Origin: Cellulomonas sp. APG4 | GTDB lineage: Bacteria > Actinomycetota > Actinomycetes > Actinomycetales > Cellulomonadaceae | Direction: 5' to 3' | NCBI RefSeq assembly: GCF_009996735.1 | Contig: NZ_JAACYI010000004.1 | Span: 1-64,000, forward strand | DNA: 64,000 nucleotides | Part shown: piece by piece, positions 1-64,000 of the stretch | Position numbering within the stretch: position 1 is the first letter of the stretch | Layout of the letters: every line of letters starts with the position of its first letter | Translations under genes and position numbers: made by a program | Notes under the pieces: generated by a model | Told to the model about the DNA's origin: nothing | Database searches by the model: none | Seen by the model: only the letters and a program-made list of their open reading frames with translations

Positions 1-1111
1 TCGCCGCCGCGCCGTCGTCGGCGAGGAGCGTGCGCAGCGCCGCCAGGCCCCGCGCGGGCTCGCCCGCCGATCCGAGGGCCACGGCCCGCGCGAGCGCGGC
101 GTGCGGGGTCGGCGCGATCGCGAGCAGACGGTCGTACAGGTGGACGACGGTGCGCCAGTCGGTCGAGGCCGCCGACGACGACGTGCTGTGGCAGGCGGCG
201 ATCTCGGCCTGCAGCAGGTAGGGCGAGTCACCCCGGGCGAGCCGCTGCGCCGTGCGGAGCGCACGCACGCCGTCCTCAGCCGTCGCGCGGTCCCAGAGCG
301 CGCGGTCCTGCGCATCGAGGGGGACCAGCTCGCCGTCGGCGTCGAGCCGGGCCGGACGGCGCGCGTCGTGCAGCAGCTCGAGCGCGACCAGCGCGTGCAC
401 CTCGGGCTCGTGCGGCAGCAGCTCGGTCAGCAGGCGCGCGAGGCGCACGGCCTCGGCGCACAGCTCGGCCCGCACGGGGCTGTCGCCCGCGCTCGCCGAG
501 TAGCCCTCGGTGAACACGAGGTAGACCACCGCGAGCACCCCGCCCAGCCGCGCGGGCAGCTGGTCGCGCTGCGGCACGCGGTACGGGATGCGCGCATGCG
601 TGATCTTCTGGCGCGCGCGCACCAGGCGCTTGGCCATCGCTGCCTCGCCCACCCCGAACGCCCGCGCGATCTCGGGCACCGTGAGCCCCGCGACCGTCCG
701 CAGCGTCAGCGCCACGCGCGCGTCGAGGGGCAGCGCGGGGTGCGCACACGTGAAGACCAGCCGCAGACGGTCGTCGGGCACGTCCTCGCCCCCGGTGACC
801 ACGTGCTCGGCGGCCGCGCGCTCCTCGACCAGGGCGACGTCGCGCATCCGCCGTCGCTCGGTCGCACGGCGCCGCAGCCTGTCGTGGGCCTCGTTGCGCG
901 CGACCGTCGTGAGCCACGCGCCGGGCCGCAGCGGGACGCCGTCGTGCGGCCACCGGACGGCGGCGCGCGCGAACGCCTCCTGCGCGCAGTCCTCCGCGAG
1001 CGCCCAGTCGCCCGTGAGCCGGATGAGCGTCGCGACCACGTGGGACCACTCGTCGGCGAACGCGCGCCGCAGCGCGACGTCGACGGCGTCGTCCGCCGTA
1101 CCGGAGGTCAC
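1..1111 (-). CDS. ECF42-type RNA polymerase sigma factor (C-terminus beyond window)
   Basis: Probable extracytoplasmic-function sigma factor of the ECF42 type (sigma-70 regions 2 and 4 followed by a long DUF6596/TPR-like extension). The frame is open from a GTG at 1111 to the left edge. Region 2 shows DCAQEAFARA and the -10-melting segment PGAWLTTVARNEAHDRLRRR. Region 4 has the helix-turn-helix VPEIARAFGVGEAAMAKRLVRARQK. The extension carries YLVFTEGY and SPYLLQAEIAACH, typical of the family. The GTG overlaps the stop of the upstream DGPF gene (GTGA), so the two are translationally coupled. ECF42 factors are known to be encoded with DGPF proteins. They lack a classical anti-sigma factor, and the extension is thought to control activity. 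The 3' end is missing only because the window ends. Confidence 0.88.
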   Translation of the reverse strand, partial: MTSGTADDAVDVALRRAFADEWSHVVATLIRLTGDWALAEDCAQEAFARAAVRWPHDGVPLRPGAWLTTVARNEAHDRLRRRATERRRMRDVALVEERAAAEHVVTGGEDVPDDRLRLVFTCAHPALPLDARVALTLRTVAGLTVPEIARAFGVGEAAMAKRLVRARQKITHARIPYRVPQRDQLPARLGGVLAVVYLVFTEGYSASAGDSPVRAELCAEAVRLARLLTELLPHEPEVHALVALELLHDARRPARLDADGELVPLDAQDRALWDRATAEDGVRALRTAQRLARGDSPYLLQAEIAACHSTSSSAASTDWRTVVHLYDRLLAIAPTPHAALARAVALGSAGEPARGLAALRTLLADDGAAA

Positions 1112-1836
1112 ATCGGCCACAGCGGGCGCACCTCGATCACCCCGACCCTCGCCGCGGGGTGCGAGCCGGCCGCGTCGAGCGCGGCGTCCAGGTCGGGCAC
1201 GTCGAGCAGGTTGTAGCCCGCGACCTGCTCGGCGAGCTCGGCGTACGGGCCGTGCGTCACCAGGGTGCGTCCGTCGCGCACGCGCACGGTCACGGCCTCG
1301 CCCGCGGGGCGCAGCGGCGCGCCGCCGCGGTCCGCGTCGCGGCGTCCCATCTCCTCGATCCACTGCCCGGTCGTGAGCCCGTCGACGTCGCGATCGTCCT
1401 GGGGCGCCCCTGGCACCGCCGCCATCAGCAGCAGGTACGTCGACTCACCCGGCAGCAGGTCGCCGTCCTCCCGGGGCGCGTCCACGGGCGACCACCCGTC
1501 CGGCCCTTCCTCGTGCGGCCACACGCGGCGCAGCTCGAGCGAGCCGAACCGCGCGACCGGGTGACCGGCCGCGACCTCGATCGCCTCCTCGGGGCTCGCG
1601 ACGTCGAGCAGGTCGAACCCGGCGATCTGCTCCGCCACCTCGGCGAAGGGTCCGTGCGTCACCGTGAGCTCGCCGCCCCATGTGTGGACCGTCGTCGCGT
1701 CGGACGGCGGTCGCAACCGCTCGCCGAACAGGTACTGCCCGCGGCGCAGCGCCTCGGCGTGCCAGACGGTGGGGTCGGCCTCCTCGGGCGTGGGGTCGGC
1801 GTCCTCGGGCACTCGCACGAGCATCAGGTAGCGCAT
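1108..1836 (-). CDS. DGPF/YCII-related tandem-domain protein
   Basis: 242 residues with two copies of the YCII/DGPF fold. Copy 1 starts at MRYLMLVRVPEDAD with THGPFAEVAEQIAGFDLLDV; copy 2 has THGPYAELAEQVAGYNLLDV and ends VRPLWPM. The paired THGP and GxxLLDV motifs are diagnostic. The start at 1836 is chosen because AAGGAGA lies 5-11 bases upstream. The frame stays open to 2253 but without a ribosome binding site. The stop overlaps the GTG of the ECF42 sigma factor by four bases. Known context: DGPF proteins are the usual genomic partners of ECF42 factors. Their biochemical role is unclear. A palindrome at 1905-1928 may be the operator. Confidence 0.88.
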   Translation of the reverse strand: MRYLMLVRVPEDADPTPEEADPTVWHAEALRRGQYLFGERLRPPSDATTVHTWGGELTVTHGPFAEVAEQIAGFDLLDVASPEEAIEVAAGHPVARFGSLELRRVWPHEEGPDGWSPVDAPREDGDLLPGESTYLLLMAAVPGAPQDDRDVDGLTTGQWIEEMGRRDADRGGAPLRPAGEAVTVRVRDGRTLVTHGPYAELAEQVAGYNLLDVPDLDAALDAAGSHPAARVGVIEVRPLWPM

Positions 1837-1904
1837 GGTCTCTCCTTCGTCACGCGACCGGCGAACCCGGTCCTCACCCCCACGACGCACGACGTCGTCC
1901 CGGG

Positions 1905-1928
1905 AGGACACCTCGCGGAGGGTGTCCT
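1905..1928. promoter_or_regulatory. 8-bp-arm palindrome upstream of DGPF-ECF42 operon
   Basis: AGGACACC (1905-1912), an 8-base spacer, then GGTGTCCT (1921-1928), a perfect inverted repeat. It lies 69-92 bases upstream of the DGPF start and is the only clear symmetrical element in the intergenic region. It could be an operator or part of the sigma-factor-dependent promoter. The function is inferred from position alone. Confidence 0.4.
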
Positions 1929-2008
1929 GCGAGCGCCCGGCGCGACGTCGGGAGGGCGTGCCGCACGGCGTGGCACCCGTCCACGACGGAACGCTGCCAG
2001 GAGTCACG

Positions 2009-2191
2009 ATGAACGACCAGACCTGGGCCCTCGCGATGCTGGGCCCGGCGCGCACCGCGCGCGACGCGACGTCAGCCCTGCCGGACGCGCCGGTGGTCCT
2101 GGACGAGCCACGACCGCGGCGCGCCCGCCGCCCTGCACGACGGCTCCGTTCGCGACGCCTCGCCCGCACCGCTCGCCCTCGTCCTTGGTGA
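2009..2191 (+). CDS. Small hypothetical protein, doubtful
   Basis: A 60-aa reading frame beginning MNDQTWALAMLGPARTARD and ending in an arginine-rich tail. A possible ribosome site (CCAGGAG) precedes the ATG. The N-terminal half looks protein-like, whereas the tail (RRARRPARRLRSRRL) resembles out-of-frame GC-rich sequence, so this may be a remnant with a frameshifted end or no gene at all. Apart from this frame and the palindrome at 1905-1928, I see nothing else in 1837-2271. Confidence 0.3.
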   Translation: MNDQTWALAMLGPARTARDATSALPDAPVVLDEPRPRRARRPARRLRSRRLARTARPRPW

Positions 2192-2271
2192 CCCACCACC
2201 ATGCCGACCTGGTCACCTGCCGACGAGGAGCCTGTACGCCGTAGCCTGTGCACGGCGCCGCCGTCGCGCCC

Positions 2272-2344
2272 GGGCCTCTAGCTCAATTGGCAGAGCTGCG
2301 GACTTTTAATCCGTAGGTTGAGGGTTCGAACCCCTCGGGGCCCA
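2272..2344 (+). tRNA. tRNA-Lys(TTT)
   Basis: 73-nt cloverleaf. The acceptor stem pairs GGGCCTC (2272-2278) with GGGGCCC (2337-2343), with one T-G wobble, and the discriminator is A at 2344. The anticodon is TTT in loop CTTTTAA. The T-arm is GAGGG TTCGAAC CCCTC. CCA is not encoded. This is the prophage integration target. The copy of its 3' part at 39965-40004 carries GTGGG/CCCAC in the T-stem, so the two T-arms differ by a compensated base pair. Confidence 0.97.
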
Positions 2345-2578
2345 CACCAGCTCGTCGATCGTGACGCCGAGCACCGTGGCCGCACCGGCGAGATCCCGGG
2401 CGGTCCACGTGATCGCTCCGCGCAGCTTCTTGCTGAGGACGGACTGCGTCATACCCATCGCCTCGGACATCGCGGTCTGCGTCAGACGGCGATCCCACAT
2501 CAGGTGATGGACGTTGCGACCGATCTCGACGTCGAGGTCACGGGTGACGGTTGCCTCTGCGGGGCCTGTTGCTGCCAT
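2306..2578 (-). CDS. XRE-family HTH protein, candidate immunity repressor; 3' end in attL
   Basis: 90 residues from the ATG at 2578 (a TTG three codons upstream is also possible). A lambda-repressor-like HTH covers residues 22-77: LTQTAMSEAMGMTQSVLSKKL is the turn and recognition helix. The last 14 codons (VWAPRGSNPQPTD) are antisense to the tRNA-Lys 3' end, and the TAA stop is contributed by the host anticodon loop (2306-2308). In circular phage DNA the same frame would cross attP and continue 29 codons, giving about 119 residues. The ATG is 7 bases from a -10 box, so the message is probably leaderless. Position, divergence from the HTH gene at 2658 and proximity to attP all suit an immunity repressor. 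The role is inferred. Confidence 0.8.
   Translation of the reverse strand: MAATGPAEATVTRDLDVEIGRNVHHLMWDRRLTQTAMSEAMGMTQSVLSKKLRGAITWTARDLAGAATVLGVTIDELVWAPRGSNPQPTD
2309..2348. repeat. attL core (tRNA-Lys 3' repeat)
   Basis: 40-bp direct repeat of 39965-40004. It starts ATCCGTAGGTTG just after the anticodon and runs four bases past the tRNA. 38 of 40 positions match. The two differences are an A/T at 2321 and T/A at 2335, which pair with each other in the T-stem. The prophage lies immediately to the right. Confidence 0.92.
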
Positions 2579-2657
2579 GCGCGTCAATCTAGGCCAGTCG
2601 CGTCAATCCTGTCTAGGTGCTTGACGAACAGTCACGTCAGGACTAGCGTCTCGCGAC
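2579..2657. promoter_or_regulatory. Divergent leaderless promoters of the lysogeny switch
   Basis: Leftward: -35 TAGACA (2615-2610), 18-bp spacer, -10 TAGATT (2591-2586), 7 bases, repressor ATG. Rightward: -35 TTGACG (2621-2626), 17-bp spacer, -10 TAGCGT (2644-2649), 8 bases, ATG of the HTH gene at 2658. The two -35 boxes are only 5 bp apart. GCGTCAATC occurs twice (2581-2589 and 2600-2608), 19 bp apart, within the leftward promoter and is a candidate operator pair. Both transcripts would begin at or next to the start codon. Confidence 0.65.
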
Positions 2658-2867
2658 ATGACCAGTCACGACGCGACAGAACGGTCCAAGAACGACTGGC
2701 TGACCTCGGCTGAGGCGGTCGCTCTCCTCCCGGGCGTGACCATCCGCACCCTCCAGCGGTGGGCAGACAGCGGCAAGGTCCCCTCGGCAACGCTGCCGTC
2801 GGGCCGCCGGCGCTTCCGCCGCGCGGACATCGAGGCGCTCCTTGAGGTCTCTCGGAGCGCGTCGTGA
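2658..2867 (+). CDS. MerR/excisionase-like HTH protein
   Basis: 69 residues with a winged-HTH of the MerR/BldC/Xis kind: WLTSAEAVALLPGVTIRTLQ, then RWADSGKVPSATLPSGRRRF and RRADIEALLE. Such small proteins act in actinophages as excisionases or as Cro-like early regulators. The sequence alone does not separate these. It is the first gene of the rightward early operon, read from its own leaderless promoter and divergent from the repressor. Its TGA overlaps the GTG of the next gene. Confidence 0.85.
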   Translation: MTSHDATERSKNDWLTSAEAVALLPGVTIRTLQRWADSGKVPSATLPSGRRRFRRADIEALLEVSRSAS

Positions 2868-3685
2868 GCGCCCTCGAGTGGGCCGTCGTCACCGGGCTCG
2901 TCGCCTACCAGGCCGTCCTGGTGGCGCTCATCACGCGCTACGGGCGCAAGCGCGACCTGGAGCGCGCCACCGCCGCCTTCACGTCGGCCTGGTGGGACGG
3001 CTGGTGGAACGAGCCCGCCCTCGCCCACATCGTGCGCGGTGCCAACTACCGCGCCGACGCGCTGCCCGACTCAGCCGTCGCGCTCGTCGAGCTCCTGCGC
3101 GCTCGCAGCAGTAGGCGCGGGTTCCCTCCCGGTGGGCGGGGCAGCAGTCAGCTTCGCAAGCTGGGTATTGAAGCCCTCGACGAAGTCGTCCTGGTCCCGG
3201 ACCTCGGCCTGGACGCCGATCCCGGGACCGAGCAGGACGAACGTCCGACTCGGCGCGCGACCGGGCAGGCCCACCATGACCGGCACCCCGCTCAGTGCGG
3301 CATGCCTGGCTGTGGCAAGGATCTGACCGAGGACGCGGTCCTCGAGGAAGTCGCCCCCGGCCTGCTGACCCTCGTATCGCAGCACACCCATGACTCGTCT
3401 CCTTCGGTCGGACGGTTCCCGGTTCCCGCCGGGCCCGTCGTCGGCGCACCTGGCACGGGGGTGCCTGGTGCTGATGTCCCGACCGTAGGGGGCCCGGGCG
3501 ACACTGCGGGGTCCGTCTCCGCCTCGCCGTCGTCGACCCAGAGCCCGGTCGGGGGCGACACGCCTCCGTCGCTCCCGACCGAGGCCCGCCACACCTTCGC
3601 GATCGAGTGCCTCCGCACCGGCGGTTGCGCCCTGCCCGCCGGTCACCGCGGCCGCTGCCGCCCCATGACGGGCGGTGCCCGATGA
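2864..3685 (+). CDS. Membrane-anchored early protein with an antisense cargo gene inside
   Basis: 273-codon frame starting GTG (overlap with the previous stop) and ending in ATGA overlap with the gene at 3682, so both ends sit in the operon. The N-terminus has one transmembrane helix (about residues 7-26, VVTGLVAYQAVLVALITRY). The C-terminus ends in a cysteine segment, ECLRTGGCALPAGHRGRC. The middle, about residues 80-175, is antisense to the convincing leftward gene 3071-3391, and the following stretch is low-complexity Pro/Gly/Ser. Codons of the two strands are in register, which keeps the antisense frame open in GC-rich DNA. The original gene may have been shorter and interrupted by the cargo. 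No function recognised. Confidence 0.55.
   Translation: MSALEWAVVTGLVAYQAVLVALITRYGRKRDLERATAAFTSAWWDGWWNEPALAHIVRGANYRADALPDSAVALVELLRARSSRRGFPPGGRGSSQLRKLGIEALDEVVLVPDLGLDADPGTEQDERPTRRATGQAHHDRHPAQCGMPGCGKDLTEDAVLEEVAPGLLTLVSQHTHDSSPSVGRFPVPAGPVVGAPGTGVPGADVPTVGGPGDTAGSVSASPSSTQSPVGGDTPPSLPTEARHTFAIECLRTGGCALPAGHRGRCRPMTGGAR
3071..3391 (-). CDS. Small cargo protein resembling DUF7882-type proteins
   Basis: 106 residues starting MGVLRYEGQQAGGDFLEDRV. It has an excellent ribosome site (AAGGAGA, 8 bases before the ATG at 3391). Alternating hydrophobic stretches (PVMVGLPG, RTFVLLGPGIGVQAEV) indicate a compact alpha/beta protein. The opening pattern GxLxYxG...DDRVLxxI resembles small actinobacterial DUF7882 proteins, but this is a memory-based comparison. 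It lies opposite to the phage early operon, so it should be expressed independently, probably in the lysogen. The residues after GFNTQLAKL look like an unconserved tail. Function unknown. Confidence 0.65.
   Translation of the reverse strand: MGVLRYEGQQAGGDFLEDRVLGQILATARHAALSGVPVMVGLPGRAPSRTFVLLGPGIGVQAEVRDQDDFVEGFNTQLAKLTAAPPTGREPAPTAASAQELDERDG
3447..3470. repeat. 10-bp-arm inverted repeat upstream of the antisense cargo gene
   Basis: CACCTGGCAC (3447-3456), GGGG, GTGCCTGGTG (3461-3470): nine of ten pairs match. It lies 56-79 bases upstream of the leftward start at 3391 and could be an operator or leader hairpin. No convincing promoter was identified beside it. Confidence 0.4.
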
Positions 3686-3948
3686 TCATCACCACGCACG
3701 TGCGCGGCGGGATCCTCGTGTCCGCTGGCGCCCAGCGCTCGCAGGCCGACGTCGAGGAGCTGCTCGCCGCGTGGGCCCCGGCCCGCACCGACGACTCGTC
3801 CGTCCTGCCCCCTTGGGCGGACGAGCCCACCCCCGACGTTCCTGGCGGTCCCCTCCTGCCGCCGGTCGCAGCGTCGGTGGTGGGCCCGGTCGGGGAGGGT
3901 CCTCGCTTCCCCTCCTCGGCCGGGCGCCCTCTGGCGGTGACGGCATGA
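3682..3948 (+). CDS. Early phage protein, unknown
   Basis: 88 residues (MIITTHVRGGILVSAGAQRS...). The start overlaps the preceding stop as ATGA, and its own stop overlaps the next gene the same way. A short structured N-terminus (about residues 1-35, SQADVEELLAAWAP helix) is followed by a proline-rich tail. No recognisable family. Confidence 0.65.
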   Translation: MIITTHVRGGILVSAGAQRSQADVEELLAAWAPARTDDSSVLPPWADEPTPDVPGGPLLPPVAASVVGPVGEGPRFPSSAGRPLAVTA

Positions 3949-4268
3949 GCACCGCGACCCCGGCCGACGTCCCAGGCCGCCAGCCCCCCGCTCGGTTCTT
4001 CGACGACCGCGGCGTGAACGGCCACCCCACCACTCCAGCGCAGCGTCGCGCGCAGGCGCGCAACGGCCTGCTGGTCGCGACGAAGCGCCTGGGATCGGCG
4101 CTCGACGCGCTGTGCGGCCACGAGGACGACCTCGACCTGACGCTCGAGCGCTTCGACCGCGCCCTGGACCGGTTCGACGCGGCCCGTGCCGAGTTCGACG
4201 CCGTGCTCGCCGCCGCAGCGGACCAGATCCCCCGCCCGACCGCTCGCCGCCGGACGGCGAGCCCCTGA
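3945..4268 (+). CDS. Early phage protein, helical, unknown
   Basis: 107 residues; ATGA overlap with the upstream gene. The central part (about residues 30-95) is strongly helical with heptad-like leucine, phenylalanine and aspartate spacing (LDLTLERFDRALDRFDAARA), suggesting a coiled coil. The C-terminus is basic (PTARRRTASP). No family recognised. Confidence 0.7.
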   Translation: MSTATPADVPGRQPPARFFDDRGVNGHPTTPAQRRAQARNGLLVATKRLGSALDALCGHEDDLDLTLERFDRALDRFDAARAEFDAVLAAAADQIPRPTARRRTASP

Positions 4269-4274
4269 GCGGGT

Positions 4275-4299
4275 CGGGCCGCACTCCCCCGGCGGCCCG
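4275..4299 (+). terminator. Weak stem-loop between early genes
   Basis: CGGGCCGC (4275-4282) and GCGGCCCG (4292-4299) form an 8-bp stem with a 9-base loop in the only sizeable gap (4269-4346) of the first part of the early operon. There is no T-tract, so it may be an attenuator or simply a hairpin. Confidence 0.3.
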
Positions 4300-4346
4300 G
4301 CCATGAACCCCACGGTCTTCGACGACTCGGAAGGACACCACACACC

Positions 4347-4628
4347 ATGCCCACCACCACCAAGGCCCCGCGGGGGGCTCGCTTCGACAGGGCCCAGCGC
4401 GACACCCTCCGGCGCCAGCCCGTCCGGATCGTCGAGCACGGGACGTTCGTGGACGGCGAGGCGTTCGCCCGCCCCGCTCTCACGCTCTTCGGCGACTCGC
4501 GCGGCACCCACGAGCTGGTGGACCTCTCCCTCGGCGAGATCCCGTCCACGGGCCTGTCCCGACGTGAGCGCCGCCAGCCCACCGCACGCGCTAAGCGTCG
4601 CCTTCGCCGGCAGAACCAGGGGCGCTGA
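4347..4628 (+). CDS. Early phage protein, unknown
   Basis: 93 residues, ATG preceded by GGAAGGA. It contains a beta-rich core (VRIVEHGTFVDGEAFARPAL) and a very basic C-terminus (RRERRQPTARAKRRLRR), suggesting contact with nucleic acid. It restarts translation after the small gap at 4269-4346. No family recognised. Confidence 0.7.
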   Translation: MPTTTKAPRGARFDRAQRDTLRRQPVRIVEHGTFVDGEAFARPALTLFGDSRGTHELVDLSLGEIPSTGLSRRERRQPTARAKRRLRRQNQGR

Positions 4629-4631
4629 CTC

Positions 4632-4853
4632 ATGGCCACGACCCGCGTCCTGTCCCCGGTCCGCTCGGCCGCGACGATGCCGCGCCTCGAGCTCGAGGAG
4701 TCGGCCTACCGCCGCATCGAGTCGCTCTCGGCGATCTACGGGACCGACTCCCCGCAGGTGCGCGGCGCGCTCGCGCGGTGGGGCAAGGTCCTCGAGCGTC
4801 AGCCCGAGCGCGACGACCTCATGCCCCTCGTCCAGGCCACGGGTGGTGCGTGA
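4632..4853 (+). CDS. Early phage protein, unknown
   Basis: 73 residues, starting three bases after the previous stop. The core helix LELEESAYRRIESLSAIYG is followed by SPQVRGALARWGKVLE. TGATG overlap couples it to the next gene. No family recognised. Confidence 0.7.
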   Translation: MATTRVLSPVRSAATMPRLELEESAYRRIESLSAIYGTDSPQVRGALARWGKVLERQPERDDLMPLVQATGGA

Positions 4854-5101
4854 TGGCCACCACCCCGCACTCGGTCCCGGTCAGCGTGTTCATCGAGCTC
4901 CGGGTCGGCGGCCAGGTCCTGAGCCCGGGCGCCGTGGTGATCGGGAACATCGACGCGAAGGTCACCCGCACCGAGGCCGGCGTCGACGTCGACCAGACCG
5001 CGCTTGCGCGGGGCCTCGCCCGGGTCCTGACCCAGACCGCCGCGGACGCGCGGTTCACGGCCGACGTCATCGCGGCGCAGGCGCCGGGCGGTGCATCGTG
5101 A
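4853..5101 (+). CDS. Early phage protein, unknown
   Basis: 82 residues (MATTPHSVPVSVFIELRVGG...), beta-rich at the start, then a helix (ALARGLARVLTQTAADARF). The start at 4853 is chosen because its ATG shares an A with the previous TGA. The stop overlaps the GTG at 5098. No family recognised. Confidence 0.7.
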   Translation: MATTPHSVPVSVFIELRVGGQVLSPGAVVIGNIDAKVTRTEAGVDVDQTALARGLARVLTQTAADARFTADVIAAQAPGGAS

Positions 5102-5262
5102 CCCCGGCCCAGCTCGCCCGCGCGCTCGAGTACGGCGCGCTGGTCGAGCGTGAGCATCTGGCCGGCCTCGCGGTCCGTGACGCGGCGTTCACCCACGCGT
5201 ACCGGGTGGCGAGGTTCTTCGGCGGCGCGCGCCGCGCCCGCACCCGGGTGGTGGCGTCGTGA
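5098..5262 (+). CDS. Small early phage protein
   Basis: 54 residues starting at a GTG that overlaps the previous stop. Mostly helical (PAQLARALEYGALVEREHLA) with a basic end (RRARTRVV). The next gene again overlaps by GTGA. Too short for homology judgement, but the coupling on both sides supports it. Confidence 0.65.
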   Translation: MTPAQLARALEYGALVEREHLAGLAVRDAAFTHAYRVARFFGGARRARTRVVAS

Positions 5263-5567
5263 AGTGGGGCCGCAGCCCGCTCGAGCGGCCGACCACGCCG
5301 CCGGTGCCGTGGCCGCTGGACGAGGCCGAGCGCGCCTCGGGTGCCCGCATGGTCGGGTCCCTGGTGATCCTGGTCCTCGCGAACCTCGTGCTCGTCGTGC
5401 TCCTCGTCCTCCTGTGGGTGGGTCTGCCGTGGGTGGCTCTGGTGGGTGCACTCGTCATGATCGCCGCCCTGCTCTGGTCGCGCCGCCCCGGTGCCGCAAT
5501 CGCCTTCACCGCAATCGCCTTCGCGTTCGTCGTGGAGCTCGCCCTCGCGGGCGGTGGTCGGTGGTGA
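5259..5567 (+). CDS. Small phage membrane protein
   Basis: 102 residues with two to three transmembrane helices between about residues 31 and 96 (LVILVLANLVLVVLLVLLWV, WVALVGALVMIAALLW, IAFTAIAFAFVVELAL). The soluble N-terminus is proline-rich. GTGA overlaps on both sides. Membrane proteins in an early operon may act in exclusion or host takeover. No family recognised. Confidence 0.75.
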   Translation: MKWGRSPLERPTTPPVPWPLDEAERASGARMVGSLVILVLANLVLVVLLVLLWVGLPWVALVGALVMIAALLWSRRPGAAIAFTAIAFAFVVELALAGGGRW

Positions 5568-5842
5568 GCGGGGACCGGTTGAGCGCGACGGACGCACTCT
5601 TGGCGTGCGCGGCCGCGACGTCGCGGACCGAGATGTACACGGCGCGGATGGCGATGATCCGCGCGGGCGGTGAGGTCCTCAAGGACCTCGACCGCACGAC
5701 GCTGGTCGCTGGTGACGGGACCGCGGGCCGACACCTGCTCGCCGGGGTCGGGAGCGCGCAGGTGGACTCGTGCGCGATCCGCTCGTCCCGCCTCGAGGTC
5801 CGCCTCCTCGGGTCGCTGCCCCGCGGGGGTGGTGCTTCGTGA
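5564..5842 (+). CDS. Early phage protein, unknown
   Basis: 92 residues from a GTG overlapping the previous stop (MSGDRLSATDALLACAAATS...). Helical N-terminus, then VLKDLDRTTLVAGDGTAGRH. Both ends are coupled by GTGA. No family recognised. Confidence 0.65.
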   Translation: MSGDRLSATDALLACAAATSRTEMYTARMAMIRAGGEVLKDLDRTTLVAGDGTAGRHLLAGVGSAQVDSCAIRSSRLEVRLLGSLPRGGGAS

Positions 5843-6186
5843 GCACGACCACCCCCGCCGCGGCGGCCGCCGCGAAGGACTACGGGCAGCAGCTGTCGAT
5901 CGACGACCTCCTGGCCGACGACGTCGACGCGTTCCTCGACATCATCGCCGCGGTCCGCCCGGGCGCGGAGTTCACCGTGAACGACGTTCGCGCCCGCCTC
6001 GACGAGGTCGGCGTGCCGGACAAGGCGCGTGGTGGGCTCTTCGCGAAGGCCGCGAAGGCGGGCCTGATCCGCCCCGCGGTGATCGACGTCGACGGGCACC
6101 GCTACCCGAAGACCGTCCCCTCGACCGGAGGGTCCGCGCACGCCGCCCGGGTGCGCGTGTACGTGCGGATCGGGGCGCCGCCGTGA
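5839..6186 (+). CDS. Early phage protein with small winged-helix-like fold
   Basis: 115 residues. Residues 30-90 (VDAFLDIIAAVRPGAEFTV, NDVRARLDEVGVPDKARGGL, FAKAAKAGLI) resemble a small winged-helix domain found in many actinophage early proteins. The C-terminus RVRVYVRIG is a strand. Overlaps both neighbours by GTGA. DNA binding is an inference. Confidence 0.7.
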   Translation: MSTTTPAAAAAAKDYGQQLSIDDLLADDVDAFLDIIAAVRPGAEFTVNDVRARLDEVGVPDKARGGLFAKAAKAGLIRPAVIDVDGHRYPKTVPSTGGSAHAARVRVYVRIGAPP

Positions 6187-6491
6187 GCACGGGCCGCGTG
6201 ATCCAGCCGTGCAAGGCCGGGTGCGGGCAGGAGATCCAGCTCGTCGTGATCATCCCGACCCGCCTGGTCCCGGGCACCGAGCGCAAGCGCATCCCGCTGG
6301 ACCTCACGTTCGACCCCGCCGACGGCCTGCCCCCATCCCACGCCATGAACTTCGGCCGCACCCGGTGCCGGCCCATCACACCTGACCACCCGATCGAGGA
6401 CCACGAGGTCCCCGCGATCACCCACTTCGCGACCTGCCCCGCACGGTCCGCTCGCACACCGGTCTCGACGGCCACGGAAGGAACACCATGA
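6183..6491 (+). CDS. Early phage zinc-knuckle protein
   Basis: 102 residues starting at a GTG in a GTGA overlap. Cysteine/histidine pairs CKAGCG near the N-terminus and HFATC near the end could bind zinc. The central part carries DLTFDPADG and RCRPI. Its stop overlaps the ATG of the first ParB-like gene. Function unknown. Confidence 0.65.
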   Translation: MSTGRVIQPCKAGCGQEIQLVVIIPTRLVPGTERKRIPLDLTFDPADGLPPSHAMNFGRTRCRPITPDHPIEDHEVPAITHFATCPARSARTPVSTATEGTP

Positions 6492-8053
6492 CCACCACCA
6501 CCACGGCGGCGAAGGCCCCCGCGAAGCGCGGTCGCCGGCCCGTGCCCGCCCCGGACACGACGTCGACGTCGACGACCGGCCTGGACGCCCTCACCACGGG
6601 CGCCCCGACGACGGCGCCGTCGTCCCTCGTCGCCCTGGACCTGGTCCACCCGCACCCGGACAACCCGCGCCGCGACCTGGGCGACCTGACCGAGCTGACC
6701 GACTCGATCCGTGCGCACGGCGTCCGTCAGAACCTCCTCCTGGTCCCCGACCCCGACCAGCCCGGCGAGTACCGCACCGTGATCGGGCACCGTCGCACGG
6801 CCGCGGCCCGCCTCGCGGGCCTGACGCACCTGCCCGCCGTCGTCGACGACACCCTCACCCCGGCCGAGCAGCTCGAGCTCATGCTCCTGGAGAACATCCA
6901 GCGCACCGACCTGACCCCCGTCGAGGAGGCCGACGGCTACCAGGGTCTCCTCGACCTCGGCGTCGACGTCGCCCAGATCTCCGCCCGCACCGGCCGCTCC
7001 GAGACCACCGTCCGTTCCCGCCTGCGCCTCGCGATGATGCCCGGCCCCGCGCGCGCCGCCGTCCACGAGCACCGCGCCACCCTCGAGGACGCCGCCGCCC
7101 TGACCGACTTCGACGACGACCCTGACACCCAGGCCGCGCTCGCGGACGTGATCGGGACCGACGACTTCGCCTACCAGCTCGCGGCCGCGCAGCGCCGCAG
7201 GACCCGACGCAAGGCGATGGAGCCGCTGCTGAAGCTGCTCCGCGCCGCGAACGCGGTCGAGCTGGCGGACGTCGACAAGGACGGCGTCCCGGCGGGCCTG
7301 GGCCGCGCGCTCGCCTACGACCCCGACGTCCGTATGCCGAGCACGCACGGCACTTCGTGGGTCACGCTCGAGCGCGCGACCGAGATCCTCGAGGAGGTCG
7401 CGGCCGGGTGGGCGTGGGCGATCCGCGGGTTCTCCGGAGACCTGTACGTGTACCGGCCGCAGAACCTCGAGGAGGTCGCGACCGAGGAGGCCCGGCCCGC
7501 GCCGGTCGACCCGCCGTGGCTGGTCGCGCAGCGTGAGCGGGACGCCGAGCGTGAGGCGGCGCGGGAGCGGTTCGCCGAGCTCGCGGACGCGACCCAGACC
7601 ACCCGGGAGGACTTCGTGCGCGGGCTCCTGGCCCGCAAGCAGCTGACCCAGGCCGAGCAGCGCGAGCTCCTCGCGTTCACCGGCTTCGAGATGCTCCTCG
7701 GCGCGTGGCTCGACGACCCCGACACGTTCGCGCCGTCGTGGCAGCACGACGACCCGGACCGCCTCGAGCGGTGGCTCGGCGTCGACCGGGACGCGATCCT
7801 CGCGCAGGCCGCGGATGACGAGGTCGACCCCGAGGACGCCGTCGACCAGGCGGTCCGCACCGCGATCGCGGACACCCCGCCCGCGCACCGCCTCCTGCTC
7901 GGCCTGGTCCTCGCGAACGAGCCCGTCACCTGGCAGGGCTGGTGGCGCCCCTACCGGGGTCTGCGCGCCTGGTACGCGCTTCTCGAGTCCCTCGGGTACG
8001 TCGTCTCCGACGCCGAGCGGACCGCCCTCGAGCCCGAGAGCCCCGAACCGTGA
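6488..8053 (+). CDS. ParB-like protein, large
   Basis: 521 residues. An N-terminal ParB/Spo0J nuclease-type domain (about residues 40-120) shows HPDNPRRDLGDLTELTDSIR, VIGHRRTAAARLAG and LMLLENIQRTDLTPVEEADG. An HTH (about 155-180, VAQISARTGRSETTVRSRL) follows. The remaining half is acidic and tryptophan-rich and specific to phage proteins. ParB-box proteins bind CTP and DNA in partitioning. In phages they are usually regulatory or of unknown role. It is followed immediately by a second, shorter ParB-like gene. No ParA is present. Confidence 0.9.
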   Translation: MTTTTTAAKAPAKRGRRPVPAPDTTSTSTTGLDALTTGAPTTAPSSLVALDLVHPHPDNPRRDLGDLTELTDSIRAHGVRQNLLLVPDPDQPGEYRTVIGHRRTAAARLAGLTHLPAVVDDTLTPAEQLELMLLENIQRTDLTPVEEADGYQGLLDLGVDVAQISARTGRSETTVRSRLRLAMMPGPARAAVHEHRATLEDAAALTDFDDDPDTQAALADVIGTDDFAYQLAAAQRRRTRRKAMEPLLKLLRAANAVELADVDKDGVPAGLGRALAYDPDVRMPSTHGTSWVTLERATEILEEVAAGWAWAIRGFSGDLYVYRPQNLEEVATEEARPAPVDPPWLVAQRERDAEREAARERFAELADATQTTREDFVRGLLARKQLTQAEQRELLAFTGFEMLLGAWLDDPDTFAPSWQHDDPDRLERWLGVDRDAILAQAADDEVDPEDAVDQAVRTAIADTPPAHRLLLGLVLANEPVTWQGWWRPYRGLRAWYALLESLGYVVSDAERTALEPESPEP

Positions 8054-8763
8054 GCGGCCACATGATCCCGCTCGAGCGGATCCACCCCCACCGCGGCAAC
8101 ATCCGCAAGGACCTGGGTGACCTGACCGAGCTCGCGACCTCGATCCGCGCTCGCGGTGTGCTGCAGCCTCTGGTGGTCGCGCAGACCGGGCGTGGGTTCG
8201 TCGTCCTCGACGGGCACCGGCGTCTCGCCGCGGCGAAGCTCGCCGGCGTCGCCACGGTGCCGTGCCTGGCGGTGAAGGCCGGCGACGACGAGCGGGACAC
8301 CGCGGTGATGCTCGCGGCGGCGATGCACAAGGCGCTCGAGCCGATCGAGCGCGCGGCCGCGTTCAAGCGTCTGCGCCGCCGTGGCCTGTCGGTGAGCGAG
8401 ATCGCGCGCCGCACCGGGTACTCGACGTCGACGGTCTCCCAGGGCCTGATGATCGCCGACCTCCCCGCCGAGGCGCAGGACATGGTCGCCGAGAAGCAGA
8501 TCACCGTCACCCAGGCCACGCAGATGGCCCGCGAGGTCCGCCGCTCCTCGACTGGCACCGCCAGCGTCCGCGCACCCCGCCCCGCCTGGTTCACCCCCGA
8601 GCACCGCCTCGCCCCGGCCGTCCGCGCCGCCTGCGGGCACACCGAGACCCGCAAGGTCCTCGGCAAGGCCGGGTGCGGGCAGTGCTGGGAGGACGCGATC
8701 CGCTTCGACGAGCGAGAGCGCGCAGCCACCCGTCAGCCCGTCACCTCGGGAGCGACCTCATGA
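8050..8763 (+). CDS. ParB-like protein, short, with zinc knuckle
   Basis: 237 residues from a GTG overlapping the previous stop. ParB box: IHPHRGNIRKDLGDLTELAT, VLDGHRRLAAAKLAG, then AAMHKALEPIERAAAFKRL. HTH: SVSEIARRTGYSTSTVSQGL. The C-terminal addition carries ACGHTET and GCGQCWE, a likely zinc site. It is clearly paralogous to the upstream ParB in its first 150 residues. The tandem pair suggests different DNA targets or a heteromeric complex. Confidence 0.88.
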   Translation: MSGHMIPLERIHPHRGNIRKDLGDLTELATSIRARGVLQPLVVAQTGRGFVVLDGHRRLAAAKLAGVATVPCLAVKAGDDERDTAVMLAAAMHKALEPIERAAAFKRLRRRGLSVSEIARRTGYSTSTVSQGLMIADLPAEAQDMVAEKQITVTQATQMAREVRRSSTGTASVRAPRPAWFTPEHRLAPAVRAACGHTETRKVLGKAGCGQCWEDAIRFDERERAATRQPVTSGATS

Positions 8764-9185
8764 CCACCACCCAGCCCACCCCCGCGACGACGCCGTCGTG
8801 GGTGCGGAGGTCGATCACCCCGTGCGTGACCGCGTCGTGCTCGTCCTGCGGTGAGCCCTACGCCGACACCTACACCGGTCACGCCCACCACTTCGCCTCG
8901 GTCGACGAGCTGACCGCGTCGCTGGCCGCGCTCGCCGCGGACTACGACCCCCCGCACACCCCGCCGTGGGTCGTGCAGGGCGCTGAGCTGCTGTGCTGGC
9001 CGTGCCGCATGAAGCGCACGTGCGCCACGCAGGGGCACCTCTGGACCTTCGTCGAGCCGGTGCACCTGCCCTCCCTCCGCGTGACCGCACCGGGCCACTG
9101 GTGGTGCACCCGCACGTGCGGGGCGACGTCGACCAGCGACCCCGCGATCGCGGTCACCCCGCTCGAGCTGGAGGCGGGCCTGTGA
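8760..9185 (+). CDS. Phage zinc-ribbon protein
   Basis: 141 residues; ATGA overlap with the short ParB. It has three cysteine pairs: CSSCGEPY near residue 27, CWPCRMKRTC in the middle and CTRTCG near the end, an architecture of treble zinc knuckles. Probably nucleic-acid or protein binding. No specific family recognised. Confidence 0.7.
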   Translation: MTTTQPTPATTPSWVRRSITPCVTASCSSCGEPYADTYTGHAHHFASVDELTASLAALAADYDPPHTPPWVVQGAELLCWPCRMKRTCATQGHLWTFVEPVHLPSLRVTAPGHWWCTRTCGATSTSDPAIAVTPLELEAGL

Positions 9186-9934
9186 GCACCGCGACGCTGT
9201 ACCTGCGCAACGGCGACCTGCGACCCGCGCTCTCCGCCGTCGTGCACCACGCCGGCGCAGACGACGACGACGTGTTCGGGCGGATCCGCATCGCCCTGGC
9301 CTACCCCACCCAGGCCGTGGTCTCCGCCGTCGACGGGTACACCGCGGCCGCGGCGTCCGTCGAGGTACCCGACGTCCTCGCCGACGAGCTGCCCGTCATC
9401 GACCTCCCCCGCGAAGCCGTGCGCGACGTCCTCGCGGTCTTCAAGCCCCCGTCGGGCAAGGACGACCGCACCCAGTGGAACGCCGAGAGCCTGCGCGTGG
9501 AGACCACCGACACCGAGGTGACCTTCACCGAGGCCGGCGCACTGATCGACGGGAAGTCCCTCACCGTCGCCCGCTGGAGCTCCCCACCCGACCGCTACCC
9601 CGACGTCCCCTCCCTCCTCGCCGGCGCGCTCGCGGTCACCGACCTCGACCCCCTCCAGGGCTTCGTGAACGCGACCCTCGTCGCCCGGTTCGTCGCAGCC
9701 GGCAAGGCCTACAGCGAGCCCCTCGTCCTGCGCCACCTGGCCCGCCCCCGCGGCTACCTCGTCAGCGTCGGCGACGTCTTCACCGGCCTGCTCCTGGGCA
9801 TCCGCGCCGACGAGGAGATGGCCCAGCGCGCCGAGGACCACCGCGACGCCTGGACCGCCGCCCTCACCCGCCTGTCCCGCGAGCCTCTCGAGGACAAGCT
9901 CCGCGCCCAAGGACTGGAGGTCGTCACCCCATGA
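9182..9934 (+). CDS. Sliding-clamp-like protein (DnaN fold)
   Basis: 250 residues. The order of signatures fits a beta-clamp domain series: VVSAVDGYTAAAASVEV (clamp ATDxYR strand), VIDLPREAVRDVLAVF, LRVETTDTEVTF, a SxxPDRYPDVPSLL segment like clamp FPDYxxL, FVNATLVARFVAAGKAY, and GYLVSVGDVFTGLLLGIR as in the clamp C-terminus. A clamp-like or clamp-competing role in DNA synthesis is likely but inferred. It is shorter than host DnaN (about 370 residues). Located in the early operon and coupled to both neighbours. Confidence 0.5.
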   Translation: MSTATLYLRNGDLRPALSAVVHHAGADDDDVFGRIRIALAYPTQAVVSAVDGYTAAAASVEVPDVLADELPVIDLPREAVRDVLAVFKPPSGKDDRTQWNAESLRVETTDTEVTFTEAGALIDGKSLTVARWSSPPDRYPDVPSLLAGALAVTDLDPLQGFVNATLVARFVAAGKAYSEPLVLRHLARPRGYLVSVGDVFTGLLLGIRADEEMAQRAEDHRDAWTAALTRLSREPLEDKLRAQGLEVVTP

Positions 9935-10062
9935 GGTACACCGTGCTCGACCACGTCGCCCGCCGAGCCCAGCGACACACCCACCCCGACGCTGGCGGAT
10001 CCGCGGAAGCCTTCGACCTGGTGCAGCGCGCGATCGCGGTCCTGCGGGGTGAGACCCGATGA
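9931..10062 (+). CDS. 43-aa J-domain core peptide
   Basis: ATG overlaps the previous stop and the TGA overlaps the next ATG, supporting translation. The peptide contains the J-domain hallmark HPD followed by AGGSAEAFDLVQRAIAVL, matching the DnaJ HPDxGGxxEAFxxVxxAYxVL pattern of helices II-III, without helix I. It may modulate host DnaK. The motif is seen; the role is inferred. Confidence 0.65.
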   Translation: MRYTVLDHVARRAQRHTHPDAGGSAEAFDLVQRAIAVLRGETR

Positions 10063-10868
10063 GTGCGTCGGCCCCGGCGTACTACAAGCGCTACCGCCTC
10101 GACGTCGCCCAGGGCGTGGACCGCAGCTACGTCGACGTCACCGTCGTGCGCGCGCACCTGCACCGGCTCCTCGCCGCTGGGATGACCCGCCGCGGCATCG
10201 CGATCGCCGCCGGCGTCTCGCCCACGACCGTGGGCCGGGTCCTGGACGGCCACTACGCCGCCTGCCAGCGCGCCGCGGCGACCCGCCTGCTCGCCGTCAC
10301 CCCGGAGCGACTCCTCACCCGCCCCGACCCCGACGGGTTCGTCCCCGCCGTCGGCGCCCGCCGTCGCATCGCCGCGCTCCTCGCCCTCGGCTGGCGCCAC
10401 GCCGACATCGAGCAGCACATGCCCACCAGGCACCGCTCGTCCGTCGTCCTGAACCAGGCCGGCCAGTGGATCACCCGCCAGACCCACGACGCCGTCACGA
10501 CCGCCTACGACGCCCTCTCCATGCGCCCCGGCCCCTCAGCCGCGACCCGAGCCCGCGCGGCCCGCCGCGGCTACGCCCCACCCCTCGCCTGGGACGACGA
10601 CACCATCGACGACCCCGCCGCCAGACCAGCCCTCGAGCACCCCGACGACGGCGACATCGACCAGGTCGCCGTCGAACGCGCGATCGCCGGCGACCTCGGT
10701 CCCGACCGCCCCCTCACACCGGCAGAACGCGCGCTCGCGGTCGCCACCCTCGCCCGCCGCGGCCACACCGACACCGACATCGCCGCCCGACTCCACATCA
10801 CCGACCGCACGGTCCTCCGCGACCGCCAGAGCAACCACATCCCATCCACCTGGAGGGCAGCGTCATGA
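10059..10868 (+). CDS. Actinophage HTH DNA-binding protein
   Basis: 269 residues with two or three HTH segments: MTRRGIAIAAGVSPTTVGRV (about 42-61), a middle helical region with ARRRIAALLALGWRHADIEQ, and a C-terminal RRGHTDTDIAARLHITDRTV. Proteins of this layout (WhiB-adjacent HTH regulators and sigma-like HTH proteins) are common in actinophage early regions. ATGA overlaps on both sides. Probable transcriptional regulator. Confidence 0.75.
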   Translation: MSASAPAYYKRYRLDVAQGVDRSYVDVTVVRAHLHRLLAAGMTRRGIAIAAGVSPTTVGRVLDGHYAACQRAAATRLLAVTPERLLTRPDPDGFVPAVGARRRIAALLALGWRHADIEQHMPTRHRSSVVLNQAGQWITRQTHDAVTTAYDALSMRPGPSAATRARAARRGYAPPLAWDDDTIDDPAARPALEHPDDGDIDQVAVERAIAGDLGPDRPLTPAERALAVATLARRGHTDTDIAARLHITDRTVLRDRQSNHIPSTWRAAS

Positions 10869-11533
10869 CCGACCCCTACACCCACCACCGCGACCAGGCC
10901 CTCACCGAGCTCACCGACGCCCGCCAGATGAACGGCCAGCCCCAGGCCGCATCCGTCGGCATCGCCCAGGTCCACGCCACCCTCGCGCTCGCGGCCGCGA
11001 CCCGGGGCGAGACGGTAACGCTTGCGGAGTACTCCGAGTCGATCGAGCTGTTCCCCCTCACCGCGTGGGAGCGGGAGCTGGACCGGCAGCGCCCGGCTGA
11101 GTACGTGTACGTCGCGTCGTCGTGGCGCAACGACCGTCAGCCCTGGGTCGTCGACGCGATCCGCGCCGCCGGGATCGGCGTGTACGACTTCAAGAACCCG
11201 GGCGAGAACGGCGGGTTCCACTGGTCCGACGTCGACCTGCAGCGCGAGCGCGACCGCAGCAGCGTCGACGACTACCTCAAGGCACTCGAGCACCCCCGCT
11301 CGATCCAGGGCTACACCTCGGACTTCGACGCGATGCAGCGCGCCGACACCTTCGTGCTCGTCCTGCCGTGCGGCCGCTCCGCGCACCTCGAACTCGGCTG
11401 GGCCGTCGGGCAGGGCAAGCGCACCGCGATCCTCCTCGAGGACCCGTGCACCCCCGAGCTGATGTACCGGATGGTCGACCACCTCGCCCGCGACGTCGAC
11501 GACCTCATGACCTGGCTGCGAGGTGACGCGTGA
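10865..11533 (+). CDS. Nucleoside 2-deoxyribosyltransferase-like protein
   Basis: 222 residues. N-terminal 75 residues are helical. The C-terminal domain is Rossmann-like: YVYVASSWRNDRQPWVVDAI, GIGVYDFKNP, DFDAMQRADTFVLVLPCGRS and AHLELGWAVGQGKRTAILL. The D-x-x-A-D and GRSAHLE-G-A-G pattern is that of nucleoside deoxyribosyltransferase-like proteins, where the glutamate is the nucleophile. It could act on nucleotides during phage DNA synthesis or in base modification. A relation to NAD-cleaving folds cannot be excluded. Confidence 0.72.
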   Translation: MTDPYTHHRDQALTELTDARQMNGQPQAASVGIAQVHATLALAAATRGETVTLAEYSESIELFPLTAWERELDRQRPAEYVYVASSWRNDRQPWVVDAIRAAGIGVYDFKNPGENGGFHWSDVDLQRERDRSSVDDYLKALEHPRSIQGYTSDFDAMQRADTFVLVLPCGRSAHLELGWAVGQGKRTAILLEDPCTPELMYRMVDHLARDVDDLMTWLRGDA

Positions 11534-11829
11534 ACGCCGCAACCCGCACCCCGTCCCGCCTGAACTGCGGGTGCATCGCGTGCCGCGCGTGCAAGGGCAC
11601 CGGCCGCGTCCACGCGCCCGACCAGCCCGTGACCCTGTGCACCAGGTGCGAGGGGTCCCGGCACTCCCGCTCGCCGCGCGTGCGCCGGGCCGCGATCTTC
11701 GGCATCAAGGTCTGGCTCGTCGCCACCCATGCCCCACACGTTCCCGGCGGCTACGTCCTCCGTGCCGCTCCCACCTGGGACGAAGCGATGGCGCTCGCGA
11801 ACCGGATTGGCGGTGGCGGCCGTGGGTGA
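11530..11829 (+). CDS. DnaJ-type zinc-finger protein
   Basis: 99 residues from a GTG overlapping the previous stop. A cysteine-rich repeat LNCGCIACRACKGTGRV...LCTRCEGS matches the CxxCxGxG modules of the DnaJ zinc domain (one canonical, one incomplete). The C-terminal half forms a small alpha/beta segment (GGYVLRAAPTWDEAMALANR). With the 43-aa J-domain core 1.5 kb upstream, it looks like half of a dispersed DnaJ. Confidence 0.7.
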   Translation: MNAATRTPSRLNCGCIACRACKGTGRVHAPDQPVTLCTRCEGSRHSRSPRVRRAAIFGIKVWLVATHAPHVPGGYVLRAAPTWDEAMALANRIGGGGRG

Positions 11830-12205
11830 CCTGACCGTGTGGAAGTTCGCCGTCCCGATCACGGACCAGCCCGTCGTGGAGATGCCGGGCTGGCCGCAGA
11901 TCCTGAGCGTCGCGGCGACGAGTCCGCGTGAGCTCGCGCTGTGGGCGGTCGTCGACCCCGACGCCGAGCCGGTGCGGCACGCGTTCGAGCTGCGCGGCAC
12001 CGGACACCCGCTCGGCCGGGTGGGATCGCACATCGCGACGATCCAGGACCCGCCCTTCGTGTGGCACCTCTTCGAGGCCGACCCCGCGGCGCCGCCAGCG
12101 TGCGGGCACTGGGTCGAGGGCCAGAACGGTGCGGTCATCCACGCCGCAGTGTTCGCGTGCCGGGTCTGCGCGGAGTACCACGGTGGGGAGGCTGGCCGTG
12201 GCTGA
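11822..12205 (+). CDS. Conserved actinophage protein (DUF7352-like)
   Basis: 127 residues using the GTG at 11822 (8-bp overlap with the previous gene; GTG 11813 is an alternative). TVWKFAVPITDQPVVEMPG, LWAVVDPDAEP, FELRGTGHPLG and VWHLFEA match a widespread actinophage family of the form TVWKFxxPxxDxxxxxMPxGAxxLxxxxQ...LWAxVDP...GTGHxxxxxxHxxTxxxxPxVWHxFE. The end has a CxxC pair. Role unknown. Confidence 0.75.
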   Translation: MGDLTVWKFAVPITDQPVVEMPGWPQILSVAATSPRELALWAVVDPDAEPVRHAFELRGTGHPLGRVGSHIATIQDPPFVWHLFEADPAAPPACGHWVEGQNGAVIHAAVFACRVCAEYHGGEAGRG

Positions 12206-12728
12206 CCGGATCCGCCTGTCGCGCAAGAAGGGCTGGCGCCTGCCCGCCGGCGCCGTGAAGGTCGACCGCACCACGGTGTACGGGAACCCGTTCAAGGCCG
12301 GCGAGCCGAACGGTCTCGGCTGGGGCCCGGTCCGCGACACCGAGCACGCCGTCTGGCTCTACCGCCACTGGCTCACCACCCCGTCCCGCTCGATCGTGTT
12401 CGAGCGCGACCGCCACGACCGCATCCTGCGCGCCCTGCCGAAGCTCACCGGGCGCGACCTCGCGTGCTGGTGCACCGCCGGCGGCGCCTGCCACGCCGAT
12501 GTTCTCCTCGAGCTCGCGAACCGCCCCGCCCTCGACCTGTACGTCGAGCTGATGCTCTCGACCTCCCTGCCCCTGACGCAAGACGAGGCCATGACCGCCG
12601 TCGGGCAGCTCGCCACCACCCGCGGCATCGACCCCGCCGACCAGGACGCGATGGCCGGCGTCGTCCTCCGCGTCACCACGGCCGGCCGGACCGGCATCGC
12701 CGCGCACCCTGACGGAGATGCCCCGTGA
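12198..12728 (+). CDS. DUF4326 protein
   Basis: 176 residues from a GTG. DUF4326 hallmarks: RIRLSRKKGWRLPAGAVKVD, VYGNPFKAGEP, LTGRDLACWCTAGGACHADV and LLELAN. The family is frequent in phages and bacteria, with a conserved W-C-x-x-x-x-x-C-H zinc-like centre. Its biochemical role is not established. The last 55 residues are an extra helical domain. Overlaps its neighbours. Confidence 0.85.
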   Translation: MADRIRLSRKKGWRLPAGAVKVDRTTVYGNPFKAGEPNGLGWGPVRDTEHAVWLYRHWLTTPSRSIVFERDRHDRILRALPKLTGRDLACWCTAGGACHADVLLELANRPALDLYVELMLSTSLPLTQDEAMTAVGQLATTRGIDPADQDAMAGVVLRVTTAGRTGIAAHPDGDAP

Positions 12729-13597
12729 GCAACGCCCGCCCGGCCGGGGCTCCCAGCCCAGATGCCGACCGTCGATGCCCTCGCGCGACGCTACTGGCCG
12801 CGGATCAGCGGGAGGACCAGCCCGGAGATCACGCTGCCCACGACGATGCCGCCGAGGCCGAAGACCAGTCGCATCTTCAGGTCCCGCGCGTGGTCCGCCA
12901 GCTCCTTGCGCGTGTGGAGGGTGTCGACTCGCAGGTGGCCTCTCCCCAAGGCACTAGATCGGAGGGCTCGATAGCGCCCCCACCCCCACCCGATGACCGC
13001 CACAGTGAGCGACCCTCCGAGCACCCGCGAAGGGAGATCGTCCAGGGCATTGACCAGCCACAGTCCCCCCACAGCGACGACCGCGGCGAGGCTCAGGCCG
13101 ACGACGCCGAGCCACCGCGCACGTGGCATCTGACGACGGCCGCCCGCCAGTACTCGCAGGGTGTGCTCCTTGAACTCCCGCTCGCATGCGTCGCCTGCCG
13201 CGATGCTGATGTAGCCGTGGTGCTGTTCGAGGATGTGGAGTTCCGAGGCCGCGCCGCCTCCGTCATGAATGCGCGCCCTGACAGTGGCGTTCGACCACGC
13301 CCCAGGCCCGATGCTGTCGATCTCGTCCCTGGCGTAGTTGCGTCCGCGCGCGCGGACGACGACATCCTCGTAGTAGGGCGTTGGCCAGTTGATGTGCACG
13401 AGTGCGTCCATCAGCTCCCTGATGTCGTCGAGCACGAGGGTGACGGGCGCAACGGACACGACACCCGGCTCCTGCGCGATGAATGGCATTCGTACATCGC
13501 TGTACGCCACCGGGCCGCAAGCCCAGTTCCACACTCGTCTGAGCACACTCGCTTCCGCCATGCGGGGACGCTAGCCGACTCGAAGGTCCACCAGTGA
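12725..13597 (+). CDS. Operon frame interrupted by antisense cargo; likely relic
   Basis: The start is a GTG in GTGA overlap with DUF4326, and the stop overlaps the GTG of the next gene (13594), as expected for a genuine operon member. However, codons from about 12791 to 13561 are the exact complement, in codon register, of a well-formed leftward membrane-protein gene. The encoded middle (His/Asp/Arg-rich) looks non-natural. Probably only the first 20 and last 10 codons belong to an ancestral small gene into which the cargo was inserted. Translation through the cargo might preserve coupling. Confidence 0.35.
   Translation: MSNARPAGAPSPDADRRCPRATLLAADQREDQPGDHAAHDDAAEAEDQSHLQVPRVVRQLLARVEGVDSQVASPQGTRSEGSIAPPPPPDDRHSERPSEHPRREIVQGIDQPQSPHSDDRGEAQADDAEPPRTWHLTTAARQYSQGVLLELPLACVACRDADVAVVLFEDVEFRGRAASVMNARPDSGVRPRPRPDAVDLVPGVVASARADDDILVVGRWPVDVHECVHQLPDVVEHEGDGRNGHDTRLLRDEWHSYIAVRHRAASPVPHSSEHTRFRHAGTLADSKVHQ
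12791..13561 (-). CDS. Cargo membrane protein with three TM helices, unknown
   Basis: 256 residues. A soluble N-terminal domain (about 1-145) with PFIAQEPGVVSVAPVTLVLD, NATVRARIHDGGGAASELHI and CEREFKEHTLRVLA precedes three transmembrane helices at about 150-170 (LGVVGLSLAAVVAVGGLWLV), 178-192 and 230-252 (LVFGLGGIVVGSVISGLVLP). The ATG at 13561 is six bases from a TAGCGT -10 box (13573-13568), so the message is probably leaderless and independent of the early operon. This is typical of lysogen-expressed cargo. An exclusion or defence function is plausible but only inferred. Confidence 0.8.
   Translation of the reverse strand: MAEASVLRRVWNWACGPVAYSDVRMPFIAQEPGVVSVAPVTLVLDDIRELMDALVHINWPTPYYEDVVVRARGRNYARDEIDSIGPGAWSNATVRARIHDGGGAASELHILEQHHGYISIAAGDACEREFKEHTLRVLAGGRRQMPRARWLGVVGLSLAAVVAVGGLWLVNALDDLPSRVLGGSLTVAVIGWGWGRYRALRSSALGRGHLRVDTLHTRKELADHARDLKMRLVFGLGGIVVGSVISGLVLPLIRGQ
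13562..13580 (-). promoter_or_regulatory. Leaderless -10 box of the antisense membrane cargo gene
   Basis: TAGCGT reads leftward at 13573-13568, six bases from the ATG at 13561. It is the same hexamer as at 2644-2649 and 37219-37224. No good -35 was found at 16-19 bp. Confidence 0.5.
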
Positions 13598-14208
13598 GCG
13601 CCGCCGCCCCCGACTTCGCCCACACCCAGCGCGCGGAGAACAACCGGAAGCGCAAGGCCCACCACCTCGCGCTCGCGGCCGCGTCGATGGGCCTGCAGTA
13701 CTACGAGCTGAAGGTCGTGGGCGGCTCGCAGGCCGAGGCAGACACCAGGGCCCGTGTCCGCCGTGCCGCGCGGGTCGATCGGGACCCGTCGGTGGAGACG
13801 TGGCAGCTCGCGATCGGCATGCTCCTGGCCCGCTCCGCGACGGTGCCGGGCGTCCAGCAGTGCGCGCGGTGTGACGCCTACGTGCTGCAGGTGACCACCG
13901 AGGCGGGCTCGAAGGTCCTGATCGACCCGTTCTCCCACCCGTCGGGGTCGGTGTTCCCGCACACGAACGGGCAGGGCCGGCAGGTCGCCCGGGTCCTCGC
14001 GGGTCACGAGCCGAAGCCCGACGAGCCCCTGTACCGCCAGCACACCGCCTCGTGCCCGGCGAGCCCCACTGCGCTGCGCGCCCGGGCCCGCCGGTGCCTG
14101 GTGTGCTCCCGCGAGCTGGACGCCGTCCTGGCGGCCCGTGACCCGTCCTACACGACCCACCCGTCGTGCGAGCCCGGGGAGGAGGTGTCCGACCGTGCCC
14201 ACGCCTGA
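13594..14208 (+). CDS. Early phage protein with zinc sites, unknown
   Basis: 204 residues starting GTG. A helical N-terminus (NNRKRKAHHLALAAASMGLQ) is followed by CARCDAYVLQV and, near the end, CLVCSRELD...HPSCEPG, two probable zinc knuckles. The last 14 bases overlap the 25-aa zinc peptide gene. No named family. Confidence 0.65.
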   Translation: MSAAAPDFAHTQRAENNRKRKAHHLALAAASMGLQYYELKVVGGSQAEADTRARVRRAARVDRDPSVETWQLAIGMLLARSATVPGVQQCARCDAYVLQVTTEAGSKVLIDPFSHPSGSVFPHTNGQGRQVARVLAGHEPKPDEPLYRQHTASCPASPTALRARARRCLVCSRELDAVLAARDPSYTTHPSCEPGEEVSDRAHA

Positions 14209-14272
14209 ACGCTGCGGTTCCTGCGGCGGGGTGATCAACCCCCAGACCGGAGAGTGCCGCTGCTCCGACTGA
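14195..14272 (+). CDS. 25-aa zinc-ribbon micro-protein
   Basis: GTG at 14195 preceded by a strong GGGGAGGAGG ribosome site. The peptide reads MPTPERCGSCGG then VINPQTGECRCSD: a CxxC and a CxC pair spaced as in a minimal zinc ribbon. It overlaps the end of the previous gene and stops 33 bases before the next. The strong ribosome site and four patterned cysteines argue for a real gene despite the length. Confidence 0.6.
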   Translation: MPTPERCGSCGGVINPQTGECRCSD

Positions 14273-14305
14273 ACCCCTCCTCGAGCGAACGGAGATCCTC
14301 GGCCG

Positions 14306-15253
14306 ATGCCCTGGCTCAAGAGCGGCGACAACGCCGCCACGTACCCCAAGGTCATGCAGATCGCGGGGTTCCGGGGCGTCGACCCGCAGACCGTCGTCAA
14401 CGAGGTCTTCGGCTGGCTGGCCCGCTGCATGCTGCAGTGCGCGGGTCACACCACCGACTACCACCTCGACGTCGGCACCGCGTACATGCTCGGCGGTCCC
14501 CGGACCGATGCCCTGGTCGCGCTGTGCAAGCGCGCCGGCCTGCTGAGCGAGGTGAAGCTCGACGGGATCAAGGCGTACAAGCTCATCGAGGATCCCGAGT
14601 TCATGCACATGCGCCTGAAGGCGGAGATCGACGCGGAACGGCAGCGCCAGCGCGACAACAGCAACCCGGCCCTGACGGTGCCGGTCACGCTGCGCGACGG
14701 CGACAACTGCCGGTACTGCGGGGTCCTGACCCAGTGGCGCGGGAAGACCTCAGCGCGCACCCGCACCCTCGACCACCGCGAGGGCCTGGGCGAGCCCGCC
14801 ACCGTCGACACGCTCGTGGTGGCGTGCATGCGCTGCAACTCCTCGCGCCAGCTCAACCCGCAGTGGGACGAGGACCACCCCCTGCGCCCCGCGCCCGCGA
14901 CGCCTCTGTGGGGCGTGTGGGCCGCGGACTACCTGACCAAGCACGGCTACCCGACCGAGCCAAACGTCGACCTGGAGCAGCAGCAGCGACCGGCGCCAGC
15001 GCCTGGCGCGGACCCCGCACCCCAGCGTGTGCGACCCGCGACGGCGCCCGGCGACGACCCCGCGCAGCGCCCGGCGAAGTCGACTTCGAACTCACTTCCG
15101 AGCCCTATACGAACGAGTTCTCTCGGGTCGGGTCGGGACGGGTCGGGCCTGGGCAGTGACGGGTCTGGTGGGGCTGGGTCTGGCGCACGACCATCTCGCC
15201 GCCGCGGTCGACGTGGTGGGCGCTCTCGAACGACTGCACGAGGAGACTCCTGA
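14306..15253 (+). CDS. Replication-initiator-like protein with HNH domain
   Basis: 315 residues. The N-terminal 110 residues (WLKSGDNAATYPKVMQIAGF, NEVFGWLARCMLQCAGHTTD, KAGLLSEV pattern) resemble phage replication-initiator winged-helix modules. Residues 125-185 form an HNH nuclease: RDGDNCRYCG, RTLDHREGLGEP, LVVACMRCNSSR. The tail is low-complexity Gly/Ser/Arg. A role in phage DNA replication or packaging-linked cleavage is inferred. The final A of its TGA is the first base of the next ATG. Confidence 0.75.
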   Translation: MPWLKSGDNAATYPKVMQIAGFRGVDPQTVVNEVFGWLARCMLQCAGHTTDYHLDVGTAYMLGGPRTDALVALCKRAGLLSEVKLDGIKAYKLIEDPEFMHMRLKAEIDAERQRQRDNSNPALTVPVTLRDGDNCRYCGVLTQWRGKTSARTRTLDHREGLGEPATVDTLVVACMRCNSSRQLNPQWDEDHPLRPAPATPLWGVWAADYLTKHGYPTEPNVDLEQQQRPAPAPGADPAPQRVRPATAPGDDPAQRPAKSTSNSLPSPIRTSSLGSGRDGSGLGSDGSGGAGSGARPSRRRGRRGGRSRTTARGDS

Positions 15254-15930
15254 TGACGACCCACGCCCAGACCAAGACCGACGACCGTGCTGCCGGCCAG
15301 GTGCTGACTCAGCGGATCCAGGACCGGGTGGACGACCTCACGCGCCCCTCGACGACCCGCGAGCACCAGCCCGTGTGGAACCGCGCCAAGGGCAGGTTCG
15401 ACCACCGCCCGCACGTCGTCGAGCACCCCTCGCTCGTCGAGCAGCTCGAGCGCGCCGTCGGCGGCACCACGGGCCCGTCGAACTCCGCCGGCGCCTACGA
15501 GTCGAAGCCGGCCGCGCGGATGGACGCGCTGGACGCGCTCACCTCGATGAAGGCCGAGGCAGCCCGGGTCGTGAGCTACCTCCTCCGCGAGCAGCCCCGC
15601 GCGCTGGTCCCGAACCTCCAGCTCCTCGCGGCTCGCGCGCACGACCTCGACGCCGACGACCTCCGCTACGTCGATGCCCTCGTGCTCGGCTGGTGGGGGC
15701 GGGCCCGCGTGACGACCGGGTGGGACTCCCCCGCGTGGCGGCCGCACGTGCGGTGCATGGCCTGCGACCGTCTCGACTCGCTGCGCGTGCGCACTGAGCC
15801 GCTCGTCGCGGCCTGCCTGTCGTGCGGTGCGGCGTGGGACGCTTCGAACATCGGGATCCTCGGCAACCACATCCAGATCGCCCTCGCCGACCCGATCGAC
15901 CAGACCGACACGAGGGACGCCGCATCATGA
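15253..15930 (+). CDS. Conserved actinophage zinc-ribbon protein
   Basis: 225 residues. N-terminal helical region, then a C-terminal domain with WRPHVRCMACDRLDSLRVRT and LVAACLSCGAAWD, a zinc ribbon following a tryptophan-rich helix (VLGWWGRARVTTGWDSP). This layout is common in the last early genes of actinophages. Function unknown. Confidence 0.75.
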   Translation: MTTHAQTKTDDRAAGQVLTQRIQDRVDDLTRPSTTREHQPVWNRAKGRFDHRPHVVEHPSLVEQLERAVGGTTGPSNSAGAYESKPAARMDALDALTSMKAEAARVVSYLLREQPRALVPNLQLLAARAHDLDADDLRYVDALVLGWWGRARVTTGWDSPAWRPHVRCMACDRLDSLRVRTEPLVAACLSCGAAWDASNIGILGNHIQIALADPIDQTDTRDAAS

Positions 15931-16139
15931 GCCCCGTCCCCCTGCGCACGATCCTCGAGGAGGAACGCCGGCGCATGGCCGTGCTGTGCGAGGCCCTCGG
16001 CATCGACCCCGGCGTGGTCGTCGATGTCCGGTGGACCGCGACGGCTCCGAAGAAGGTCACGGTGACGATCCTCGACGACCCGGCCACCGGTGACCGGCAC
16101 GACGAACAGCACGACCTGCCCAACCCATGGCCCAGGTGA
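15927..16139 (+). CDS. Last gene of the early operon, unknown
   Basis: 70 residues, ATGA overlap with the previous gene. EEERRRMAVLCEALGIDPGV helix, then a strand pair (VVDVRWTATAPKKVTVTILD). Followed by the non-coding block 16140-16493. Confidence 0.65.
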   Translation: MSPVPLRTILEEERRRMAVLCEALGIDPGVVVDVRWTATAPKKVTVTILDDPATGDRHDEQHDLPNPWPR

Positions 16140-16493
16140 CCGGACCTGGGACGACGACACGCCGACCCCGGAACGCCGGGGACGTGCTGGCGTCAGGACC
16201 GTTCGAGCGCGTAGGATCACGGCTCGTAGGGACAGGTGTCTCCAGGCCCAGCCGATCCGGCTGGGCCTTCGTGCTTCCCGGGGGCCGCACGCACCCCGGG
16301 TTCTGCAGGTCGCCCGCGCGAGCGGTGCGAGGTCTGGCGGCCCAACTTCCGTGGGCGTCGAACCGTCGAGCGACCCGACGGCGCCAGACCTCACCTACCG
16401 ATCCGTCCCCGCCGTCGCCCTGGACCGCCCGCGCAACCCAGCCGATGCGATCGGCGCCCGGGGCGTGAGACCGACGACGGCGGGAGACCAGCG
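16140..16493. other. Non-coding block between early operon and packaging genes
   Basis: 354 bases without a convincing gene. Contents: TAGGAT box at 16212-16217; perfect 11-bp hairpin 16244-16268; a longer inverted repeat GAGGTCTGGCG (16329-16339) / CGCCAGACCTC (16382-16392) with a 42-base loop. These suggest a terminator for the early operon and regulatory or packaging functions for the late genes. Confidence 0.55.
16244..16268 (+). terminator. Terminator hairpin after early operon
   Basis: AGGCCCAGCCG (16244-16254), loop ATC, CGGCTGGGCCT (16258-16268): perfect 11-bp stem followed by TCGTGCTT. It marks the end of early transcription. A TAGGAT box 26 bases upstream could instead start a short RNA of about 50 nt ending here. 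Confidence 0.7.
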
Positions 16494-16802
16494 TTGCCCT
16501 GCATCTCGTGCGGCGCCCCGGGCTACCGCCGCTCCTGCCCCACCTGCACCAGGGGTAGGGACCGGGCGCGGGGCACGACGACCGAGCGCGGCTACGGCGC
16601 GGAGCACCAGCGACTGCGCGCGGCGTGGCAGGAGCGCATCGACGACGGTGAGCTCGTGCTCTGCCCGCGCTGTGGGGAGCCGGTGGAGCCCGGCATGGAA
16701 TGGGACCTCGGGCATTCCGATGACCGCAATTCCTATTCCGGTCCGGAGCATTCTCGGGAATGCAATCGCGCGGCGGGCGGGCGCGCCGCCCACGGCCGCT
16801 GA
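16494..16802 (+). CDS. HNH endonuclease of the packaging module
   Basis: 102 residues from a TTG at 16494 (GGGAGA ribosome site). Zinc pairs CISCG and CPTC, then GTTTERGYGAEHQRLRAAWQ and LCPRCGEPVEPG, WDLGHSDDRN (HNH Asp-His) and SRECNRAAGG. Proteins of exactly this form lie just before terminase genes in many cos-type phages, where HNH activity is needed for genome packaging. The 3' third of the gene is richer in A/T third positions than neighbours and contains GGAATG/CATTCC repeats (16697-16763). Confidence 0.9.
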   Translation: MPCISCGAPGYRRSCPTCTRGRDRARGTTTERGYGAEHQRLRAAWQERIDDGELVLCPRCGEPVEPGMEWDLGHSDDRNSYSGPEHSRECNRAAGGRAAHGR

Positions 16803-16916
16803 CCTGGGCATCTACCCCCAGGGGGCGGTGCAAAAGTCCAGGTCAAAGGCCCGCCATTGACCCGCGCCCAGGCGTCTGCACACACGCTCAGAACTCCTAC
16901 GAGATCACCATTCCGA
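16697..16916. repeat. CATTCC/GGAATG repeat cluster, candidate cos/terminase site
   Basis: GGAATG (16697-16702) and CATTCC (16713-16718) form an inverted repeat. AATTCC (16729-16734) and TATTCC (16734-16739) follow. GCATTC TCGG GAATGC (16748-16763) is a perfect hairpin. CATTCCGA at 16713-16720 recurs at 16909-16916, in the 154-base gap before the small terminase. Motif clustering immediately before terminase genes suggests a packaging recognition region. Confidence 0.4.
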
Positions 16917-16956
16917 GGTCACCAACTCGAAATCGGGGCCGGGGAGGGAGCCGACC

Positions 16957-17604
16957 GTGGGCCGACCCCCGAAGCCGCTCGAGCAGCGCGAGAAGACGGG
17001 CCGCTCGAAGGGCCGGGACTCCGGTGGCCGGCCCCTGCCCGAGGTCGTCGTCGAGCTGCCCCAGGCCTCGGGTGTCCCCGAGGTGCCGGGCACGCTGCGC
17101 ACTGCCGATCGCGCCACCGAGTGCCCGTTCCTCCCCCGCGACGCCGGCGAGGACGACGAAGCGGACGGCCCGCCCGGGTGCGACATCTGCGCTCGCGAGC
17201 TCGCGGTGCTCGCCTGGACATCGCTGTGGACCAACGGCGGCTCGTGGCTGTCGCTGCAGCGCGACGGGCGGATCCTCGAGCGCCTATGCCGGGCCTACGA
17301 CGAGGAGGCGCACCTGCAGCGCGCGCTCCACGAGGACGGCCCGTGGGTGGCCGGCCAGCGCGGCGGGCTGGTCGCGCACCCGGCCGTGACCATGCTCCGC
17401 GTGCTGCAGGACCGAATCACGAAGTGGGAGGGCCTCTGTGGCTTCAACCCTTCGGACGGCGGCCGCCTCGGGGTCAAGGTCGGGCGGGTCGGGGAGAAGT
17501 CGACGCTCGAGCAGCTCCTCGAGCGGCGCGCGGCGGGGCGCGGTGCCCCGACGCGTCGGGCACAGCGTCCTGCCGCCCGCAAGAGGGCTGCCAAGAGCGA
17601 CTGA
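16957..17604 (+). CDS. Terminase small subunit (P27 type)
   Basis: 215 residues from a GTG at 16957 with GGGAGG upstream. The opening MGRPPKPLEQREKTGRS is typical of P27-like small terminases. A zinc-like CPF...CDIC appears near residue 60, then a helical core (LAVLAWTSLWTNGGSWLSLQ, ILERLCRAYDEEAHLQ, HPAVTMLRVLQDRITKWEGL). It recognises phage DNA for packaging with the large subunit that follows 16 bases later. Confidence 0.85.
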   Translation: MGRPPKPLEQREKTGRSKGRDSGGRPLPEVVVELPQASGVPEVPGTLRTADRATECPFLPRDAGEDDEADGPPGCDICARELAVLAWTSLWTNGGSWLSLQRDGRILERLCRAYDEEAHLQRALHEDGPWVAGQRGGLVAHPAVTMLRVLQDRITKWEGLCGFNPSDGGRLGVKVGRVGEKSTLEQLLERRAAGRGAPTRRAQRPAARKRAAKSD

Positions 17605-17620
17605 CATCGGCGGCGGCGTC

Positions 17621-19162
17621 GTGCTGCCGCGCTACTCCCCGCCCCGGTTCCCCGAGGTTCTCCCCCGCGGCCCGGAGCTGTGGGACCCGGCCAAGACGCG
17701 GTGGCGCGAGTCGAACACCGACGGGCTGTTCGCGTGTGACCTGATCGAGTCCTACCTGCGGCTGACGAAGGGCCTGCTGCGCGGGCAGGTCGTCCAGCTG
17801 CGCATGTGGCAGGGCGACCTCGTGTGCGACGTGCTGCGCACCGATGCGTTCGGCCGGCGCGTCTACTGGACGTACCTCGTGCTCCTGCCGAGGAAGAACT
17901 CCAAGTCGCTCCTGGGCGCAGGCCTGGCCCTGGACGGGATGCTCGACGAGCCCGGCGCTGAGGTCTACTCGTGCGCCGCGGACAAGGACCAGGCCAAGCT
18001 CATCTTCAAGGAGGTCCGTACCTCCGTCGAGATGTCCCCGGACCTCGACGCGAAGCAGGGCGGGATCTTCAAGGTCTACCGCGACGCGATCGAGTACCCC
18101 GCGACCGGGTCGGTCTACAAGGCGCTCTCCGCGGAGGCGTTCACCAAGGAGGGTCTCAACCCCTCCCGGGTCCTGTTCGATGAGCTCCACGCCCAGCCCA
18201 ACTGGGAGTTGTGGAACGTCATGAACCAGGGCTCGGACACCCGTGACCAGCCCCTCGTGGTCGCGATCTCGACCTTCGGGGTCATGACGGACACCACGGG
18301 CCAGACGTCGGTGGCCAAGGCCCAGCACGAGTACTTCGAGCAGATCGTCTCCGGGGAGACCGTCGACCCCCGCTTCGGTGGCCGCGTCTACAGCGCGAAG
18401 CTCGGCGAGCACGACGACTACCTCGACGAGCGGGTGTGGTTCGAGGCGAACCCGGCCCTCGGGGACTTCCTGCACCTGGAGAAGATGTCCGCGGTCTCGC
18501 GGAAGATGCTCCCGCCCGAGTTCAAGACCAAGCGCCTGAACATCTGGGTCACCTCCTCCAACCCGTGGCTGCCCGACGGCACCTGGGACGCGTGCCGCGA
18601 CCCAGAGCGCACGATCGAGGACGGCACGCCCGTCGTGCTCGCCTTCGACGGGTCACGCTCCAACGACGCGACCGCGATCCTGGCCGTCACGATCGAGGAG
18701 CGGCCGCGGCTGCAGGTCGTGGGCCTGTGGGAGAAGCCCGACGACGGGTCGGTGTGGAAGGTCCCGCGCGGCGAGGTCAAGGACGAGATCCGTCGCGCGT
18801 GCCGGCGGTTCAAGGTCAAGGAGATCGCCTGGGACGAGTTCCTGTGGCAGGACGCCGCCGAGGAGCTGCTCGAGGAGAAGATCCCCGTCGAGTACTTCCC
18901 CCAGACGCCCGAGCGCATGCGCCCGGCGACCCAGCGCTTCTACGAGCGGGTCATCGACCGCGACCTCACCCACGACGGCGACGCGCGCCTGGCGCGCCAC
19001 GTCGGCAACACCGTGCTGAAGACCACCTACCGCGGCTCGCAGATCGCCAAGGACAAGCCCGACAGCCCCCGCAAGATCGACCTCGCGGTGTGCGCGGTCA
19101 TGGGCGTCCAGCGCGCCGAGTGGTGGTACTCCAACGGCGACTCAGGCCCGAACATCTGGTGA
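17621..19162 (+). CDS. Terminase large subunit
   Basis: 513 residues from GTG 17621. The frame is open upstream through the small subunit gene, so the start is uncertain. ATPase domain: Walker A-like LLPRKNSKSLLGAG near residue 90 and Walker B/DEAD-like VLFDELHAQ near 184, as in Terminase_1 proteins. The coupling motif is VVAISTFG. The nuclease domain has acidic residues in VLAFDGSRSNDA, AWDEFLWQD and KIDLAVCAVMG. It packages concatemeric DNA into the prohead through the portal. Confidence 0.95.
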   Translation: MLPRYSPPRFPEVLPRGPELWDPAKTRWRESNTDGLFACDLIESYLRLTKGLLRGQVVQLRMWQGDLVCDVLRTDAFGRRVYWTYLVLLPRKNSKSLLGAGLALDGMLDEPGAEVYSCAADKDQAKLIFKEVRTSVEMSPDLDAKQGGIFKVYRDAIEYPATGSVYKALSAEAFTKEGLNPSRVLFDELHAQPNWELWNVMNQGSDTRDQPLVVAISTFGVMTDTTGQTSVAKAQHEYFEQIVSGETVDPRFGGRVYSAKLGEHDDYLDERVWFEANPALGDFLHLEKMSAVSRKMLPPEFKTKRLNIWVTSSNPWLPDGTWDACRDPERTIEDGTPVVLAFDGSRSNDATAILAVTIEERPRLQVVGLWEKPDDGSVWKVPRGEVKDEIRRACRRFKVKEIAWDEFLWQDAAEELLEEKIPVEYFPQTPERMRPATQRFYERVIDRDLTHDGDARLARHVGNTVLKTTYRGSQIAKDKPDSPRKIDLAVCAVMGVQRAEWWYSNGDSGPNIW

Positions 19163-19173
19163 GGAGGACCGCC

Positions 19174-19347
19174 GTGCTCGCAGCTGCCCTCTTCGTGGCC
19201 GGGCTCGTCGCGATCGTCGTGGCGATCGCGATGCTCGCCGGGCTCTGGTGGGGAGTGCTGGCCGGCGGCGTCCTGCTCGTCGCGCTCGCCGTCCTCACGA
19301 ACGCGGCGACACCCGGGAAGGCCGAGCCCGGCGGTGACGCCCGGTGA
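19174..19347 (+). CDS. Small two-helix membrane protein
   Basis: 57 residues from a GTG with GAGGAGGA seven bases upstream. Two transmembrane helices (about residues 3-23 and 26-42: LFVAGLVAIVVAIAMLAG, WWGVLAGGVLLVALAVL) and a short polar tail. Its stop overlaps the portal GTG. Small membrane proteins here are seen in other actinophages. Role unknown. Confidence 0.7.
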   Translation: MLAAALFVAGLVAIVVAIAMLAGLWWGVLAGGVLLVALAVLTNAATPGKAEPGGDAR

Positions 19348-20562
19348 GGGCCCTGGACGCCCTGTCGGGGCTCGTGGCGCGCTCGACGTACCTGGAGAAC
19401 CCGAACAACCCGCTCACGGGCGGGCGGCTGATGTCCGAGCTCGACGGCCCCGGGGACCTGTGGTCCAACGGGGCGACCGGAGACCCACTGTCGGTGGGCG
19501 CCGCGTTGCGGTGCGTGCAGATCCTCGCGGCCGGCGTCGCCGGGTGCCCGATCAAGGTGCGGGAGCGAGGCAGCCGCGAGGACGTCCGGATCCCGGCGCT
19601 GGTGGCTGAGCGCGCCGGGACGACGCCGTTCGAGATGTGGGAGACGGCCGTCTCCCACCTGGCGCTGTGGGGCAACGCGTACATCCGCAAGGTGCGAGCC
19701 CGCGACGGCCGGATCGTCGAGCTCGTTCCGATCCACCCCGCGCGGGTCAGGGTCGAGGTCGTTGACGGCGACGCGGTCGGCCTGCCCTACGTGAAGAAGT
19801 TCACCGTCGACGGCAAGCTCCCGCTCACCGAGCGGGAGATCATGCACATCCCGAACCTCTCGACCGACGGCGTGCAGGGCGTCTCCGTCGTCGGCCGGGT
19901 GCGCCGCACCTTCGGCCTGGCTTCCCACGCCGAGCGGCTCGCGGACCAGATGTACGAGAAGGGCATGCTCCAGTCGGGGTTCCTCTCGACCGACGCCGAC
20001 CTCGACGAGGACAAGGCCACGATCCTCAAGGACCGGTGGCGCGCGAAGCTCGCCGGCATCGATAACGCCTACGAGGTCGCGGTCCTGGACAAGGGCACCA
20101 AGTTCCACCAGCTGTCGATGTCCCCGGCCGATGCCCAGTTCCTCGAGACCCGCAAGTTCCAGACCACCGAGATCGCCCGCCTGTTCGGCGTCCCGGGCTG
20201 GATCATCAACGACCAGGAGAAGTCGACCTCCTGGGGCTCGGGCATGGAGCAGCAGTTCATCGCCTTCGTGGTGATCACGCTCAAGCCCTACTTCCACCGC
20301 ATCGAGCAGCGCATCACGCGCGAGATCTGCGACCCGACCACCGAGAAGGCCGAGTTCAAGGTCGAGGGCCTCCTGCGCGGCGACTCCAAGGCCCGGGCCG
20401 CGTTCTACGCATCGGGCATCCAGCACGGCTGGATGGTCCCCAACGAGCCGCGCGAGCTCGAGGACATGGCACCCGTCCCGTGGGGCAACGAGCCCTACCG
20501 CCCCTACAACGCGTCCGCCTCCTCCCAGACGGACAACGACGACGACACGCCTGGAGGCGACG

Positions 20563-20585
<23 letters not shown>
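19344..20585 (+). CDS. Portal protein (HK97 family)
   Basis: 413 residues. VGAALRCVQILAAGVAGCPI, ERAGTTPFEMWETAVSHLAL, WGNAYIRKVRARDGRIVELV, PIHPARVRV and FQTTEIARLFGVPGWIINDQ are hallmark segments of HK97-like portals. A C-terminal acidic Asp-rich tail overlaps the protease gene by 23 bases. It forms the dodecameric ring through which DNA enters and exits the capsid. Confidence 0.95.
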
Positions 20586-21369
<784 letters not shown>

Positions 21370-21426
21370 GCCGCACTACCAGCACGGCCCTCGCGGCCGA
21401 CCCCTACACATCACTGAGGAGTGATC

Positions 21427-22674
21427 GTGAACGCACGCCTGCGCAAGCTCCTGGAGGAGCGCGCCACCGCCTGGGCCCAGGTCCAGGACATCCAGGCCCG
21501 CCGGGCCAAGGACGGGTACGAGCCGACCCAGGAGGACGGCGAGACCTACACCCGCGCGCTCGACGACGTCGAGCGCCTCAGCCGGGAGATCGAGGACGAG
21601 GAGCGCGCCGAGCGTCTCCGCGGCCAGATGGACGCGATCGCCCCCGGGCAGCGCGACACCAACCCGCGCACCGGCGAGGAGAGGCCCGACGTGGCGGACG
21701 CCTACCGGGCAGCCTTCGACAAGCTCCTGCGCCGCGGACTGGGTCGCCTCTCCGCCGACGAGCAGGAGCTGCTCGAGCGCGGCTTCGTCGCCTCCGAGGA
21801 GATCCGCGCGCTCGCGGCCGGCACGGACACCGCCGGCGGGTACACGGTGCCCGAGGAGTTCCTGCGTCGGATGGTCGAGGCCCAGAAGGCCTTCGGCGGC
21901 ATCGCGCAGCACGCCGAGGACATCGAGACCGCCACGGGTGCCGACCTGCGATGGCCGACGAGCGACGACACCGGCAACGTCGGTGCGATCCTCGCGGAGA
22001 ACACCCAGGTCACCGAGCAGGACCTGACGTTCGGCAACGGCACCCTCGGGGCGTACACGTACACCTCGAAGATGGTCCGCGCCTCGCTGCAGCTGCTGCA
22101 GGACTCGGCGTTCGACATCGGTGGCTGGCTCGCCGGCAAGCTCGGTGAGCGCATCGCCCGTGCCGCGGCCGCGCACTTCGCCACGGGCACCGGCACCGGG
22201 CAGCCCCAGGGTCTGGTGACCGGTCTCACGCTCGGCGGCCAGACGGCCGCCGTGGGCGCGATCGCCTACGACGACCTGGTCGACCTCGAGCACGCGATCG
22301 ACCCGGCGTACCGCAACGGCAACCAGCGCTACATCCTGCACGACACGGCGCTGCGCGACGTCCGCAAGCTGAAGGACGGCAACGACCGGCCGCTGTGGGT
22401 GCCGGCGATCGCGGGCGGCCCGCCCTCGACGATCAACGGGCACCCGTACACCGTCGACAACGGGCTCGCCGCCGTCGCGGCCGGCGCGGAGCCGATCGTC
22501 TTCGGCGACATCCGCCAGGCGTACATCGTCCGCCGCGTGCGCGGCGCCCAGACGATGCGCCTGACCGAGCGCTACGCCGACTTCCTGCAGGTCGGGTTCC
22601 TCGGCTTCCAGCGCTTGGACGGCAAGGTCCAGAACACGGCCGCGGCCGCTGCGCTCACGGTCCGCGCGGCCTGA
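21427..22674 (+). CDS. Major capsid protein (HK97 fold)
   Basis: 415 residues from GTG 21427, chosen because GAGGAG is 5 bases upstream; GTG 21421 is part of that site. N-terminal delta domain, a coiled coil to about residue 85 that serves as scaffold. Mature capsid begins after AAGTDTAGGYTVPEEFLRRM. HK97 signatures: VGAILAENTQVTEQDLTFG, RASLQLLQDSAFDIGGWL, FATGTGTGQPQGLV and a C-terminal FLGFQRLDGKVQN. The preceding protease likely removes the delta domain. Confidence 0.95.
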   Translation: MNARLRKLLEERATAWAQVQDIQARRAKDGYEPTQEDGETYTRALDDVERLSREIEDEERAERLRGQMDAIAPGQRDTNPRTGEERPDVADAYRAAFDKLLRRGLGRLSADEQELLERGFVASEEIRALAAGTDTAGGYTVPEEFLRRMVEAQKAFGGIAQHAEDIETATGADLRWPTSDDTGNVGAILAENTQVTEQDLTFGNGTLGAYTYTSKMVRASLQLLQDSAFDIGGWLAGKLGERIARAAAAHFATGTGTGQPQGLVTGLTLGGQTAAVGAIAYDDLVDLEHAIDPAYRNGNQRYILHDTALRDVRKLKDGNDRPLWVPAIAGGPPSTINGHPYTVDNGLAAVAAGAEPIVFGDIRQAYIVRRVRGAQTMRLTERYADFLQVGFLGFQRLDGKVQNTAAAAALTVRAA

Positions 22675-22687
22675 GCCGCCGTACCCA

Positions 22688-22727
22688 ACCGGAGGTGGGC
22701 GCCTCCCCGAGGACGCCCACCTCCGGT
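22688..22727 (+). terminator. Strong hairpin after the capsid gene
   Basis: ACCGGAGGTGGGCG (22688-22701) and CGCCCACCTCCGGT (22714-22727) form a perfect 14-bp stem with a 12-base loop, 14 bases after the capsid stop. No T-tract. It probably attenuates transcription or protects the 3' end of capsid mRNA, giving high capsid and lower downstream expression. Confidence 0.7.
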
Positions 22728-22769
22728 GACCGCACGACCCTCGCTCCCCGCATCCAGAAGGAGGCCGTC

Positions 22770-23009
22770 ATGGCCAGCACGAAGCCCAAGCACGAGCCCG
22801 ACAAGGGCGCGGCCGAGCTGCCGGCGTCGGCCAAGGTCGACGTCGTCGCGGTCCCCTCGCTCAAGGCCGACGGCACCCCGGACCAGACCCCCGGGTTCGT
22901 CACGACCGCGGAGGACCTCGACCACGCCCAGTCGCGGCAGAAGTCCACGCAGGACAGCGCCGAGGAGACCGAGCAGGCCGTCAAGGCCGTGGTCCGCGGG
23001 GACGAGTGA
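22770..23009 (+). CDS. Small structural-region protein, unknown
   Basis: 79 residues; AGAAGGAGG precedes the ATG at 22770. Lysine/glutamate-rich (MASTKPKHEPDKGAAELPAS..., HAQSRQKSTQDSAEETEQAV). Between capsid and connector genes, so possibly a head accessory protein. Confidence 0.65.
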   Translation: MASTKPKHEPDKGAAELPASAKVDVVAVPSLKADGTPDQTPGFVTTAEDLDHAQSRQKSTQDSAEETEQAVKAVVRGDE

Positions 23010-23012
23010 CCC

Positions 23013-23180
23013 GTGGCCGCTGACCGCCCCGTGGGGCGCCCCCAGGACGACCAGGAGGCCACGCGCGCCCGCGCCCGTGCGACCGCCCCGGAGCGGCCTG
23101 AGAGCGCCCCACGGGAGGTCGCGGCGACCGTGACCCGGCCCGAGGACGTCCGCCGCGCGAAGGGTCCCGAGACGCGATGA
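23013..23180 (+). CDS. Small basic structural-region protein
   Basis: 55 residues from GTG 23013, three bases after the previous stop, ending in ATGA overlap with the connector gene. Arg/Ala/Pro/Glu-rich without hydrophobic core (RPVGRPQDDQEATRARARAT). Supported mainly by coupling. Confidence 0.5.
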   Translation: MAADRPVGRPQDDQEATRARARATAPERPESAPREVAATVTRPEDVRRAKGPETR

Positions 23181-23743
23181 GCGAGCCGCCTCCCGCCGAC
23201 GAGCGGTTCGTGACCCAGGCGGAGCTCGCGACGTTCCTGAAGATGACGCCCACGCACGAGGAAGCGACCAGCGCGCTCCTGAGCGAGGTCCTGGACGCCG
23301 CGCTCGAGCAGGTCGAGCTCCGTGTCGGACCGCTCGTCTCGGCGTCGCAGACCTACGTGGTCTACCCGAACGGGCGCAACCTCGTCCTGCCGGCGACCCA
23401 CCTGGTCTCCGTCGGGACCGTGACCGACCCTCACGGCAACGTCGTCGACGCCGACCTGATCGACACGAACCTCCTCTCGGGGATCGTCACCGTGCCCTCG
23501 ACGGTCGCCGGCAAGTGGACCGTGCAGGCCACCACCCGCGAGCACGGCGCATCGCTGAAGCAGGCCGTGAAGATCATCGCCGCACACCTGTGGGAGTCCC
23601 AGCGCGGCCGCGCCGGCGGCGGCGCCCGGGCGGGCGCGTACACCGCGGCCGCCGACGCCGACCCGACACCGAAGATGGGCTTCGCCCTCCCTCGACGCGC
23701 GCTCGAGCTCATCAAGCCCTTCACCGTGCCTGGGCCGCACTGA
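23177..23743 (+). CDS. Head-tail connector (gp6-like)
   Basis: 188 residues. Helical start FVTQAELATFLKMTP, HEEATSALLSEVLDAALEQV, then a beta region (VVYPNGRNLVLPATHLVSVG) and KQAVKIIAAHLWESQRGR. This order is that of gp6/gp15-like connectors, which sit under the portal. TGATG overlap couples it to the next gene. Confidence 0.8.
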   Translation: MSEPPPADERFVTQAELATFLKMTPTHEEATSALLSEVLDAALEQVELRVGPLVSASQTYVVYPNGRNLVLPATHLVSVGTVTDPHGNVVDADLIDTNLLSGIVTVPSTVAGKWTVQATTREHGASLKQAVKIIAAHLWESQRGRAGGGARAGAYTAAADADPTPKMGFALPRRALELIKPFTVPGPH

Positions 23744-24198
23744 TGGCCAGCGCCGGACCGACGCGGATCCACGCCGTCGTCGACAAGCTCATCGACATCT
23801 CCGGCGAAGCGACGGGCCTGCAGGTCCTCGACGGCCCACACGTTGGCGAGGTCATGCTCGAGGCGCTGTGCGTCGGGTTCACCGACGGCCCCGACCGCCC
23901 CGGGTACACCGTCGACGTCTCCCGCCAGCAGGGCATGGGTCGCCCACGCCTGCAGGAGGACTTCACCGTCCGCGTGCTCATGACGATCACCTCGGGCGAC
24001 ACCGACATGGCCACCCTGCGCTCGCGGGCCGCGGTGCTGATCGGCCAGCTCGACACCGCGCTGCGCGACGACGTCGTGGTCGACGGCGCATGGGACCGCG
24101 CGGTCGTGGGCGGGGCGATGGACTGGATCCCGATCCAGCACGAGCAGGGCGCGACGTGCAACGTGATCTTCACCGTCGAGGGCTCGAGCCTGCTGTGA
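23743..24198 (+). CDS. Head-tail joining or tail terminator protein
   Basis: 151 residues: VVDKLIDISGEATGLQVLDG, VMLEALCVGFTDGPDRPGYT, DFTVRVLMTITSGDTDMATL, NVIFTVEGSSLL. This beta-alpha-beta pattern and the location between gp6- and gp10-like genes fit a tail terminator/completion protein. Assignment rests mainly on gene order. Confidence 0.7.
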   Translation: MASAGPTRIHAVVDKLIDISGEATGLQVLDGPHVGEVMLEALCVGFTDGPDRPGYTVDVSRQQGMGRPRLQEDFTVRVLMTITSGDTDMATLRSRAAVLIGQLDTALRDDVVVDGAWDRAVVGGAMDWIPIQHEQGATCNVIFTVEGSSLL

Positions 24199-24647
24199 CG
24201 GTCTCGACGCACTACGTCGACGAGGGCGGCGCCCCCGGGCTGCGCCTGGTCGCCGCAGATCTCGCGCGCCTGCCCAAGGAGGTCCACACCAGGCTGCGCC
24301 CGAGGTTGCGGCGCGCGGGCGAGACGACGCTGCGCCGTGCGCAGGCGAACGCGGCGTGGTCCTCGCGGATCCCGGGCGCCCTGTCGCTGCGGGTCTCGTT
24401 CTCCAAGCGTGCGCCCGGCGTGACGATCGTCGCCTCGACGGCGGCCGCGCCGCACGCGCGCGCGTTCGAGGGCATCCTGCGCGACTCGTTCCGCCACCCC
24501 GTCTTCGGGATCCGGGACGCGGCGTGGGTGGAGCAGTCCGCTCGCCCGTACCTGCGTCCGGCCGCTCAGGCCACCGGCGGGATGGTCGTCTCGGAGTCCG
24601 TCGCGGCCGTCGACGAGGCCCTGACGGCCATCGGCATGACCCGCTGA
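24195..24647 (+). CDS. HK97 gp10-like tail completion protein
   Basis: 150 residues from GTG 24195 (GTGA overlap). LRLVAADLARLPKEVHTRLR, AGETTLRRAQANAAWSSRIP, RVSFSKRAPGVTIVAST and HARAFEGI are typical of gp10-like neck proteins, with an RPYLRPAAQATGG end. It helps join head and tail. Confidence 0.72.
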   Translation: MTVSTHYVDEGGAPGLRLVAADLARLPKEVHTRLRPRLRRAGETTLRRAQANAAWSSRIPGALSLRVSFSKRAPGVTIVASTAAAPHARAFEGILRDSFRHPVFGIRDAAWVEQSARPYLRPAAQATGGMVVSESVAAVDEALTAIGMTR

Positions 24648-24696
24648 ACCAGCCCCCCCAACCGCACGCCCCCTACCCCGCGAGGGAGATCTCGTC

Positions 24697-25122
24697 ATGC
24701 CCAAGAACCTGCGCCACCCCAAGACCCGGGCGCTGTGGACGGTGCCGAACCAGGTCGCCGACCACTGGATCCGCGCGGGGTGGGAGCTCGTCGACGACGA
24801 CGCCACCGACCCTGGCCCGCTGACGCTCGTGCTGGCGCGCACGAAGGCCGAGGCGACCGCGTACATGAAGGACGCCGGCCTGGACAGCTCCCAGGCCCGC
24901 TACGTGGGCGACCCGAAGGAAGTGGAGGGCCTGACCGCCGACGGCGTGCACCTGGCCGTACTGCCGTCGTTCGCCAAGCACCGCAAGCACGACGAGCTCG
25001 TCGCCGCGCTCACGGCGACCGGCGTGCGGCTGCCCGCCCCCCAGGACACCCCGACCGCCCTGGGCGGGGACGAGGACGAACCGCCCGCGGACTCGTCCAC
25101 CACCGACACCCACGAGGAGTGA
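24697..25122 (+). CDS. Structural-region protein, unknown
   Basis: 141 residues, GAGGGAGA ribosome site before the ATG. RALWTVPNQVADHWIRAGWE is a small SH3-like opening as in phage proteins that bind other tail or head parts. The C-terminus is acidic (GGDEDEPPADSSTTDTHEE). Located just before the tail tube. Confidence 0.7.
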   Translation: MPKNLRHPKTRALWTVPNQVADHWIRAGWELVDDDATDPGPLTLVLARTKAEATAYMKDAGLDSSQARYVGDPKEVEGLTADGVHLAVLPSFAKHRKHDELVAALTATGVRLPAPQDTPTALGGDEDEPPADSSTTDTHEE

Positions 25123-25125
25123 GTC

Positions 25126-25617
25126 ATGAGCACGCCCCTGCCCACCTCGAACCGGTTCTTCGCCCCCGAGATCTCGGTCGTCACGTTCGTCCCGACGATC
25201 GCCTCGGCGGCCCTGGCGTACACCCGCATCGAGCTCGACGCCGGCACGAACCTCACCCAGGAGATCGCGGACCTGTCCGGGTGGCAGCTCACCGGTGGTG
25301 AGATCCCGACCCCGGACCTCGGGTCGCGGTTCACCTCGAGCATCCCGGGCCGCCAGACCGCCGACGCGTCCTCGCTGACGTTCTACGCCGACCTCGCCGG
25401 CGACGACGTCCGCACGGTCCTGACCCAGGGCCTGAACGGGTTCATGATCTTCATGGACGGCGGGGACGTGCCCACCCAGCCCTCGGACGTCTTCCCGTGC
25501 CGGGTCAACACGGTCGGGAAGGTCCGGTCGGTCGGTGACGCCGCGCACCAGCTGACGATCGGGTTCACGATCACCCGCAAGCCCGCGGCCGACGTCCCGA
25601 TCCCGGCGGCGGCGTGA
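25126..25617 (+). CDS. Major tail tube protein
   Basis: 163 residues. FAPEISVVTFVPTIASAALA, LTQEIADLSGWQLTGGEIPT, FTSSIPGRQTADASSLTFYA, DDVRTVLTQGLNGFMIFMDG and QLTIGFTITRKPA form the beta-rich tube fold of actinophage siphoviruses. It lies directly before the frameshifted chaperone pair, as usual. Confidence 0.85.
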   Translation: MSTPLPTSNRFFAPEISVVTFVPTIASAALAYTRIELDAGTNLTQEIADLSGWQLTGGEIPTPDLGSRFTSSIPGRQTADASSLTFYADLAGDDVRTVLTQGLNGFMIFMDGGDVPTQPSDVFPCRVNTVGKVRSVGDAAHQLTIGFTITRKPAADVPIPAAA

Positions 25618-26084
25618 GCCTGCGCGAGCGGCTCGAGGGCAAGGCCCGCCGGCGCCTCTCGGTCCGCGTCCAGGTCACCGACCCGGCCGCGGACCGGGAG
25701 GCCGTCTCGGCGGCCCAGACCCTGCTCCTGGCCGCCCAGGCGGCCCCGGAGGCCCACGACGTCCCGGCGGCGCAGGACGCCTACGACGCCGCCGTGGCGG
25801 CGTTCCTGGGCAACTTCGAGGACGTCCCGTTCGAGGCCCTGGACCCCAAGGACTTCGAGGCCCTGGTCGACGCGCACTCGCGCGCTGACGACATCGACCG
25901 CGACGGGCTGCTCGCCGCGCTCGCCGCGGCGTGCGTGGTCGACGAGGACCTGCGCGACGAGGCGTGGTGGCGGGCCCAGCTCGCGCGCCCGGAGTGGACG
26001 ACCGGGGAGAAGGACGACCTGTACCACCGCCTGTTCACGGAGCTGCACTACTCGGTGCCGTCGGGGGCAATCCCAAAAGGTTGA
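25614..26084 (+). CDS. Tail assembly chaperone G
   Basis: 156 residues from a GTG in GTGA overlap. Helical, with FEDVPFEALDPKDFEALVDA and WWRAQLARPEWTTGEKDDLY, as in tail chaperones preceding the tape measure. The zero-frame product ends GAIPKG two codons after the slippery heptamer at 26072-26078. Ribosomes shifting -1 make the longer G-T fusion. Confidence 0.85.
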   Translation: MSLRERLEGKARRRLSVRVQVTDPAADREAVSAAQTLLLAAQAAPEAHDVPAAQDAYDAAVAAFLGNFEDVPFEALDPKDFEALVDAHSRADDIDRDGLLAALAAACVVDEDLRDEAWWRAQLARPEWTTGEKDDLYHRLFTELHYSVPSGAIPKG

Positions 26085-26413
26085 GCCGCGAGCCGCTGTA
26101 CGCCGCGCGGATGGCGTACTGCGGGCCCCGCGGCATCCCCCTGTCGGTGTTCCTGGGGTGGGCGCAGGCCGACCAGGACGCGGCCCTGGCGTGGGTGGGG
26201 TACGAGGCGCGGCGCTGCTCGAGCTGCGGGTACCACCCCGACGAGGGCCCACGGCACGCGCACATCGACGTGTGCCCGGGCTGCGTGAGCCGCGAGGCGG
26301 CCGCACAGGACGAGGACGCGAAGGTGCGCGGCGCCCACGTCCACATGGCTTCCGGCACCACGGGTGAGTGCGACCGGTGCGTGACCACTGCTGCTGCGAA
26401 CGCAGGGAGGTGA
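25614..26413 (+). CDS. Tail assembly chaperone G-T fusion via -1 frameshift
   Basis: Zero frame 25614-26078 (155 codons), then the -1 frame from 26078 to the stop at 26411-26413 (111 codons), giving 266 residues. The T part starts RLSREPLYAARMAYCGPRGI, then LSVFLGWAQADQDAALAW and two zinc pairs, CSSCGYHPDE and CPGCVSREA. It has no start codon with a ribosome site of its own, and its frame is open exactly from the slippery site to four bases before the tape measure. The fusion chaperones the tape measure protein. Confidence 0.85.
26072..26078 (+). promoter_or_regulatory. -1 programmed ribosomal frameshift site
   Basis: Heptamer C CCA AAA (X XXY YYZ in the zero frame), followed by GGT TGA. Slippage gives CCC AAA AGG TTG in the chaperone T frame. 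It is conserved in position with the G/GT shift of lambda-like tail genes. Confidence 0.88.
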
Positions 26414-26416
26414 GCC

Positions 26417-29323
26417 GTGTCGGACCGGTCCCGTGATGTGCGCGTGCGGATCCTCTCGGAGTACTACGACGAGGGTTCCAAGGCCGCGGAGCGGGCCCAG
26501 CGGCGTCTGGCGAACCTTCAGGCTGCGGCCGCGCGGGAGGACATCGCCCGCGAGGCGCAGCGCACCGCGGCGGTGGTCAAGGCCAACCGTGAGCAGGCCG
26601 TCGCGATGGAGTCGACCGGTCGCAGCATCCTGAAGATCTCGGCCGCGGTAGCGATCGGCCTGGGCCTGGCCACGAAGTCCGCGATCGACTGGGAGGCCGC
26701 CTGGGCGGGCGTGCGCAAGACGGTCGACGGCTCCCCCGAGGAGATGGCCCAGCTCGAGACTGAGCTGCGCGGTCTGGCCAAGACCCTGCCCGCGACCCAT
26801 GAGGAGATCGCCGGCGTCGCGGAGGCGGCCGGCCAGCTCGGTGTGAAGCGCAAGGACGTCGCCGACTTCACCCGAACGATGATCAACATGGGTGAGACGA
26901 CGAATCTCACCGCGGACGAGGCTGCGACGTCGATCGCGCAGTTCTCGAACATCATGGGCATCGGCGCGGACCAGGCCGACCGGCTCGGGTCCTCGATCGT
27001 CCAGCTCGGCAACAACGGCGCCTCGACCGAGCGCGACATCCTCGCGATGGGTCTGCGCATCGCTGGCGCGGGCCGCACCGTCGGGCTGACCGCGGACCAG
27101 GTCCTGGCGATGGCGTCCGCGCTGTCGTCGGTCGGGATCGAGGCCGAGGCCGGCGGCACCGCGATCTCCCAGGTGATGCTCAAGGTCGACAAGGACGTCG
27201 CCGCGGGCGCCGACACCGTCGCCGAGTACGCGCGCGTCGCCGGCGTTTCCGCCGATGAGTTCTCCCGCAAGTGGGGGCAGGACGCCGCCGGCGCGCTCAC
27301 CCTGTTCCTGCAGGGCCTGGCGCGCATGCAGTCCCAGGGTGGGAACACCACCGAGGCCCTCGAGGGCATGGGCTTCACGGGGATCCGCGTCACCGACACC
27401 TTGCGCCGCGCCTCCCTCGCCTCGGACCAGGTCACCAGCGCGCTGCAGCACTCCTCCGAGGCGTGGGCCGAGAACAACGCGCTCGCCGCCGAGGCCGCCA
27501 AGCGCTACGAGACCACCGAGGCACGCCTGCAGATCGCCCGGAACCAGATCAACGACGCCGCGATCGACATCGGCGCGAACTTCCTGCCCGTCGTCGCGAA
27601 CGCGACCTCCGCGGTCGGGACGATGGCCGAGGGCTTCTCCACCCTCACCCCCGCTCAGCAGTCCTGGGTCGCGAACCTGGGCGCCGCGGCCGCGGGCCTC
27701 GGCACCGTCGTCGGTGGCGCGGCGATCGTCATCCCGAAGCTCAAGGAGCTCTCCGAGACGGTCACCGCCCTGCAGGGCGGCTCCTCACGCCTGGGCCGTG
27801 CGCTCGGCGGCACGGCCTCGGTCCTCGCCGGACCGTGGGGTCTGGCGCTCGCGGGTGCGACGGTCGCGCTGGGTGCGTGGATGCACTCCCAGGGCGAGGC
27901 GAAGCAGCGGGTCGACGAGCTGCGTGCCTCTCTGGACGAGGCGACCGGTGCGGTCACGGGCATGACCCGCGAGGTCGTCGCTCAGCGGCTGGTGGAGAAG
28001 CCTGGGTTCTGGGACACGAACAAGCTCTCCGGTGCTGAGGCGGCGAAGCGGCTCGGGATCGAGCTGTCGGTCGTGACGGACGCGATCGCCGGGACCGCGG
28101 AGGAGGCCGCGGCGGCGAACGAGATCCTCGACGGGTTCCTGAGCCCGGGGGCGTCGCGGCGCGCGGAGGGCATGGGCCTGTCCATGCAGGAGTGGGTGGG
28201 CGCGACGAACGCCCTTCGTCGTGAGCTGACCGGCGGTTCGGAGGACCTCGCGACGGCCCGCCAGGAGGCGGAGTACATGCGGGAGGCCGTCGGCGAGACC
28301 GCGGCCGCGACCGACGGTGCGGCGGGCTCCCAGAGCGCGTACAACACCGAGCTCGCCGAGGGTGAGGGCATCGTCGAGCAGGCCGCCGCGGCGGTCGACG
28401 ACCTGACCCGGGCGCTCGACGAGCTCAACGGGCCCGCGCTCACCGCACGCGAGGCGGAGCGGCGCATGCAGGAGGCGATCGACGCCGTCACGGCCTCGAT
28501 CGAGAACAACGGCACGACCCTCGACATCAACACCGAGAAGGGCCGCGCGAACAACGAGGTCCTCGACGGGCTCGCCCGCGCTGGGATGGCGCACGCGCAG
28601 GCCGTGCTCGAGCAGACCGGCGACGTCGAGGCCTTCACCGCCACGATGGACGCCTCACGGCAGGAGCTCGCGAACGCCGCGATCCAGTTCGGGATGACCT
28701 CCGACGAGGCGTGGGCGTTCGTCGAGTCCGTGCTCGCCGTCCCCGACGAAGCGACCGTGCAGGCCACGTTCGAGAAGACCCAGGCCGAGTCGAACATGCA
28801 GGCCTTCGTCGACCACTGGTCCGGGTACGGCATCCCGATGTCGGTCAACCTGAACGCCGACGCCGCCCTGTCGCGGATCCAGACGATCCAGCGTCGCCTC
28901 GGTGTGAGCGTGATGCAGGCCGACGGCGGTGTCGTCGAGTACTACGCCGCCGGCGGGATCCGCGAGCACCACGTCGCCCAGATCGCTCCCGCCGGCGCGC
29001 GCCGCGTATGGGCCGAGCCTGAGACCGACGGTGAGGGCTACATCCCCTTCGCGATGTCGAAGCGCGCCAGGTCCGAGGCGGTCCTGGGGGAGATCGCCCG
29101 CCGGTTCGGCGGCGCCTACATCACCCGCGCCGACCAGATCGCCCCGCACATCTCGGTCACCGCGCCCACCGGCGGCACGTCGGCCGACCAGCTCGCGGCC
29201 GCCCTCGACGGGGTCGCGTTCACCCTCGTCACCGAGGCGGGCCCGATCCGCGCGATCGCGCGCGCCGAGGTCACCTCCGCACAGGCCTCCCGCCGCCACG
29301 CCATGACCCAGGGGGTGCGCTGA
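26417..29323 (+). CDS. Tape measure protein
   Basis: 968 residues from GTG 26417. N-terminal coiled coil (AAERAQRRLANLQAAAARED), then a TP901-type core: SAIDWEAAWAGVRKTVDGS, LPATHEEIAGVAEAAGQLGV, TIMINMGETTNL-like segment, GSSIVQLGNNGASTERDI, GIEAEAGGTAISQVMLKVD and YETTEARLQIARNQINDAAI. Hydrophobic helices lie near residues 425-500. It sets tail length (by length scaling, very roughly 140-150 nm) and enters the host during DNA ejection. TGATG overlap with the next gene. Confidence 0.93.
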   Translation: MSDRSRDVRVRILSEYYDEGSKAAERAQRRLANLQAAAAREDIAREAQRTAAVVKANREQAVAMESTGRSILKISAAVAIGLGLATKSAIDWEAAWAGVRKTVDGSPEEMAQLETELRGLAKTLPATHEEIAGVAEAAGQLGVKRKDVADFTRTMINMGETTNLTADEAATSIAQFSNIMGIGADQADRLGSSIVQLGNNGASTERDILAMGLRIAGAGRTVGLTADQVLAMASALSSVGIEAEAGGTAISQVMLKVDKDVAAGADTVAEYARVAGVSADEFSRKWGQDAAGALTLFLQGLARMQSQGGNTTEALEGMGFTGIRVTDTLRRASLASDQVTSALQHSSEAWAENNALAAEAAKRYETTEARLQIARNQINDAAIDIGANFLPVVANATSAVGTMAEGFSTLTPAQQSWVANLGAAAAGLGTVVGGAAIVIPKLKELSETVTALQGGSSRLGRALGGTASVLAGPWGLALAGATVALGAWMHSQGEAKQRVDELRASLDEATGAVTGMTREVVAQRLVEKPGFWDTNKLSGAEAAKRLGIELSVVTDAIAGTAEEAAAANEILDGFLSPGASRRAEGMGLSMQEWVGATNALRRELTGGSEDLATARQEAEYMREAVGETAAATDGAAGSQSAYNTELAEGEGIVEQAAAAVDDLTRALDELNGPALTAREAERRMQEAIDAVTASIENNGTTLDINTEKGRANNEVLDGLARAGMAHAQAVLEQTGDVEAFTATMDASRQELANAAIQFGMTSDEAWAFVESVLAVPDEATVQATFEKTQAESNMQAFVDHWSGYGIPMSVNLNADAALSRIQTIQRRLGVSVMQADGGVVEYYAAGGIREHHVAQIAPAGARRVWAEPETDGEGYIPFAMSKRARSEAVLGEIARRFGGAYITRADQIAPHISVTAPTGGTSADQLAAALDGVAFTLVTEAGPIRAIARAEVTSAQASRRHAMTQGVR

Positions 29324-30123
29324 TGCCCGGCGTCCTCGTCGACATCCCCGTGGCCACCGTCAGCCTCGTCGGCGCGAACGCACCCCAGGTCGTCCAGCTC
29401 GCGGTCTCCGGCCTGACGGCCGGCCAGCAGGTCACCGTCACCGGCGCCGCCGTCGGCCACACCTGGCCCGTCCGCGGCGGCACCGTGACCGCAACGACCG
29501 GCCAGGTCCTGCTCACCGACGTCCTCGCACCGCTGAACGTCCCCATCACGTACACCGTCCGCGTCGACGACCTCACTCTCGTCACCGACCCCATCACCGT
29601 CCCGCACGACGCCCAGTACGTCCTGCAGTCCCTCGACGGCCGCACCGTCATCCCCTTCGCCTGGCACGACAACGACGACCCCCGCGAGACCCACCTGCGC
29701 TCGCAGTCGTTCTCGGTGCCTGGGCGCTCGACGCCGGTGGTGCGGTGGGACACCTCGGGTGGTGAGTCGGGTGAGCTGGTGGTGCGCACGACTCCCTCGG
29801 GAACGGCGCTGCTCGTCGAGCACCTGCGTGACGTGTCGCCGCTGCTGGTGGTGCGCACGGACGGGACGCTGCTCGACCTGCCGCCGGCCGAGCACATCCT
29901 GGTGCACGGCGCGGTGCGGCGCCTGATCGGGTTCGACGGGCTGCGGATCTGGTCGCTGCGCTTCGACGTCGTCGACGACCCCGAGCCGTCGGTGGTGGTC
30001 GCGGTCTCCACGGTCGCGGACTTCAACGCGGTCTACGCCGCCTCGACGATCGCGGACTTCAACGCGGAGTGGGCGGGCTCGAGCGTGGCGGAGTTCAACC
30101 GGACGGACTGGACGACGCGCTGA
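29323..30123 (+). CDS. Distal tail protein with C-terminal ADFN repeats
   Basis: 266 residues. Beta-rich, with VVQLAVSGLTAGQQVTVTGA, an NDNDD-like loop and VVRWDTSGGESGELVVRTTP. The end has three tandem units of about 12 residues: STVADFNAVYAA, STIADFNAEWAG, SSVAEFNRTDWT. Located after the tape measure, where distal tail proteins lie. The repeats are a spacer or interaction motif found in some actinophage tail proteins. Confidence 0.75.
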   Translation: MPGVLVDIPVATVSLVGANAPQVVQLAVSGLTAGQQVTVTGAAVGHTWPVRGGTVTATTGQVLLTDVLAPLNVPITYTVRVDDLTLVTDPITVPHDAQYVLQSLDGRTVIPFAWHDNDDPRETHLRSQSFSVPGRSTPVVRWDTSGGESGELVVRTTPSGTALLVEHLRDVSPLLVVRTDGTLLDLPPAEHILVHGAVRRLIGFDGLRIWSLRFDVVDDPEPSVVVAVSTVADFNAVYAASTIADFNAEWAGSSVAEFNRTDWTTR

Positions 30124-31229
30124 TGCGTGAGGGCCCGAGCTCGGAGGTCCTGTCGGGGGCGGCGGGGTGGCGTCCGGTGCTGACGTCGCGCCTGGATGGT
30201 CGGGTCCTGGCCTCGCGGATCCCGATCACGTCGGGGCGCCTGGTGACGATCGCGGACGCGGAGGTCCCCGAGCGGTTGACGTTCACGGTGCCGGAGTGGG
30301 ACCACGGCACGTCGTGGGTGCCGGAGTCGCCCACGCACCCCTTGGCGCGGTACGGGCAGATCATCGAGGCGCAGATCCAGGTGACGGCCCCGACGTCGCG
30401 GATCGTGACCGACACGCGCCTGGGCCTGTTCCGGGTGCACGACTGGGACTTCGACGACGAGGGCCAGGTGCAGGTCGTGTGCCTGGGCCAGTTGCAGCGC
30501 GTCAAGGAGGCCAAGTTCCGCTCCCCCGAGGTCCCGCGTGCCGGGGGCACGTTCTTCTCCGAGTTCCGCCGCCTGATGGTCCCGGGCATCCCCGTGGTGA
30601 TCCACCCGGACCTGGTCGACCGTCCGATCCCGAAGAGCTTCGTGTGGGAGACCGAGCGTCTCGCGGCGCTGTACGAGATCGCGGCGGCGCTGCCCGCGCG
30701 CATCCGCACGGACCAGTGGGGGCAGGTCAACCTCCTCCCACCCCTGCCGGATGTGCCGGCGCCAGTGATGACCCTGACCGACGGCGAGGGCGGAACCCTC
30801 ATCCGGACGCCACGCTCGGACACCCGCGACCAGGCGTACAACGTCGTCGTCGGTCAGTCCTCGGCGACGGACTCCCCCGCCCGGGAGTCGGTGCGGGCGG
30901 TGGCTGAGCAGCTGACCGGCCCGATGGCGGCCACGACCGACGGCACCGGGTACGGCGAGGTCGTGCGCTACGTGTCCTCACCGCTGACCACGACTCCGGG
31001 CCAGGTCGCGGCGATGGCGCACACGACCCTGCGGAGCGAGCTGCGCAAGGCCCAGGTCCGCACCGTCTACGCGGCCGCGGATCCGCGCGTCGAGCTCGAC
31101 GACGCCCTCGCGCTGCGCCGCGGCCGCCGCCGCGCACGCCGCACCGAGTGGGGCTGGGTCGTCGGCACTGACCTGCCCCTGACCGTGGCCGACGGCGCGA
31201 TGCGCCTGGACGTGGGGGTGAGCGCATGA
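30123..31229 (+). CDS. Minor tail protein (tail-tip hub)
   Basis: 368 residues; TGATG coupling upstream. RLTFTVPEWDHGTSWVPESP, YGQIIEAQIQVTAPTSRIVT, GLFRVHDWDFDDEGQVQVVC and VWETERLAALYEIAAALPAR are typical of hub proteins of the DUF5047 kind. The C-terminal half (RSDTRDQAYNVVVGQSSATD, LRSELRKAQVRTVYAAADP) follows the usual tail-tip pattern. Family name is from memory; the tail role is firm from context. Confidence 0.75.
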   Translation: MREGPSSEVLSGAAGWRPVLTSRLDGRVLASRIPITSGRLVTIADAEVPERLTFTVPEWDHGTSWVPESPTHPLARYGQIIEAQIQVTAPTSRIVTDTRLGLFRVHDWDFDDEGQVQVVCLGQLQRVKEAKFRSPEVPRAGGTFFSEFRRLMVPGIPVVIHPDLVDRPIPKSFVWETERLAALYEIAAALPARIRTDQWGQVNLLPPLPDVPAPVMTLTDGEGGTLIRTPRSDTRDQAYNVVVGQSSATDSPARESVRAVAEQLTGPMAATTDGTGYGEVVRYVSSPLTTTPGQVAAMAHTTLRSELRKAQVRTVYAAADPRVELDDALALRRGRRRARRTEWGWVVGTDLPLTVADGAMRLDVGVSA

Positions 31230-32014
31230 GCGCCCTGGACGACTGGCGGGAGGTCGCCGCCGGGCCCAAGGGCATCCCCCCGGGCGGCTCCGGCCTGCCC
31301 TGGGTGGTCGCACGCCTGATCTCGATCGACGACGACGCGAACCGCGCGATCGTGTCCATCAACGGGTCCCAGCCCGTCGGGCTCCCGTTCCACCCGAACG
31401 CCTACGAGGGCATCACGACCGTCTACGTCCAGCTCGACCCGCTGCGCACCGGCGCCGGGCAGGTCGTCACCGGCCCCTGCTACGAGGTCGAGCTGCCCGA
31501 CGAGATCGCGCCCGTCCCCCCACCCCCGCCCACGACGGTCAAGGTCGGGCCGGTCACGATCCTGCCGACCTGGTCCGGGACGTGGCGCTCCAGCCGAGGC
31601 GCGTGGGACCGGTGGAACGCGGGCCGCTACGGCGGCCGCTCCGACCTCTACCAGGGCGACGCCTACGGCTCAGGCCCCCTGAAGGGCCTCGCGACCTACG
31701 GGAACCAGATCGTCGGCCTGGGAGCAGAAGCCATCCTGTCCATGACCCTGTCCTCGGTCCGCTCCAACGGCTCCGGGACACCCGCGTTCCAGGGCTCCCC
31801 GCACGGCTCACGCCCCGCCGGCTCACCCGCCTCCTCCGGAGGCATCGCCACCGGCCTCGTCGCCGTGGACCTGGTCGCATCCGGCATCGCCGAGGACCTG
31901 CGCACCGGCGCCGCGAAGGGCATCTGCACCGTCGGATCCGGCTACGGCGCCGTCCGCGGCACGTCCCACCCCACCGGCATGGCCATCACCCTCACCTACA
32001 CCCGGGCCGGCTGA
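31226..32014 (+). CDS. Minor tail protein
   Basis: 262 residues, ATGA overlap. N-terminal OB-like barrel (VVARLISIDDDANRAIVSIN), a proline linker (VPPPPPTT), then a glycine/serine-rich C-terminal domain (RWNAGRYGGRSDLYQGDAYG, GTSHPTGMAITLTYTRAG) probably forming a surface-exposed fold. Tail-tip protein by position. Confidence 0.7.
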   Translation: MSALDDWREVAAGPKGIPPGGSGLPWVVARLISIDDDANRAIVSINGSQPVGLPFHPNAYEGITTVYVQLDPLRTGAGQVVTGPCYEVELPDEIAPVPPPPPTTVKVGPVTILPTWSGTWRSSRGAWDRWNAGRYGGRSDLYQGDAYGSGPLKGLATYGNQIVGLGAEAILSMTLSSVRSNGSGTPAFQGSPHGSRPAGSPASSGGIATGLVAVDLVASGIAEDLRTGAAKGICTVGSGYGAVRGTSHPTGMAITLTYTRAG

Positions 32015-32136
32015 TGCCCGCCTGGTCGATCTGCCCACGCTGCTCCGCGCTCGCGGTCGACGCGGCCGCGCACGAGGTGTGGCACGTCGAGCTCGCTGCA
32101 AGCACCGAACCCGAGGAGACCCCTGATGCCGACTGA
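32014..32136 (+). CDS. 40-aa zinc-knuckle protein
   Basis: ATG shares its A with the previous TGA. MPAWSICPRCSALAVDAAAH contains CPRC and, twelve residues later, H-x-x-x-H (HEVWH), resembling a minimal C2H2 site. Its end overlaps the next gene by 11 bases. A small tail-module protein is often present here in actinophages. Confidence 0.6.
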   Translation: MPAWSICPRCSALAVDAAAHEVWHVELAASTEPEETPDAD

Positions 32137-32671
32137 CGTCCGCGGCCACGAGGTCCCCGACCTCGACTCCGTGCCGGACCTCTACGAGATCCCCCAGCGC
32201 CTGTCGTTGTCGGTGCGGGACCCGATCCCGGTCGCGAACGCCACCGAGCGAGCCCAGGTGATCGCCGACCTCGCGGCGCTCCCGGTCCCGATCGTCCCGT
32301 CGTCGTCGGAGCCGGTGTACGTGCACCGCGCCGACGCCGGCCCGGGTCTGGCCCTGGAGTACACCGAGGACGGCACCGACTGGCACACCGTGCCCGCGAC
32401 GCCGTCGGTCGTGAAGCGCGAGGCCGTCGGCGTCAAGACGGTGTCGGTCTCCGGGTCGGCGGGAGGGACCGCCGCGGTGACGTTCCCGGCGGGGAGGTTC
32501 ACCTCCGCCCCGCTCGTCATCCCCGCGAAGCAGACCGGCGCGCTCGCGCAGTTCATCCCCTACGTCACGGGCGTCACCACGGCGGGCTGCACGATCGGCG
32601 TCTACGCCGGCGACGGGGCTCCGGCGACCGGGTCAGTCTCGGTCGCCTGGCACGCCATTCAGGAGGACTGA
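32126..32671 (+). CDS. Minor tail or receptor-binding accessory protein
   Basis: 181 residues. VPDLYEIPQRLSLSVRDPIP N-terminal attachment segment; the C-terminal part (VSGSAGGTAAVTFPAGRFTS, APLVIPAKQTG, TAGCTIGVYAGDGAPATGSV) resembles the H-type lectin-like domain seen in phage tail proteins. Followed five bases later by the tail spike. Confidence 0.7.
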   Translation: MPTDVRGHEVPDLDSVPDLYEIPQRLSLSVRDPIPVANATERAQVIADLAALPVPIVPSSSEPVYVHRADAGPGLALEYTEDGTDWHTVPATPSVVKREAVGVKTVSVSGSAGGTAAVTFPAGRFTSAPLVIPAKQTGALAQFIPYVTGVTTAGCTIGVYAGDGAPATGSVSVAWHAIQED

Positions 32672-32675
32672 TCCC

Positions 32676-34748
32676 GTGGCGGTCTTCTCCTTCCGTCCCC
32701 AGCTGGCCCTGGACGTCAACGGGAACCTGTCGCCCGGCGGCGTGGGGCAGGTGTACGCCCTCGACGACACGACCTACACCAGCCCCCTGCCGGCTACGGA
32801 CGAGACCGGCGCGCCCCTCGCCGCGGTGGCGGTGACCTCCGGCCGGTCCCAGCTGTTCCGCGTCGAGGGCCACGGGGCCGTCATGTGGAAGTCGGGTTCC
32901 CTGCCCGCCGTCGAGCTCATCTCCGCCGACGGGTTTCTGGCTGTCGCCCAGGCGTCTCAGCTGGCGGCGGAGAACGCCGCGGCCGCCGCGCAGGATCTCG
33001 CCGACCTCGCGACCGGGACCTACGACAGCCAGCTCGCGGGCATCCTCGCGACCCCGGGAGGTGCGGCCCGTGCCGAGGTCGCCGCGATCGCCTCCGCAGC
33101 AGGGGGCGGCGGCTTCGTCTCCGCCGCGGACAACGGCGTGGTGGGCGACGGCGTCACCGACGACACCGCAGCGCTGAGCGCGCTGTTCGCGAGCGGGGCC
33201 AGCCTTGGTCTGCACGTTCTGGTCCCGATGGGCTTCACGTGCCGGATCACGAGCCACCTCACCGTTCCGTCGGGGTCGACGATCACGGTCGCCGGGACGC
33301 TCGACCTCTCCGAGGTGCCCGTCTCCGGGGAGGGGGCGGTCCGGGTCACAGGCTCTGAGGACGCACCGGCGTCGCTGACGAGCAACGCTGCGGCCGGAGC
33401 CACGACGCTCGCGGTCGGCACGGGGCACGGCATCGAGCCCGGTGACCTGGTGCGCGTCGCGTCGGACGAGCTCTTCGACTCGCACAACACGGACATCAAG
33501 CTGGGCGAGCTGGCCGAGGTCGTGCAGACCACGACGAGCAGCATCACCCTCGCTGCGCCGCTGTGCTCCACCTACACCACGGCCACGAACGCGCGCGTGT
33601 CGAAGATCAGCCCGGCGCGCCACGTCAGGATCTACGGGCCGGGCAAGCTGGTCGGCCGCTGGAACGACACCGCCGGCGAGTCGGGCCTGGTGGTCCGCGC
33701 CGCCGTCGACGTCCTGATCGACGGCCTGACCAGCGAAGGCTTCGACACCCGGCACGTCGCGCTGATCGACTGCGTCAACGCGCGGGTGCGGGACTGCCGC
33801 ATCACCTGGGCTGGTCGCGCGGGGTACGGGTACGGGATAACGACGGTCAACGCATCGCAGGACTGCGTGATCGAGCACAACCGCATCGACCGGTGCCGCC
33901 ACGCGTTCTCGACGACCAACGAGGCCGCCGTGCCCGGCATCACCCGGCGCATCCTCGTCGCGCGCAACACGGTGCCGTCCACGCTCACGGCCTCCGGGGA
34001 CGCCCTGGACACCCACGGCGCGGCCGAGGACATCTGGTTCGACTTCAACACGGTCCTGTCGGCCGCCGGTCAGGGCATCAACCACGAGTGCCGGTCGGGG
34101 CGCATCGTGGGGAACCTGGTCATGCGGACCGCGAACCACGGGATCGCCGTGCACAACGAGTCCGACGCCCAGGGCGAGATGCGCGTCGAGGGCAACACCG
34201 TGCAGCACGCGGCCGGTGTCGGCATCTACATCTTCCCGGCCGCCCGGGGTGCGACGTCGTTCTACGAGCAGCTGACCGTCTCGGGCAACAAGGTGCGCGA
34301 CACCTCGGGCGTCGGCCTCAGCGTCGGGCTGCAGGCGGTCAACGCGCGCGACTGGAACGTCACGGTGACCAGCAACGAGATCCTCCGCGCCGGCGATGTG
34401 GGCCTGTCGGTCCAGAACGCCGACGGGGGCAGCGTCGCGTCGAACACCGTGTGGGACTGCGTGCAGGGCATCGTTGTCGACGACTGCGTCCACGTGGCCG
34501 TAACCGGGAACTCCTCACGCACCGGGGCGACATCGTCCGCAACCTACGTCGGCATCGACGTGAAGGGCGCCTCGCAGTGGGTCACCGTCGCCGCGAACAC
34601 GGTCCGGGCACTGTCCGCCTCGCAGATCGGCATCCGGTTCGCCGACACCGCCTCGATCTGCTGGGTCGGCCCGAACGCGGTCCGCTCCCCCACGCCGCTC
34701 GTCGAGGGCGCGAACGCCTCCTCGATCTACGTCACGACCGCGGCCTAG
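32676..34748 (+). CDS. Tail spike with right-handed beta-helix
   Basis: 690 residues from GTG 32676. N-terminal virion-binding part (VFSFRPQLALDVNGNLSPGG, VGQVYALDDTTY), a helical neck rich in alanine (about 95-155), then DNGVVGDGVTDDTAALSALF, the opening of pectate-lyase-3 beta-helices. Repeating turns with N-x-V and I-x-N-N-x-I (LVARNTVPSTLTA, IEHNRIDRC, VEGNTVQHAAGVGIYIFP) continue to the end. It probably binds or degrades a cell-surface polysaccharide. Catalytic residues cannot be assigned. Confidence 0.85.
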   Translation: MAVFSFRPQLALDVNGNLSPGGVGQVYALDDTTYTSPLPATDETGAPLAAVAVTSGRSQLFRVEGHGAVMWKSGSLPAVELISADGFLAVAQASQLAAENAAAAAQDLADLATGTYDSQLAGILATPGGAARAEVAAIASAAGGGGFVSAADNGVVGDGVTDDTAALSALFASGASLGLHVLVPMGFTCRITSHLTVPSGSTITVAGTLDLSEVPVSGEGAVRVTGSEDAPASLTSNAAAGATTLAVGTGHGIEPGDLVRVASDELFDSHNTDIKLGELAEVVQTTTSSITLAAPLCSTYTTATNARVSKISPARHVRIYGPGKLVGRWNDTAGESGLVVRAAVDVLIDGLTSEGFDTRHVALIDCVNARVRDCRITWAGRAGYGYGITTVNASQDCVIEHNRIDRCRHAFSTTNEAAVPGITRRILVARNTVPSTLTASGDALDTHGAAEDIWFDFNTVLSAAGQGINHECRSGRIVGNLVMRTANHGIAVHNESDAQGEMRVEGNTVQHAAGVGIYIFPAARGATSFYEQLTVSGNKVRDTSGVGLSVGLQAVNARDWNVTVTSNEILRAGDVGLSVQNADGGSVASNTVWDCVQGIVVDDCVHVAVTGNSSRTGATSSATYVGIDVKGASQWVTVAANTVRALSASQIGIRFADTASICWVGPNAVRSPTPLVEGANASSIYVTTAA

Positions 34749-34776
34749 CTCGAGCACGACCACGAGGAGACCAGCC

Positions 34777-35235
34777 ATGCCCGGAACCGCCGACTGGCCG
34801 CGCCTCCAGCGCCGTCTGGCCCGCACGCTACGTGCCGTGATCTACGGCTTCGCCGCGCTCGCGGCGGCCGGGGTGTTGGTGTGGCAGCCGCCGCCGATCG
34901 TCGCGGCGATCGGCCCCGGCGGGCTCTACGCCCTCGGCGTCGTGGGCGCCCTCGCTGGCGCAGCTGCGCTGGTCGCGTCGCTCACGCATCGGTGGCGGGC
35001 CGAGTGGGTCGCGACGTGGTTCGTCGCGGCCGCGTTCGCGGCCTACACGACGATCGACTGGGCGATGGTCCTTGTCGGGCACTACGGGCGGATCCCCGGC
35101 TCGGCCGTGCTGACGGCCCTCACGGCGGCGATCGCGGCCCGCGGCGTGGACCTGTGGGTCTTCCATCTGGAGACCTCCCACGCGCGCCGCGCTCGCGTCC
35201 GTCGGTGGCGCACGGTCGCGGGTCTGGTGGCATGA
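34777..35235 (+). CDS. Four-helix membrane protein, lysis region
   Basis: 152 residues, GAGGAGA before the ATG. About four transmembrane helices (AVIYGFAALAAAGVLVW, LYALGVVGALAGAAALVASL, VATWFVAAAFAAYTTIDWAM, SAVLTALTAAIAARGVDLWV) and a basic end. Placed before the endolysin, so it may be a holin-like or tail-region membrane protein. No specific family. Confidence 0.7.
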   Translation: MPGTADWPRLQRRLARTLRAVIYGFAALAAAGVLVWQPPPIVAAIGPGGLYALGVVGALAGAAALVASLTHRWRAEWVATWFVAAAFAAYTTIDWAMVLVGHYGRIPGSAVLTALTAAIAARGVDLWVFHLETSHARRARVRRWRTVAGLVA

Positions 35236-35594
35236 GCCCAGCCGAGACCGCCGGGCTGGTCGTCCTGCTGATCACCGCCCTCCTCGGGGGCGGGGGCCTC
35301 AAGGCACTCATCGACTCGATCCGCTCCCGTCGGCAGGAGATCGCCGCCGACGAGCGGGAGGCGAGACGCGAGCTCGCCGAGGACCGCCGCGACACGATCG
35401 CGGACCGCGAGGGCCTGATCGACCGGCTCGAGCGGCGCCTGCAGAACGTCGAGGCGCGCCTCGAGGCGGCCGAGAACGGGAACGTCGCCAAGGCGCTGGT
35501 GATCCGCGCGCAGGGCGACCACATCGACGTTCTCGAGCACCACATCTGGCAGGGCTTCGGCCCGCCCCCACCCCGACGCCCGGAGGGAGTCTGA
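35232..35594 (+). CDS. Membrane-anchored coiled-coil protein, lysis region
   Basis: 120 residues, ATGA overlap. One N-terminal transmembrane helix (ETAGLVVLLITALLGGGGL) then a long charged coiled coil (IAADEREARRELAEDRRDTI, LIDRLERRLQNVEARLEAAE) with a proline end. Proteins of this form (DUF2746-like) precede lysins in many actinophages and resemble small spanin or holin partners. Role inferred. Confidence 0.72.
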   Translation: MSPAETAGLVVLLITALLGGGGLKALIDSIRSRRQEIAADEREARRELAEDRRDTIADREGLIDRLERRLQNVEARLEAAENGNVAKALVIRAQGDHIDVLEHHIWQGFGPPPPRRPEGV

Positions 35595-35596
35595 CC

Positions 35597-36448
35597 GTGG
35601 CGCTCAACGGCCTGCTGCCCGCCGCGCTGCTCTCCCCGGCCGTCCCCGGCCCAGCGGGTGCGCGGCTGGAGATCTCCGCAGCACTGTCCTGGGCGCGGCT
35701 GTGCGCCGACGTGGAGCGCCGCTACGGCTGGACCCCGCAGATCACCTCCGCCGGTGATGCCTACCGCTCCTACGAGATCCAGGAGCGGATCTTCCGGCAG
35801 CGGTACACCACGGCCGGCCCGACCGCCGTGGACTGGGTCGGCAAGTCGTGGCGGGGTGCTCGGTGGTACCGGCTGCCGATCTGGGCCGCGGCTGCCACCC
35901 CCGGCACCTCGAACCACGGTCGCGGCGTCGCCGTCGACATCACCGGGCTGGGTGGCTTCGCCGGCACCCGGTACCGCCAACTCGCGGCCGTCGCGGCCGA
36001 GCACGGCTGGGACAACAACGAGGGCCGGGCGATCGCCGAGGCCTGGCACTGGGTCTACAAGGCGCGCAACGACACCCACCGCGGCGGCGGCCTGCCCGCC
36101 CCACTCACCCCGGAGGACGACACCATGAGCAAGGAAGACGTCGACGAGCTGAAGGCTGAGCTCGAGGACCTGAAGCAGTGGCTCGCCGAGGTGTTCCGCG
36201 TCGGCAACTCCGTCCCGAACCTCTCGGCCGCGATCATGGGGTCGCACGCCTACCAGCAGGTCCGCGACCCCAACACCGGAAAGGTCATCGCGGTCACCAC
36301 CGCGATCTCCGCGCTCCTCGGCATGGTCGGCCGCCTCCCCGGTCTCACCGCCGAGCAGATCGAGGCTGCGATCCACGAGGCCACACCGGCTGCCGGCGTG
36401 AGCGCTGACGACCTCGCCGACGAGCTCGCACGCCGCCTCACGGACTGA
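35597..36448 (+). CDS. Endolysin, M15 (VanY-like) peptidase
   Basis: 283 residues from GTG 35597. M15 D-Ala-D-Ala peptidase domain: QITSAGDAYRSYEIQERIFR, zinc ligands in TSNHGRGVAVDITG (His107, Asp114) and AEAWHWVYK (His151). Residues 175-283 form a helical C-terminal domain (coiled coil ELKAELEDLKQWLAEVFR, then AGVSADDLADELARRLTD) likely for wall binding or multimerisation. It cleaves host peptidoglycan cross-links or stem peptides at lysis. Confidence 0.92.
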   Translation: MALNGLLPAALLSPAVPGPAGARLEISAALSWARLCADVERRYGWTPQITSAGDAYRSYEIQERIFRQRYTTAGPTAVDWVGKSWRGARWYRLPIWAAAATPGTSNHGRGVAVDITGLGGFAGTRYRQLAAVAAEHGWDNNEGRAIAEAWHWVYKARNDTHRGGGLPAPLTPEDDTMSKEDVDELKAELEDLKQWLAEVFRVGNSVPNLSAAIMGSHAYQQVRDPNTGKVIAVTTAISALLGMVGRLPGLTAEQIEAAIHEATPAAGVSADDLADELARRLTD

Positions 36449-36451
36449 CCC

Positions 36452-36577
36452 GTGCACGTCCACCACCAGCCCTCGGACATCCGCGGGCTGCACCTCATCG
36501 CGCACGCCACAGCGCTCGCGGTGTCCATCTGCCTCGCCGGCCTGGCGGGGTTCCTTCGCTCGATCGGAGTCCTGTGA
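36452..36577 (+). CDS. 41-aa single-helix membrane protein
   Basis: GTG 36452, four bases after the endolysin stop. The stop shares its A with the holin ATG (TGATG). MHVHHQPSDIRGLHLIAHA is followed by a transmembrane helix TALAVSICLAGLAGFL. Coupling between endolysin and holin supports a role in lysis, for instance as antiholin or second holin. Confidence 0.6.
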   Translation: MHVHHQPSDIRGLHLIAHATALAVSICLAGLAGFLRSIGVL

Positions 36578-37083
36578 TGTCCGAGCTGCTCTCCGCCGCG
36601 TGGTGGTCCCTGGCGGGCCAGCGCGCGGCCCGGTCCTTCCTCGTGGGCCTGCTGCCCTTCCTGCCGGCGATCGTCGCCGGCGACACCACGGCGCTGCTTG
36701 CCGGCCTGTCCGCCGGCGCGCTCCTCGCCGTCCTGTCGATCGCGACGTCGTGGGTGAACCTGCCCGAGGTCGACGGCACACCCCGCCCGTGGTGGGCGGC
36801 CGCACTCGACCGCGTGGTCCGCACGTTCGCTCAAGCCTTCCTCGCGAACATCCCCGCGGCCGCGGTCCTGCTCTCCGACGTCGACTGGCAGGTCGTGCTC
36901 ACGAACGCGGCCGCGTCCGCCGCGGGCTCCCTCGTGCTCGCGCTCATCTCGGTCCTGCCCGAGTCCGTGCCCGCCGCCATCCCGGAGAGCGTGGTGGTCG
37001 AGACCGTCGACGCCGAGGGTCGGGTCGTCGCCGGCCCGGCGTCCCCGTTCGAGACCGGCACGGTGATGCGCGACCACGTCTGA
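36577..37083 (+). CDS. Holin (r1t-type)
   Basis: 168 residues from ATG 36577. Hydrophobic helices near 20-35 and 38-58, then the r1t-holin signature WAAALDRVVRTFAQAFLANI, DWQVVLTNAAASAAGSLVLA. The C-terminus is a soluble VESVVVETVDAEGR-like tail. It forms membrane lesions that release or activate the endolysin. Confidence 0.85.
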   Translation: MSELLSAAWWSLAGQRAARSFLVGLLPFLPAIVAGDTTALLAGLSAGALLAVLSIATSWVNLPEVDGTPRPWWAAALDRVVRTFAQAFLANIPAAAVLLSDVDWQVVLTNAAASAAGSLVLALISVLPESVPAAIPESVVVETVDAEGRVVAGPASPFETGTVMRDHV

Positions 37084-37111
37084 CACCCCGCGCAGGGCGC
37101 GCCCGCGCCGG

Positions 37112-37117
37112 TAGCCT
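37112..37117 (+). promoter_or_regulatory. TAGCCT box before the late terminator
   Basis: TAGCCT 42 bases upstream of the hairpin at 37159-37192, mirroring TAGGAT before the early terminator (16212). Could start a short RNA of about 70 nt. No convincing -35. Confidence 0.3.
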
Positions 37118-37158
37118 GACCTCACTCCCCGGCCATCCCCCTGCACCAGGGAGCACGA

Positions 37159-37192
37159 CGCCCCCACCCAGCCTCCGGGCTGGGTGGGGGCG
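37159..37192 (+). terminator. Late-operon terminator
   Basis: CGCCCCCACCCAGCC (37159-37173), loop TCCG, GGCTGGGTGGGGGCG (37178-37192): perfect 15-bp stem followed by CTTCGTTG. It ends the structural/lysis operon and insulates the lysogeny cargo. Confidence 0.88.
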
Positions 37193-37218
37193 CTTCGTTG
37201 CGTGTCAGGGGGCGGACA

Positions 37219-37259
37219 TAGCGTGCGGACCACAGGGCGACCACGTGGTCCCCTGTGGT
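37219..37259. promoter_or_regulatory. TAGCGT promoter with 31-bp palindromic operator
   Basis: TAGCGT (37219-37224) is a -10 box; TTGCGT (37198-37203) is a poor -35 at 15 bp. Directly after it lies an interrupted palindrome 37229-37259: ACCACAGGG, one C, central GACCACGTGGTC, CCCTGTGGT. It covers the expected transcription start, so a bound protein would block initiation. It controls the genes at 37337 and 37547. Confidence 0.6.
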
Positions 37260-37336
37260 TCATCCGAGCAGCGGTGACCACACCGCCCAGATCCATGCGA
37301 GGATCGGGCTCATCGACGAAATGGGAGGGGATGATC

Positions 37337-37543
37337 ATGGGTGCACCGACGGTTGACGTCGTGACCCCCGAGATCGTCGAGATGAACACCGCCGAGGGTC
37401 GCGAGATGCTCAGCGGCCAGGTCCAGGACCACCTCGGTCTCGGACTGGACGAGTTCCTCGAGCGGCTCGACCGCGGCGAGTACGACGACACCGAGGACGA
37501 CGCGGTGCTTCGTCTGGTGATGCTGGCGCCCTTCGCGCGCTGA
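37337..37543 (+). CDS. Small acidic protein, possible antitoxin of a two-gene module
   Basis: 68 residues from ATG 37337 (GGGAGGGG 6 bases upstream; ATG 37331 is possible). Acidic: TVDVVTPEIVEMNTAEGREM, LGLGLDEFLERLDRGEYDDT, and an end VLRLVMLAPFAR. The EFLERLDxGEYxD...LxMLxPFAR pattern is known to me from small actinobacterial proteins paired with a partner gene. Three bases separate it from that partner, and an operator-like palindrome lies upstream. Antitoxin role is inferred. Confidence 0.65.
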   Translation: MGAPTVDVVTPEIVEMNTAEGREMLSGQVQDHLGLGLDEFLERLDRGEYDDTEDDAVLRLVMLAPFAR

Positions 37544-37546
37544 CCG

Positions 37547-38080
37547 ATGCCCGGCAGAACGCCTCCGGAGGCCTTCGAGGCCTTCATCGAGCCGATCCGC
37601 CGGGCTCTGTCATGCCTGGGGCCAGCGAAGATCACGCTGAGCCAACACGGCCGCCAGGTCGGCGACACGAGGGCTTGGACCCTGAACAACGGCCTCGGCC
37701 TCGCGATGCGCGGTGGCTGGCACCTCGACGCGACGATGCACTACGAGATCATCCCGACGCAGGACACGAGCGCCTGGCGGGTCACCACGCGGGCCTACCG
37801 GTACCGAGTCGCCTGCGCGGACGCTGAGCTCGTCCGCATGCACTGGCACCCCAGCGGGAACAGCCCCCACACGCTGCCCCACCTACACATCCCGGCACTC
37901 GCCGCCGCCACACATCACCTGCCTGTCACGCGCCTGACGTTCGAAGACGCCATCGAGTGGGCGATCAGCCTCGGCGCGCCACCGGCGCGCGAGGACTGGC
38001 GGGACGTGCTCGGCGAGACGCGGGCGCTGCACATCGAGCATCGCTCGTGGCACGTCTCCCCGCGCGAGACGAGCAGGTAG
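37547..38080 (+). CDS. Partner of the acidic protein, possible toxin
   Basis: 177 residues. Beta-rich centre: TMHYEIIPTQDTSAWRVTTR, YRYRV, RMHWHPSGNS, PHLHIPALAAATHHLPVTRL and TFEDAIEWAISLGAPP. The Y-x-Y...HWHP...PHLHI arrangement recalls TumE/DUF6516-like toxins, but I cannot confirm homology. It follows a small acidic gene by three bases and sits in the lysogeny-cargo region, which fits a toxin-antitoxin or defence module. Confidence 0.65.
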   Translation: MPGRTPPEAFEAFIEPIRRALSCLGPAKITLSQHGRQVGDTRAWTLNNGLGLAMRGGWHLDATMHYEIIPTQDTSAWRVTTRAYRYRVACADAELVRMHWHPSGNSPHTLPHLHIPALAAATHHLPVTRLTFEDAIEWAISLGAPPAREDWRDVLGETRALHIEHRSWHVSPRETSR

Positions 38081-38085
38081 GCGGC

Positions 38086-38322
38086 ATGGACCGGTCGACG
38101 CACTCGAGCTGGCTCGTGACCTCCCCGGAGCCGCGGCCGCAGAAGATGCTCCCCGAGCCGCGGCGCGCCGTCGCACGCGCCCGCACCTACGGCGGTGACC
38201 TCGTGACCGCACAGGTCTACGCGATCGCCCGCGCCCCGGGCTTCGTGTGCGTCGAGCAGGAGATCCCGGGCCGGGCACCGTGGAACGCGTGGCTGCCCGA
38301 GCGCGCCGTCACCCCTGTGTAA
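38086..38322 (+). CDS. Small cargo protein, unknown
   Basis: 78 residues five bases after the previous stop. ARARTYGGDLVTAQVYAIAR, FVCVEQEIPGRAPWNAWLP. The start has only a weak ribosome site. May be the third gene of the module above. It converges with the lipoprotein gene (8-base gap). Confidence 0.5.
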   Translation: MDRSTHSSWLVTSPEPRPQKMLPEPRRAVARARTYGGDLVTAQVYAIARAPGFVCVEQEIPGRAPWNAWLPERAVTPV

Positions 38323-38330
38323 GGACGCGC

Positions 38331-38759
38331 TCAGCCTGCGACCTCGGGGCACCACCGCGCGATCGCCGCGGCGACGATCCCCTTCGCGGCGCCGTGCTCA
38401 ACCCCGAGGTTCTCGATGTACGCGGCCTCCATCGACGCGACGGCTAGCGCCGGATCGCCCGAGTACCCACGCAGGTCCCTGCAGGTCGCGACGCCGAGCT
38501 CGTCGAGCTCCGTGGCGCTCGACTCCTCCCATCCCGCCGCCCCGCGGACGCCTTCGTAGAAGCGCCGCTGGTCCGGGTCATCCGGCCACTCGAGCTCCTC
38601 GGCGGCCGGCTCGCTCTTCACCGTTGGCTTCGGTGCCGGCGTCGTCGACGGTTCCGCCGAGGGCGGTGCCTGCGCAGGCTCCTCGCCCGCGGGCGAGCAC
38701 CCCACCAGCAAGAGCCCCCCGACAGCACTCGCCACGACCGCGATCAGTGCTCTCCTCAT
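38331..38759 (-). CDS. DUF732-like secreted lipoprotein
   Basis: 142 residues from ATG 38759. Lipoprotein signal MRRALIAVVASAVGGLLLVG with cysteine 21 as lipidation site, then a Pro/Thr/Ser-rich linker. The folded part FYEGVRGAAGWEESSATELD, LGVATCRDLRGYS, IVAAAIARWCPEV carries two cysteines as in DUF732 proteins. It lies between integrase and cargo on the integrase strand. Lipoproteins here often mediate superinfection exclusion; that role is inferred. Confidence 0.8.
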   Translation of the reverse strand: MRRALIAVVASAVGGLLLVGCSPAGEEPAQAPPSAEPSTTPAPKPTVKSEPAAEELEWPDDPDQRRFYEGVRGAAGWEESSATELDELGVATCRDLRGYSGDPALAVASMEAAYIENLGVEHGAAKGIVAAAIARWCPEVAG

Positions 38760-38820
38760 GACCCACATCCTCTCGTCACCGCGCTGGACCACACCAGACG
38801 CGTTCGGGTACACCTCGGCA

Positions 38821-39756
38821 TCACGCCGCCGCGACCTTCGAGCCCGCCGCACCGATCATCGCGGCCGCAGCGACCGCATTGCGCAGGTGCTGATCCGGCA
38901 GCTGAACGTAGATCCGAGTCGTGTCCGGGCTCGAGTGCCCCAGCAGCTCCATCACCGCGAGCAGGTCCCGCGTGCCCGCGTAGGCCACCGTCCCGAACCT
39001 GTGCCGCAGCGTGTGCGCCGTCCACCCGTCCGGCATCGCCCGCGCCATGAGCTTCGACACGTGGTTCGGCGACAGGTGCCCACCCCGCCCGTTCGGGAAC
39101 AGCCAGCCGTCCGCGTTCGCGATCGCCTCGAGGAGTTCGGGCGGGCCGATGGGGACCTGGCGGTCCTTGCCGCCCTTGCCGTGGACGGTGAGGCGGTCGC
39201 CGTCGAGGTCCCACGACGAGACGCGCGAGATCTCGCCGGCGCGCAGGCCCGCGAAGACGGCGAGGGCGACCATGAGCCGCACTCGCTCGTCGCTGGCGTG
39301 CAGGCTCTGCGCGACGACGCTCTCGGGCGCCGGGCGCGGCCGCCCCCGCGGTACACGCACGGTCGGCAGGCGCACGGTGGGGTCGACGTCGACGTGGCCG
39401 TTGCGGTGCGCCCAGCGGTAGAAGCCTGCGATCGCGGTGCGCATGGACTTCTTCGCGGCCAGGCTCTGCTCGGGCCCGCCGCGGCGCGTCGCGCGGGGCG
39501 TGCGGTCAAGCGTCGCGAGGAGGAGTTCGAGGTCGCCCGTGGTGACGTCCCACGGCCCGCTGTCGAGGCGCTGGGCGGCCTGGCGCAGGTAGTGCCGGTA
39601 GAGCGTGACCGTCGCGGGTCTACGGCCGGCGGCCGTCAGCGAGGTGCAGTAGTTCGTGATCGCGGTGTTCCATCCCTGGTTTGTTGTCATGCCAGCACAC
39701 GTGCCCGCGCCGCGGCGTGGGACAGTGCCGGACCGGGGGCGGGTGGTGCGGGTCAT
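38821..39756 (-). CDS. Tyrosine-type integrase
   Basis: 311 residues from ATG 39756, chosen for GGAGGG eight bases upstream; ATG 39690 lacks a site. N-terminal SAM-like core-binding domain (TAITNYCTSLTAAGRRPATV, LAAKKSMRTAIAGFYRWAHR). Catalytic set: Arg172 (GLRAGEISR), Lys near 197 (KGGKDRQ), His248-Arg251 (HTLRHRFG), His274 (LLGHSSPDTT), Tyr283 (RIYVQ). The C-terminus is GSKVAAA, resembling an ssrA-type degradation signal. It is adjacent to attR and, in circular phage DNA, downstream of the repressor on the same strand. Confidence 0.95.
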   Translation of the reverse strand: MTRTTRPRSGTVPRRGAGTCAGMTTNQGWNTAITNYCTSLTAAGRRPATVTLYRHYLRQAAQRLDSGPWDVTTGDLELLLATLDRTPRATRRGGPEQSLAAKKSMRTAIAGFYRWAHRNGHVDVDPTVRLPTVRVPRGRPRPAPESVVAQSLHASDERVRLMVALAVFAGLRAGEISRVSSWDLDGDRLTVHGKGGKDRQVPIGPPELLEAIANADGWLFPNGRGGHLSPNHVSKLMARAMPDGWTAHTLRHRFGTVAYAGTRDLLAVMELLGHSSPDTTRIYVQLPDQHLRNAVAAAAMIGAAGSKVAAA

Positions 39757-39964
39757 GTGGAAGCCCTCCGTGTCGTCGTTGACACGAAGGGCATCGACCA
39801 AGGTCAGATGACGGGCATGGGGCCTCACGGGTCGGTGGACTGGCCGACTGGCGAGGAGCCTGTGGGTACGACGGTCACGACGCGACGTCCTCGTCAGCGG
39901 CCGCCGGGGCGCTCGAACCAGCCCAGGGGCCGACGATCACGTCTGCGACCTGCGCAGACGTGTC
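39757..39964. other. attP right-arm region
   Basis: 208 bases between integrase and attR core. CGTGTC (39769-39774)/GACACG (39781-39786) and ACGTCTGC (39939-39946)/GCAGACGT (39954-39961) are inverted repeats; the second abuts the core and is a candidate recombinase-binding arm. The leftward frame from 39964 to 39875 (29 codons) is the extension that attP would add to the repressor and that attR adds to the GNAT gene. Confidence 0.6.
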
Positions 39965-40540
39965 ATCCGTAGGTTGTGGGTTCGAACCCCACGGGGCCCA
40001 CACCGCCCTGACCGTCGCGTACAGGGCCATGTCGACGCGGCGCCCGCCGATCTCCTGGTGGCTGAGGAGCACACCTTCGCGCGCGTACCCGGCGCGCTCG
40101 GCGGTGCGCACGGACGCCACGTTCCACGGTTCGACGTAGAGCTCGACGCGATGGATGACCGGGAGGCTCCACGCGAACGCGGTGAGAGCACGGAGCGCCT
40201 GCGCGGCGACTCCCCGGCCGCGCTCACGCGGGGCGACCCCGTACCCCGCGGTCGCCCGCCCGGTCGCGGCGACGGCGAGCGACAAGCCTGCCTGCCCCAG
40301 GGCGCGGTCGTCGCCCGCATCGGCGACGCAGAACGAGTAGCCGCGGCCGTCAGCCAACCGTGCGTACTGCCGGTCGATCCAGTCGAGTGCCTGCTCTGCG
40401 CTCGCATCAGCCACGAGGGTGCCGGTGAGCGGGACGTACGGGTCCGTGGCGAGGTCGCGCACCATGTCGACGTCGCGTGCCTCGAAGGGGCGCAGCCGGA
40501 CCGAGCCGTGCGCCGGGAGCTCGGCGGGCATCGTCAGCAT
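39875..40540 (-). CDS. GNAT acetyltransferase with phage-encoded C-terminal tail
   Basis: 221 residues. RimJ/RimL-type N-acetyltransferase: VRLRPFEARDVDMVRDLATD, YSFCVADAGDDRALGQAGLS, AGYGVAPRERGRGVAAQALR (acetyl-CoA loop), HRVELYVEPWNVASVRTAER, AGYAREGVLLSH. The enzyme proper ends near VDMALYATVRAV. The next residues VWAPWGSNPQPTD are antisense tRNA, and the last 29 residues come from the phage arm. Without the prophage the gene would end at the TAA in the tRNA anticodon loop. Start 40540 or 40531; no clear ribosome site. Confidence 0.88.
   Translation of the reverse strand: MLTMPAELPAHGSVRLRPFEARDVDMVRDLATDPYVPLTGTLVADASAEQALDWIDRQYARLADGRGYSFCVADAGDDRALGQAGLSLAVAATGRATAGYGVAPRERGRGVAAQALRALTAFAWSLPVIHRVELYVEPWNVASVRTAERAGYAREGVLLSHQEIGGRRVDMALYATVRAVWAPWGSNPQPTDDTSAQVADVIVGPWAGSSAPAAADEDVAS
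39965..40004. repeat. attR core (tRNA-Lys 3' repeat)
   Basis: 40-bp copy of 2309-2348 with T at 39977 and A at 39991, which still pair in the T-stem (GTGGG/CCCAC). It is not a tRNA gene: the 5' half is replaced by phage arm sequence. Confidence 0.92.
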
Positions 40541-40639
40541 CGGCCCAGTATCGCGAGGTCAGCAGCGGACCGGCGGCCCACCGCCCTTGTGCACGGATTC
40601 GCCTGGTGCTCGACGTCCCGGGTTCGGTCGCGCCCTATC

Positions 40640-41323
40640 TCAGGCTTCGCGGCGCGCCGCCCGCGCGCGACGCAGCTCCTCGAGGCGGCGGCGCTGGTCG
40701 GCCGTCATCCCCGCGACGCCCCTGTCCGGGGCGTCAGCCGGTGCGGCAGCGGCCGAGAACCGGCGGACCCAGGCGCGGCGTCCGAGGACGATGCTCCACG
40801 AGGCGAGCAGCGCCACGGCGACCAGCGCGGCGATGCGCCACGCGGACGGCACGTCCCGCGCGAGTGCGACGAACGCGAGCAGCCAGGCGAGACCGGCCGG
40901 CAGCGTCGCGAGGAACATCCGCCCGTCGGGCACCCAGCCGGACACGTAGAACCGCATGAGCCACGCCGTGACGCGGCTCTGCCGCACGGGCTGCAGGGAC
41001 AGCGCGACGCCTGCGGCGGTCGGCAGGCCGATCGTCGCCCCGCGGGCCGCGTGCTCGGTGAAGGAGAGCCGCTCGTGCGCGAAGCCCGGCCTGAGCGACC
41101 GTGCCACGTAGACGAACGACAGCACGGCGAGGGGCCAGGTCGCGGACGGCAGGTACCACAGGACGCCCGGTCCCCAGAGCACGACGAGCAGCGGCACGGC
41201 AAGCACGAACGCGACGAGCTCGGAGGGCGACGCCACGATCCGCTCCCACCCGTCGGCGATCTCCATCGTTCCGTCGACCGCGCCGAGCACGAGGATGCCG
41301 GGACTCACCGCGAGCACGAGCAC
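40640..41323 (-). CDS. Membrane protein, N-terminus probably frameshifted
   Basis: 227 residues from GTG 41323, with four to five transmembrane helices and a basic coiled-coil end (MTADQRRRLEELRRARAARR). The GTG lies inside a predicted helix: upstream codons in frame read PFGYLLIGLVWTAIAV. A good ATG at 41489 is in another frame, which stops after 15 codons at 41442. A one-base indel in 41442-41470 would join them into one protein beginning MDSALDAAPLPPRGP. Function unknown. Confidence 0.7.
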   Translation of the reverse strand: MLVLAVSPGILVLGAVDGTMEIADGWERIVASPSELVAFVLAVPLLVVLWGPGVLWYLPSATWPLAVLSFVYVARSLRPGFAHERLSFTEHAARGATIGLPTAAGVALSLQPVRQSRVTAWLMRFYVSGWVPDGRMFLATLPAGLAWLLAFVALARDVPSAWRIAALVAVALLASWSIVLGRRAWVRRFSAAAAPADAPDRGVAGMTADQRRRLEELRRARAARREA

Positions 41324-41505
41324 CGCGATCGCGGTCCAGACGAGACCGATGAGCAGGTAGCCGAACGGGCGGGCGAGCCGCGCAAGGGTGCTCGGCTCCG
41401 GTCGCGGGGGCGTCGTCGAGGGTCCTTCCGGGTGGGGTTGCTCAGGGCCCGCGTGGCGGGAGCGGCGCCGCGTCGAGGGCGGAGTCCATGATCACGCCGC
41501 GTCGC

Positions 41506-41521
41506 GGTGACGATAGTCACC
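41506..41521. promoter_or_regulatory. Palindrome at promoter of the membrane protein gene
   Basis: GGTGAC GATA GTCACC, a perfect 6-bp-arm palindrome 17-32 bases upstream of the ATG at 41489. Read leftward it contains TATCGT, a possible -10, so it may be an operator. Confidence 0.4.
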
Positions 41522-41603
41522 CTCGCGGAGGGGCGCGGGCTGAGTCCGCGCAACCGGCGACGCGGTGCGGCCCCGACGTCCAGCTCCGTGACGCAGGGCC
41601 TCC

Positions 41604-42611
41604 TCAGACGACGGCGGCGAACGACTCGAGCGCGTCGCGGGCGTCCACGCCGGCGGCCATGAGCACCACGCTGGTCACCCCGGCGCGGCCCAGCTCGGCG
41701 ATGCGGGCGCGCACCACGTCGGCCGGGCCGACCAGGGCGAGGCGATCCACCCACGCGTCGGGCATGCGGCGCGTGAACTCGGCCCGGTCGGCGCACGACG
41801 CGCGCAGCTCGGCGAGCTCGCGGGCGAACGGCAGCGGCTCGATGTGCACCGACCAGTCGGGCTCCCCGATCCACTCGAGCGCGGGCCGCGCGCGGTGCCG
41901 GGCCACGGCGGCGTCGTCGTGCACCGCGGCCACGTCGTAGGCCACCACCCGGTGCCCCGCCGGCGGCTGCGTGTGACCGAGGGCGACGGCGACGTACTCG
42001 GGCGTCACCGGCTCGGCGAGCACGGTCCCGTCGGCGAGCTCGCCCGCGATCCGGTGCGTGCGCGGCCTGCGCGCACCCACCAGCAACGACGGTGGCTGCG
42101 GCGCCGGGCTCTCGAGACGCACGTCCCGCAGCCGCACGTACCGCCCCTCCACCGACACCGACTCCCCACGCAGCAGGCCGCGCAGGGCGTCGAGCTCCTC
42201 GCTCAGGAGGGTCAGCGGGCTCGCCGGCCACGCACCCACCTGCCGCATCCACCCGGGCAGCCCGTGCCCCAGGCCGACGTCGACCCGGCCCGGGAACAGC
42301 TCGGCGAGCGTGTTCATCTCCATCGCGGCGAACCCGACGTTGCGCGCTGCCGTCGGCAGCAGGCCGATGCCCACGCGGATGCGCTCCGTCGCCGCGAGCA
42401 CCGCCGCGGCCTGCGCGATCCCGCCGCGGAACCCGAGGTCCTCGACCACCCACAGCTCGGCGAAACCGAGCTCCTCGGCGCGTCGGGCGAACGCGAGCAC
42501 CTCTCCGGCGGGCAGGTCACGCGGCAGCATGACCCCCACGGAGACGGCAGGCGCGTGCTCGGCCTGGTCAGGGCCGGGGGCCGGGACGGGGGCGGGCGTG
42601 GCGTCGGGCAT
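41604..42611 (-). CDS. LLM-class flavin-dependent oxidoreductase
   Basis: 335 residues. Luciferase-like TIM barrel: VSVGVMLPRDLPAGEVLAFA, RAEELGFAELWVVEDLGFRG, AATERIRVGIGLLPTAARNV, LFPGRVDVGLGHGLPGWMRQ, PPSLLVGARRPRTHRIAGEL. Likely uses F420 or FMN; the substrate cannot be deduced. The ATG is six bases from TACAGT (42623-42618), so it is probably leaderless. Confidence 0.85.
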   Translation of the reverse strand: MPDATPAPVPAPGPDQAEHAPAVSVGVMLPRDLPAGEVLAFARRAEELGFAELWVVEDLGFRGGIAQAAAVLAATERIRVGIGLLPTAARNVGFAAMEMNTLAELFPGRVDVGLGHGLPGWMRQVGAWPASPLTLLSEELDALRGLLRGESVSVEGRYVRLRDVRLESPAPQPPSLLVGARRPRTHRIAGELADGTVLAEPVTPEYVAVALGHTQPPAGHRVVAYDVAAVHDDAAVARHRARPALEWIGEPDWSVHIEPLPFARELAELRASCADRAEFTRRMPDAWVDRLALVGPADVVRARIAELGRAGVTSVVLMAAGVDARDALESFAAVV

Positions 42612-42661
42612 GGACGCACTGTAGGCCGCACGCCGGGACGGCCCGGGCCCCGACGGTGCCG

Positions 42662-43612
42662 TCAGTGCGGCTGCGTGCCAGGCTCTCCGTCGGCCGCAGG
42701 CGCCAGCGGCAGCGAGCGCACGCTGCGGAACTCTCGCCGGGCCCCGTCGACGGGGTCGGTGAAGGCGAGCTCGGCCGCGAGCAGCTGGAGCGGGTGGCGG
42801 AAGTCGTCGACCTCGACGTCCCGCACCTCGGGGTACAGCGGGTCGTTCACGATCGGGATGCCCAGCCCGTGCAGGTGCAGACGCAGCTGGTGGGTGCGGC
42901 CGGTGCGAGGCGTGAGCCGGTAGACGCCGTGGTCGCCCACCTCACGCTCGAGCTCGACCAGGGTCTCGGCGTTGACGGGTGCGTCCGCGACCACCTCGGC
43001 GCACCACGTGCCACGCTCCTTGCGGATGTGGTTGCGCACCACCACCGGCAGCTCGAGCCCCGGCCGCAGCGGCGCGAGCGCCCGGTACACCTTGTCGACC
43101 GCGCGCCGCTCGAAGGCCGACTGGTACGGCCCCCGCCAGCGCCGCTCGGTCGCGAGCATCAGCAGGCCCGAGGTGACGCGGTCCAGCCGGTGCAGCGGCG
43201 AGAGCTCGGGCAGCCCCAGCTCGGCGCGCAGCCGCACGACGACGCTCTGCCGCACGTGCCCGCCGCGCGGGATGGTCGCGAGGAAGGGCGGCTTGTCGAC
43301 GACGACGATCCGCTCGTCGCGGTGGACCACGTGGATCCGTCCCGGCACCTCGGGCTCGTCGCGCAGGTCCCGGTGGAACCAGACGTACCGCGCCGGGAGG
43401 AACGGGTCGTCGTCGCGCACGGCCCGGCCGTCCTCGTCCACGAACCGGCGCTGGGCGAGCATCGCCGTGACGTCGACGCGGTCGGGCAGCCGGTGGCGGA
43501 GCCACGCGCCCATCGTCGGCCACGGTGCCGGGTTGGCACGGTCGCGGTCCGGCGTGCGCAGCCGCGCGGCGTCGAGGCCGTGCCGTGCGGGGAGCGGGGA
43601 CCGGGGAGGCAC
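42662..43612 (-). CDS. RluA-family pseudouridine synthase
   Basis: 316 residues. RluA core: VVDKPPFLATIPRGGHVRQS, catalytic aspartate in LHRLDRVTSGLLML (Asp144), RTGRTHQLRLHLHGLGIPIV and NDPLYPE. It isomerises uridines in rRNA or tRNA; the exact target is unknown. A region of about 70 residues precedes the catalytic domain, with no clear S4 motif. Confidence 0.9.
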   Translation of the reverse strand: MPPRSPLPARHGLDAARLRTPDRDRANPAPWPTMGAWLRHRLPDRVDVTAMLAQRRFVDEDGRAVRDDDPFLPARYVWFHRDLRDEPEVPGRIHVVHRDERIVVVDKPPFLATIPRGGHVRQSVVVRLRAELGLPELSPLHRLDRVTSGLLMLATERRWRGPYQSAFERRAVDKVYRALAPLRPGLELPVVVRNHIRKERGTWCAEVVADAPVNAETLVELEREVGDHGVYRLTPRTGRTHQLRLHLHGLGIPIVNDPLYPEVRDVEVDDFRHPLQLLAAELAFTDPVDGARREFRSVRSLPLAPAADGEPGTQPH

Positions 43613-43686
43613 GCGCCGATCGTACGAGCGCGGCGTGCGGGCGCCCCCGTGGTCCCGTGTCGGAGGCCGCGCCTAACGTGGCGGAC

Positions 43687-44793
43687 ATGCACCGGATCCG
43701 CCGTGCGGACGCGCTCGCGTGGCGCCTGAGACGTCACTCGCTCGCGCCCGTGCACGGCAACACCGTCCCGCAGGTGGTCGGTGCGCTCGGCGCCGTCGCG
43801 ACGCAGCTCGACCCCAGCCGTTCCGAGCTCGCGATCCGCACACGCATGCGCGCGTCGCGACCGGGCGACGTCGACCGTGCCGTCGCCGACGGCGCGCTGG
43901 TACGCACGTGGGCGTTCCGTGGGGCGGTCCACCTGATGACCCCCGCCCAGGCCGCGATCCACCTCCCGCTGCGCGTCTCGAGTCGCATGTGGGAGCGCGC
44001 GAGCTGGCGCACCTACTACCGGCTCGAGCCCGCGGACTGGCCCGGCTTCCGCGCCGCCGTGCGCGAGTCGCTCGCCGACGGCCCACTGACGCGCGAGGAG
44101 CTCGCCGCGGCGCTCGCCACCACCCCTCGGTACGCCCACCTGGGCGCGGCGGTGACGGACCCGCAGGCCACGATCCTCAAGCCGCTCGCCTGGCACGGCG
44201 ACGTGTGCCTGGGCCCGTCGCGTGACGGCCGGCTCACGCTTCAGCGCCTCGACACCAATCCCGGCTGGCCGGGTCTGCTCCCGCTCGACGAGGCCGGCCC
44301 GCGCGCGATCGAGACGTACCTGCGCACCTACGGCCCTGCGACGCCCGAGCACCTGGGCTACTGGATCGGCACCGGCATGGGCGTGCGCCGCCCGCTCCTG
44401 CGCGACTGGCTCACCCGCCTCGCACCGCGGACAGCACAGGTCGAGGTGGACGGCGAGGTCGAGCTCGTCCTCGCGGCGGACGTCGACGAGCTGATCGCGA
44501 CCCGCGCCACGCCGAGCGTGCGCCTGCTCCCGCGCTACGACCCGTGGGTGCTCGGGCCCGGCACCGCGGACCCCCACGTCGTGCCGACCGAGCTGCGGTC
44601 CGCCGTCAGCCGTGGCGCCGACCTGATCGTGGTCGACGGGATCGTCGCGGGCACCTGGTCGCTCGCGGGAGACACGGTCACGGTGGAAGACGCACGGCCC
44701 GTCGCGCAGCGGCCCGGCGCCGTCGACGACCCGCTGGCCACCGAGGTCGCGCGCCTCGGCACGTTCGTGGGCCGGACCCTGCACCGCGCCTGA
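43687..44793 (+). CDS. AlkZ-like winged-helix DNA-binding protein
   Basis: 368 residues. HTH_42/AlkZ family order: RADALAWRLRRHSLAPVHGN, QLDPSRSELAIRTRMRAS, LVRTWAFRGAVHLMTPAQAA, RYDPWVLGPG and IVVDGIVAGTWSL. Members include DNA glycosylases that unhook cross-links (the QxQ/QxD motif region) and many uncharacterised proteins. TAACGT (43674-43679) is seven bases before the ATG, suggesting a leaderless transcript. Confidence 0.85.
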   Translation: MHRIRRADALAWRLRRHSLAPVHGNTVPQVVGALGAVATQLDPSRSELAIRTRMRASRPGDVDRAVADGALVRTWAFRGAVHLMTPAQAAIHLPLRVSSRMWERASWRTYYRLEPADWPGFRAAVRESLADGPLTREELAAALATTPRYAHLGAAVTDPQATILKPLAWHGDVCLGPSRDGRLTLQRLDTNPGWPGLLPLDEAGPRAIETYLRTYGPATPEHLGYWIGTGMGVRRPLLRDWLTRLAPRTAQVEVDGEVELVLAADVDELIATRATPSVRLLPRYDPWVLGPGTADPHVVPTELRSAVSRGADLIVVDGIVAGTWSLAGDTVTVEDARPVAQRPGAVDDPLATEVARLGTFVGRTLHRA

Positions 44794-44985
44794 TGCGCCT
44801 GTGCCCGGCGAGGGCCCGGCGCGTGCTCCGCGCGGGCGTGCGCGCTCGTCCGGCCTCTGCGCGATCCGCCACCGGACCCGACCGGTCCCGCCCTCCGAGC
44901 AGACCCTTGCCCGCGCCCGCCCGGCTCCGCGATCCTGCGGGCACGGCCTGGGGGCGGCCACCGCCGATCGACGCAGGAGGTCCGC

Positions 44986-47900
44986 GTGCCCCACGAGACC
45001 GACGCTCCCCTGCTGGGCGGACCGCGCCGCGCCGTCGTCGACGAGCTCGTGCGCGTGGTCGAGGAGGCCTCGGCGGGCTCGGGTCCACGCTGGGTGAGCC
45101 TCGAGGCACCCAGCGGATGGGGCAAGACGCGCCTGGTCCAGGAGACCTACCGGGCCCTCGCGGAGCGCGGCCAGAGCGCCGGCCGCTACTGGCCCCTCAC
45201 GCTGACCCACGAGGACGACGACGGCTCGGCCACCCGCGAGACCCTGGTGCGCCGCAAGCAGGTGCGGCCGCGCCGGGTCGAGCGCGAGGCCGGGAGCCTG
45301 CCCGCCTACTTCTGGTGGGGGCTCACGGCGACCGACCGCAATGGCGCGCCGTCGGTCGCGCTCGCCCAGGACCTCGTGCAGTTCGAGGGCCACCTGCCCT
45401 TCCTCATGGCCCGCGCACGCCAGCTCTCGACGCTGCGCGAGAAGGCCGGCTCGGACGCGCGCGAGGTGGGCCGCCTCGCGCTCGAGGAGGTGCGCGGCGA
45501 GCTCACCGACACCGTGCTGGAGCTCGCAGGGCTGGGCCTGCCGGGCGTGAGCTTCGTGTGGCGCCTGGGCCGCTGGACCAGCCAGAAGGTCGGCGAGTCC
45601 CGTGCGCGCAGGCGCATGGTCGCGCACGCGTCCACGATCGAGACCGACCACGGCGACGTGGTGGACGACGCCGCCACCACCATCGGCTCGGTCGCGCGGC
45701 CCGGGCTCCCCGTGGTGATCGCCGTCGAGGACCTCCACCACGCCGACCCGACGCTGCTCGAGCTGCTCGACCGCCTGCTCGGCGGGACCACGCCCGTCGT
45801 CGTGCTCACCACGGCCTGGCCCGGGAGCCTCGAGACGCACGACCCGCTGCGCACGCTGGCGGCGACGCACGGCGAGCGGCTGAGCCGGCTGCGGCACGAC
45901 GGCGCGGTCCCGGCCGGCTGGCCGCCGTCGGCCCACCTCGGCGAGCTCGGGGCGGAGGACCTGCACGCCCTGGTGCGGCGACACGCGCCAGGCGCGACCG
46001 ACCGCACCGTCGTCCTCCTCACCGAGCGCTTCACCAACCCGCTCCAGCTCGAGCTCGCGTGCGCGCTGCGCTCGGTCACGCGGCGGGTGGGCGACGACGG
46101 CGTGCTCGACCTCACGCCCGAGCAGGTCACGGCGCTCCCGGCCTCGCTCGACGAGATGTACCAGCAGATGTGGCTGCAGCTGCCCGAGCCCGTGCAGGCC
46201 GCCGTCGCGCTCATGGCGTGCGGCATCCCGGCCGTGATCGCGGGCGCACCCGACGGCGGCTCCCGCTCGAGCGCGGCGAGCACGGCCGTCACCCCCGGCC
46301 CGGCCCACGACGAGCGCTGGGACCAGAGCCTGCTGCTCGACGTCGCGCGCACCGTCTTCGCCGACGCGCCCGACCTGCTCGAGGCGATGGACGAGGCCCC
46401 CACCGGCTACGCCTGGGCCGAGCAGGTCGAGCAGACGCTCTACCAGTTCGTCGACCCGTCCCAGCTGCGCGTCGCGACCGGGCACACGGCCGAGTTCTTC
46501 TCGGGCGAGGACCTCGCCCGCTTCCGGGCCCGCCTGCTCGAGGCGGTCACACGCAGCCTGCGCGACCCCGGGCTCCCGGTCGAGGTGGCCCGCCACCGGG
46601 CCGCCGTCGTCCTCGCGCTGCGGGCCGAGGGCTTCGAGGTCGACGACGCCGCGGTCACCGAGGCCACCAGGGTCGACGTCGAGGCCAGGTCCGAGCACGT
46701 GGCCGAGGCCGAGGCCGTCGCGGAGCTCGTCACTGCCCTGCCGGCGGGGCCCGCACCTGTCGACCTGCGTGAGGAGCAGGCGGCCGCCCTCGCCGTCGCT
46801 GGCCACGTCGACGAGGCGATCGACGCGTGGGACGAGGTGGTCGAGCGGCGTGCGGCCGACGACGGCGCGAAGGCGCCGGTCACGCTGCTCGCCGAGCTCG
46901 AGCGGTTCGCGCTCCTCGTCACGTGGCGACGATGGACGCACCCTGCGATCCGCGAGCAGCTCAACCGGGACCTGCGCTGGGCGATCCTCGATCTGCGCGT
47001 GCGCAGCTTCCGCCTCGAGCGCGGAGGGCCGGAGCACCTGAGGGCCCTCCACCTTCTCCAGCGCATCCACCTCGCCTCCGGGAGCAGCGTGGACGCGATC
47101 GGCACAGGACTCGACGACGCTGACGTCCGGCGCATCGGGGCCCTGCACCCGCACGTGCTGCCGCTGCTGCGGACGGCTGCGGCGGCAGCGCTCCGGACGG
47201 GACGGCTCACTGCGGGGCTGCGCCTGCTCGAGCCGCTCGAGCGGACGGCGTCCAGGCAGCTCGGGCCACGGCACCCCCTGACGCTGCACCTCCAGCTCGA
47301 CATCGCCGAGGTCGCCGCTCTCCAGCGAGATGGCCGCAGGGCTGTGACGACGGCCTACCGCGCCCTGGTCGCCTCGATCGAGCTGCTGGGGCCGACGCAC
47401 CCCGGCACGAGTCACGCCTGGGCGGTGTGGGCCCGTGCCAACGTCGCGGCGGGCGACGCCACGGTGGCGCGCGGCCCCGCGCTCACCCACCTCGACGAGC
47501 TCCACGGGCTCGCCGGTTCCGACGTCGCGCGGCTCGAGGTCGCGGCCGCCGTCGCCGAGGTCGAGATCGCCACCGGACGGCCCGACCTCGCGATCGCCCT
47601 GCTCGACGGCGTCCCGGCACAGGCCGCCGAGGCGCTCGGCCCCTCGGCCGACCTCGCGCGGCGCGCGCACCTGCTGCTGGGCCGTGCGCTGCTGGCCGCC
47701 GGACGCGCCGAGGAAGCCGTCGACGAGGCTCGCGCGGTGGTCTGGGCGTTCGCGCACCCGGACGGCAGCACCTGGGTGCACCGTTCGGCCCTGCTCCTGC
47801 TGGCCGAGGCGTGCGGGGCCGCCGGCCGACCGCACGAGGCCCTGGTCGTGCTCGACGCGATCGAGGACCTGCTCGACCCGCCGGAGCAGGAGGGTCTCGA

Positions 47901-49299
47901 CGACGGCCCGGACGACGACCTCGCCCCGGGCCTGCGTCACGCGGTCGCGCAGCTGCGCACGCGCGCCGCGCGCGAGGTCAGGCGACCCGTCGCGAGGCCG
48001 CACCCGGACGACGTGCCGGTCGACCCCGAGGCCGCCGTGGCCGACCTCGAGCTGCGGGTGTGGCGCGACCGGGTGGTGCACGGCCCGAGCGACCGCAGCC
48101 CCGGCCCCCAGGACCTCGCGCACGCCTACGAGATGGTCGGCCGCGACACGGAGGCGCTCGAGCTGTACCTCGAGCTCGCGGGCTGTCGGGCGGTGCCGCC
48201 CGCCGTCGTCCCTCCGCTCCCCTGGCCGGCGCCGCTGGTCGAGCCCTACGGTGCGTACCGCAACGCGGTGTCCGTCCTGCAGCGGCTCGGCAGGGACGTC
48301 GACGCCGTCACCGTCGCGCGCGAGTGGTCGGCGCGGGTCGCGGACGACCCGGCTCGGCCGTACTCGCTGGCGGAGGCCGAGACGGCCGTCGCGGAGTCGC
48401 TGCTGCCACATCTGCCCGAGGACGCGTTCGAGGCAGCCGTCGCTCGGTGGCGCACCCTGCCCGACCACCATCCGAGCACGCGCTTCGGCGACCTGGCCAC
48501 CCGGCTCGAGCGGGTCGCGAGCGCGGCCGCCCGCCGGCTCGGCCGCACGGAGCCGCGCTTCGAGCGCCCCGGGGGTGCGGCCCGCTGGGACCGCGACCCC
48601 GAGTGGCTCGCCCACTTCCGGGTCACCAGCACGGACGAGGACGGTCGCACGGTCGTGTGGACCTCGCAGGGACGCTTCGACGAGCACGGGAACCCGCTCC
48701 CGCTGCCGCACGACGACCCCCCGCCGTCCGCGCCCGGAGCGGCCGGACCGGACGCGGCGTCGGGGGACGCGGCGAGCGGTGGGCGGGCCGGCGGAACGGC
48801 GGACGGGGCTGCACCCGACCTCGACCGGCTGCGCGCCGAGGTCGCGGCGGCGAACGAGGCGCACGGCTGGTTCGCCGACGCGACCCTGGCCGCGCGTCGC
48901 GCCCTCGCGGCCGGGCTCACGGCGCACGGGCAGCACGACGCGGCCGCGACGGCGCTCGAGCAGCTGCTGCTCGACGAGGCCCGGCTGCACGGCCCCGACA
49001 CGACCGCCGCGATCGAGGACCGGATGCTGCTCATCACCGAGCTCGCCCGGTCCGCCCGCACCGGCACCGCCATGTTCCACATCCAGCAGCAGATCGTCTC
49101 GGCCACACGCGCGTGCGGAGAGCTGAGCGCCGAGGCACTGGCGGCCCGGTACGTCCACGTGCAGCTGCTGCTCGCGACCGGTCGGCGCGACGAGGCCGTG
49201 ACCTTCGCGGGTCCCCTCGTCGAGGACGCGCGCCGTGCGGTGCCGAGCCCCACGGTCGAGATGGTGCTGGCCGACCTCGCCGACCTGCGCGAGGCATGA
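44986..49299 (+). CDS. 1437-aa STAND-like P-loop NTPase with helical-repeat C-terminus
   Basis: GTG 44986 with AGGAGGTCC upstream. P-loop APSGWGKT at residues 41-48; Walker B-like VVIAVEDLHHADPTLLELLD near 240-260, as in AAA/STAND ATPases; RERFTNPLQLELA-like sensor region near 345. After about residue 500 the protein consists of helical pairs of TPR type (PLTLHLQLDIAEVAALQRDG, DLAIALLDGVPAQAAEALGP, RPHEALVVLDAIEDLLDP). A low-complexity linker lies near 1240-1270, then two further helical repeats. No HTH or nuclease motif seen. It could be a signal-sensing NTPase, a regulator or a defence protein; none is proven. Confidence 0.8.
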   Translation: MPHETDAPLLGGPRRAVVDELVRVVEEASAGSGPRWVSLEAPSGWGKTRLVQETYRALAERGQSAGRYWPLTLTHEDDDGSATRETLVRRKQVRPRRVEREAGSLPAYFWWGLTATDRNGAPSVALAQDLVQFEGHLPFLMARARQLSTLREKAGSDAREVGRLALEEVRGELTDTVLELAGLGLPGVSFVWRLGRWTSQKVGESRARRRMVAHASTIETDHGDVVDDAATTIGSVARPGLPVVIAVEDLHHADPTLLELLDRLLGGTTPVVVLTTAWPGSLETHDPLRTLAATHGERLSRLRHDGAVPAGWPPSAHLGELGAEDLHALVRRHAPGATDRTVVLLTERFTNPLQLELACALRSVTRRVGDDGVLDLTPEQVTALPASLDEMYQQMWLQLPEPVQAAVALMACGIPAVIAGAPDGGSRSSAASTAVTPGPAHDERWDQSLLLDVARTVFADAPDLLEAMDEAPTGYAWAEQVEQTLYQFVDPSQLRVATGHTAEFFSGEDLARFRARLLEAVTRSLRDPGLPVEVARHRAAVVLALRAEGFEVDDAAVTEATRVDVEARSEHVAEAEAVAELVTALPAGPAPVDLREEQAAALAVAGHVDEAIDAWDEVVERRAADDGAKAPVTLLAELERFALLVTWRRWTHPAIREQLNRDLRWAILDLRVRSFRLERGGPEHLRALHLLQRIHLASGSSVDAIGTGLDDADVRRIGALHPHVLPLLRTAAAAALRTGRLTAGLRLLEPLERTASRQLGPRHPLTLHLQLDIAEVAALQRDGRRAVTTAYRALVASIELLGPTHPGTSHAWAVWARANVAAGDATVARGPALTHLDELHGLAGSDVARLEVAAAVAEVEIATGRPDLAIALLDGVPAQAAEALGPSADLARRAHLLLGRALLAAGRAEEAVDEARAVVWAFAHPDGSTWVHRSALLLLAEACGAAGRPHEALVVLDAIEDLLDPPEQEGLDDGPDDDLAPGLRHAVAQLRTRAAREVRRPVARPHPDDVPVDPEAAVADLELRVWRDRVVHGPSDRSPGPQDLAHAYEMVGRDTEALELYLELAGCRAVPPAVVPPLPWPAPLVEPYGAYRNAVSVLQRLGRDVDAVTVAREWSARVADDPARPYSLAEAETAVAESLLPHLPEDAFEAAVARWRTLPDHHPSTRFGDLATRLERVASAAARRLGRTEPRFERPGGAARWDRDPEWLAHFRVTSTDEDGRTVVWTSQGRFDEHGNPLPLPHDDPPPSAPGAAGPDAASGDAASGGRAGGTADGAAPDLDRLRAEVAAANEAHGWFADATLAARRALAAGLTAHGQHDAAATALEQLLLDEARLHGPDTTAAIEDRMLLITELARSARTGTAMFHIQQQIVSATRACGELSAEALAARYVHVQLLLATGRRDEAVTFAGPLVEDARRAVPSPTVEMVLADLADLREA

Positions 49300-49440
49300 C
49301 GTGGCGGGGGTCGGGGCGGACTCAGCCGAGCGGATGAAGTTTCGAGCCGTGATCTGGCTCACACTCGCCGTGGCGCGTGCCGACAGTCACTATGGGTCGA
49401 GACCGCAGCACGACCCTCAGCACCTGCGCCGGAGGTCCGC

Positions 49441-50625
49441 GTGAGCACGAGCGAGGCGACCGCACCGCTGCTCGACCGCGCGATCATGCGGGTCTCGCGC
49501 ACCAACCCGTGGATCTCCGCCGCCTCGCTCGCCGTGCTCGTCGGGCTCTGCTGGGTGATCGTCTACGCCTCGGGTGGCACGTACACCGCGACGCCCCACG
49601 TGTTCTACCTGCCGGTCATCCTCGCGACCGTGCCCTTCGGGCTTCGCGGCGCGCTCGTCACCGCCGTGGTGTCCGCCGTCGCCGTGGGGCCGTTCATGCC
49701 CGTCGACGTCGCGGCAGGGGTCGAGCAGCAGCCGATCAGCTGGGTCATCCGCGGGCTCGCGTTCCTCCTCATCGGTGCGGTCGCCTCGCTCTCCCTCGCG
49801 GTGCGGGAGAGGTTCCTCGACCAGCAGCTGAGCATCGAGCTCCGCGCAGCGATGCGTCGCAGCGCCGCGACCGGCCCCGGGGTGGACCTGGGGCTGCTCC
49901 CGGCGATCCCCGACGTGCTCGCGGGGCGCCGCTTCCACAGCGTCTACCAGCCGATCTTCTCGCTCAACGACGGCCGCCTCATCTCCGTGGAGGCGCTCAC
50001 CCGCTTCGACACCGAGCCGGCGCGCACGCCGGACCTGTGGTTCGCCGCGGCGGCGGAGGTGGGGCTCGGCGTCGACCTCGAGCTCGCCGCGATCGAGGCG
50101 GCCCTCGAGGGTGCGGAGGCGCTCGGGCCGACCATCTCGTTGTCGGTCAACGCCTCACCCGCGACCATCGCCGACCCGCGTCTGCTCGAGATCGTCCGCG
50201 GCACGGCCCGTCGGATCACGGTCGAGGTGACCGAGCACGACGTCATCGAGGACTACCACCTGCTCGAGCAGCACTGCGGAGCCCTGCGCGCCGAGGGCGT
50301 GCGCATCGCCGTGGACGACGCGGGTGCCGGCGTCGCGAGCCTGCAGCACATCGTCCAGCTGACCCCCGAGGTCATCAAGCTCGACATGTCGCTCACCCAG
50401 CAGGTGGGCGAGAGCCCTCTGCGCCGCGCGCTCGCGGGTGCGCTCATCGAGTTCGCGCAGGCCAGCGGCGCCCTGCTGGTGGTCGAGGGCATCGAGGACG
50501 AGGACGACCTCGACGTCTGGACCTCGCTCGGGGCCCACGCGGCCCAGGGCTACCTCGTGGGTCGCCCGGGCCCGCTGCCCACGCTCCTGAGCAGCCCCCT
50601 CATCGCGCAGACGCGCACCCGCTGA
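49441..50625 (+). CDS. EAL-domain protein with membrane sensor
   Basis: 394 residues from GTG 49441 (GGAGGTCC upstream). About four transmembrane helices in residues 20-125 (ISAASLAVLVGLCWVIVYAS, VFYLPVILATVPFGLRGALV...) of the type found in bacterial sensor membranes. The EAL domain spans about 160-385: SVEALTRFD, LSVNASPATI, VEVTEHDVIEDY, IAVDDAGAGVASLQ, VIKLDMSL, VVEGIEDEDD, QGYLVGRP. Metal-binding residues are retained but the DDFGTG loop is DDAGAG. It may hydrolyse or merely bind c-di-GMP. Confidence 0.88.
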   Translation: MSTSEATAPLLDRAIMRVSRTNPWISAASLAVLVGLCWVIVYASGGTYTATPHVFYLPVILATVPFGLRGALVTAVVSAVAVGPFMPVDVAAGVEQQPISWVIRGLAFLLIGAVASLSLAVRERFLDQQLSIELRAAMRRSAATGPGVDLGLLPAIPDVLAGRRFHSVYQPIFSLNDGRLISVEALTRFDTEPARTPDLWFAAAAEVGLGVDLELAAIEAALEGAEALGPTISLSVNASPATIADPRLLEIVRGTARRITVEVTEHDVIEDYHLLEQHCGALRAEGVRIAVDDAGAGVASLQHIVQLTPEVIKLDMSLTQQVGESPLRRALAGALIEFAQASGALLVVEGIEDEDDLDVWTSLGAHAAQGYLVGRPGPLPTLLSSPLIAQTRTR

Positions 50626-50662
50626 GCCCTCGTCCCGCTCGCGACACCCCCGCGCACGACGA

Positions 50663-50693
50663 CGGCCGCCGCAGCACGGGGCTGCGACGGCCG
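50663..50693. terminator. Bidirectional hairpin between convergent genes
   Basis: CGGCCGCCGCAGC (50663-50675), loop ACGGG, GCTGCGACGGCCG (50681-50693), 12 of 13 pairs. It lies between the EAL gene stop and the IscA-like gene stop, as expected for a shared terminator. Confidence 0.65.
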
Positions 50694-50729
50694 GCGGGAC
50701 CGCCGAGGCGGTCGGAAGACTGCGGGGGC

Positions 50730-51011
50730 TCAGCCCTGAGGGGCGAGCATGAAGCCCGTGCCGTCGCCCGAGGGCGCGGCGTCGAGCTGCTGGTCGGAGA
50801 GCACGGTCGAGGTGCTCGGCTCGACGAAGACGCGTGCGCCCTCGGCCTCGATCACCTCGTCGCCGTCGACCGGGGCCGGCACGAGCGAGAGCTCGAAGCT
50901 CCCGACCTGCTGGCTCGACTCGGCGATGCGCAGTCCGCCCTCCTCGGGGAGACCGGCACGGTTCGCGATGTCCTGGACGGCGTGGCGGGCGTTGTCGGTC
51001 AGGGTGAGCAT
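50730..51011 (-). CDS. IscA/HesB-like protein without cysteines
   Basis: 93 residues from ATG 51011 (AAGGAG upstream). A-type iron-sulfur scaffold fold: MLTLTDNARHAVQDIANRAG, GGLRIAESSQ, FELSLVPAPVDGDEVIEAEG, ARVFVEPST. All three cysteines of functional IscA are absent and there is no Cys anywhere, so cluster binding is unlikely. Such degenerate members are common in actinobacteria; role unknown. Confidence 0.8.
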   Translation of the reverse strand: MLTLTDNARHAVQDIANRAGLPEEGGLRIAESSQQVGSFELSLVPAPVDGDEVIEAEGARVFVEPSTSTVLSDQQLDAAPSGDGTGFMLAPQG

Positions 51012-51280
51012 GGCTGCTCCTTCGGTGTTGCCGGGGGTGTCGCCCGAGCGTCGCCCGGGCGTCTCGGGCCTTTCCACCGTCACCACATCCGGGTGGCGGC
51101 GCAAGCGGGACCCCCGGGTGGTTTCACCCATCGGACGACCGCAGTCCGTTGGGCAAGACGGCCCGTGGCCCGTCGCATCGGTTCGACGCGGGCCCCGGCC
51201 ATACCTGGCACAGTGGCCGCCGCAGCGGGCGCCCACCGCCGGGAGTGCCTGTGACCTGCGAACTTGCTCGAGGAGACCTC

Positions 51281-52054
51281 ATGGCACGCGTACTCGTCAC
51301 CGGATCCACCGCAGGTATCGGCCTCGAGACGGCGCGTCAGCTCGGCGAGCGGGGCCACGACGTCGTCGCGCACGCCCGCACCCCCGAGCGCGCCGCCGAG
51401 GTGCGCGCCGCCCTCCCGGGCCTCGCGGACGTCGTCGTCGGCGACCTGACGTCGCTCACCCAGACACGGCACCTCGCGGACCTCGCGCGAGGTGCCGGTC
51501 CGTACGACGCGGTGATCCACAACGCGGGGGTCGGCGGTGGCGCGCCCAGCCGCACGGAGACGGTCGACGGCCTCGAGCACATCTTCGCGGTCAACACCGT
51601 CGCGCCGTACCTGCTCACCGCGCTCATGGACCGACCCGCGCGCCTGGTGTACCTGACCTCGGGCCTCGAGTCCGACGGCACGTTCGAGCTCGACGACCTG
51701 CAGTGGACGCGGCGGCCCTGGGACGGGATGCAGGCCTACGCCGACTCCAAGCTGCACGACGTGATGCTCGCGTTCGCCGTCGCGCGCCTGTGGCCGGGCA
51801 CGCTGAGCACCGCGGTGGACCCGGGCTGGATCAAGACCCGCCTCGGCGGCCCCGATGCGTGGGACGAGGTCGACGACGGCGCCGCGACCCAGGTGTGGCT
51901 CGCCACGTCCGACGACGACGCCGCGCGGGTCACCGGCGAGTACCTCAAGCGCCACGAGCTCCAGACACCCCACCCGCTCGCACGCGACGTCGCCGCGCAG
52001 GACGCCCTGCTCGTCCGCCTCGCCGAGCTCACGGGCGTGACCCTGCCGCGCTGA
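51281..52054 (+). CDS. Short-chain dehydrogenase/reductase
   Basis: 257 residues from ATG 51281 (GAGGAGA upstream). VTGSTAGIGLETARQL cofactor loop, HNAGVGGG, LTSGLES (catalytic Ser) and YADSK (Tyr-x-x-x-Lys), DPGWIKTRL. NAD(P)-dependent; substrate unknown. Confidence 0.88.
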   Translation: MARVLVTGSTAGIGLETARQLGERGHDVVAHARTPERAAEVRAALPGLADVVVGDLTSLTQTRHLADLARGAGPYDAVIHNAGVGGGAPSRTETVDGLEHIFAVNTVAPYLLTALMDRPARLVYLTSGLESDGTFELDDLQWTRRPWDGMQAYADSKLHDVMLAFAVARLWPGTLSTAVDPGWIKTRLGGPDAWDEVDDGAATQVWLATSDDDAARVTGEYLKRHELQTPHPLARDVAAQDALLVRLAELTGVTLPR

Positions 52055-52075
52055 GGCCCGCGCGGCGGGGAGTGC

Positions 52076-53560
52076 TCACCCGCGACGGGACTCGTCGTCA
52101 CCCTCGTCGTGCGGCACGAGACCCTCGGCGGTCTGCTCGCGCTCCTCGATCACGTCCTGACCCGGGCCGCTGAACGCCTTCGAGCGCTCGACCGCCTGGA
52201 GGCTTCCCGTGAAGAGCCGCGACGTGCGGTCGAGCCGGATCGTGTCGTGCTGCACGGGGGTCGCCGGTACCCGCGCGGCTGCGCCGTGCCCAGGCTCCGT
52301 GACCGGCTGCCCCTCGGGCGGCGTAGGGGCCCGCTGGTCGCGGCGGCGGCGCAGCGGCGCATCGGGCCCGCCCCCGCTCGGTGAGACGTCGCCGTCCTCC
52401 GGGGCCGTCCGGCCGACCGGTTCCGAGGACGTCCGGCCGACCGGACGCTCGTCGAGCGCCGACCACCGGGTGCGCGGCAGCGCCTCGGGGTGCTCGCGCT
52501 GGAGCCAGGCGACCAGCCCTTCGCGCACGTGGCACCTCAGGTCGAACAGGGTGGGGGCGTCGGCGGCACTCGCGAGAGCCCGCACGCGCACGTGCCCGCC
52601 CGTCGCCTCGGTCACCTGGAGCACGCCCACCCGGTGGTCCCACAGCTCGCTGTCCTGCAGCAGCCGGCCGAGCTCGGCCCGCATCGCGTCGACGGGCACG
52701 GCCCAGTCCAGGTCGAGCTCGACCGTGCCCAGCAGGTCGGCGGCCCGCCGGGTCCAGTTCTGGAAGGGCGTCTGCGTGAACCACGTGGACGGGAGGATGA
52801 GACGCCGGTCGTCCCACGCGTGGACCACGACGTAGGTCATCGTGATCTCCTCGACCCGCCCCCACTCGCCCTCGACCACCACGACGTCGTCGACGCGGAT
52901 CGCGTCGGTGAAGGCGAGCTGGATGCCCGCGAAGACGTTCGCGAGCGTGCTCTGCGCGGCGAGCCCCAGCACGATCGAGGCGACGCCTGCGGACGCGAGC
53001 AGCGTCGCGCCGTAGGTGCGTGCACCCTCGAACGTGAGCAGCACGCCCGCGACCGCGCACAGGGCGAGCACCGCGACGGTGACCCGACGCAGCACGCTGA
53101 CCTGCGTGCGCACCCGACGCGCGTGACGGTTGTCGGGCACGTCCGTGCGGTAGCGGGCCACGGCGGCGTCCTCGACCACGAACGCGAGCGCGCCGACGAG
53201 CCACGCGACCGAGACGATCAGGGCGATGAGCGCCACGTGGTCGACCGCCGGACGCCACGGGGTCGCGCCGTCGGAGACGATCCGCAGCGCGATCCACACG
53301 GCCACCGTCACGAGCACGAACCGGAGCGGACGCCGGGCTCGTCGCGAGAGGTTGTCGGCGAGCCACGTCCGCCGTCCGGCGGCGCGCACCACCGCCGAGA
53401 CGACCTCGGCCAGGAGCAGCGCGAGCACCACGCCGGCGAGTGCCGCGAGCGCGACCGCCAGCACGGAGACGGTGCCGTCGACCACGTCGTCGGCCTCGAC
53501 GGCGGGCGCGGTCGCGAGCGCGGCCCGGCCGGTCAGGTGGTTCAGCGTGAGGGGGAGCAC
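52076..53560 (-). CDS. MscS-family mechanosensitive channel
   Basis: 494 residues from GTG 53560. Four or five transmembrane helices up to about residue 210; pore helix ASAGVASIVLGLAAQSTLAN, then FAGIQLAFTDAIRVDDVVVV, EGEWGRVEEITMTYVVVHAW and RRLILPSTWFTQTPFQNWTR of the beta domain. A long disordered charged C-terminus (from about 370) is additional. TAGTCT lies six bases before the GTG, so the mRNA is probably leaderless. It releases solutes on osmotic downshock. Confidence 0.92.
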   Translation of the reverse strand: MLPLTLNHLTGRAALATAPAVEADDVVDGTVSVLAVALAALAGVVLALLLAEVVSAVVRAAGRRTWLADNLSRRARRPLRFVLVTVAVWIALRIVSDGATPWRPAVDHVALIALIVSVAWLVGALAFVVEDAAVARYRTDVPDNRHARRVRTQVSVLRRVTVAVLALCAVAGVLLTFEGARTYGATLLASAGVASIVLGLAAQSTLANVFAGIQLAFTDAIRVDDVVVVEGEWGRVEEITMTYVVVHAWDDRRLILPSTWFTQTPFQNWTRRAADLLGTVELDLDWAVPVDAMRAELGRLLQDSELWDHRVGVLQVTEATGGHVRVRALASAADAPTLFDLRCHVREGLVAWLQREHPEALPRTRWSALDERPVGRTSSEPVGRTAPEDGDVSPSGGGPDAPLRRRRDQRAPTPPEGQPVTEPGHGAAARVPATPVQHDTIRLDRTSRLFTGSLQAVERSKAFSGPGQDVIEEREQTAEGLVPHDEGDDESRRG

Positions 53561-53673
53561 GCGGTCAGACTAGGCCGAACGGGTGGCGGACGTCCCCCAT
53601 CCGGCCGTCACCCGTTCGGAGCACCCCGCCGGCGCCAGGCCCGGCGCCTGCGCGCGACGCGACGGCGCGCGTC

Positions 53674-54114
53674 TCAGCCCTTGCGGCCGCGCGCCGCCTC
53701 GTACCGCGCGACGTGGTCGTCGACCGACGTCGAGGCGATGGTCGCGGCGATCAGCGGGAGGTCCAGGTCCTCGACGCGGCGGAACCGCACGCAGCTCTTG
53801 CCCATGTCGAGCGCGCGCCCGCCGGCCCACCGCTCGCGGAACGCGGACTCCTGGTCGGCGTACACGCCCATGAGGTACAGCGAGCAGTGGCGCTTCTGCG
53901 CGGCGAGCGACACGTACGACAACGGCTGCCCGTTGGAGGTGGTGGGGTACCGCTCGAGCGGGACGACCCAGCCGATCATCCCGAAGGCCATGGTCTCCGC
54001 GTACCCCTCGGGCATCGCGGCGTTCACCGCGTCACGGACGGTCGCCACCGTCGCCCGGCGCTCGGGCTCCAGCGTCGCGAGGTACTCCTCGGGCGTCGTC
54101 GCGTCGCTCTGCAT
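53674..54114 (-). CDS. DUF1801 protein
   Basis: 146 residues: TPEEYLATLEPERRATVATV, AMPEGYAETMAFGMIGWVVP, YVSLAAQKRHCSLYLMGVYA, MGKSCVRFRRVEDLDLPLIA are the standard blocks of DUF1801 (YdhG-like) proteins. Function unknown. Confidence 0.88.
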   Translation of the reverse strand: MQSDATTPEEYLATLEPERRATVATVRDAVNAAMPEGYAETMAFGMIGWVVPLERYPTTSNGQPLSYVSLAAQKRHCSLYLMGVYADQESAFRERWAGGRALDMGKSCVRFRRVEDLDLPLIAATIASTSVDDHVARYEAARGRKG

Positions 54115-54249
54115 GACCCGACGGTACGCGCCGCGGCGTCACCCGCGCGGAGGACGTCCCACCTCTCGGCGTGCGAGCCCCTGGAGCCGGGTCTAGCGTC
54201 CGGGACGAGGGCAGGCACCCGCCCTGACCGCTGACGAAGGAGTACCGCC

Positions 54250-54522
54250 ATGGGCATCGGATCCATCATCGCCGCGATCGTCGTCGGCCTCATCATCGGC
54301 GCACTCGGCAGGCTGTTCGCGCCCGGGAAGCAGAACATCTCGATCCTCGTGACGATCATCGTCGGGATCCTGGCGGCCCTCCTGGGCACCTGGCTCGCAG
54401 GCGTGATCGGCGTCGAGGACACCGGCGGCATCGACTGGATCGAGCTCGCCATCCAGATCGGGCTCGCCGTGGTGGGCGTCACGATCGCCGCCAACCTGCT
54501 CGGCAGCCGTCGACGCGTCTGA
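54250..54522 (+). CDS. GlsB/YeaQ/YmgE-type small membrane protein
   Basis: 90 residues, GAAGGAGT before the ATG. Three transmembrane helices; GSIIAAIVVGLIIGALGRLF, APGKQNISILVTIIVGILAA, LLGTWLAG are characteristic of this stress-associated transglycosylase-like family. Role in envelope stress is suggested for relatives. Confidence 0.9.
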   Translation: MGIGSIIAAIVVGLIIGALGRLFAPGKQNISILVTIIVGILAALLGTWLAGVIGVEDTGGIDWIELAIQIGLAVVGVTIAANLLGSRRRV

Positions 54523-54625
54523 CCGCACAGCTCCCCCGACACCCGGTGCCCGGTGGCCTCACGCCACCGGGCACCGGCGCGTCCGCCCCCGGCCACCCGC
54601 GCACCCCTCGCCCGCTCCCCCGACT

Positions 54626-54673
54626 GTGGAGCGCTCCCGGCCCAGGTGGAGCGATACCCGTCCATGTGGAGCG
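54626..54673. repeat. Three GTGGAGCG repeats, exact 20-bp period, upstream of galE
   Basis: GTGGAGCG at 54626, 54646 and 54666. A fourth degenerate copy lies inverted near 54709-54719 (ACGCTCCGCAC). The exact 20-bp spacing places copies on the same face of the helix about two turns apart, as in cooperative operators. Confidence 0.6.
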
Positions 54674-54743
54674 TTCGCGGGGCCCTCGCCGGCGTGTCGC
54701 AGCCCGAAACGCTCCGCACCGGTGGCGGCGATGTTCGAAAGTG

Positions 54744-54780
54744 TTGATTCTCGTTGAACTGTGCGCGCTATGCTGGGGCC
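54744..54780 (+). promoter_or_regulatory. galE promoter, leaderless
   Basis: TTGATT (54744-54749), 19-bp spacer, TATGCT (54769-54774), six bases, then the galE ATG. No ribosome site is present, consistent with a leaderless message. Confidence 0.65.
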
Positions 54781-55764
54781 ATGACATGGTTGGTCACCGG
54801 CGGCGCCGGCTACATCGGGTCCCACGTCGTCCAGGCCTTCCGTGCGCAGGGCCTGTCGGTCGCCGTCGTCGACGACCTCTCGAGCGGTCACGCCGAGTTC
54901 GTGCCCGACGACGTGCCGTTCGTCGAGGCCAGCATCCTCGACACGGTGCGTCTCGAGAAGTCGATCGCCGAGCACGGTGTCACGGGCGTGGTGCACCTCG
55001 CAGGGTTCAAGTACGCGGGCGTGAGCGTCCAGCGCCCCCTCCACACCTACGACCAGAACGTCGCGGGCACCGTCAGCCTGCTGCGCGCGATGGCCGACAC
55101 GGGCGTGGGCCAGATCGTCTTCTCGTCGTCCGCCGCGGTCTACGGAACGCCGCACACGGACCTCGTCACCGAGCAGACGCCGACCCTGCCCGAGTCCCCG
55201 TACGGCGAGAGCAAGCTCGTGTGCGAGTGGGTGCTGCGCGACCAGGCGCGCGCGACGACGCAGGACGCCGTGCCGCTGCGGCACACCTCGCTGCGCTACT
55301 TCAACGTCGTGGGCTCGGGCAGCCCCGAGCTGTACGACACGAGCCCGCACAACCTGTTCCCCCTCGTGCTCGACGCCCTCGTCGAGGGGCGCACCCCGAC
55401 CATCTACGGCACCGACTACGCGACCGACGACGGCACGTGCGTGCGGGACTACCTGCACGTGGCCGACCTCGCCCTGTCGCACGTCGCAGCCGCGCGCGCG
55501 CTCGAGGAGGGCCGCCCGCTCGAGCCGGTCTACAACCTCGGCAGCGGCGACGGCGTCTCGGTGCGGCAGATCATGACGGCGGTCGCCGAGGTCACCGGCA
55601 TCGACTTCACGCCGCTCGAGGGACCGCGGCGGCCCGGGGACCCGGCCCGCATCGTGGCGTCGGGCGAGCTCGCGGCACGGGACCTCGACTGGCGCATGCG
55701 CCACTCGCTCGCCGACATGGTCGCGAGCGCGTGGCAGGCGCGGCAGGCGGCCGCCGGGGCCTGA
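54781..55764 (+). CDS. galE: UDP-glucose 4-epimerase
   Basis: 327 residues. NAD-binding VTGGAGYIGSHVVQAF (residues 5-20), HLAGFKYAGVS, SSSAAVYG, catalytic YGESK (Tyr141, Lys145), LRYFNVVGSG, IYGTDYATDDGTCVRDYLHV and YNLGSGDGVSVRQ. It interconverts UDP-glucose and UDP-galactose for polysaccharide and galactose metabolism. The start is the ATG right after the -10 box. The repeat array upstream suggests regulated expression. Confidence 0.95.
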   Translation: MTWLVTGGAGYIGSHVVQAFRAQGLSVAVVDDLSSGHAEFVPDDVPFVEASILDTVRLEKSIAEHGVTGVVHLAGFKYAGVSVQRPLHTYDQNVAGTVSLLRAMADTGVGQIVFSSSAAVYGTPHTDLVTEQTPTLPESPYGESKLVCEWVLRDQARATTQDAVPLRHTSLRYFNVVGSGSPELYDTSPHNLFPLVLDALVEGRTPTIYGTDYATDDGTCVRDYLHVADLALSHVAAARALEEGRPLEPVYNLGSGDGVSVRQIMTAVAEVTGIDFTPLEGPRRPGDPARIVASGELAARDLDWRMRHSLADMVASAWQARQAAAGA

Positions 55765-55773
55765 CGGCCGTCG

Positions 55774-56667
55774 TCAGGCGCGCAGCGCCCCGAGACGCGC
55801 CGCGACCTGCTCGAGCACGGTCTCGCTGCCGGCGTACGGCGCACCGTCCCGCGGCCAGTGCACGACGAGGTCCGTGAAACCGAGCTCGCGCGCACGGCCC
55901 ACCGCGTCCTCGAACGCGTCGACCGACGCGAGCGCGTAGGTGGGTGAGGCGTCCACGTTCAGGTACCGGTCGATCGTCGCCGGGTCGCGCCCCGCTGCGG
56001 CCGCCACCTCCTCGAACCGCCCGACGAGGCCGGCCAGCCCGTCCCACCAGGCCGCGTCCGCGGCCCCGGGGCTGGCACCCTCCTCGACCGGCGGACCGTA
56101 CGTCGCCCACCCCTGCCCGTGCCGCGCCGCGACGCGCAGCGCCCGCGGGCCGTTGGCGGCGACCACGAACGGCACCCGCGGTTCCTGGAGGCAGCCCGGG
56201 ATCATCCGCGCCCCGTGCGCCTCGAAGTGCGTCCCGGTCCAGTCCGTGACCGGCTGCGTCAGCAGCAGGTCGAGCAGCGTCGTGAACTCCTCGAACCGTT
56301 CGGTGCGCACCCGGGTGGTCACCCGCGGGCCGAGGACGTCGGCGTCCCACCCCGTCCCGCCGGCCCCCAGGCCGAGCAGCAGCCGGCCGCCGCTCACGTC
56401 GTCGAGCCCCATGACGTCCTTGGCGAACGGCACCGGGTGGCGGTAGTTGGGGGACGCGACCCAGGTGCCGAGGCGGATGCGCTCGGTCGCGGTCGCCGCG
56501 GCCGCGAGCAGCGGGACGGTCGCGAGCCAGGGCTCGTCGGCCAGGCTCCGCCACGCGAGGTGGTCGTACGTCCACGCGTGGTCGAAGCCGTACTCCTCGG
56601 CCCGCCGCCAGCGCTCGCGGTCGGCGGCCCAGCGCTCCTGCGGCAGCAGGACGATCCCGAACCTCAT
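55774..56667 (-). CDS. LLM-class oxidoreductase
   Basis: 297 residues from ATG 56667 (GAGGAGA upstream). MRFGIVLLPQERWAADRERW, FDHAWTYDHLAWRSLADEPW, TERIRLGTWVASPNYRHPVP, GGRLLLGLGAGGTGWDADVL are typical of the luciferase-like family. Probably F420- or FMN-dependent. It follows the zincin gene on the same strand with an 8-base gap. Confidence 0.88.
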   Translation of the reverse strand: MRFGIVLLPQERWAADRERWRRAEEYGFDHAWTYDHLAWRSLADEPWLATVPLLAAAATATERIRLGTWVASPNYRHPVPFAKDVMGLDDVSGGRLLLGLGAGGTGWDADVLGPRVTTRVRTERFEEFTTLLDLLLTQPVTDWTGTHFEAHGARMIPGCLQEPRVPFVVAANGPRALRVAARHGQGWATYGPPVEEGASPGAADAAWWDGLAGLVGRFEEVAAAAGRDPATIDRYLNVDASPTYALASVDAFEDAVGRARELGFTDLVVHWPRDGAPYAGSETVLEQVAARLGALRA

Positions 56668-56675
56668 GCGTCTCC

Positions 56676-57029
56676 TCAGGCCCAGCCCAGCTCGTGCAGG
56701 CGCTCGTCGTCGATGCCGAAGTGGTGCGCGACCTCGTGCACCACGGTGACCGCGACCTCCTCGACCACCTCCGCAGGGGTGTCGCAGATGGCGAGCGTGG
56801 GGTTGCGGAAGATGGTGATCCTGTCGGGCAGCTGGCCCGAGCCCCACCACTGGTCGCGCTCGGTGAGGGCGACACCCTCGTACAGGCCCAGCAGCTCCGG
56901 GTCGTCCTCGGGGGCGTCGTCCTCGACGAGCACGACCACGTTGTCCATCTGCGCGGCCAGCTCCGGTGGCAGCAGGTCGAGCGCGTCACGCACCGCGTCC
57001 TCGAACTCCGCGCGACCCATCTCGACCAT
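56676..57029 (-). CDS. Minimal zincin metallopeptidase
   Basis: 117 residues from ATG 57029 (GGGAGGA upstream). FEDAVRDALDLLPPELAAQM, VVVLVEDDAPEDDPELLGLY, RITIFRNPTLAICDTPAEVV and the HExxH zinc motif in VVHEVAHHFGIDDERLHELG. Matches the small COG3824-type predicted metallopeptidases, usually upstream of tRNA genes in these bacteria. Substrate unknown. Confidence 0.9.
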   Translation of the reverse strand: MVEMGRAEFEDAVRDALDLLPPELAAQMDNVVVLVEDDAPEDDPELLGLYEGVALTERDQWWGSGQLPDRITIFRNPTLAICDTPAEVVEEVAVTVVHEVAHHFGIDDERLHELGWA

Positions 57030-57087
57030 GCGACCATCCTCCCAGCCCGACGGCGGCGCCCGGACGAGCATCGCCGTCGGACTCGCT

Positions 57088-57116
57088 TTGGAGATCGGGC
57101 GGCGAGCCTCTATGCT
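57088..57116 (+). promoter_or_regulatory. Promoter of the tRNA cluster
   Basis: TTGGAG (57088-57093), 17-bp spacer, TATGCT (57111-57116), 45 bases before tRNA-Glu. Confidence 0.6.
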
Positions 57117-57161
57117 TCTCGAGGTCTTCGACGCTAGACGTCACGGGCGTCCTGAGACGGG

Positions 57162-57234
57162 GCCCCCATCGTCTAGCGGCCTAGGACCCCGCCCTTTCAC
57201 GGCGGTAGCACGGGTTCGAATCCCGTTGGGGGTA
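57162..57234 (+). tRNA. tRNA-Glu(TTC)
   Basis: 73 nt. Acceptor GCCCCCA (57162-57168)/TGGGGGT (57227-57233), anticodon TTC in CTTTCAC, T-loop TTCGAAT, T-stem ACGGG/CCCGT. CCA not encoded. Confidence 0.95.
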
Positions 57235-57292
57235 CGGACCGAGCACGTGGGAGAATGCATCACCTAGCAGTTCCGGACCTTGGTCCAACCAA

Positions 57293-57366
57293 GGCCCCGT
57301 AGCGCAGTTGGTTAGCGCGCCGCCCTGTCACGGCGGAGGTCGCGGGTTCAAGTCCCGTCGGGGTCG
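57293..57366 (+). tRNA. tRNA-Asp(GTC)
   Basis: 74 nt. Acceptor GGCCCCG (57293-57299)/CGGGGTC (57359-57365), discriminator G, anticodon GTC in CTGTCAC, T-loop TTCAAGT. Confidence 0.95.
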
Positions 57367-57410
57367 CTCGTCGCCCGCTCGGTCGCTCGACTGGTCGGGC
57401 GGCAGTGCAG

Positions 57411-57483
57411 GGCCAGATAGCTCAGTTGGTAGAGCGTTCGACTGAAAATCGAAAGGTCCGCGGTTCGAACCCGCGTCTGGCCA
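57411..57483 (+). tRNA. tRNA-Phe(GAA)
   Basis: 73 nt. Acceptor GGCCAGA (57411-57417)/TCTGGCC (57476-57482), discriminator A, anticodon GAA in CTGAAAA, T-loop TTCGAAC. Confidence 0.96.
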
Positions 57484-57502
57484 CCTCGCAGCAGTCGCAG
57501 CC

Positions 57503-57534
57503 ACGCCCCGGGAGTCCTCAGGACCCCGGGGCGT
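57503..57534 (+). terminator. Terminator of the tRNA cluster
   Basis: ACGCCCCGGG (57503-57512), bulged A, GTCC, loop TCA, GGAC (57521-57524), CCCGGGGCGT (57525-57534): 14 pairs with one bulge, followed by CGTCGTT. Confidence 0.9.
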
Positions 57535-57715
57535 CGTCGTTCCTGGGCGCAGGCGTCGCCAGCACGGCCGGTCGCGACGCGACGCGCCGGTCCCGCCACC
57601 CACCGGGACCTTCCTCCGATTGCCGAACGGGGCCGGGACCGGTTGGCTGAGGGCGGGAGCACGCGGTGATCAGCGACCCGTGCCGCACCCCGATGACCAC
57701 GAAGGACGTGATGAC

Positions 57716-58123
57716 GTGAGCAGCACGTACGGACCCCCGGAGGACAGGCCGAGCCTGGGCGACCTCGTCAGCAACCTGTCGGAGAAGCTCTCGACGCTCG
57801 TGCGCGACGAGATCCGGCTCGCCAAGGCGGAGATGGCAGAGAAGGCCAAGCACGCCGCCATCGGGCTCGGGCTCTTCGCGGGCGCGGCCCTGCTCGGCTT
57901 CTTCGCGCTCGCCGTGCTCATCGCCACCGCCGTGCTCGGTCTCGCCGAAGCCGTCGCGCCGTGGCTCGCCGCACTGATCGTGGCCGTCGTCCTGCTCGCC
58001 GTGACCGCCGTGCTGGCACTTCTCGGCAAGCGCTCGCTCAGCCAGGGCATGCCGCCGACGCCGGAGAAGGCGCAGGCGAGCGTCAAGCAGGACGTCGAGG
58101 CCCTCAAGGAAGGACTGCAGTGA
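57716..58123 (+). CDS. Phage-holin-family (Holin-X) membrane protein
   Basis: 135 residues from GTG 57716 (GAAGGA upstream). An amphipathic N-terminal part (SLGDLVSNLSEKLSTLVRDE, IRLAKAEMAEKAKHAAIGLG) then two transmembrane helices (LFAGAALLGFFALAVLIATA, LAALIVAVVLLAVTAVLALL). This is the chromosomal actinobacterial Act-holin type, not part of the prophage. Paired with DUF3618, overlap TGATG. Likely envelope-associated. Confidence 0.88.
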   Translation: MSSTYGPPEDRPSLGDLVSNLSEKLSTLVRDEIRLAKAEMAEKAKHAAIGLGLFAGAALLGFFALAVLIATAVLGLAEAVAPWLAALIVAVVLLAVTAVLALLGKRSLSQGMPPTPEKAQASVKQDVEALKEGLQ

Positions 58124-58401
58124 TGAGCGGGGAGACGCCGCAGGAGATCCAGGCCCAGATCGCACGCACGCGCGAGGAGCTGCGCCTCACCGTCGACGAG
58201 CTCTCCGAGCGCCTCGACCCCCGCGTGCAGGCCGAGCGCGTGAGCGAGGACGTCAAGCTCGCCGTCGCGGACCTCAAGCGCAAGGTCACGGGCGAGGCGA
58301 AGCCCTACGGGGAGCGTGAGCCCGGAAAGGCGGGCTGGGTGGTGCTGGGCTCGGCCGCTGCGCTCGTCCTGGCGCTCGGCGTCAAGATCCTGCGGCGCTG
58401 A
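58123..58401 (+). CDS. DUF3618 protein
   Basis: 92 residues: ETPQEIQAQIARTREELRLT, VDELSERLDPRVQAERVSED followed by one C-terminal transmembrane helix (VVLGSAAALVLALGVKILRR). DUF3618 proteins accompany holin-family proteins in actinobacteria. Role unknown. Confidence 0.9.
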   Translation: MSGETPQEIQAQIARTREELRLTVDELSERLDPRVQAERVSEDVKLAVADLKRKVTGEAKPYGEREPGKAGWVVLGSAAALVLALGVKILRR

Positions 58402-58426
58402 GCCGCCAGGTCAGGAGCGCGACTCG

Positions 58427-58627
58427 TCAGCCCGCGGCGCGCTGCTGCCGGGGGACGTCGAGCAGCTGGTGCACCTCGTCGGCGGGATAGCGCCGGTGAC
58501 CGCCCAGCGTCCTGACCGAGGGGATCTTCCCCGCCTCGGCCCAGCGGGACACCGTCTTGGGGTCGACGCGAAAGAGGGCCGCGACCTCAGCCGGGGTCAT
58601 CAGCACCTGACCGTCGTGCGTGCTCAT
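58427..58627 (-). CDS. bldC: Developmental regulator BldC
   Basis: 66 residues from ATG 58627 (GGAGGGAGA upstream). LMTPAEVAALFRVDPKTVSR, WAEAGKIPSVRTLGGHRRY, PADEVHQLL is the near-invariant BldC sequence, a MerR-like HTH that binds DNA as head-to-tail oligomers on direct repeats. In streptomycetes it times development. In unicellular relatives its targets are less known. Confidence 0.93.
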   Translation of the reverse strand: MSTHDGQVLMTPAEVAALFRVDPKTVSRWAEAGKIPSVRTLGGHRRYPADEVHQLLDVPRQQRAAG

Positions 58628-59044
58628 CCGGGTCTCCCTCCATTCGGGCGCGGGACGCGCGTTCCTCGCGATGCTGCCAGGTGTACCAAACCGGCGCACT
58701 CCGGGCGGGCGCTCGCCACGTGACGCGCCGGACGGATTCCGTGATCGACTCGGTGCGCCACGGCCGCGACGCGTCGGACGTCTGGGCCGAACGGGTGAAG
58801 ACCGTCGTCGTCCGGCCTCCTGCGACGGATTCCGGCGCATCCGGCAGCGACCGGTCCGTGGGACGGTGCGTCCACCGTCGCGTCCGGCGAACCGGCACGG
58901 AGCCGCTCCGCCGGCGCTCTGACCTCGCGGGTCGCCGGAACAAGCATCGGCCCTGTAGCGTTAGGACCACGACAGACACAGCACCCCGGGGCCGCACGTG
59001 ACACACGGTGCCGCCCCGCTTCTACGTCAGAGGGGGTCGGTGCC
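58628..59044. other. 417-bp intergenic region between bldC and DUF3073
   Basis: No convincing gene on either strand. GACGGATTCCG occurs twice (58731-58741 and 58824-58834). TAGCGT at 58956-58961 is a possible -10 for DUF3073 with a transcript leader of about 80 bases. Nothing else stands out. Confidence 0.5.
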
Positions 59045-59242
59045 ATGGGGCGCGGCCGTCAGAAGGCTAAGCAGACCAAGGTGGCGCGCGAGCTCAAGTA
59101 CTCGAGCTACGAGCCCAACTACCGGGCCCTCGAGCAGGAGCTCGCGTCCGGTGGCGGACGCCGCAGCGACCTCGCGACGGACACGCGCGAGCCCGCGGAC
59201 GACGAGGTCGACCCCTACGGGACGTGGCCGGACGACCGCTGA
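59045..59242 (+). CDS. DUF3073 protein
   Basis: 65 residues: MGRGRQKAKQTKVARELKYS, SYEPNYRALEQELASGG and an acidic end (DDEVDPYGTWPDD). Highly conserved small actinobacterial protein encoded beside purM. GAGGGGG precedes the ATG. Function unknown. Confidence 0.92.
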   Translation: MGRGRQKAKQTKVARELKYSSYEPNYRALEQELASGGGRRSDLATDTREPADDEVDPYGTWPDDR

Positions 59243-59351
59243 CGTCACCTCGGCCACCTCGCACGTGCACCGGCGCCCCTGACGGGGGCGCCGATCCGTC
59301 ACGGCTCCTTGCCGTGCCGCCTGCGCGCGGCGAGCCAGGGGGCCGAGCGGA

Positions 59352-60464
59352 TCAGACCGTGCGGTAGGTCCCGTCGAGCCGCACGGCTCCGGCGTGCACG
59401 CCCTTGGTCCCGCGCACCACGTCGGGGCCCACGGCGCCGTCGTCCGCGTGCACCTCCCCGAGGACCCAGCTCGGGACCCCCGCGTCGGCGAGCTGGGCGA
59501 GCGCCGCGTCGGCACCGTCCGCGCCCACCACGGCGACCATCCCGACGCCCAGGTTGAGGGTTGCCTCGAGGTCAGCCCACGGCACCTGGCCCAGGCCGCG
59601 CACCAGCTCGAACACGGGCGGGACCACCCACGACCCGCGATCCACCCGGGCGAGCGCCCCTGCGGGCAGCACGCGCGCAAGATTGGCCGCGAGGCCTCCG
59701 CCGGTCACGTGCGAGAAGGCGTGCACCTGCGCCGCCGCCGTGCGCGCGAGGGCGAGGCACGGCTTGGTGTAGAGCCGGGTCGGCTCGAGCAGCTCGAGAC
59801 CCAGGGCGCGACCGAGCTCGGGTACCTCCCGCTCGAGGCCCCAGCCCGCCACCTCGATCACTCGCCGCACGAGCGAGTAGCCGTTGGAGTGCAGACCGGA
59901 CGACGCCATCGCCAGGACGACGTCGCCCTCCCGCACGCGCTCCGGGCCCAGCAGCTCGTCGGCCTCGACCACGCCCGTCGCGGCACCGGCGACGTCGTAC
60001 TCGTCCGGGGCCAGCAGGCCCGGGTGCTCGGCCGTCTCCCCGCCCACCAGCGCGGTACCGGTCTCGGCGCACCCTCGCGCGATGCCGCGCACCACGTCGG
60101 CCACGCGCTCAGGCACCACGCGGCCCGTCGCGATGTAGTCGGTCATGAACAGCGGCTCGGCGCCCACGACCACGATGTCGTCCACGACCATGCCCACGAG
60201 GTCGATGCCGATCGTGTCGTGCACGTCGAGCGCCTGCGCGATCGCGACCTTGGTGCCCACGCCGTCGGTCGAGGTGGCGAGCAGGGGCCGCCGGTAGCGC
60301 GTGAGGGCCGTCGCGTCGAACAGGCCCGCGAACCCGCCCACGCCACCCAGCACCTGCGGACCGTGCGTCGCGCGCACCGCGTCCTTCATGAGCTCGACCG
60401 CGCGGTCCCCCGCCTCGGTGTCGACCCCGGCCGAGGCGTACGTGACCCTCGTCGTGCCGCTCAC
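59352..60464 (-). CDS. purM: Phosphoribosylformylglycinamidine cyclo-ligase
   Basis: 370 residues from GTG 60464, overlapping the purF stop (GTGA). VTYASAGVDTEAGDRAVELM, LATSTDGVGTKVAIAQAL, GIDLVGMVVDDIVVVGAEPL, DYIATGRVVPERV, ALVGGETAEHPG, SSGLHSNGYSLVR and AFSHVTGGGLAANLARVLP. It forms aminoimidazole ribotide in purine synthesis, step five. Operon with purF upstream. Confidence 0.96.
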   Translation of the reverse strand: MSGTTRVTYASAGVDTEAGDRAVELMKDAVRATHGPQVLGGVGGFAGLFDATALTRYRRPLLATSTDGVGTKVAIAQALDVHDTIGIDLVGMVVDDIVVVGAEPLFMTDYIATGRVVPERVADVVRGIARGCAETGTALVGGETAEHPGLLAPDEYDVAGAATGVVEADELLGPERVREGDVVLAMASSGLHSNGYSLVRRVIEVAGWGLEREVPELGRALGLELLEPTRLYTKPCLALARTAAAQVHAFSHVTGGGLAANLARVLPAGALARVDRGSWVVPPVFELVRGLGQVPWADLEATLNLGVGMVAVVGADGADAALAQLADAGVPSWVLGEVHADDGAVGPDVVRGTKGVHAGAVRLDGTYRTV

Positions 60465-62005
60465 GGCCGGCCCAGCGCGTCGGCGCCACCGGTCGCAGGA
60501 AGCAGGTGGGCGAGACCGTCCTCGGGCTGCCCCAGGGGGAGCTCGCTCTGCTCGGTGAGCACGGTCGCGATGCGCTGCGCCGGTGGCAGCTCGATCGGGT
60601 AGCGGCCGGTGAAGCACGCCGTGCACAACCGCGAGGACGGCTGCTCGGTCGCCGCGACCATGCCCTCGAGCGAGAGGTAGCCGAGCGAGTCCGCGCCGAT
60701 CGAGCGGCCGATCTCCTCCGGGCTGAGCCCCGTCGCGATGAGCTCGGCGCGCGACGCGAAGTCGATCCCGTAGAAGCACGGCCACATCACGGGCGGCGCC
60801 GAGATACGCACGTGCACCTCGGCCGCACCCGCCTCGCGCAGCATGCGCACGAGCGCACGCTGGGTGTTGCCGCGCACGATCGTGTCGTCCACGACCACGA
60901 GGCGCTGACCCCGGATCACCTCGCGCAAGGGGTTGAGCTTGAGCCGGATCCCGAGCTGGCGCAGCGTCTGCGACGGCTGGATGAAGGTGCGTCCCACGTA
61001 GGCGTTCTTGGTCAGGCCCTGCGCGTAGCGGATCCCCGACTCCGCGGCGTAGCCGATCGCCGCCGGCGTCCCGGACTCGGGCACGGGGATCACGATGTCC
61101 GCGTCGACGGCGTGCTCGCGTGCGAGCGCACGGCCCATCTCGACGCGAGCGGCGTGCACCGAGCGACCGGCGATCGTCGTGTCGGGGCGCGCGAGGTAGA
61201 TGTACTCGAACGAGCAGCCCGTGGGAGTGGCGGGGGCGAACCTCGTGCTGCGCAGGCCCTCGGCGTCGATCGCGATGAGCTCGCCCGGCTCGACCTCGCG
61301 GACGAGCGACGCACCGACGATGTCGAGGGCAGCCGTCTCGCTCGCCACGACCCAGCCGCGCTCGAGCCGACCGAGGACGAGGGGGCGCACGCCGTGCGGG
61401 TCACGTGCGGCGTACACCGTGTGCTCGTCCATGAAGACGAGGCAGAACGCACCGCGCAGGCGCGGCAGCACCTCGAGCGCCGTCGCCTCGAGCGTGTGGT
61501 CCGGGTCCCCCGCGAGCAGCGCCGTCACGAGCGCGGTGTCCGTCGTGTTGCCCCGCGCGAGCTCACCGCGGCGCTGGGAGCCGTAGCGCTCGGCGACGAG
61601 GTCGATGAGCTCGTCCGTGTTGGTGAGGTTCCCGTTGTGCGCGAGGGCGACCGTGCCGCCCGCCGTCGGGCCGAGCGTGGGCTGCGCGTTCTCCCACACC
61701 GACGCCCCGGTGGTCGAGTAGCGGGTGTGCCCGATCGCGAGGTGGCCGGTGAGGGCGTTGAGCGCGGTCTCGTCGAACACCTGCGAGACGAGGCCCATGT
61801 CCTTGTAGACCAGCAGCTGCTCACCGTTGGATGTGGCGATGCCGGCCGACTCCTGCCCGCGGTGCTGCAGGGCGTACAGGCCGAAGTAGGTGAGCTTGGC
61901 GACCTCCTCGCCGGGCGCCCAGACCCCGAAGACGCCGCAGGCGTCCTGGGGGCCCTTCTCACCGGGCATGAGGTCGTGCGTCAGTCGTCCGTCGGGGCGG
62001 GCCAC
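60461..62005 (-). CDS. purF: Amidophosphoribosyltransferase
   Basis: 514 residues from GTG 62005; ATG 61969 (MPGEKGPQDACGVFG) is the other candidate, and neither has a clear ribosome site. Short propeptide then the catalytic cysteine in DACGVFGVW. Glutaminase: YALQHRGQESAGIA, IGHTRYSTTG, LAHNGNLTN. PRPP domain: VVVDDTIVRGNTQRALVRML. CxxCF near the end (LCTACFTGRYP). It makes 5-phosphoribosylamine from PRPP and glutamine, the first committed purine step. It is followed by purM. Confidence 0.95.
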   Translation of the reverse strand: MARPDGRLTHDLMPGEKGPQDACGVFGVWAPGEEVAKLTYFGLYALQHRGQESAGIATSNGEQLLVYKDMGLVSQVFDETALNALTGHLAIGHTRYSTTGASVWENAQPTLGPTAGGTVALAHNGNLTNTDELIDLVAERYGSQRRGELARGNTTDTALVTALLAGDPDHTLEATALEVLPRLRGAFCLVFMDEHTVYAARDPHGVRPLVLGRLERGWVVASETAALDIVGASLVREVEPGELIAIDAEGLRSTRFAPATPTGCSFEYIYLARPDTTIAGRSVHAARVEMGRALAREHAVDADIVIPVPESGTPAAIGYAAESGIRYAQGLTKNAYVGRTFIQPSQTLRQLGIRLKLNPLREVIRGQRLVVVDDTIVRGNTQRALVRMLREAGAAEVHVRISAPPVMWPCFYGIDFASRAELIATGLSPEEIGRSIGADSLGYLSLEGMVAATEQPSSRLCTACFTGRYPIELPPAQRIATVLTEQSELPLGQPEDGLAHLLPATGGADALGRP

Positions 62006-62105
62006 GTCGCCATGGTCGCACACCCGCGGACGCCCGACAGCACCGGGGCCGAAGGCTGGGACAACGCCCGCACGCTCCGCGACGCACGGCGGAGCGGGAC
62101 CACGC

Positions 62106-62423
62106 TCAGCGCCGCGCGCGCTCCACCAGCACGGCGACGAGGGCCCCGAGCAGGGCTGCGACGACGACGCCCACGAGGGCCACGAAGACCGCCACGGGAG
62201 CCATCCCCAGGCCGGCATCCCCCTCCGACGGCCACAGCAGCACGAGCAGGAGCCCCACGACCAGGCCGACGAGGCCGCCGGTCACCACCCACGCCCGGTA
62301 GCGCGGGACCCGGCGCACCACGGCCTCGCCGACGACGCGCGGCTCGGCGGGGGTCTCGTCCGCGGGGCGCTCGTCCGTGGGGCTCTCGTCCGCGGGCCCG
62401 GGGGCAGGGGTCTGGTCGCTCAC
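62106..62423 (-). CDS. Two-helix membrane protein, unknown
   Basis: 105 residues from GTG 62423. Proline/glutamate-rich N-terminus then two transmembrane helices (AWVVTGGLVGLVVGLLLVLL, VAVFVALVGVVVAALLGALV). Located before purF on the same strand, but a 100-base gap separates them. No family recognised. Confidence 0.75.
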   Translation of the reverse strand: MSDQTPAPGPADESPTDERPADETPAEPRVVGEAVVRRVPRYRAWVVTGGLVGLVVGLLLVLLWPSEGDAGLGMAPVAVFVALVGVVVAALLGALVAVLVERARR

Positions 62424-62514
62424 CCTCGGACCGTACTCACACCGGGACCCCGCCCGCGAGCCGCGGACGGGGTCCTGGTGCACGTCACGGGTCGTCGTCA
62501 GACCCGCTCAGTCG

Positions 62515-64000
62515 TCAGGGGCGCCACCAGCCCGCGAACAGCCACCAGAGCCAGCCGAACAGCTTGCGCAGCAGCTGCTCGAGCCACGAGCCCTCGGGCT
62601 CGTCGACCTCGGCCACGGGCACGTCGAACGACGTCGTCGTCCCGGTGCCCTCGACCTCGACGGTGACCACGAGGTCACCCTCCGGGGTGCCCTCGGGCAC
62701 CGTGAAGGTGACCTCGGCGCGGCCCACCTCGTCGGTCGTGTCGACGATCGTCGGGTCGATCGGTGCGGTCGCGACGACCTCCCCGGCCACCGTCAGGCTC
62801 ACCTGCGGGTCGGCGGGCTGCGCCGTGCTGAACAGCAGCGAGGACAGCGCCACGGTCACCTCGTCACCCGGCAGGTAGCCGCCCTCGGGGGCGTCGACCT
62901 GCACGCCCACGGCCCGCTGCGCGGTGTCGGGGCTCACGGGTGAGAACTCGGCCATGTAGTCGACGAACGCCTGGAGGTCGACGCGGCCCGAGTCGGCCAC
63001 GTCGGTGCCCTCGGCGAGCGTGGCGAAGTTGTCGCCACCCGAGGCCAGGAAGGAGTTCGCGACCACGCGGTACTCACCAGCGGGGTCGAGGGCGGTGCCG
63101 TCGACCACCACGTCCTGCACACGCTCGCCCTCCGCTGCGGTCGGGTCGTACGTGTACGTGAGACCCGCGACCCCGAGCTTGAGGAACGGACGGCTCGCGC
63201 CCGCGGGCTGCCACTGCTCCTCGAGCACCTGGACCACCTGCTCGCCCGTGAGGGTCATCGTCACCAGGGTGTTGGCGAACGGCTGGACCGACGCCGCCTC
63301 CTGGTAGGTGACGTTGCCGTCCGGGTCGTCCTCACCGGTCGAGGCGTAGGTGAGGTCCGCACGCAGGCCGCCGGGGTTCATGAACGCGATCTGCGCCCCG
63401 TTGTCCTGGGTGGCCCACAGCTGGACGTCGGCCACGAGGTTCCCGAGGGTCGACTCGCCGCCCCGGTTCTCGCTGCCGTCGCTCTGGCGCGCACGCGTCA
63501 CGTCGGCCGTGATCTCGCCGAGCGAGACCGAGCCGAGCTCGTCGGCCGCGGCGACCGCCTCGTCGACGATCGCCTGGACCTCGGCGTCGGGCTCGAACGC
63601 CCCGGCGAGGGGGATGACCTCGCCCGCCTGCTCCACCACGTCACCGGTCTCGGTGTCGACCGTGAGCGCGACGCGGCCCAGGGCCTCGCCGTACTCACCG
63701 GCCTGGACCACGGTGCGGATCTCGCCGTCCACCTCGACCTCGTGCGCGAGCTGCACGTGGGTGTGACCGCCGAAGATCACGTCGACGTCGTCGACGCCCG
63801 TCACGATCTGCCCGAAGGCGTCGTCCCCGACCACGTCCTCGAGGGCCGAGCCGGACGCTCCCTCGTGGACCAGCAGGACGACGACGTCGGCCTCGCCGTT
63901 CGCGTCGTCCCCGTCCGTGAGGGCGGCCGTGACGCGGTTGACCTCGTCGACCACGGGACGCACCTCGAGCGACGCGATGCCGGCGGGCGTCACGAGGCTC
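62515..64000 (-). CDS. 5'-nucleotidase / 2',3'-cyclic phosphodiesterase (5' end beyond window)
   Basis: At least 495 residues; the N-terminus is off the right edge. The remaining metallophosphatase portion has VVVLLVHEGAS and the metal motif IFGGHTHVQLAHE. The 5'-nucleotidase C-terminal domain follows: STLGNLVADVQLWATQDNGA, AFMNPGGLRADL, QPFANTLVTMTLTGEQVVQV and NSFLASGGDNFATLAEG. A bacterial Ig-like beta domain (about the last 130 residues) and a hydrophobic end (LFGWLWWLFAGWWRP) suggest secretion and envelope retention. UshA-type enzymes salvage extracellular nucleotides. Confidence 0.92.
   Translation of the reverse strand, partial: SLVTPAGIASLEVRPVVDEVNRVTAALTDGDDANGEADVVVLLVHEGASGSALEDVVGDDAFGQIVTGVDDVDVIFGGHTHVQLAHEVEVDGEIRTVVQAGEYGEALGRVALTVDTETGDVVEQAGEVIPLAGAFEPDAEVQAIVDEAVAAADELGSVSLGEITADVTRARQSDGSENRGGESTLGNLVADVQLWATQDNGAQIAFMNPGGLRADLTYASTGEDDPDGNVTYQEAASVQPFANTLVTMTLTGEQVVQVLEEQWQPAGASRPFLKLGVAGLTYTYDPTAAEGERVQDVVVDGTALDPAGEYRVVANSFLASGGDNFATLAEGTDVADSGRVDLQAFVDYMAEFSPVSPDTAQRAVGVQVDAPEGGYLPGDEVTVALSSLLFSTAQPADPQVSLTVAGEVVATAPIDPTIVDTTDEVGRAEVTFTVPEGTPEGDLVVTVEVEGTGTTTSFDVPVAEVDEPEGSWLEQLLRKLFGWLWWLFAGWWRP

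What the first reader, a model, noticed from the sequence alone, without database searches (positions are those of the whole stretch)
2306..2578. Integration-dependent change of the repressor C-terminus
The XRE repressor frame runs into the attL core and stops at TAA (2306-2308) supplied by the host tRNA anticodon loop, giving 90 residues. In circular phage DNA the core is followed leftward by 39964-39875, open in the same frame, adding 29 residues (DTSAQVA...DEDVAS) for about 119. Order on that strand in the free phage would be repressor, attP, integrase. This is the arrangement of mycobacteriophage BPs/Brujita integration-dependent immunity, where the viral form of the repressor carries an unstable tail and only integration yields the stable form. 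Here the switch uses a tRNA-Lys core instead. The VAS end is not a canonical ssrA tag, so instability is unproven.
Basis: partly seen in the sequence, partly recalled or inferred. Interest (0 to 1): 0.9.

Follow-up and report, generated by a model that had tools for sequence, protein, structure and literature searches.

The report
Prophage repressor truncated by its integration
A bacterial virus carries its own off-switch gene across the exact spot where it inserts into the host chromosome, so insertion swaps a 29-residue, probably destabilising, tail for a stop codon supplied by the host's lysine tRNA gene; this is a new example of a control system already known from viruses of related bacteria.

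Summary
The XRE repressor (2306-2578, -) is 90 aa and stops at a TAA in the tRNA-Lys(TTT) anticodon loop. The attL core (2309-2348) matches attR (39965-40004) at 38 of 40 bases. The rejoined attP gives one open frame of 119 aa, followed on the same strand by a tyrosine integrase.

The open 29-codon tail alone proves little (chance 0.6-0.7 at this GC). Comparison makes the case. The nearest integrases in isolated phages are from IDI phages (Gordonia CW, Mycobacterium G). Other prophages in the same tRNA-Lys show the same layout. The tail resembles that of phage Angel (BPs-type), ADVIVGPW...VAS against ADVLPGPW...KAS (0/5000 shuffles), although the repressors do not align.

tRNA-Lys use is not new (clusters N and CW). 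Degradation of the long form remains untested.

Verdict: new member of a known kind, moderate interest. New details: the shared BPs-type tail and its transfer to a host acetyltransferase ORF at attR.

The parts
2272..2345 (+). tRNA-Lys(TTT) regenerated at attL; 5' part host, 3' part most likely phage-derived
   Evidence: ARAGORN, Rfam tRNA 69.9 bits; T-stem allele comparison with other genus members
2309..2348 (+). attL common core (40 bp, 38 identical to attR); strand exchange most likely within 2309-2320
2306..2308 (-). host-supplied TAA stop of the prophage form of the repressor (tRNA-Lys anticodon loop)
2306..2578 (-). XRE repressor, prophage form, 90 aa, ends ...WAPRGSNPQPTD
   Evidence: HTH_31 1e-06, HTH_26 3.1e-06; phrog_4583 transcriptional repressor 5.1e-09
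2586..2615 (-). promoter-like TAGACA-18-TAGATT, candidate PRep; would place the start near the ATG (possible leaderless mRNA, inference)
   Evidence: consensus match only
2580..2608 (.). two direct repeats CGCGTCAATC (2580-2589, 2599-2608), candidate operator half-sites (inference)
2658..2867 (+). divergent HTH_17/MerR-like gene in the cro/xis position, 69 aa
   Evidence: HTH_17 5.5e-10; phrog_66 excisionase and regulator 4.2e-09; 39% identical over 56 residues to Gordonia phage Bunker gp39
38821..39711 (-). tyrosine integrase, 296 aa from ATG 39711, ends ...GSKVAAA
   Evidence: PF00589 1e-18, phrog_1 1.8e-39; nearest isolated-phage relatives are IDI phages
39875..39964 (-). phage tail exon: 29 codons plus TGA (DTSAQVADVIVGPWAGSSAPAAADEDVAS), in frame with the repressor in attP and with the host GNAT ORF in attR
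39938..39962 (.). 10-bp perfect inverted repeat CACGTCTGCG/CGCAGACGTG with 5-bp spacer beside the core; possible recombination-protein site (inference)
39965..40004 (+). attR common core

Best explanation
This is an integration-dependent immunity cassette. In the free phage, one leftward unit encodes a 119-residue repressor whose last 29 residues lie beyond the attP core, followed by the tyrosine integrase. The long repressor is inferred to be short-lived because its tail carries a BPs-type C-terminal degradation signal (...VIVGPW...DVAS), and the integrase is inferred to be limited by its ...KVAAA end. When integrase recombines attP with the 3' half of tRNA-Lys(TTT), the repressor gene is cut from its tail and now meets a TAA supplied by the host tRNA anticodon loop, giving a 90-residue repressor that accumulates and holds the divergent lytic promoter off. 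Excision restores the tail and removes immunity. Shown here: gene order, att cores, reading frames, tRNA regeneration, relatives with the same layout, tail similarity. Inferred: instability of the long form, activity of the short form, operator and promoter positions.
For: att cores, stop and 119-aa virtual attP frame. XRE repressor, divergent HTH_17/MerR gene and tyrosine integrase in the published order (PMC9262239). Structural and lysis genes lie between the att sites: terminase, portal, protease, major head protein, tape measure, holin. Nearest isolated-phage integrases are Gordonia CW and Mycobacterium cluster G. A same-genus genome (G011) has an att pair at the same tRNA-Lys with a different XRE repressor ending at the same stop and an open in-frame tail YMSEQVSGVVIPGPWGLAPAEGDLEGGVA at attR; G109 repeats the pattern, and IMG/VR L006 and L008 show the repressor side. 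Tail similarity to Angel (BPs-type): 0/5000 shuffles, while the two repressors give no meaningful BLASTP alignment. 27 of 33 hand-collected viral-form tails end in A[A/S] against 6 of 74 neighbouring phage genes. Other elements at the same tRNA mostly have a stop directly after the core.
Against: An open 29-codon tail is likely by chance at this GC (0.6-0.7). Ending A[A/S] is not rare among this prophage's own genes (6 of 26), so the end alone is weak. DNA beside the core is conserved too, which could reflect a recombination site and not only a peptide. The host tmRNA tag ends LAA and this tail does not. No attP was observed directly; no close relative of the repressor was found apart from the same prophage.
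Confidence: 0.85

Rival explanations
1. Ordinary integration beside a repressor: the overlap with tRNA-Lys is a by-product of a common att site, and the extra 29 codons are open by chance, with no effect on stability or activity.
For: Chance of an open 29-codon frame 0.61-0.74; the antisense tRNA 3' half is open in this frame in every genome looked at, and several host-side frames also read into it.
Against: Tail similarity to a cluster G IDI repressor and to other tails at this tRNA-Lys beyond shuffling; independent prophages with the same layout; integrase kinship with IDI phages; the repressor has no stop of its own before the core.
Confidence: 0.08
2. The tail region is conserved as DNA: an integrase or excisionase binding site next to the core, with the reading frame incidental.
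For: 10-bp perfect inverted repeat beside the core; shared CAGGTC(A/G)GCG-like DNA among relatives; in two of three tail pairs the +2 frame scores about as well as the coding frame.
Against: The +2 frame has stops in two of the three tails compared while the coding frame is open in all six. For the window versus C. rhizosphaerae the coding frame clearly wins (58.5 against 22 and 29). Angel shares the peptide with partly different codons. Integrases of IDI systems are reported not to need arm-type sites (PMC9262239).
Confidence: 0.05
3. The tail acts mainly by changing activity (for example activating PRep or altering oligomerisation), not by proteolysis.
For: The BPs long form with A135E modestly raises PRep activity, perhaps through the C-terminal 33 residues (PMC4557955); the conserved VIxGPW stretch lies well inside the tail, not at the extreme end.
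Against: In BPs, both forms bind DNA similarly and the long form is inactive because it is degraded (PMC4557955).
Confidence: 0.12

Closest known systems
Mycobacteriophage BPs/Angel (cluster G) integration-dependent immunity
   Same: repressor-attP-integrase order, tRNA 3'-end attB, two tolerated core mismatches, host-supplied stop at the core edge, tail of about 30 residues with DV(I/L)xGPW and a final -AS
   Different: different HTH domain (no meaningful alignment), tRNA-Lys instead of tRNA-Arg, no overlap of repressor and integrase genes; stop codon wholly in host sequence and not made at the junction
Gordonia cluster CW phages (GMA5, GRU3, McGonagall, Jeanie)
   Same: IDI at tRNA-Lys; closest integrases among isolated phages
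   Different: about 17-kb genomes, core read as CAIRDSNPEPAD, tails end -AA
Mycobacteriophage cluster N (Butters)
   Same: IDI, integrates at tRNA-Lys (PMC7542560, PMC9262239)
   Different: not compared by sequence here
M. abscessus prophages MabC/MabH/MabN/MabO
   Same: IDI with repressors lacking an -AA tag, 20-35 residue truncation (PMC8092301)
   Different: various attB sites; sequences not compared here
G011 prophage of the same genus and the Cellulomonas rhizosphaerae remnant (L099)
   Same: same tRNA-Lys site, integrases about 60-65% identical, similar tails
   Different: G011 repressor only about 37% identical; L099 appears reduced to little more than the integrase

Membership tests
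Integration-dependent immunity (BPs type) | attP lies inside the repressor reading frame | tested here: met
   virtual attP gives a continuous 119-aa frame across the core
Integration-dependent immunity (BPs type) | tyrosine integrase downstream on the same strand as the repressor | tested here: met
   integrase 39711-38821 -, PF00589 1e-18
Integration-dependent immunity (BPs type) | attB overlaps a tRNA 3' end and the tRNA is regenerated | tested here: met
   tRNA-Lys at attL scores normally; mismatches are compensatory
Integration-dependent immunity (BPs type) | integration truncates the repressor by 20-35 residues through a stop at attL | tested here: met
   29 residues lost, TAA at 2306-2308
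Integration-dependent immunity (BPs type) | virally encoded repressor carries a C-terminal degradation signal | tested here: inconclusive
   sequence resembles the Angel tail and ends -AS like Angel; no stability data
Integration-dependent immunity (BPs type) | integrase carries a C-terminal degradation signal | tested here: inconclusive
   ends KVAAA; most of the IDI phage integrases compared end in -AA or -VA; no stability data
Integration-dependent immunity (BPs type) | long form inactive in immunity, short form active | not testable with these tools
   needs experiment
Integration-dependent immunity (BPs type) | divergent Cro-like or RDF-like gene opposite the repressor | tested here: met
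   HTH_17/MerR-like gene 2658-2867 +, related to Gordonia Bunker gp39
Canonical ssrA-tagged (-LAA) repressor | C-terminus matching the host tmRNA tag end | tested here: not met
   host tag ADSKRTDFALAA, tail ends DEDVAS

The most novel reading that the evidence does not exclude
Phages with unrelated repressor domains share a second, non-ssrA kind of degradation tail (DV[IL]xGPW...[KRV]AS) that travels with the integrase half of the cassette; in this lysogen the same recombination that frees the repressor hands the tail to a host acetyltransferase ORF (39875-40540), so lysogeny could also destabilise a host protein.
Probability: 0.3. Interest if true: 0.6.

Novelty: new member of a known kind. 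Interest (0 to 1): 0.42.

Why it matters
It extends a well-studied genetic switch to phages of Cellulomonadaceae-like hosts and shows that different repressor domains have been joined to the same att site and a similar tail. The tail comparison gives a concrete, testable candidate for the non-ssrA degradation signal left open for BPs and several M. abscessus prophages (PMC8092301), and the reciprocal tail transfer to a host gene suggests a simple way in which lysogeny may alter a host protein.

Tried and rejected
Two DNA patterns for the tRNA-Lys core were mis-spaced by me and returned nothing; a corrected pattern worked. The Broussard 2013 paper is not in the library and the BPs record was not found under EU568876, so Angel stands in for BPs; that BPs ends in the same residues is inferred from Angel's 136-aa length and the reported A135E. 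Searching IMG/VR for the core-to-GPW DNA pattern found only two cluster G relatives plus chance hits. A tblastn of the tail against phages gave nothing informative; its best hit has a stop directly after the tRNA core. Candidate operators CGCGTCAATC are not enriched elsewhere in the window. A broader hydrophobic-proline motif in tails (10 of 33 against a shuffled mean of 0.4) was written after seeing the data and is not relied on. Fold prediction of the 119-residue form was not attempted because it is not contiguous in the window.

Full report
Observation. The - strand frame 2578-2306 encodes MAATGPAEATVTRDL...WAPRGSNPQPTD and stops at TAA 2306-2308. That TAA is complementary to positions 35-37 of the anticodon loop of a normal tRNA-Lys(TTT) gene at 2272-2345. 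The 40-bp core 2309-2348 recurs at 39965-40004 with two mismatches, and similarity ends at its edges. Joining 39964 to 2309, as in a circular phage, gives one 119-codon frame with the added residues DTSAQVADVIVGPWAGSSAPAAADEDVAS. The tyrosine integrase follows on the same strand. Between the att sites lie a ParB-like gene, terminase, portal, head protease, major head protein, tape measure, tail and holin genes, so the element is a siphovirus-type prophage.

Chance. At 72% GC a frame stays open for 29 codons with probability 0.61, or 0.74 measured across the prophage. The antisense tRNA half was open in this frame in every genome looked at and usually ends at the same TAA; several host-side frames in relatives also run into it. 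The open frame by itself is therefore not informative. What counts is what relatives do.

Relatives at the same site. Other XRE repressors end at exactly this stop: IMG/VR L006, L007 and L008. In same-genus genome G011 an att pair 37 kb apart holds a repressor about 37% identical ending WAPWGSNPQPTD*, and at attR an open tail YMSEQVSGVVIPGPWGLAPAEGDLEGGVA followed by an integrase 65% identical to ours. G109 shows repressor and tail again; a Cellulomonas rhizosphaerae remnant (L099) keeps the tail YTSPQVSDARVIVGPWAAAPFADDERAS. In contrast, most duplicate cores of other elements at this tRNA (G003, G009, G115, G117) stop directly after the core. G098 contig C4 shares its length of 91,798 bases with a Cellulomonas uda record, so the window's family is probably Cellulomonadaceae (inference).

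Kinship with known systems. The closest integrases among isolated phages are Gordonia cluster CW and mycobacteriophage cluster G (41% to Liefie), both published as integration-dependent immunity phages (PMC5559632; PMC9262239). CW phages and mycobacteriophage cluster N use tRNA-Lys, so that part is not new. The published BPs common core also has two mismatches that leave the tRNA paired, as here.

The tail. Angel, a close BPs relative, has a 136-aa repressor ending NADVLPGPWSTLDKAS. In BPs the prophage form has 103 residues, the 136-residue form is degraded and A135E stabilises it (PMC4557955). One paper calls the BPs signal ssrA-like (PMC4557955), another says BPs does not use an ssrA-like tag (PMC8092301). 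Our tail aligns to Angel's with no shuffle of 5000 reaching the score, although the two repressors do not align meaningfully, and the shared residues partly use different codons. Across 33 hand-collected tails, 27 end in A[A/S] against 6 of 74 neighbouring genes; these tails are related to each other and were picked by eye, so the formal p-value overstates. The host tmRNA tag is ADSKRTDFALAA, so ours is not a copy of it.

Mechanism. Best reading: an unstable 119-residue repressor in the free phage, a stable 90-residue one in the lysogen, with integrase (ending KVAAA) also limited by proteolysis. The candidate PRep (2615-2586) would start transcription near the ATG. Strand exchange lies most likely within 2309-2320, because attR keeps the T-stem allele seen in most same-genus tRNAs and attL carries the other. 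DNA beside the core also holds a 10-bp inverted repeat, so part of the conservation may be a recombination site.

Reciprocal effect. At attR a host GNAT ORF (40540-39875) has no stop before the tRNA-derived core, so it takes over the phage tail in the lysogen (221 aa) and would end at the tRNA TAA in the empty site (192 aa). Orthologues in G011 and G014 align only over residues 1-180; the G011 one ends YAALRP* and neither locus contains a tRNA gene, so this fusion is particular to this strain among those compared.

Verdict. Observation confirmed, interpretation supported, new member of a known kind.

Noticed in passing
window 39875-40540 (-): Host GNAT acetyltransferase ORF runs through the attR core into the phage tail; orthologues end about 12 residues before the tRNA-derived part is finished (around residue 180), so the lysogen would make a GNAT with the phage tail.
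   Followed up: partly
window 39938-39962: 10-bp perfect inverted repeat with 5-bp spacer beside the attR core, inside the tail codons; possible recombination-protein site.
   Followed up: partly
G009:C1:923056-955621, G003:C313:24182-45870, G115:C1:921851-979786: Arrays of three to five tRNA-Lys cores in related genomes suggest tandem integrative elements at this tRNA; most have a stop directly after the core.
   Followed up: partly
L109, L118: Integrase-adjacent tRNA-core frames in Actinomyces polynesiensis and Nakamurella lactea also end in -AS (LRRAS, RRRAS), possible further BPs-like ends.
   Followed up: no
window 2592-2677: Three 18-nt imperfect repeats spaced 34 nt in the repressor/HTH_17 intergenic region and the start of the HTH_17 gene, possible operators.
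   Followed up: no
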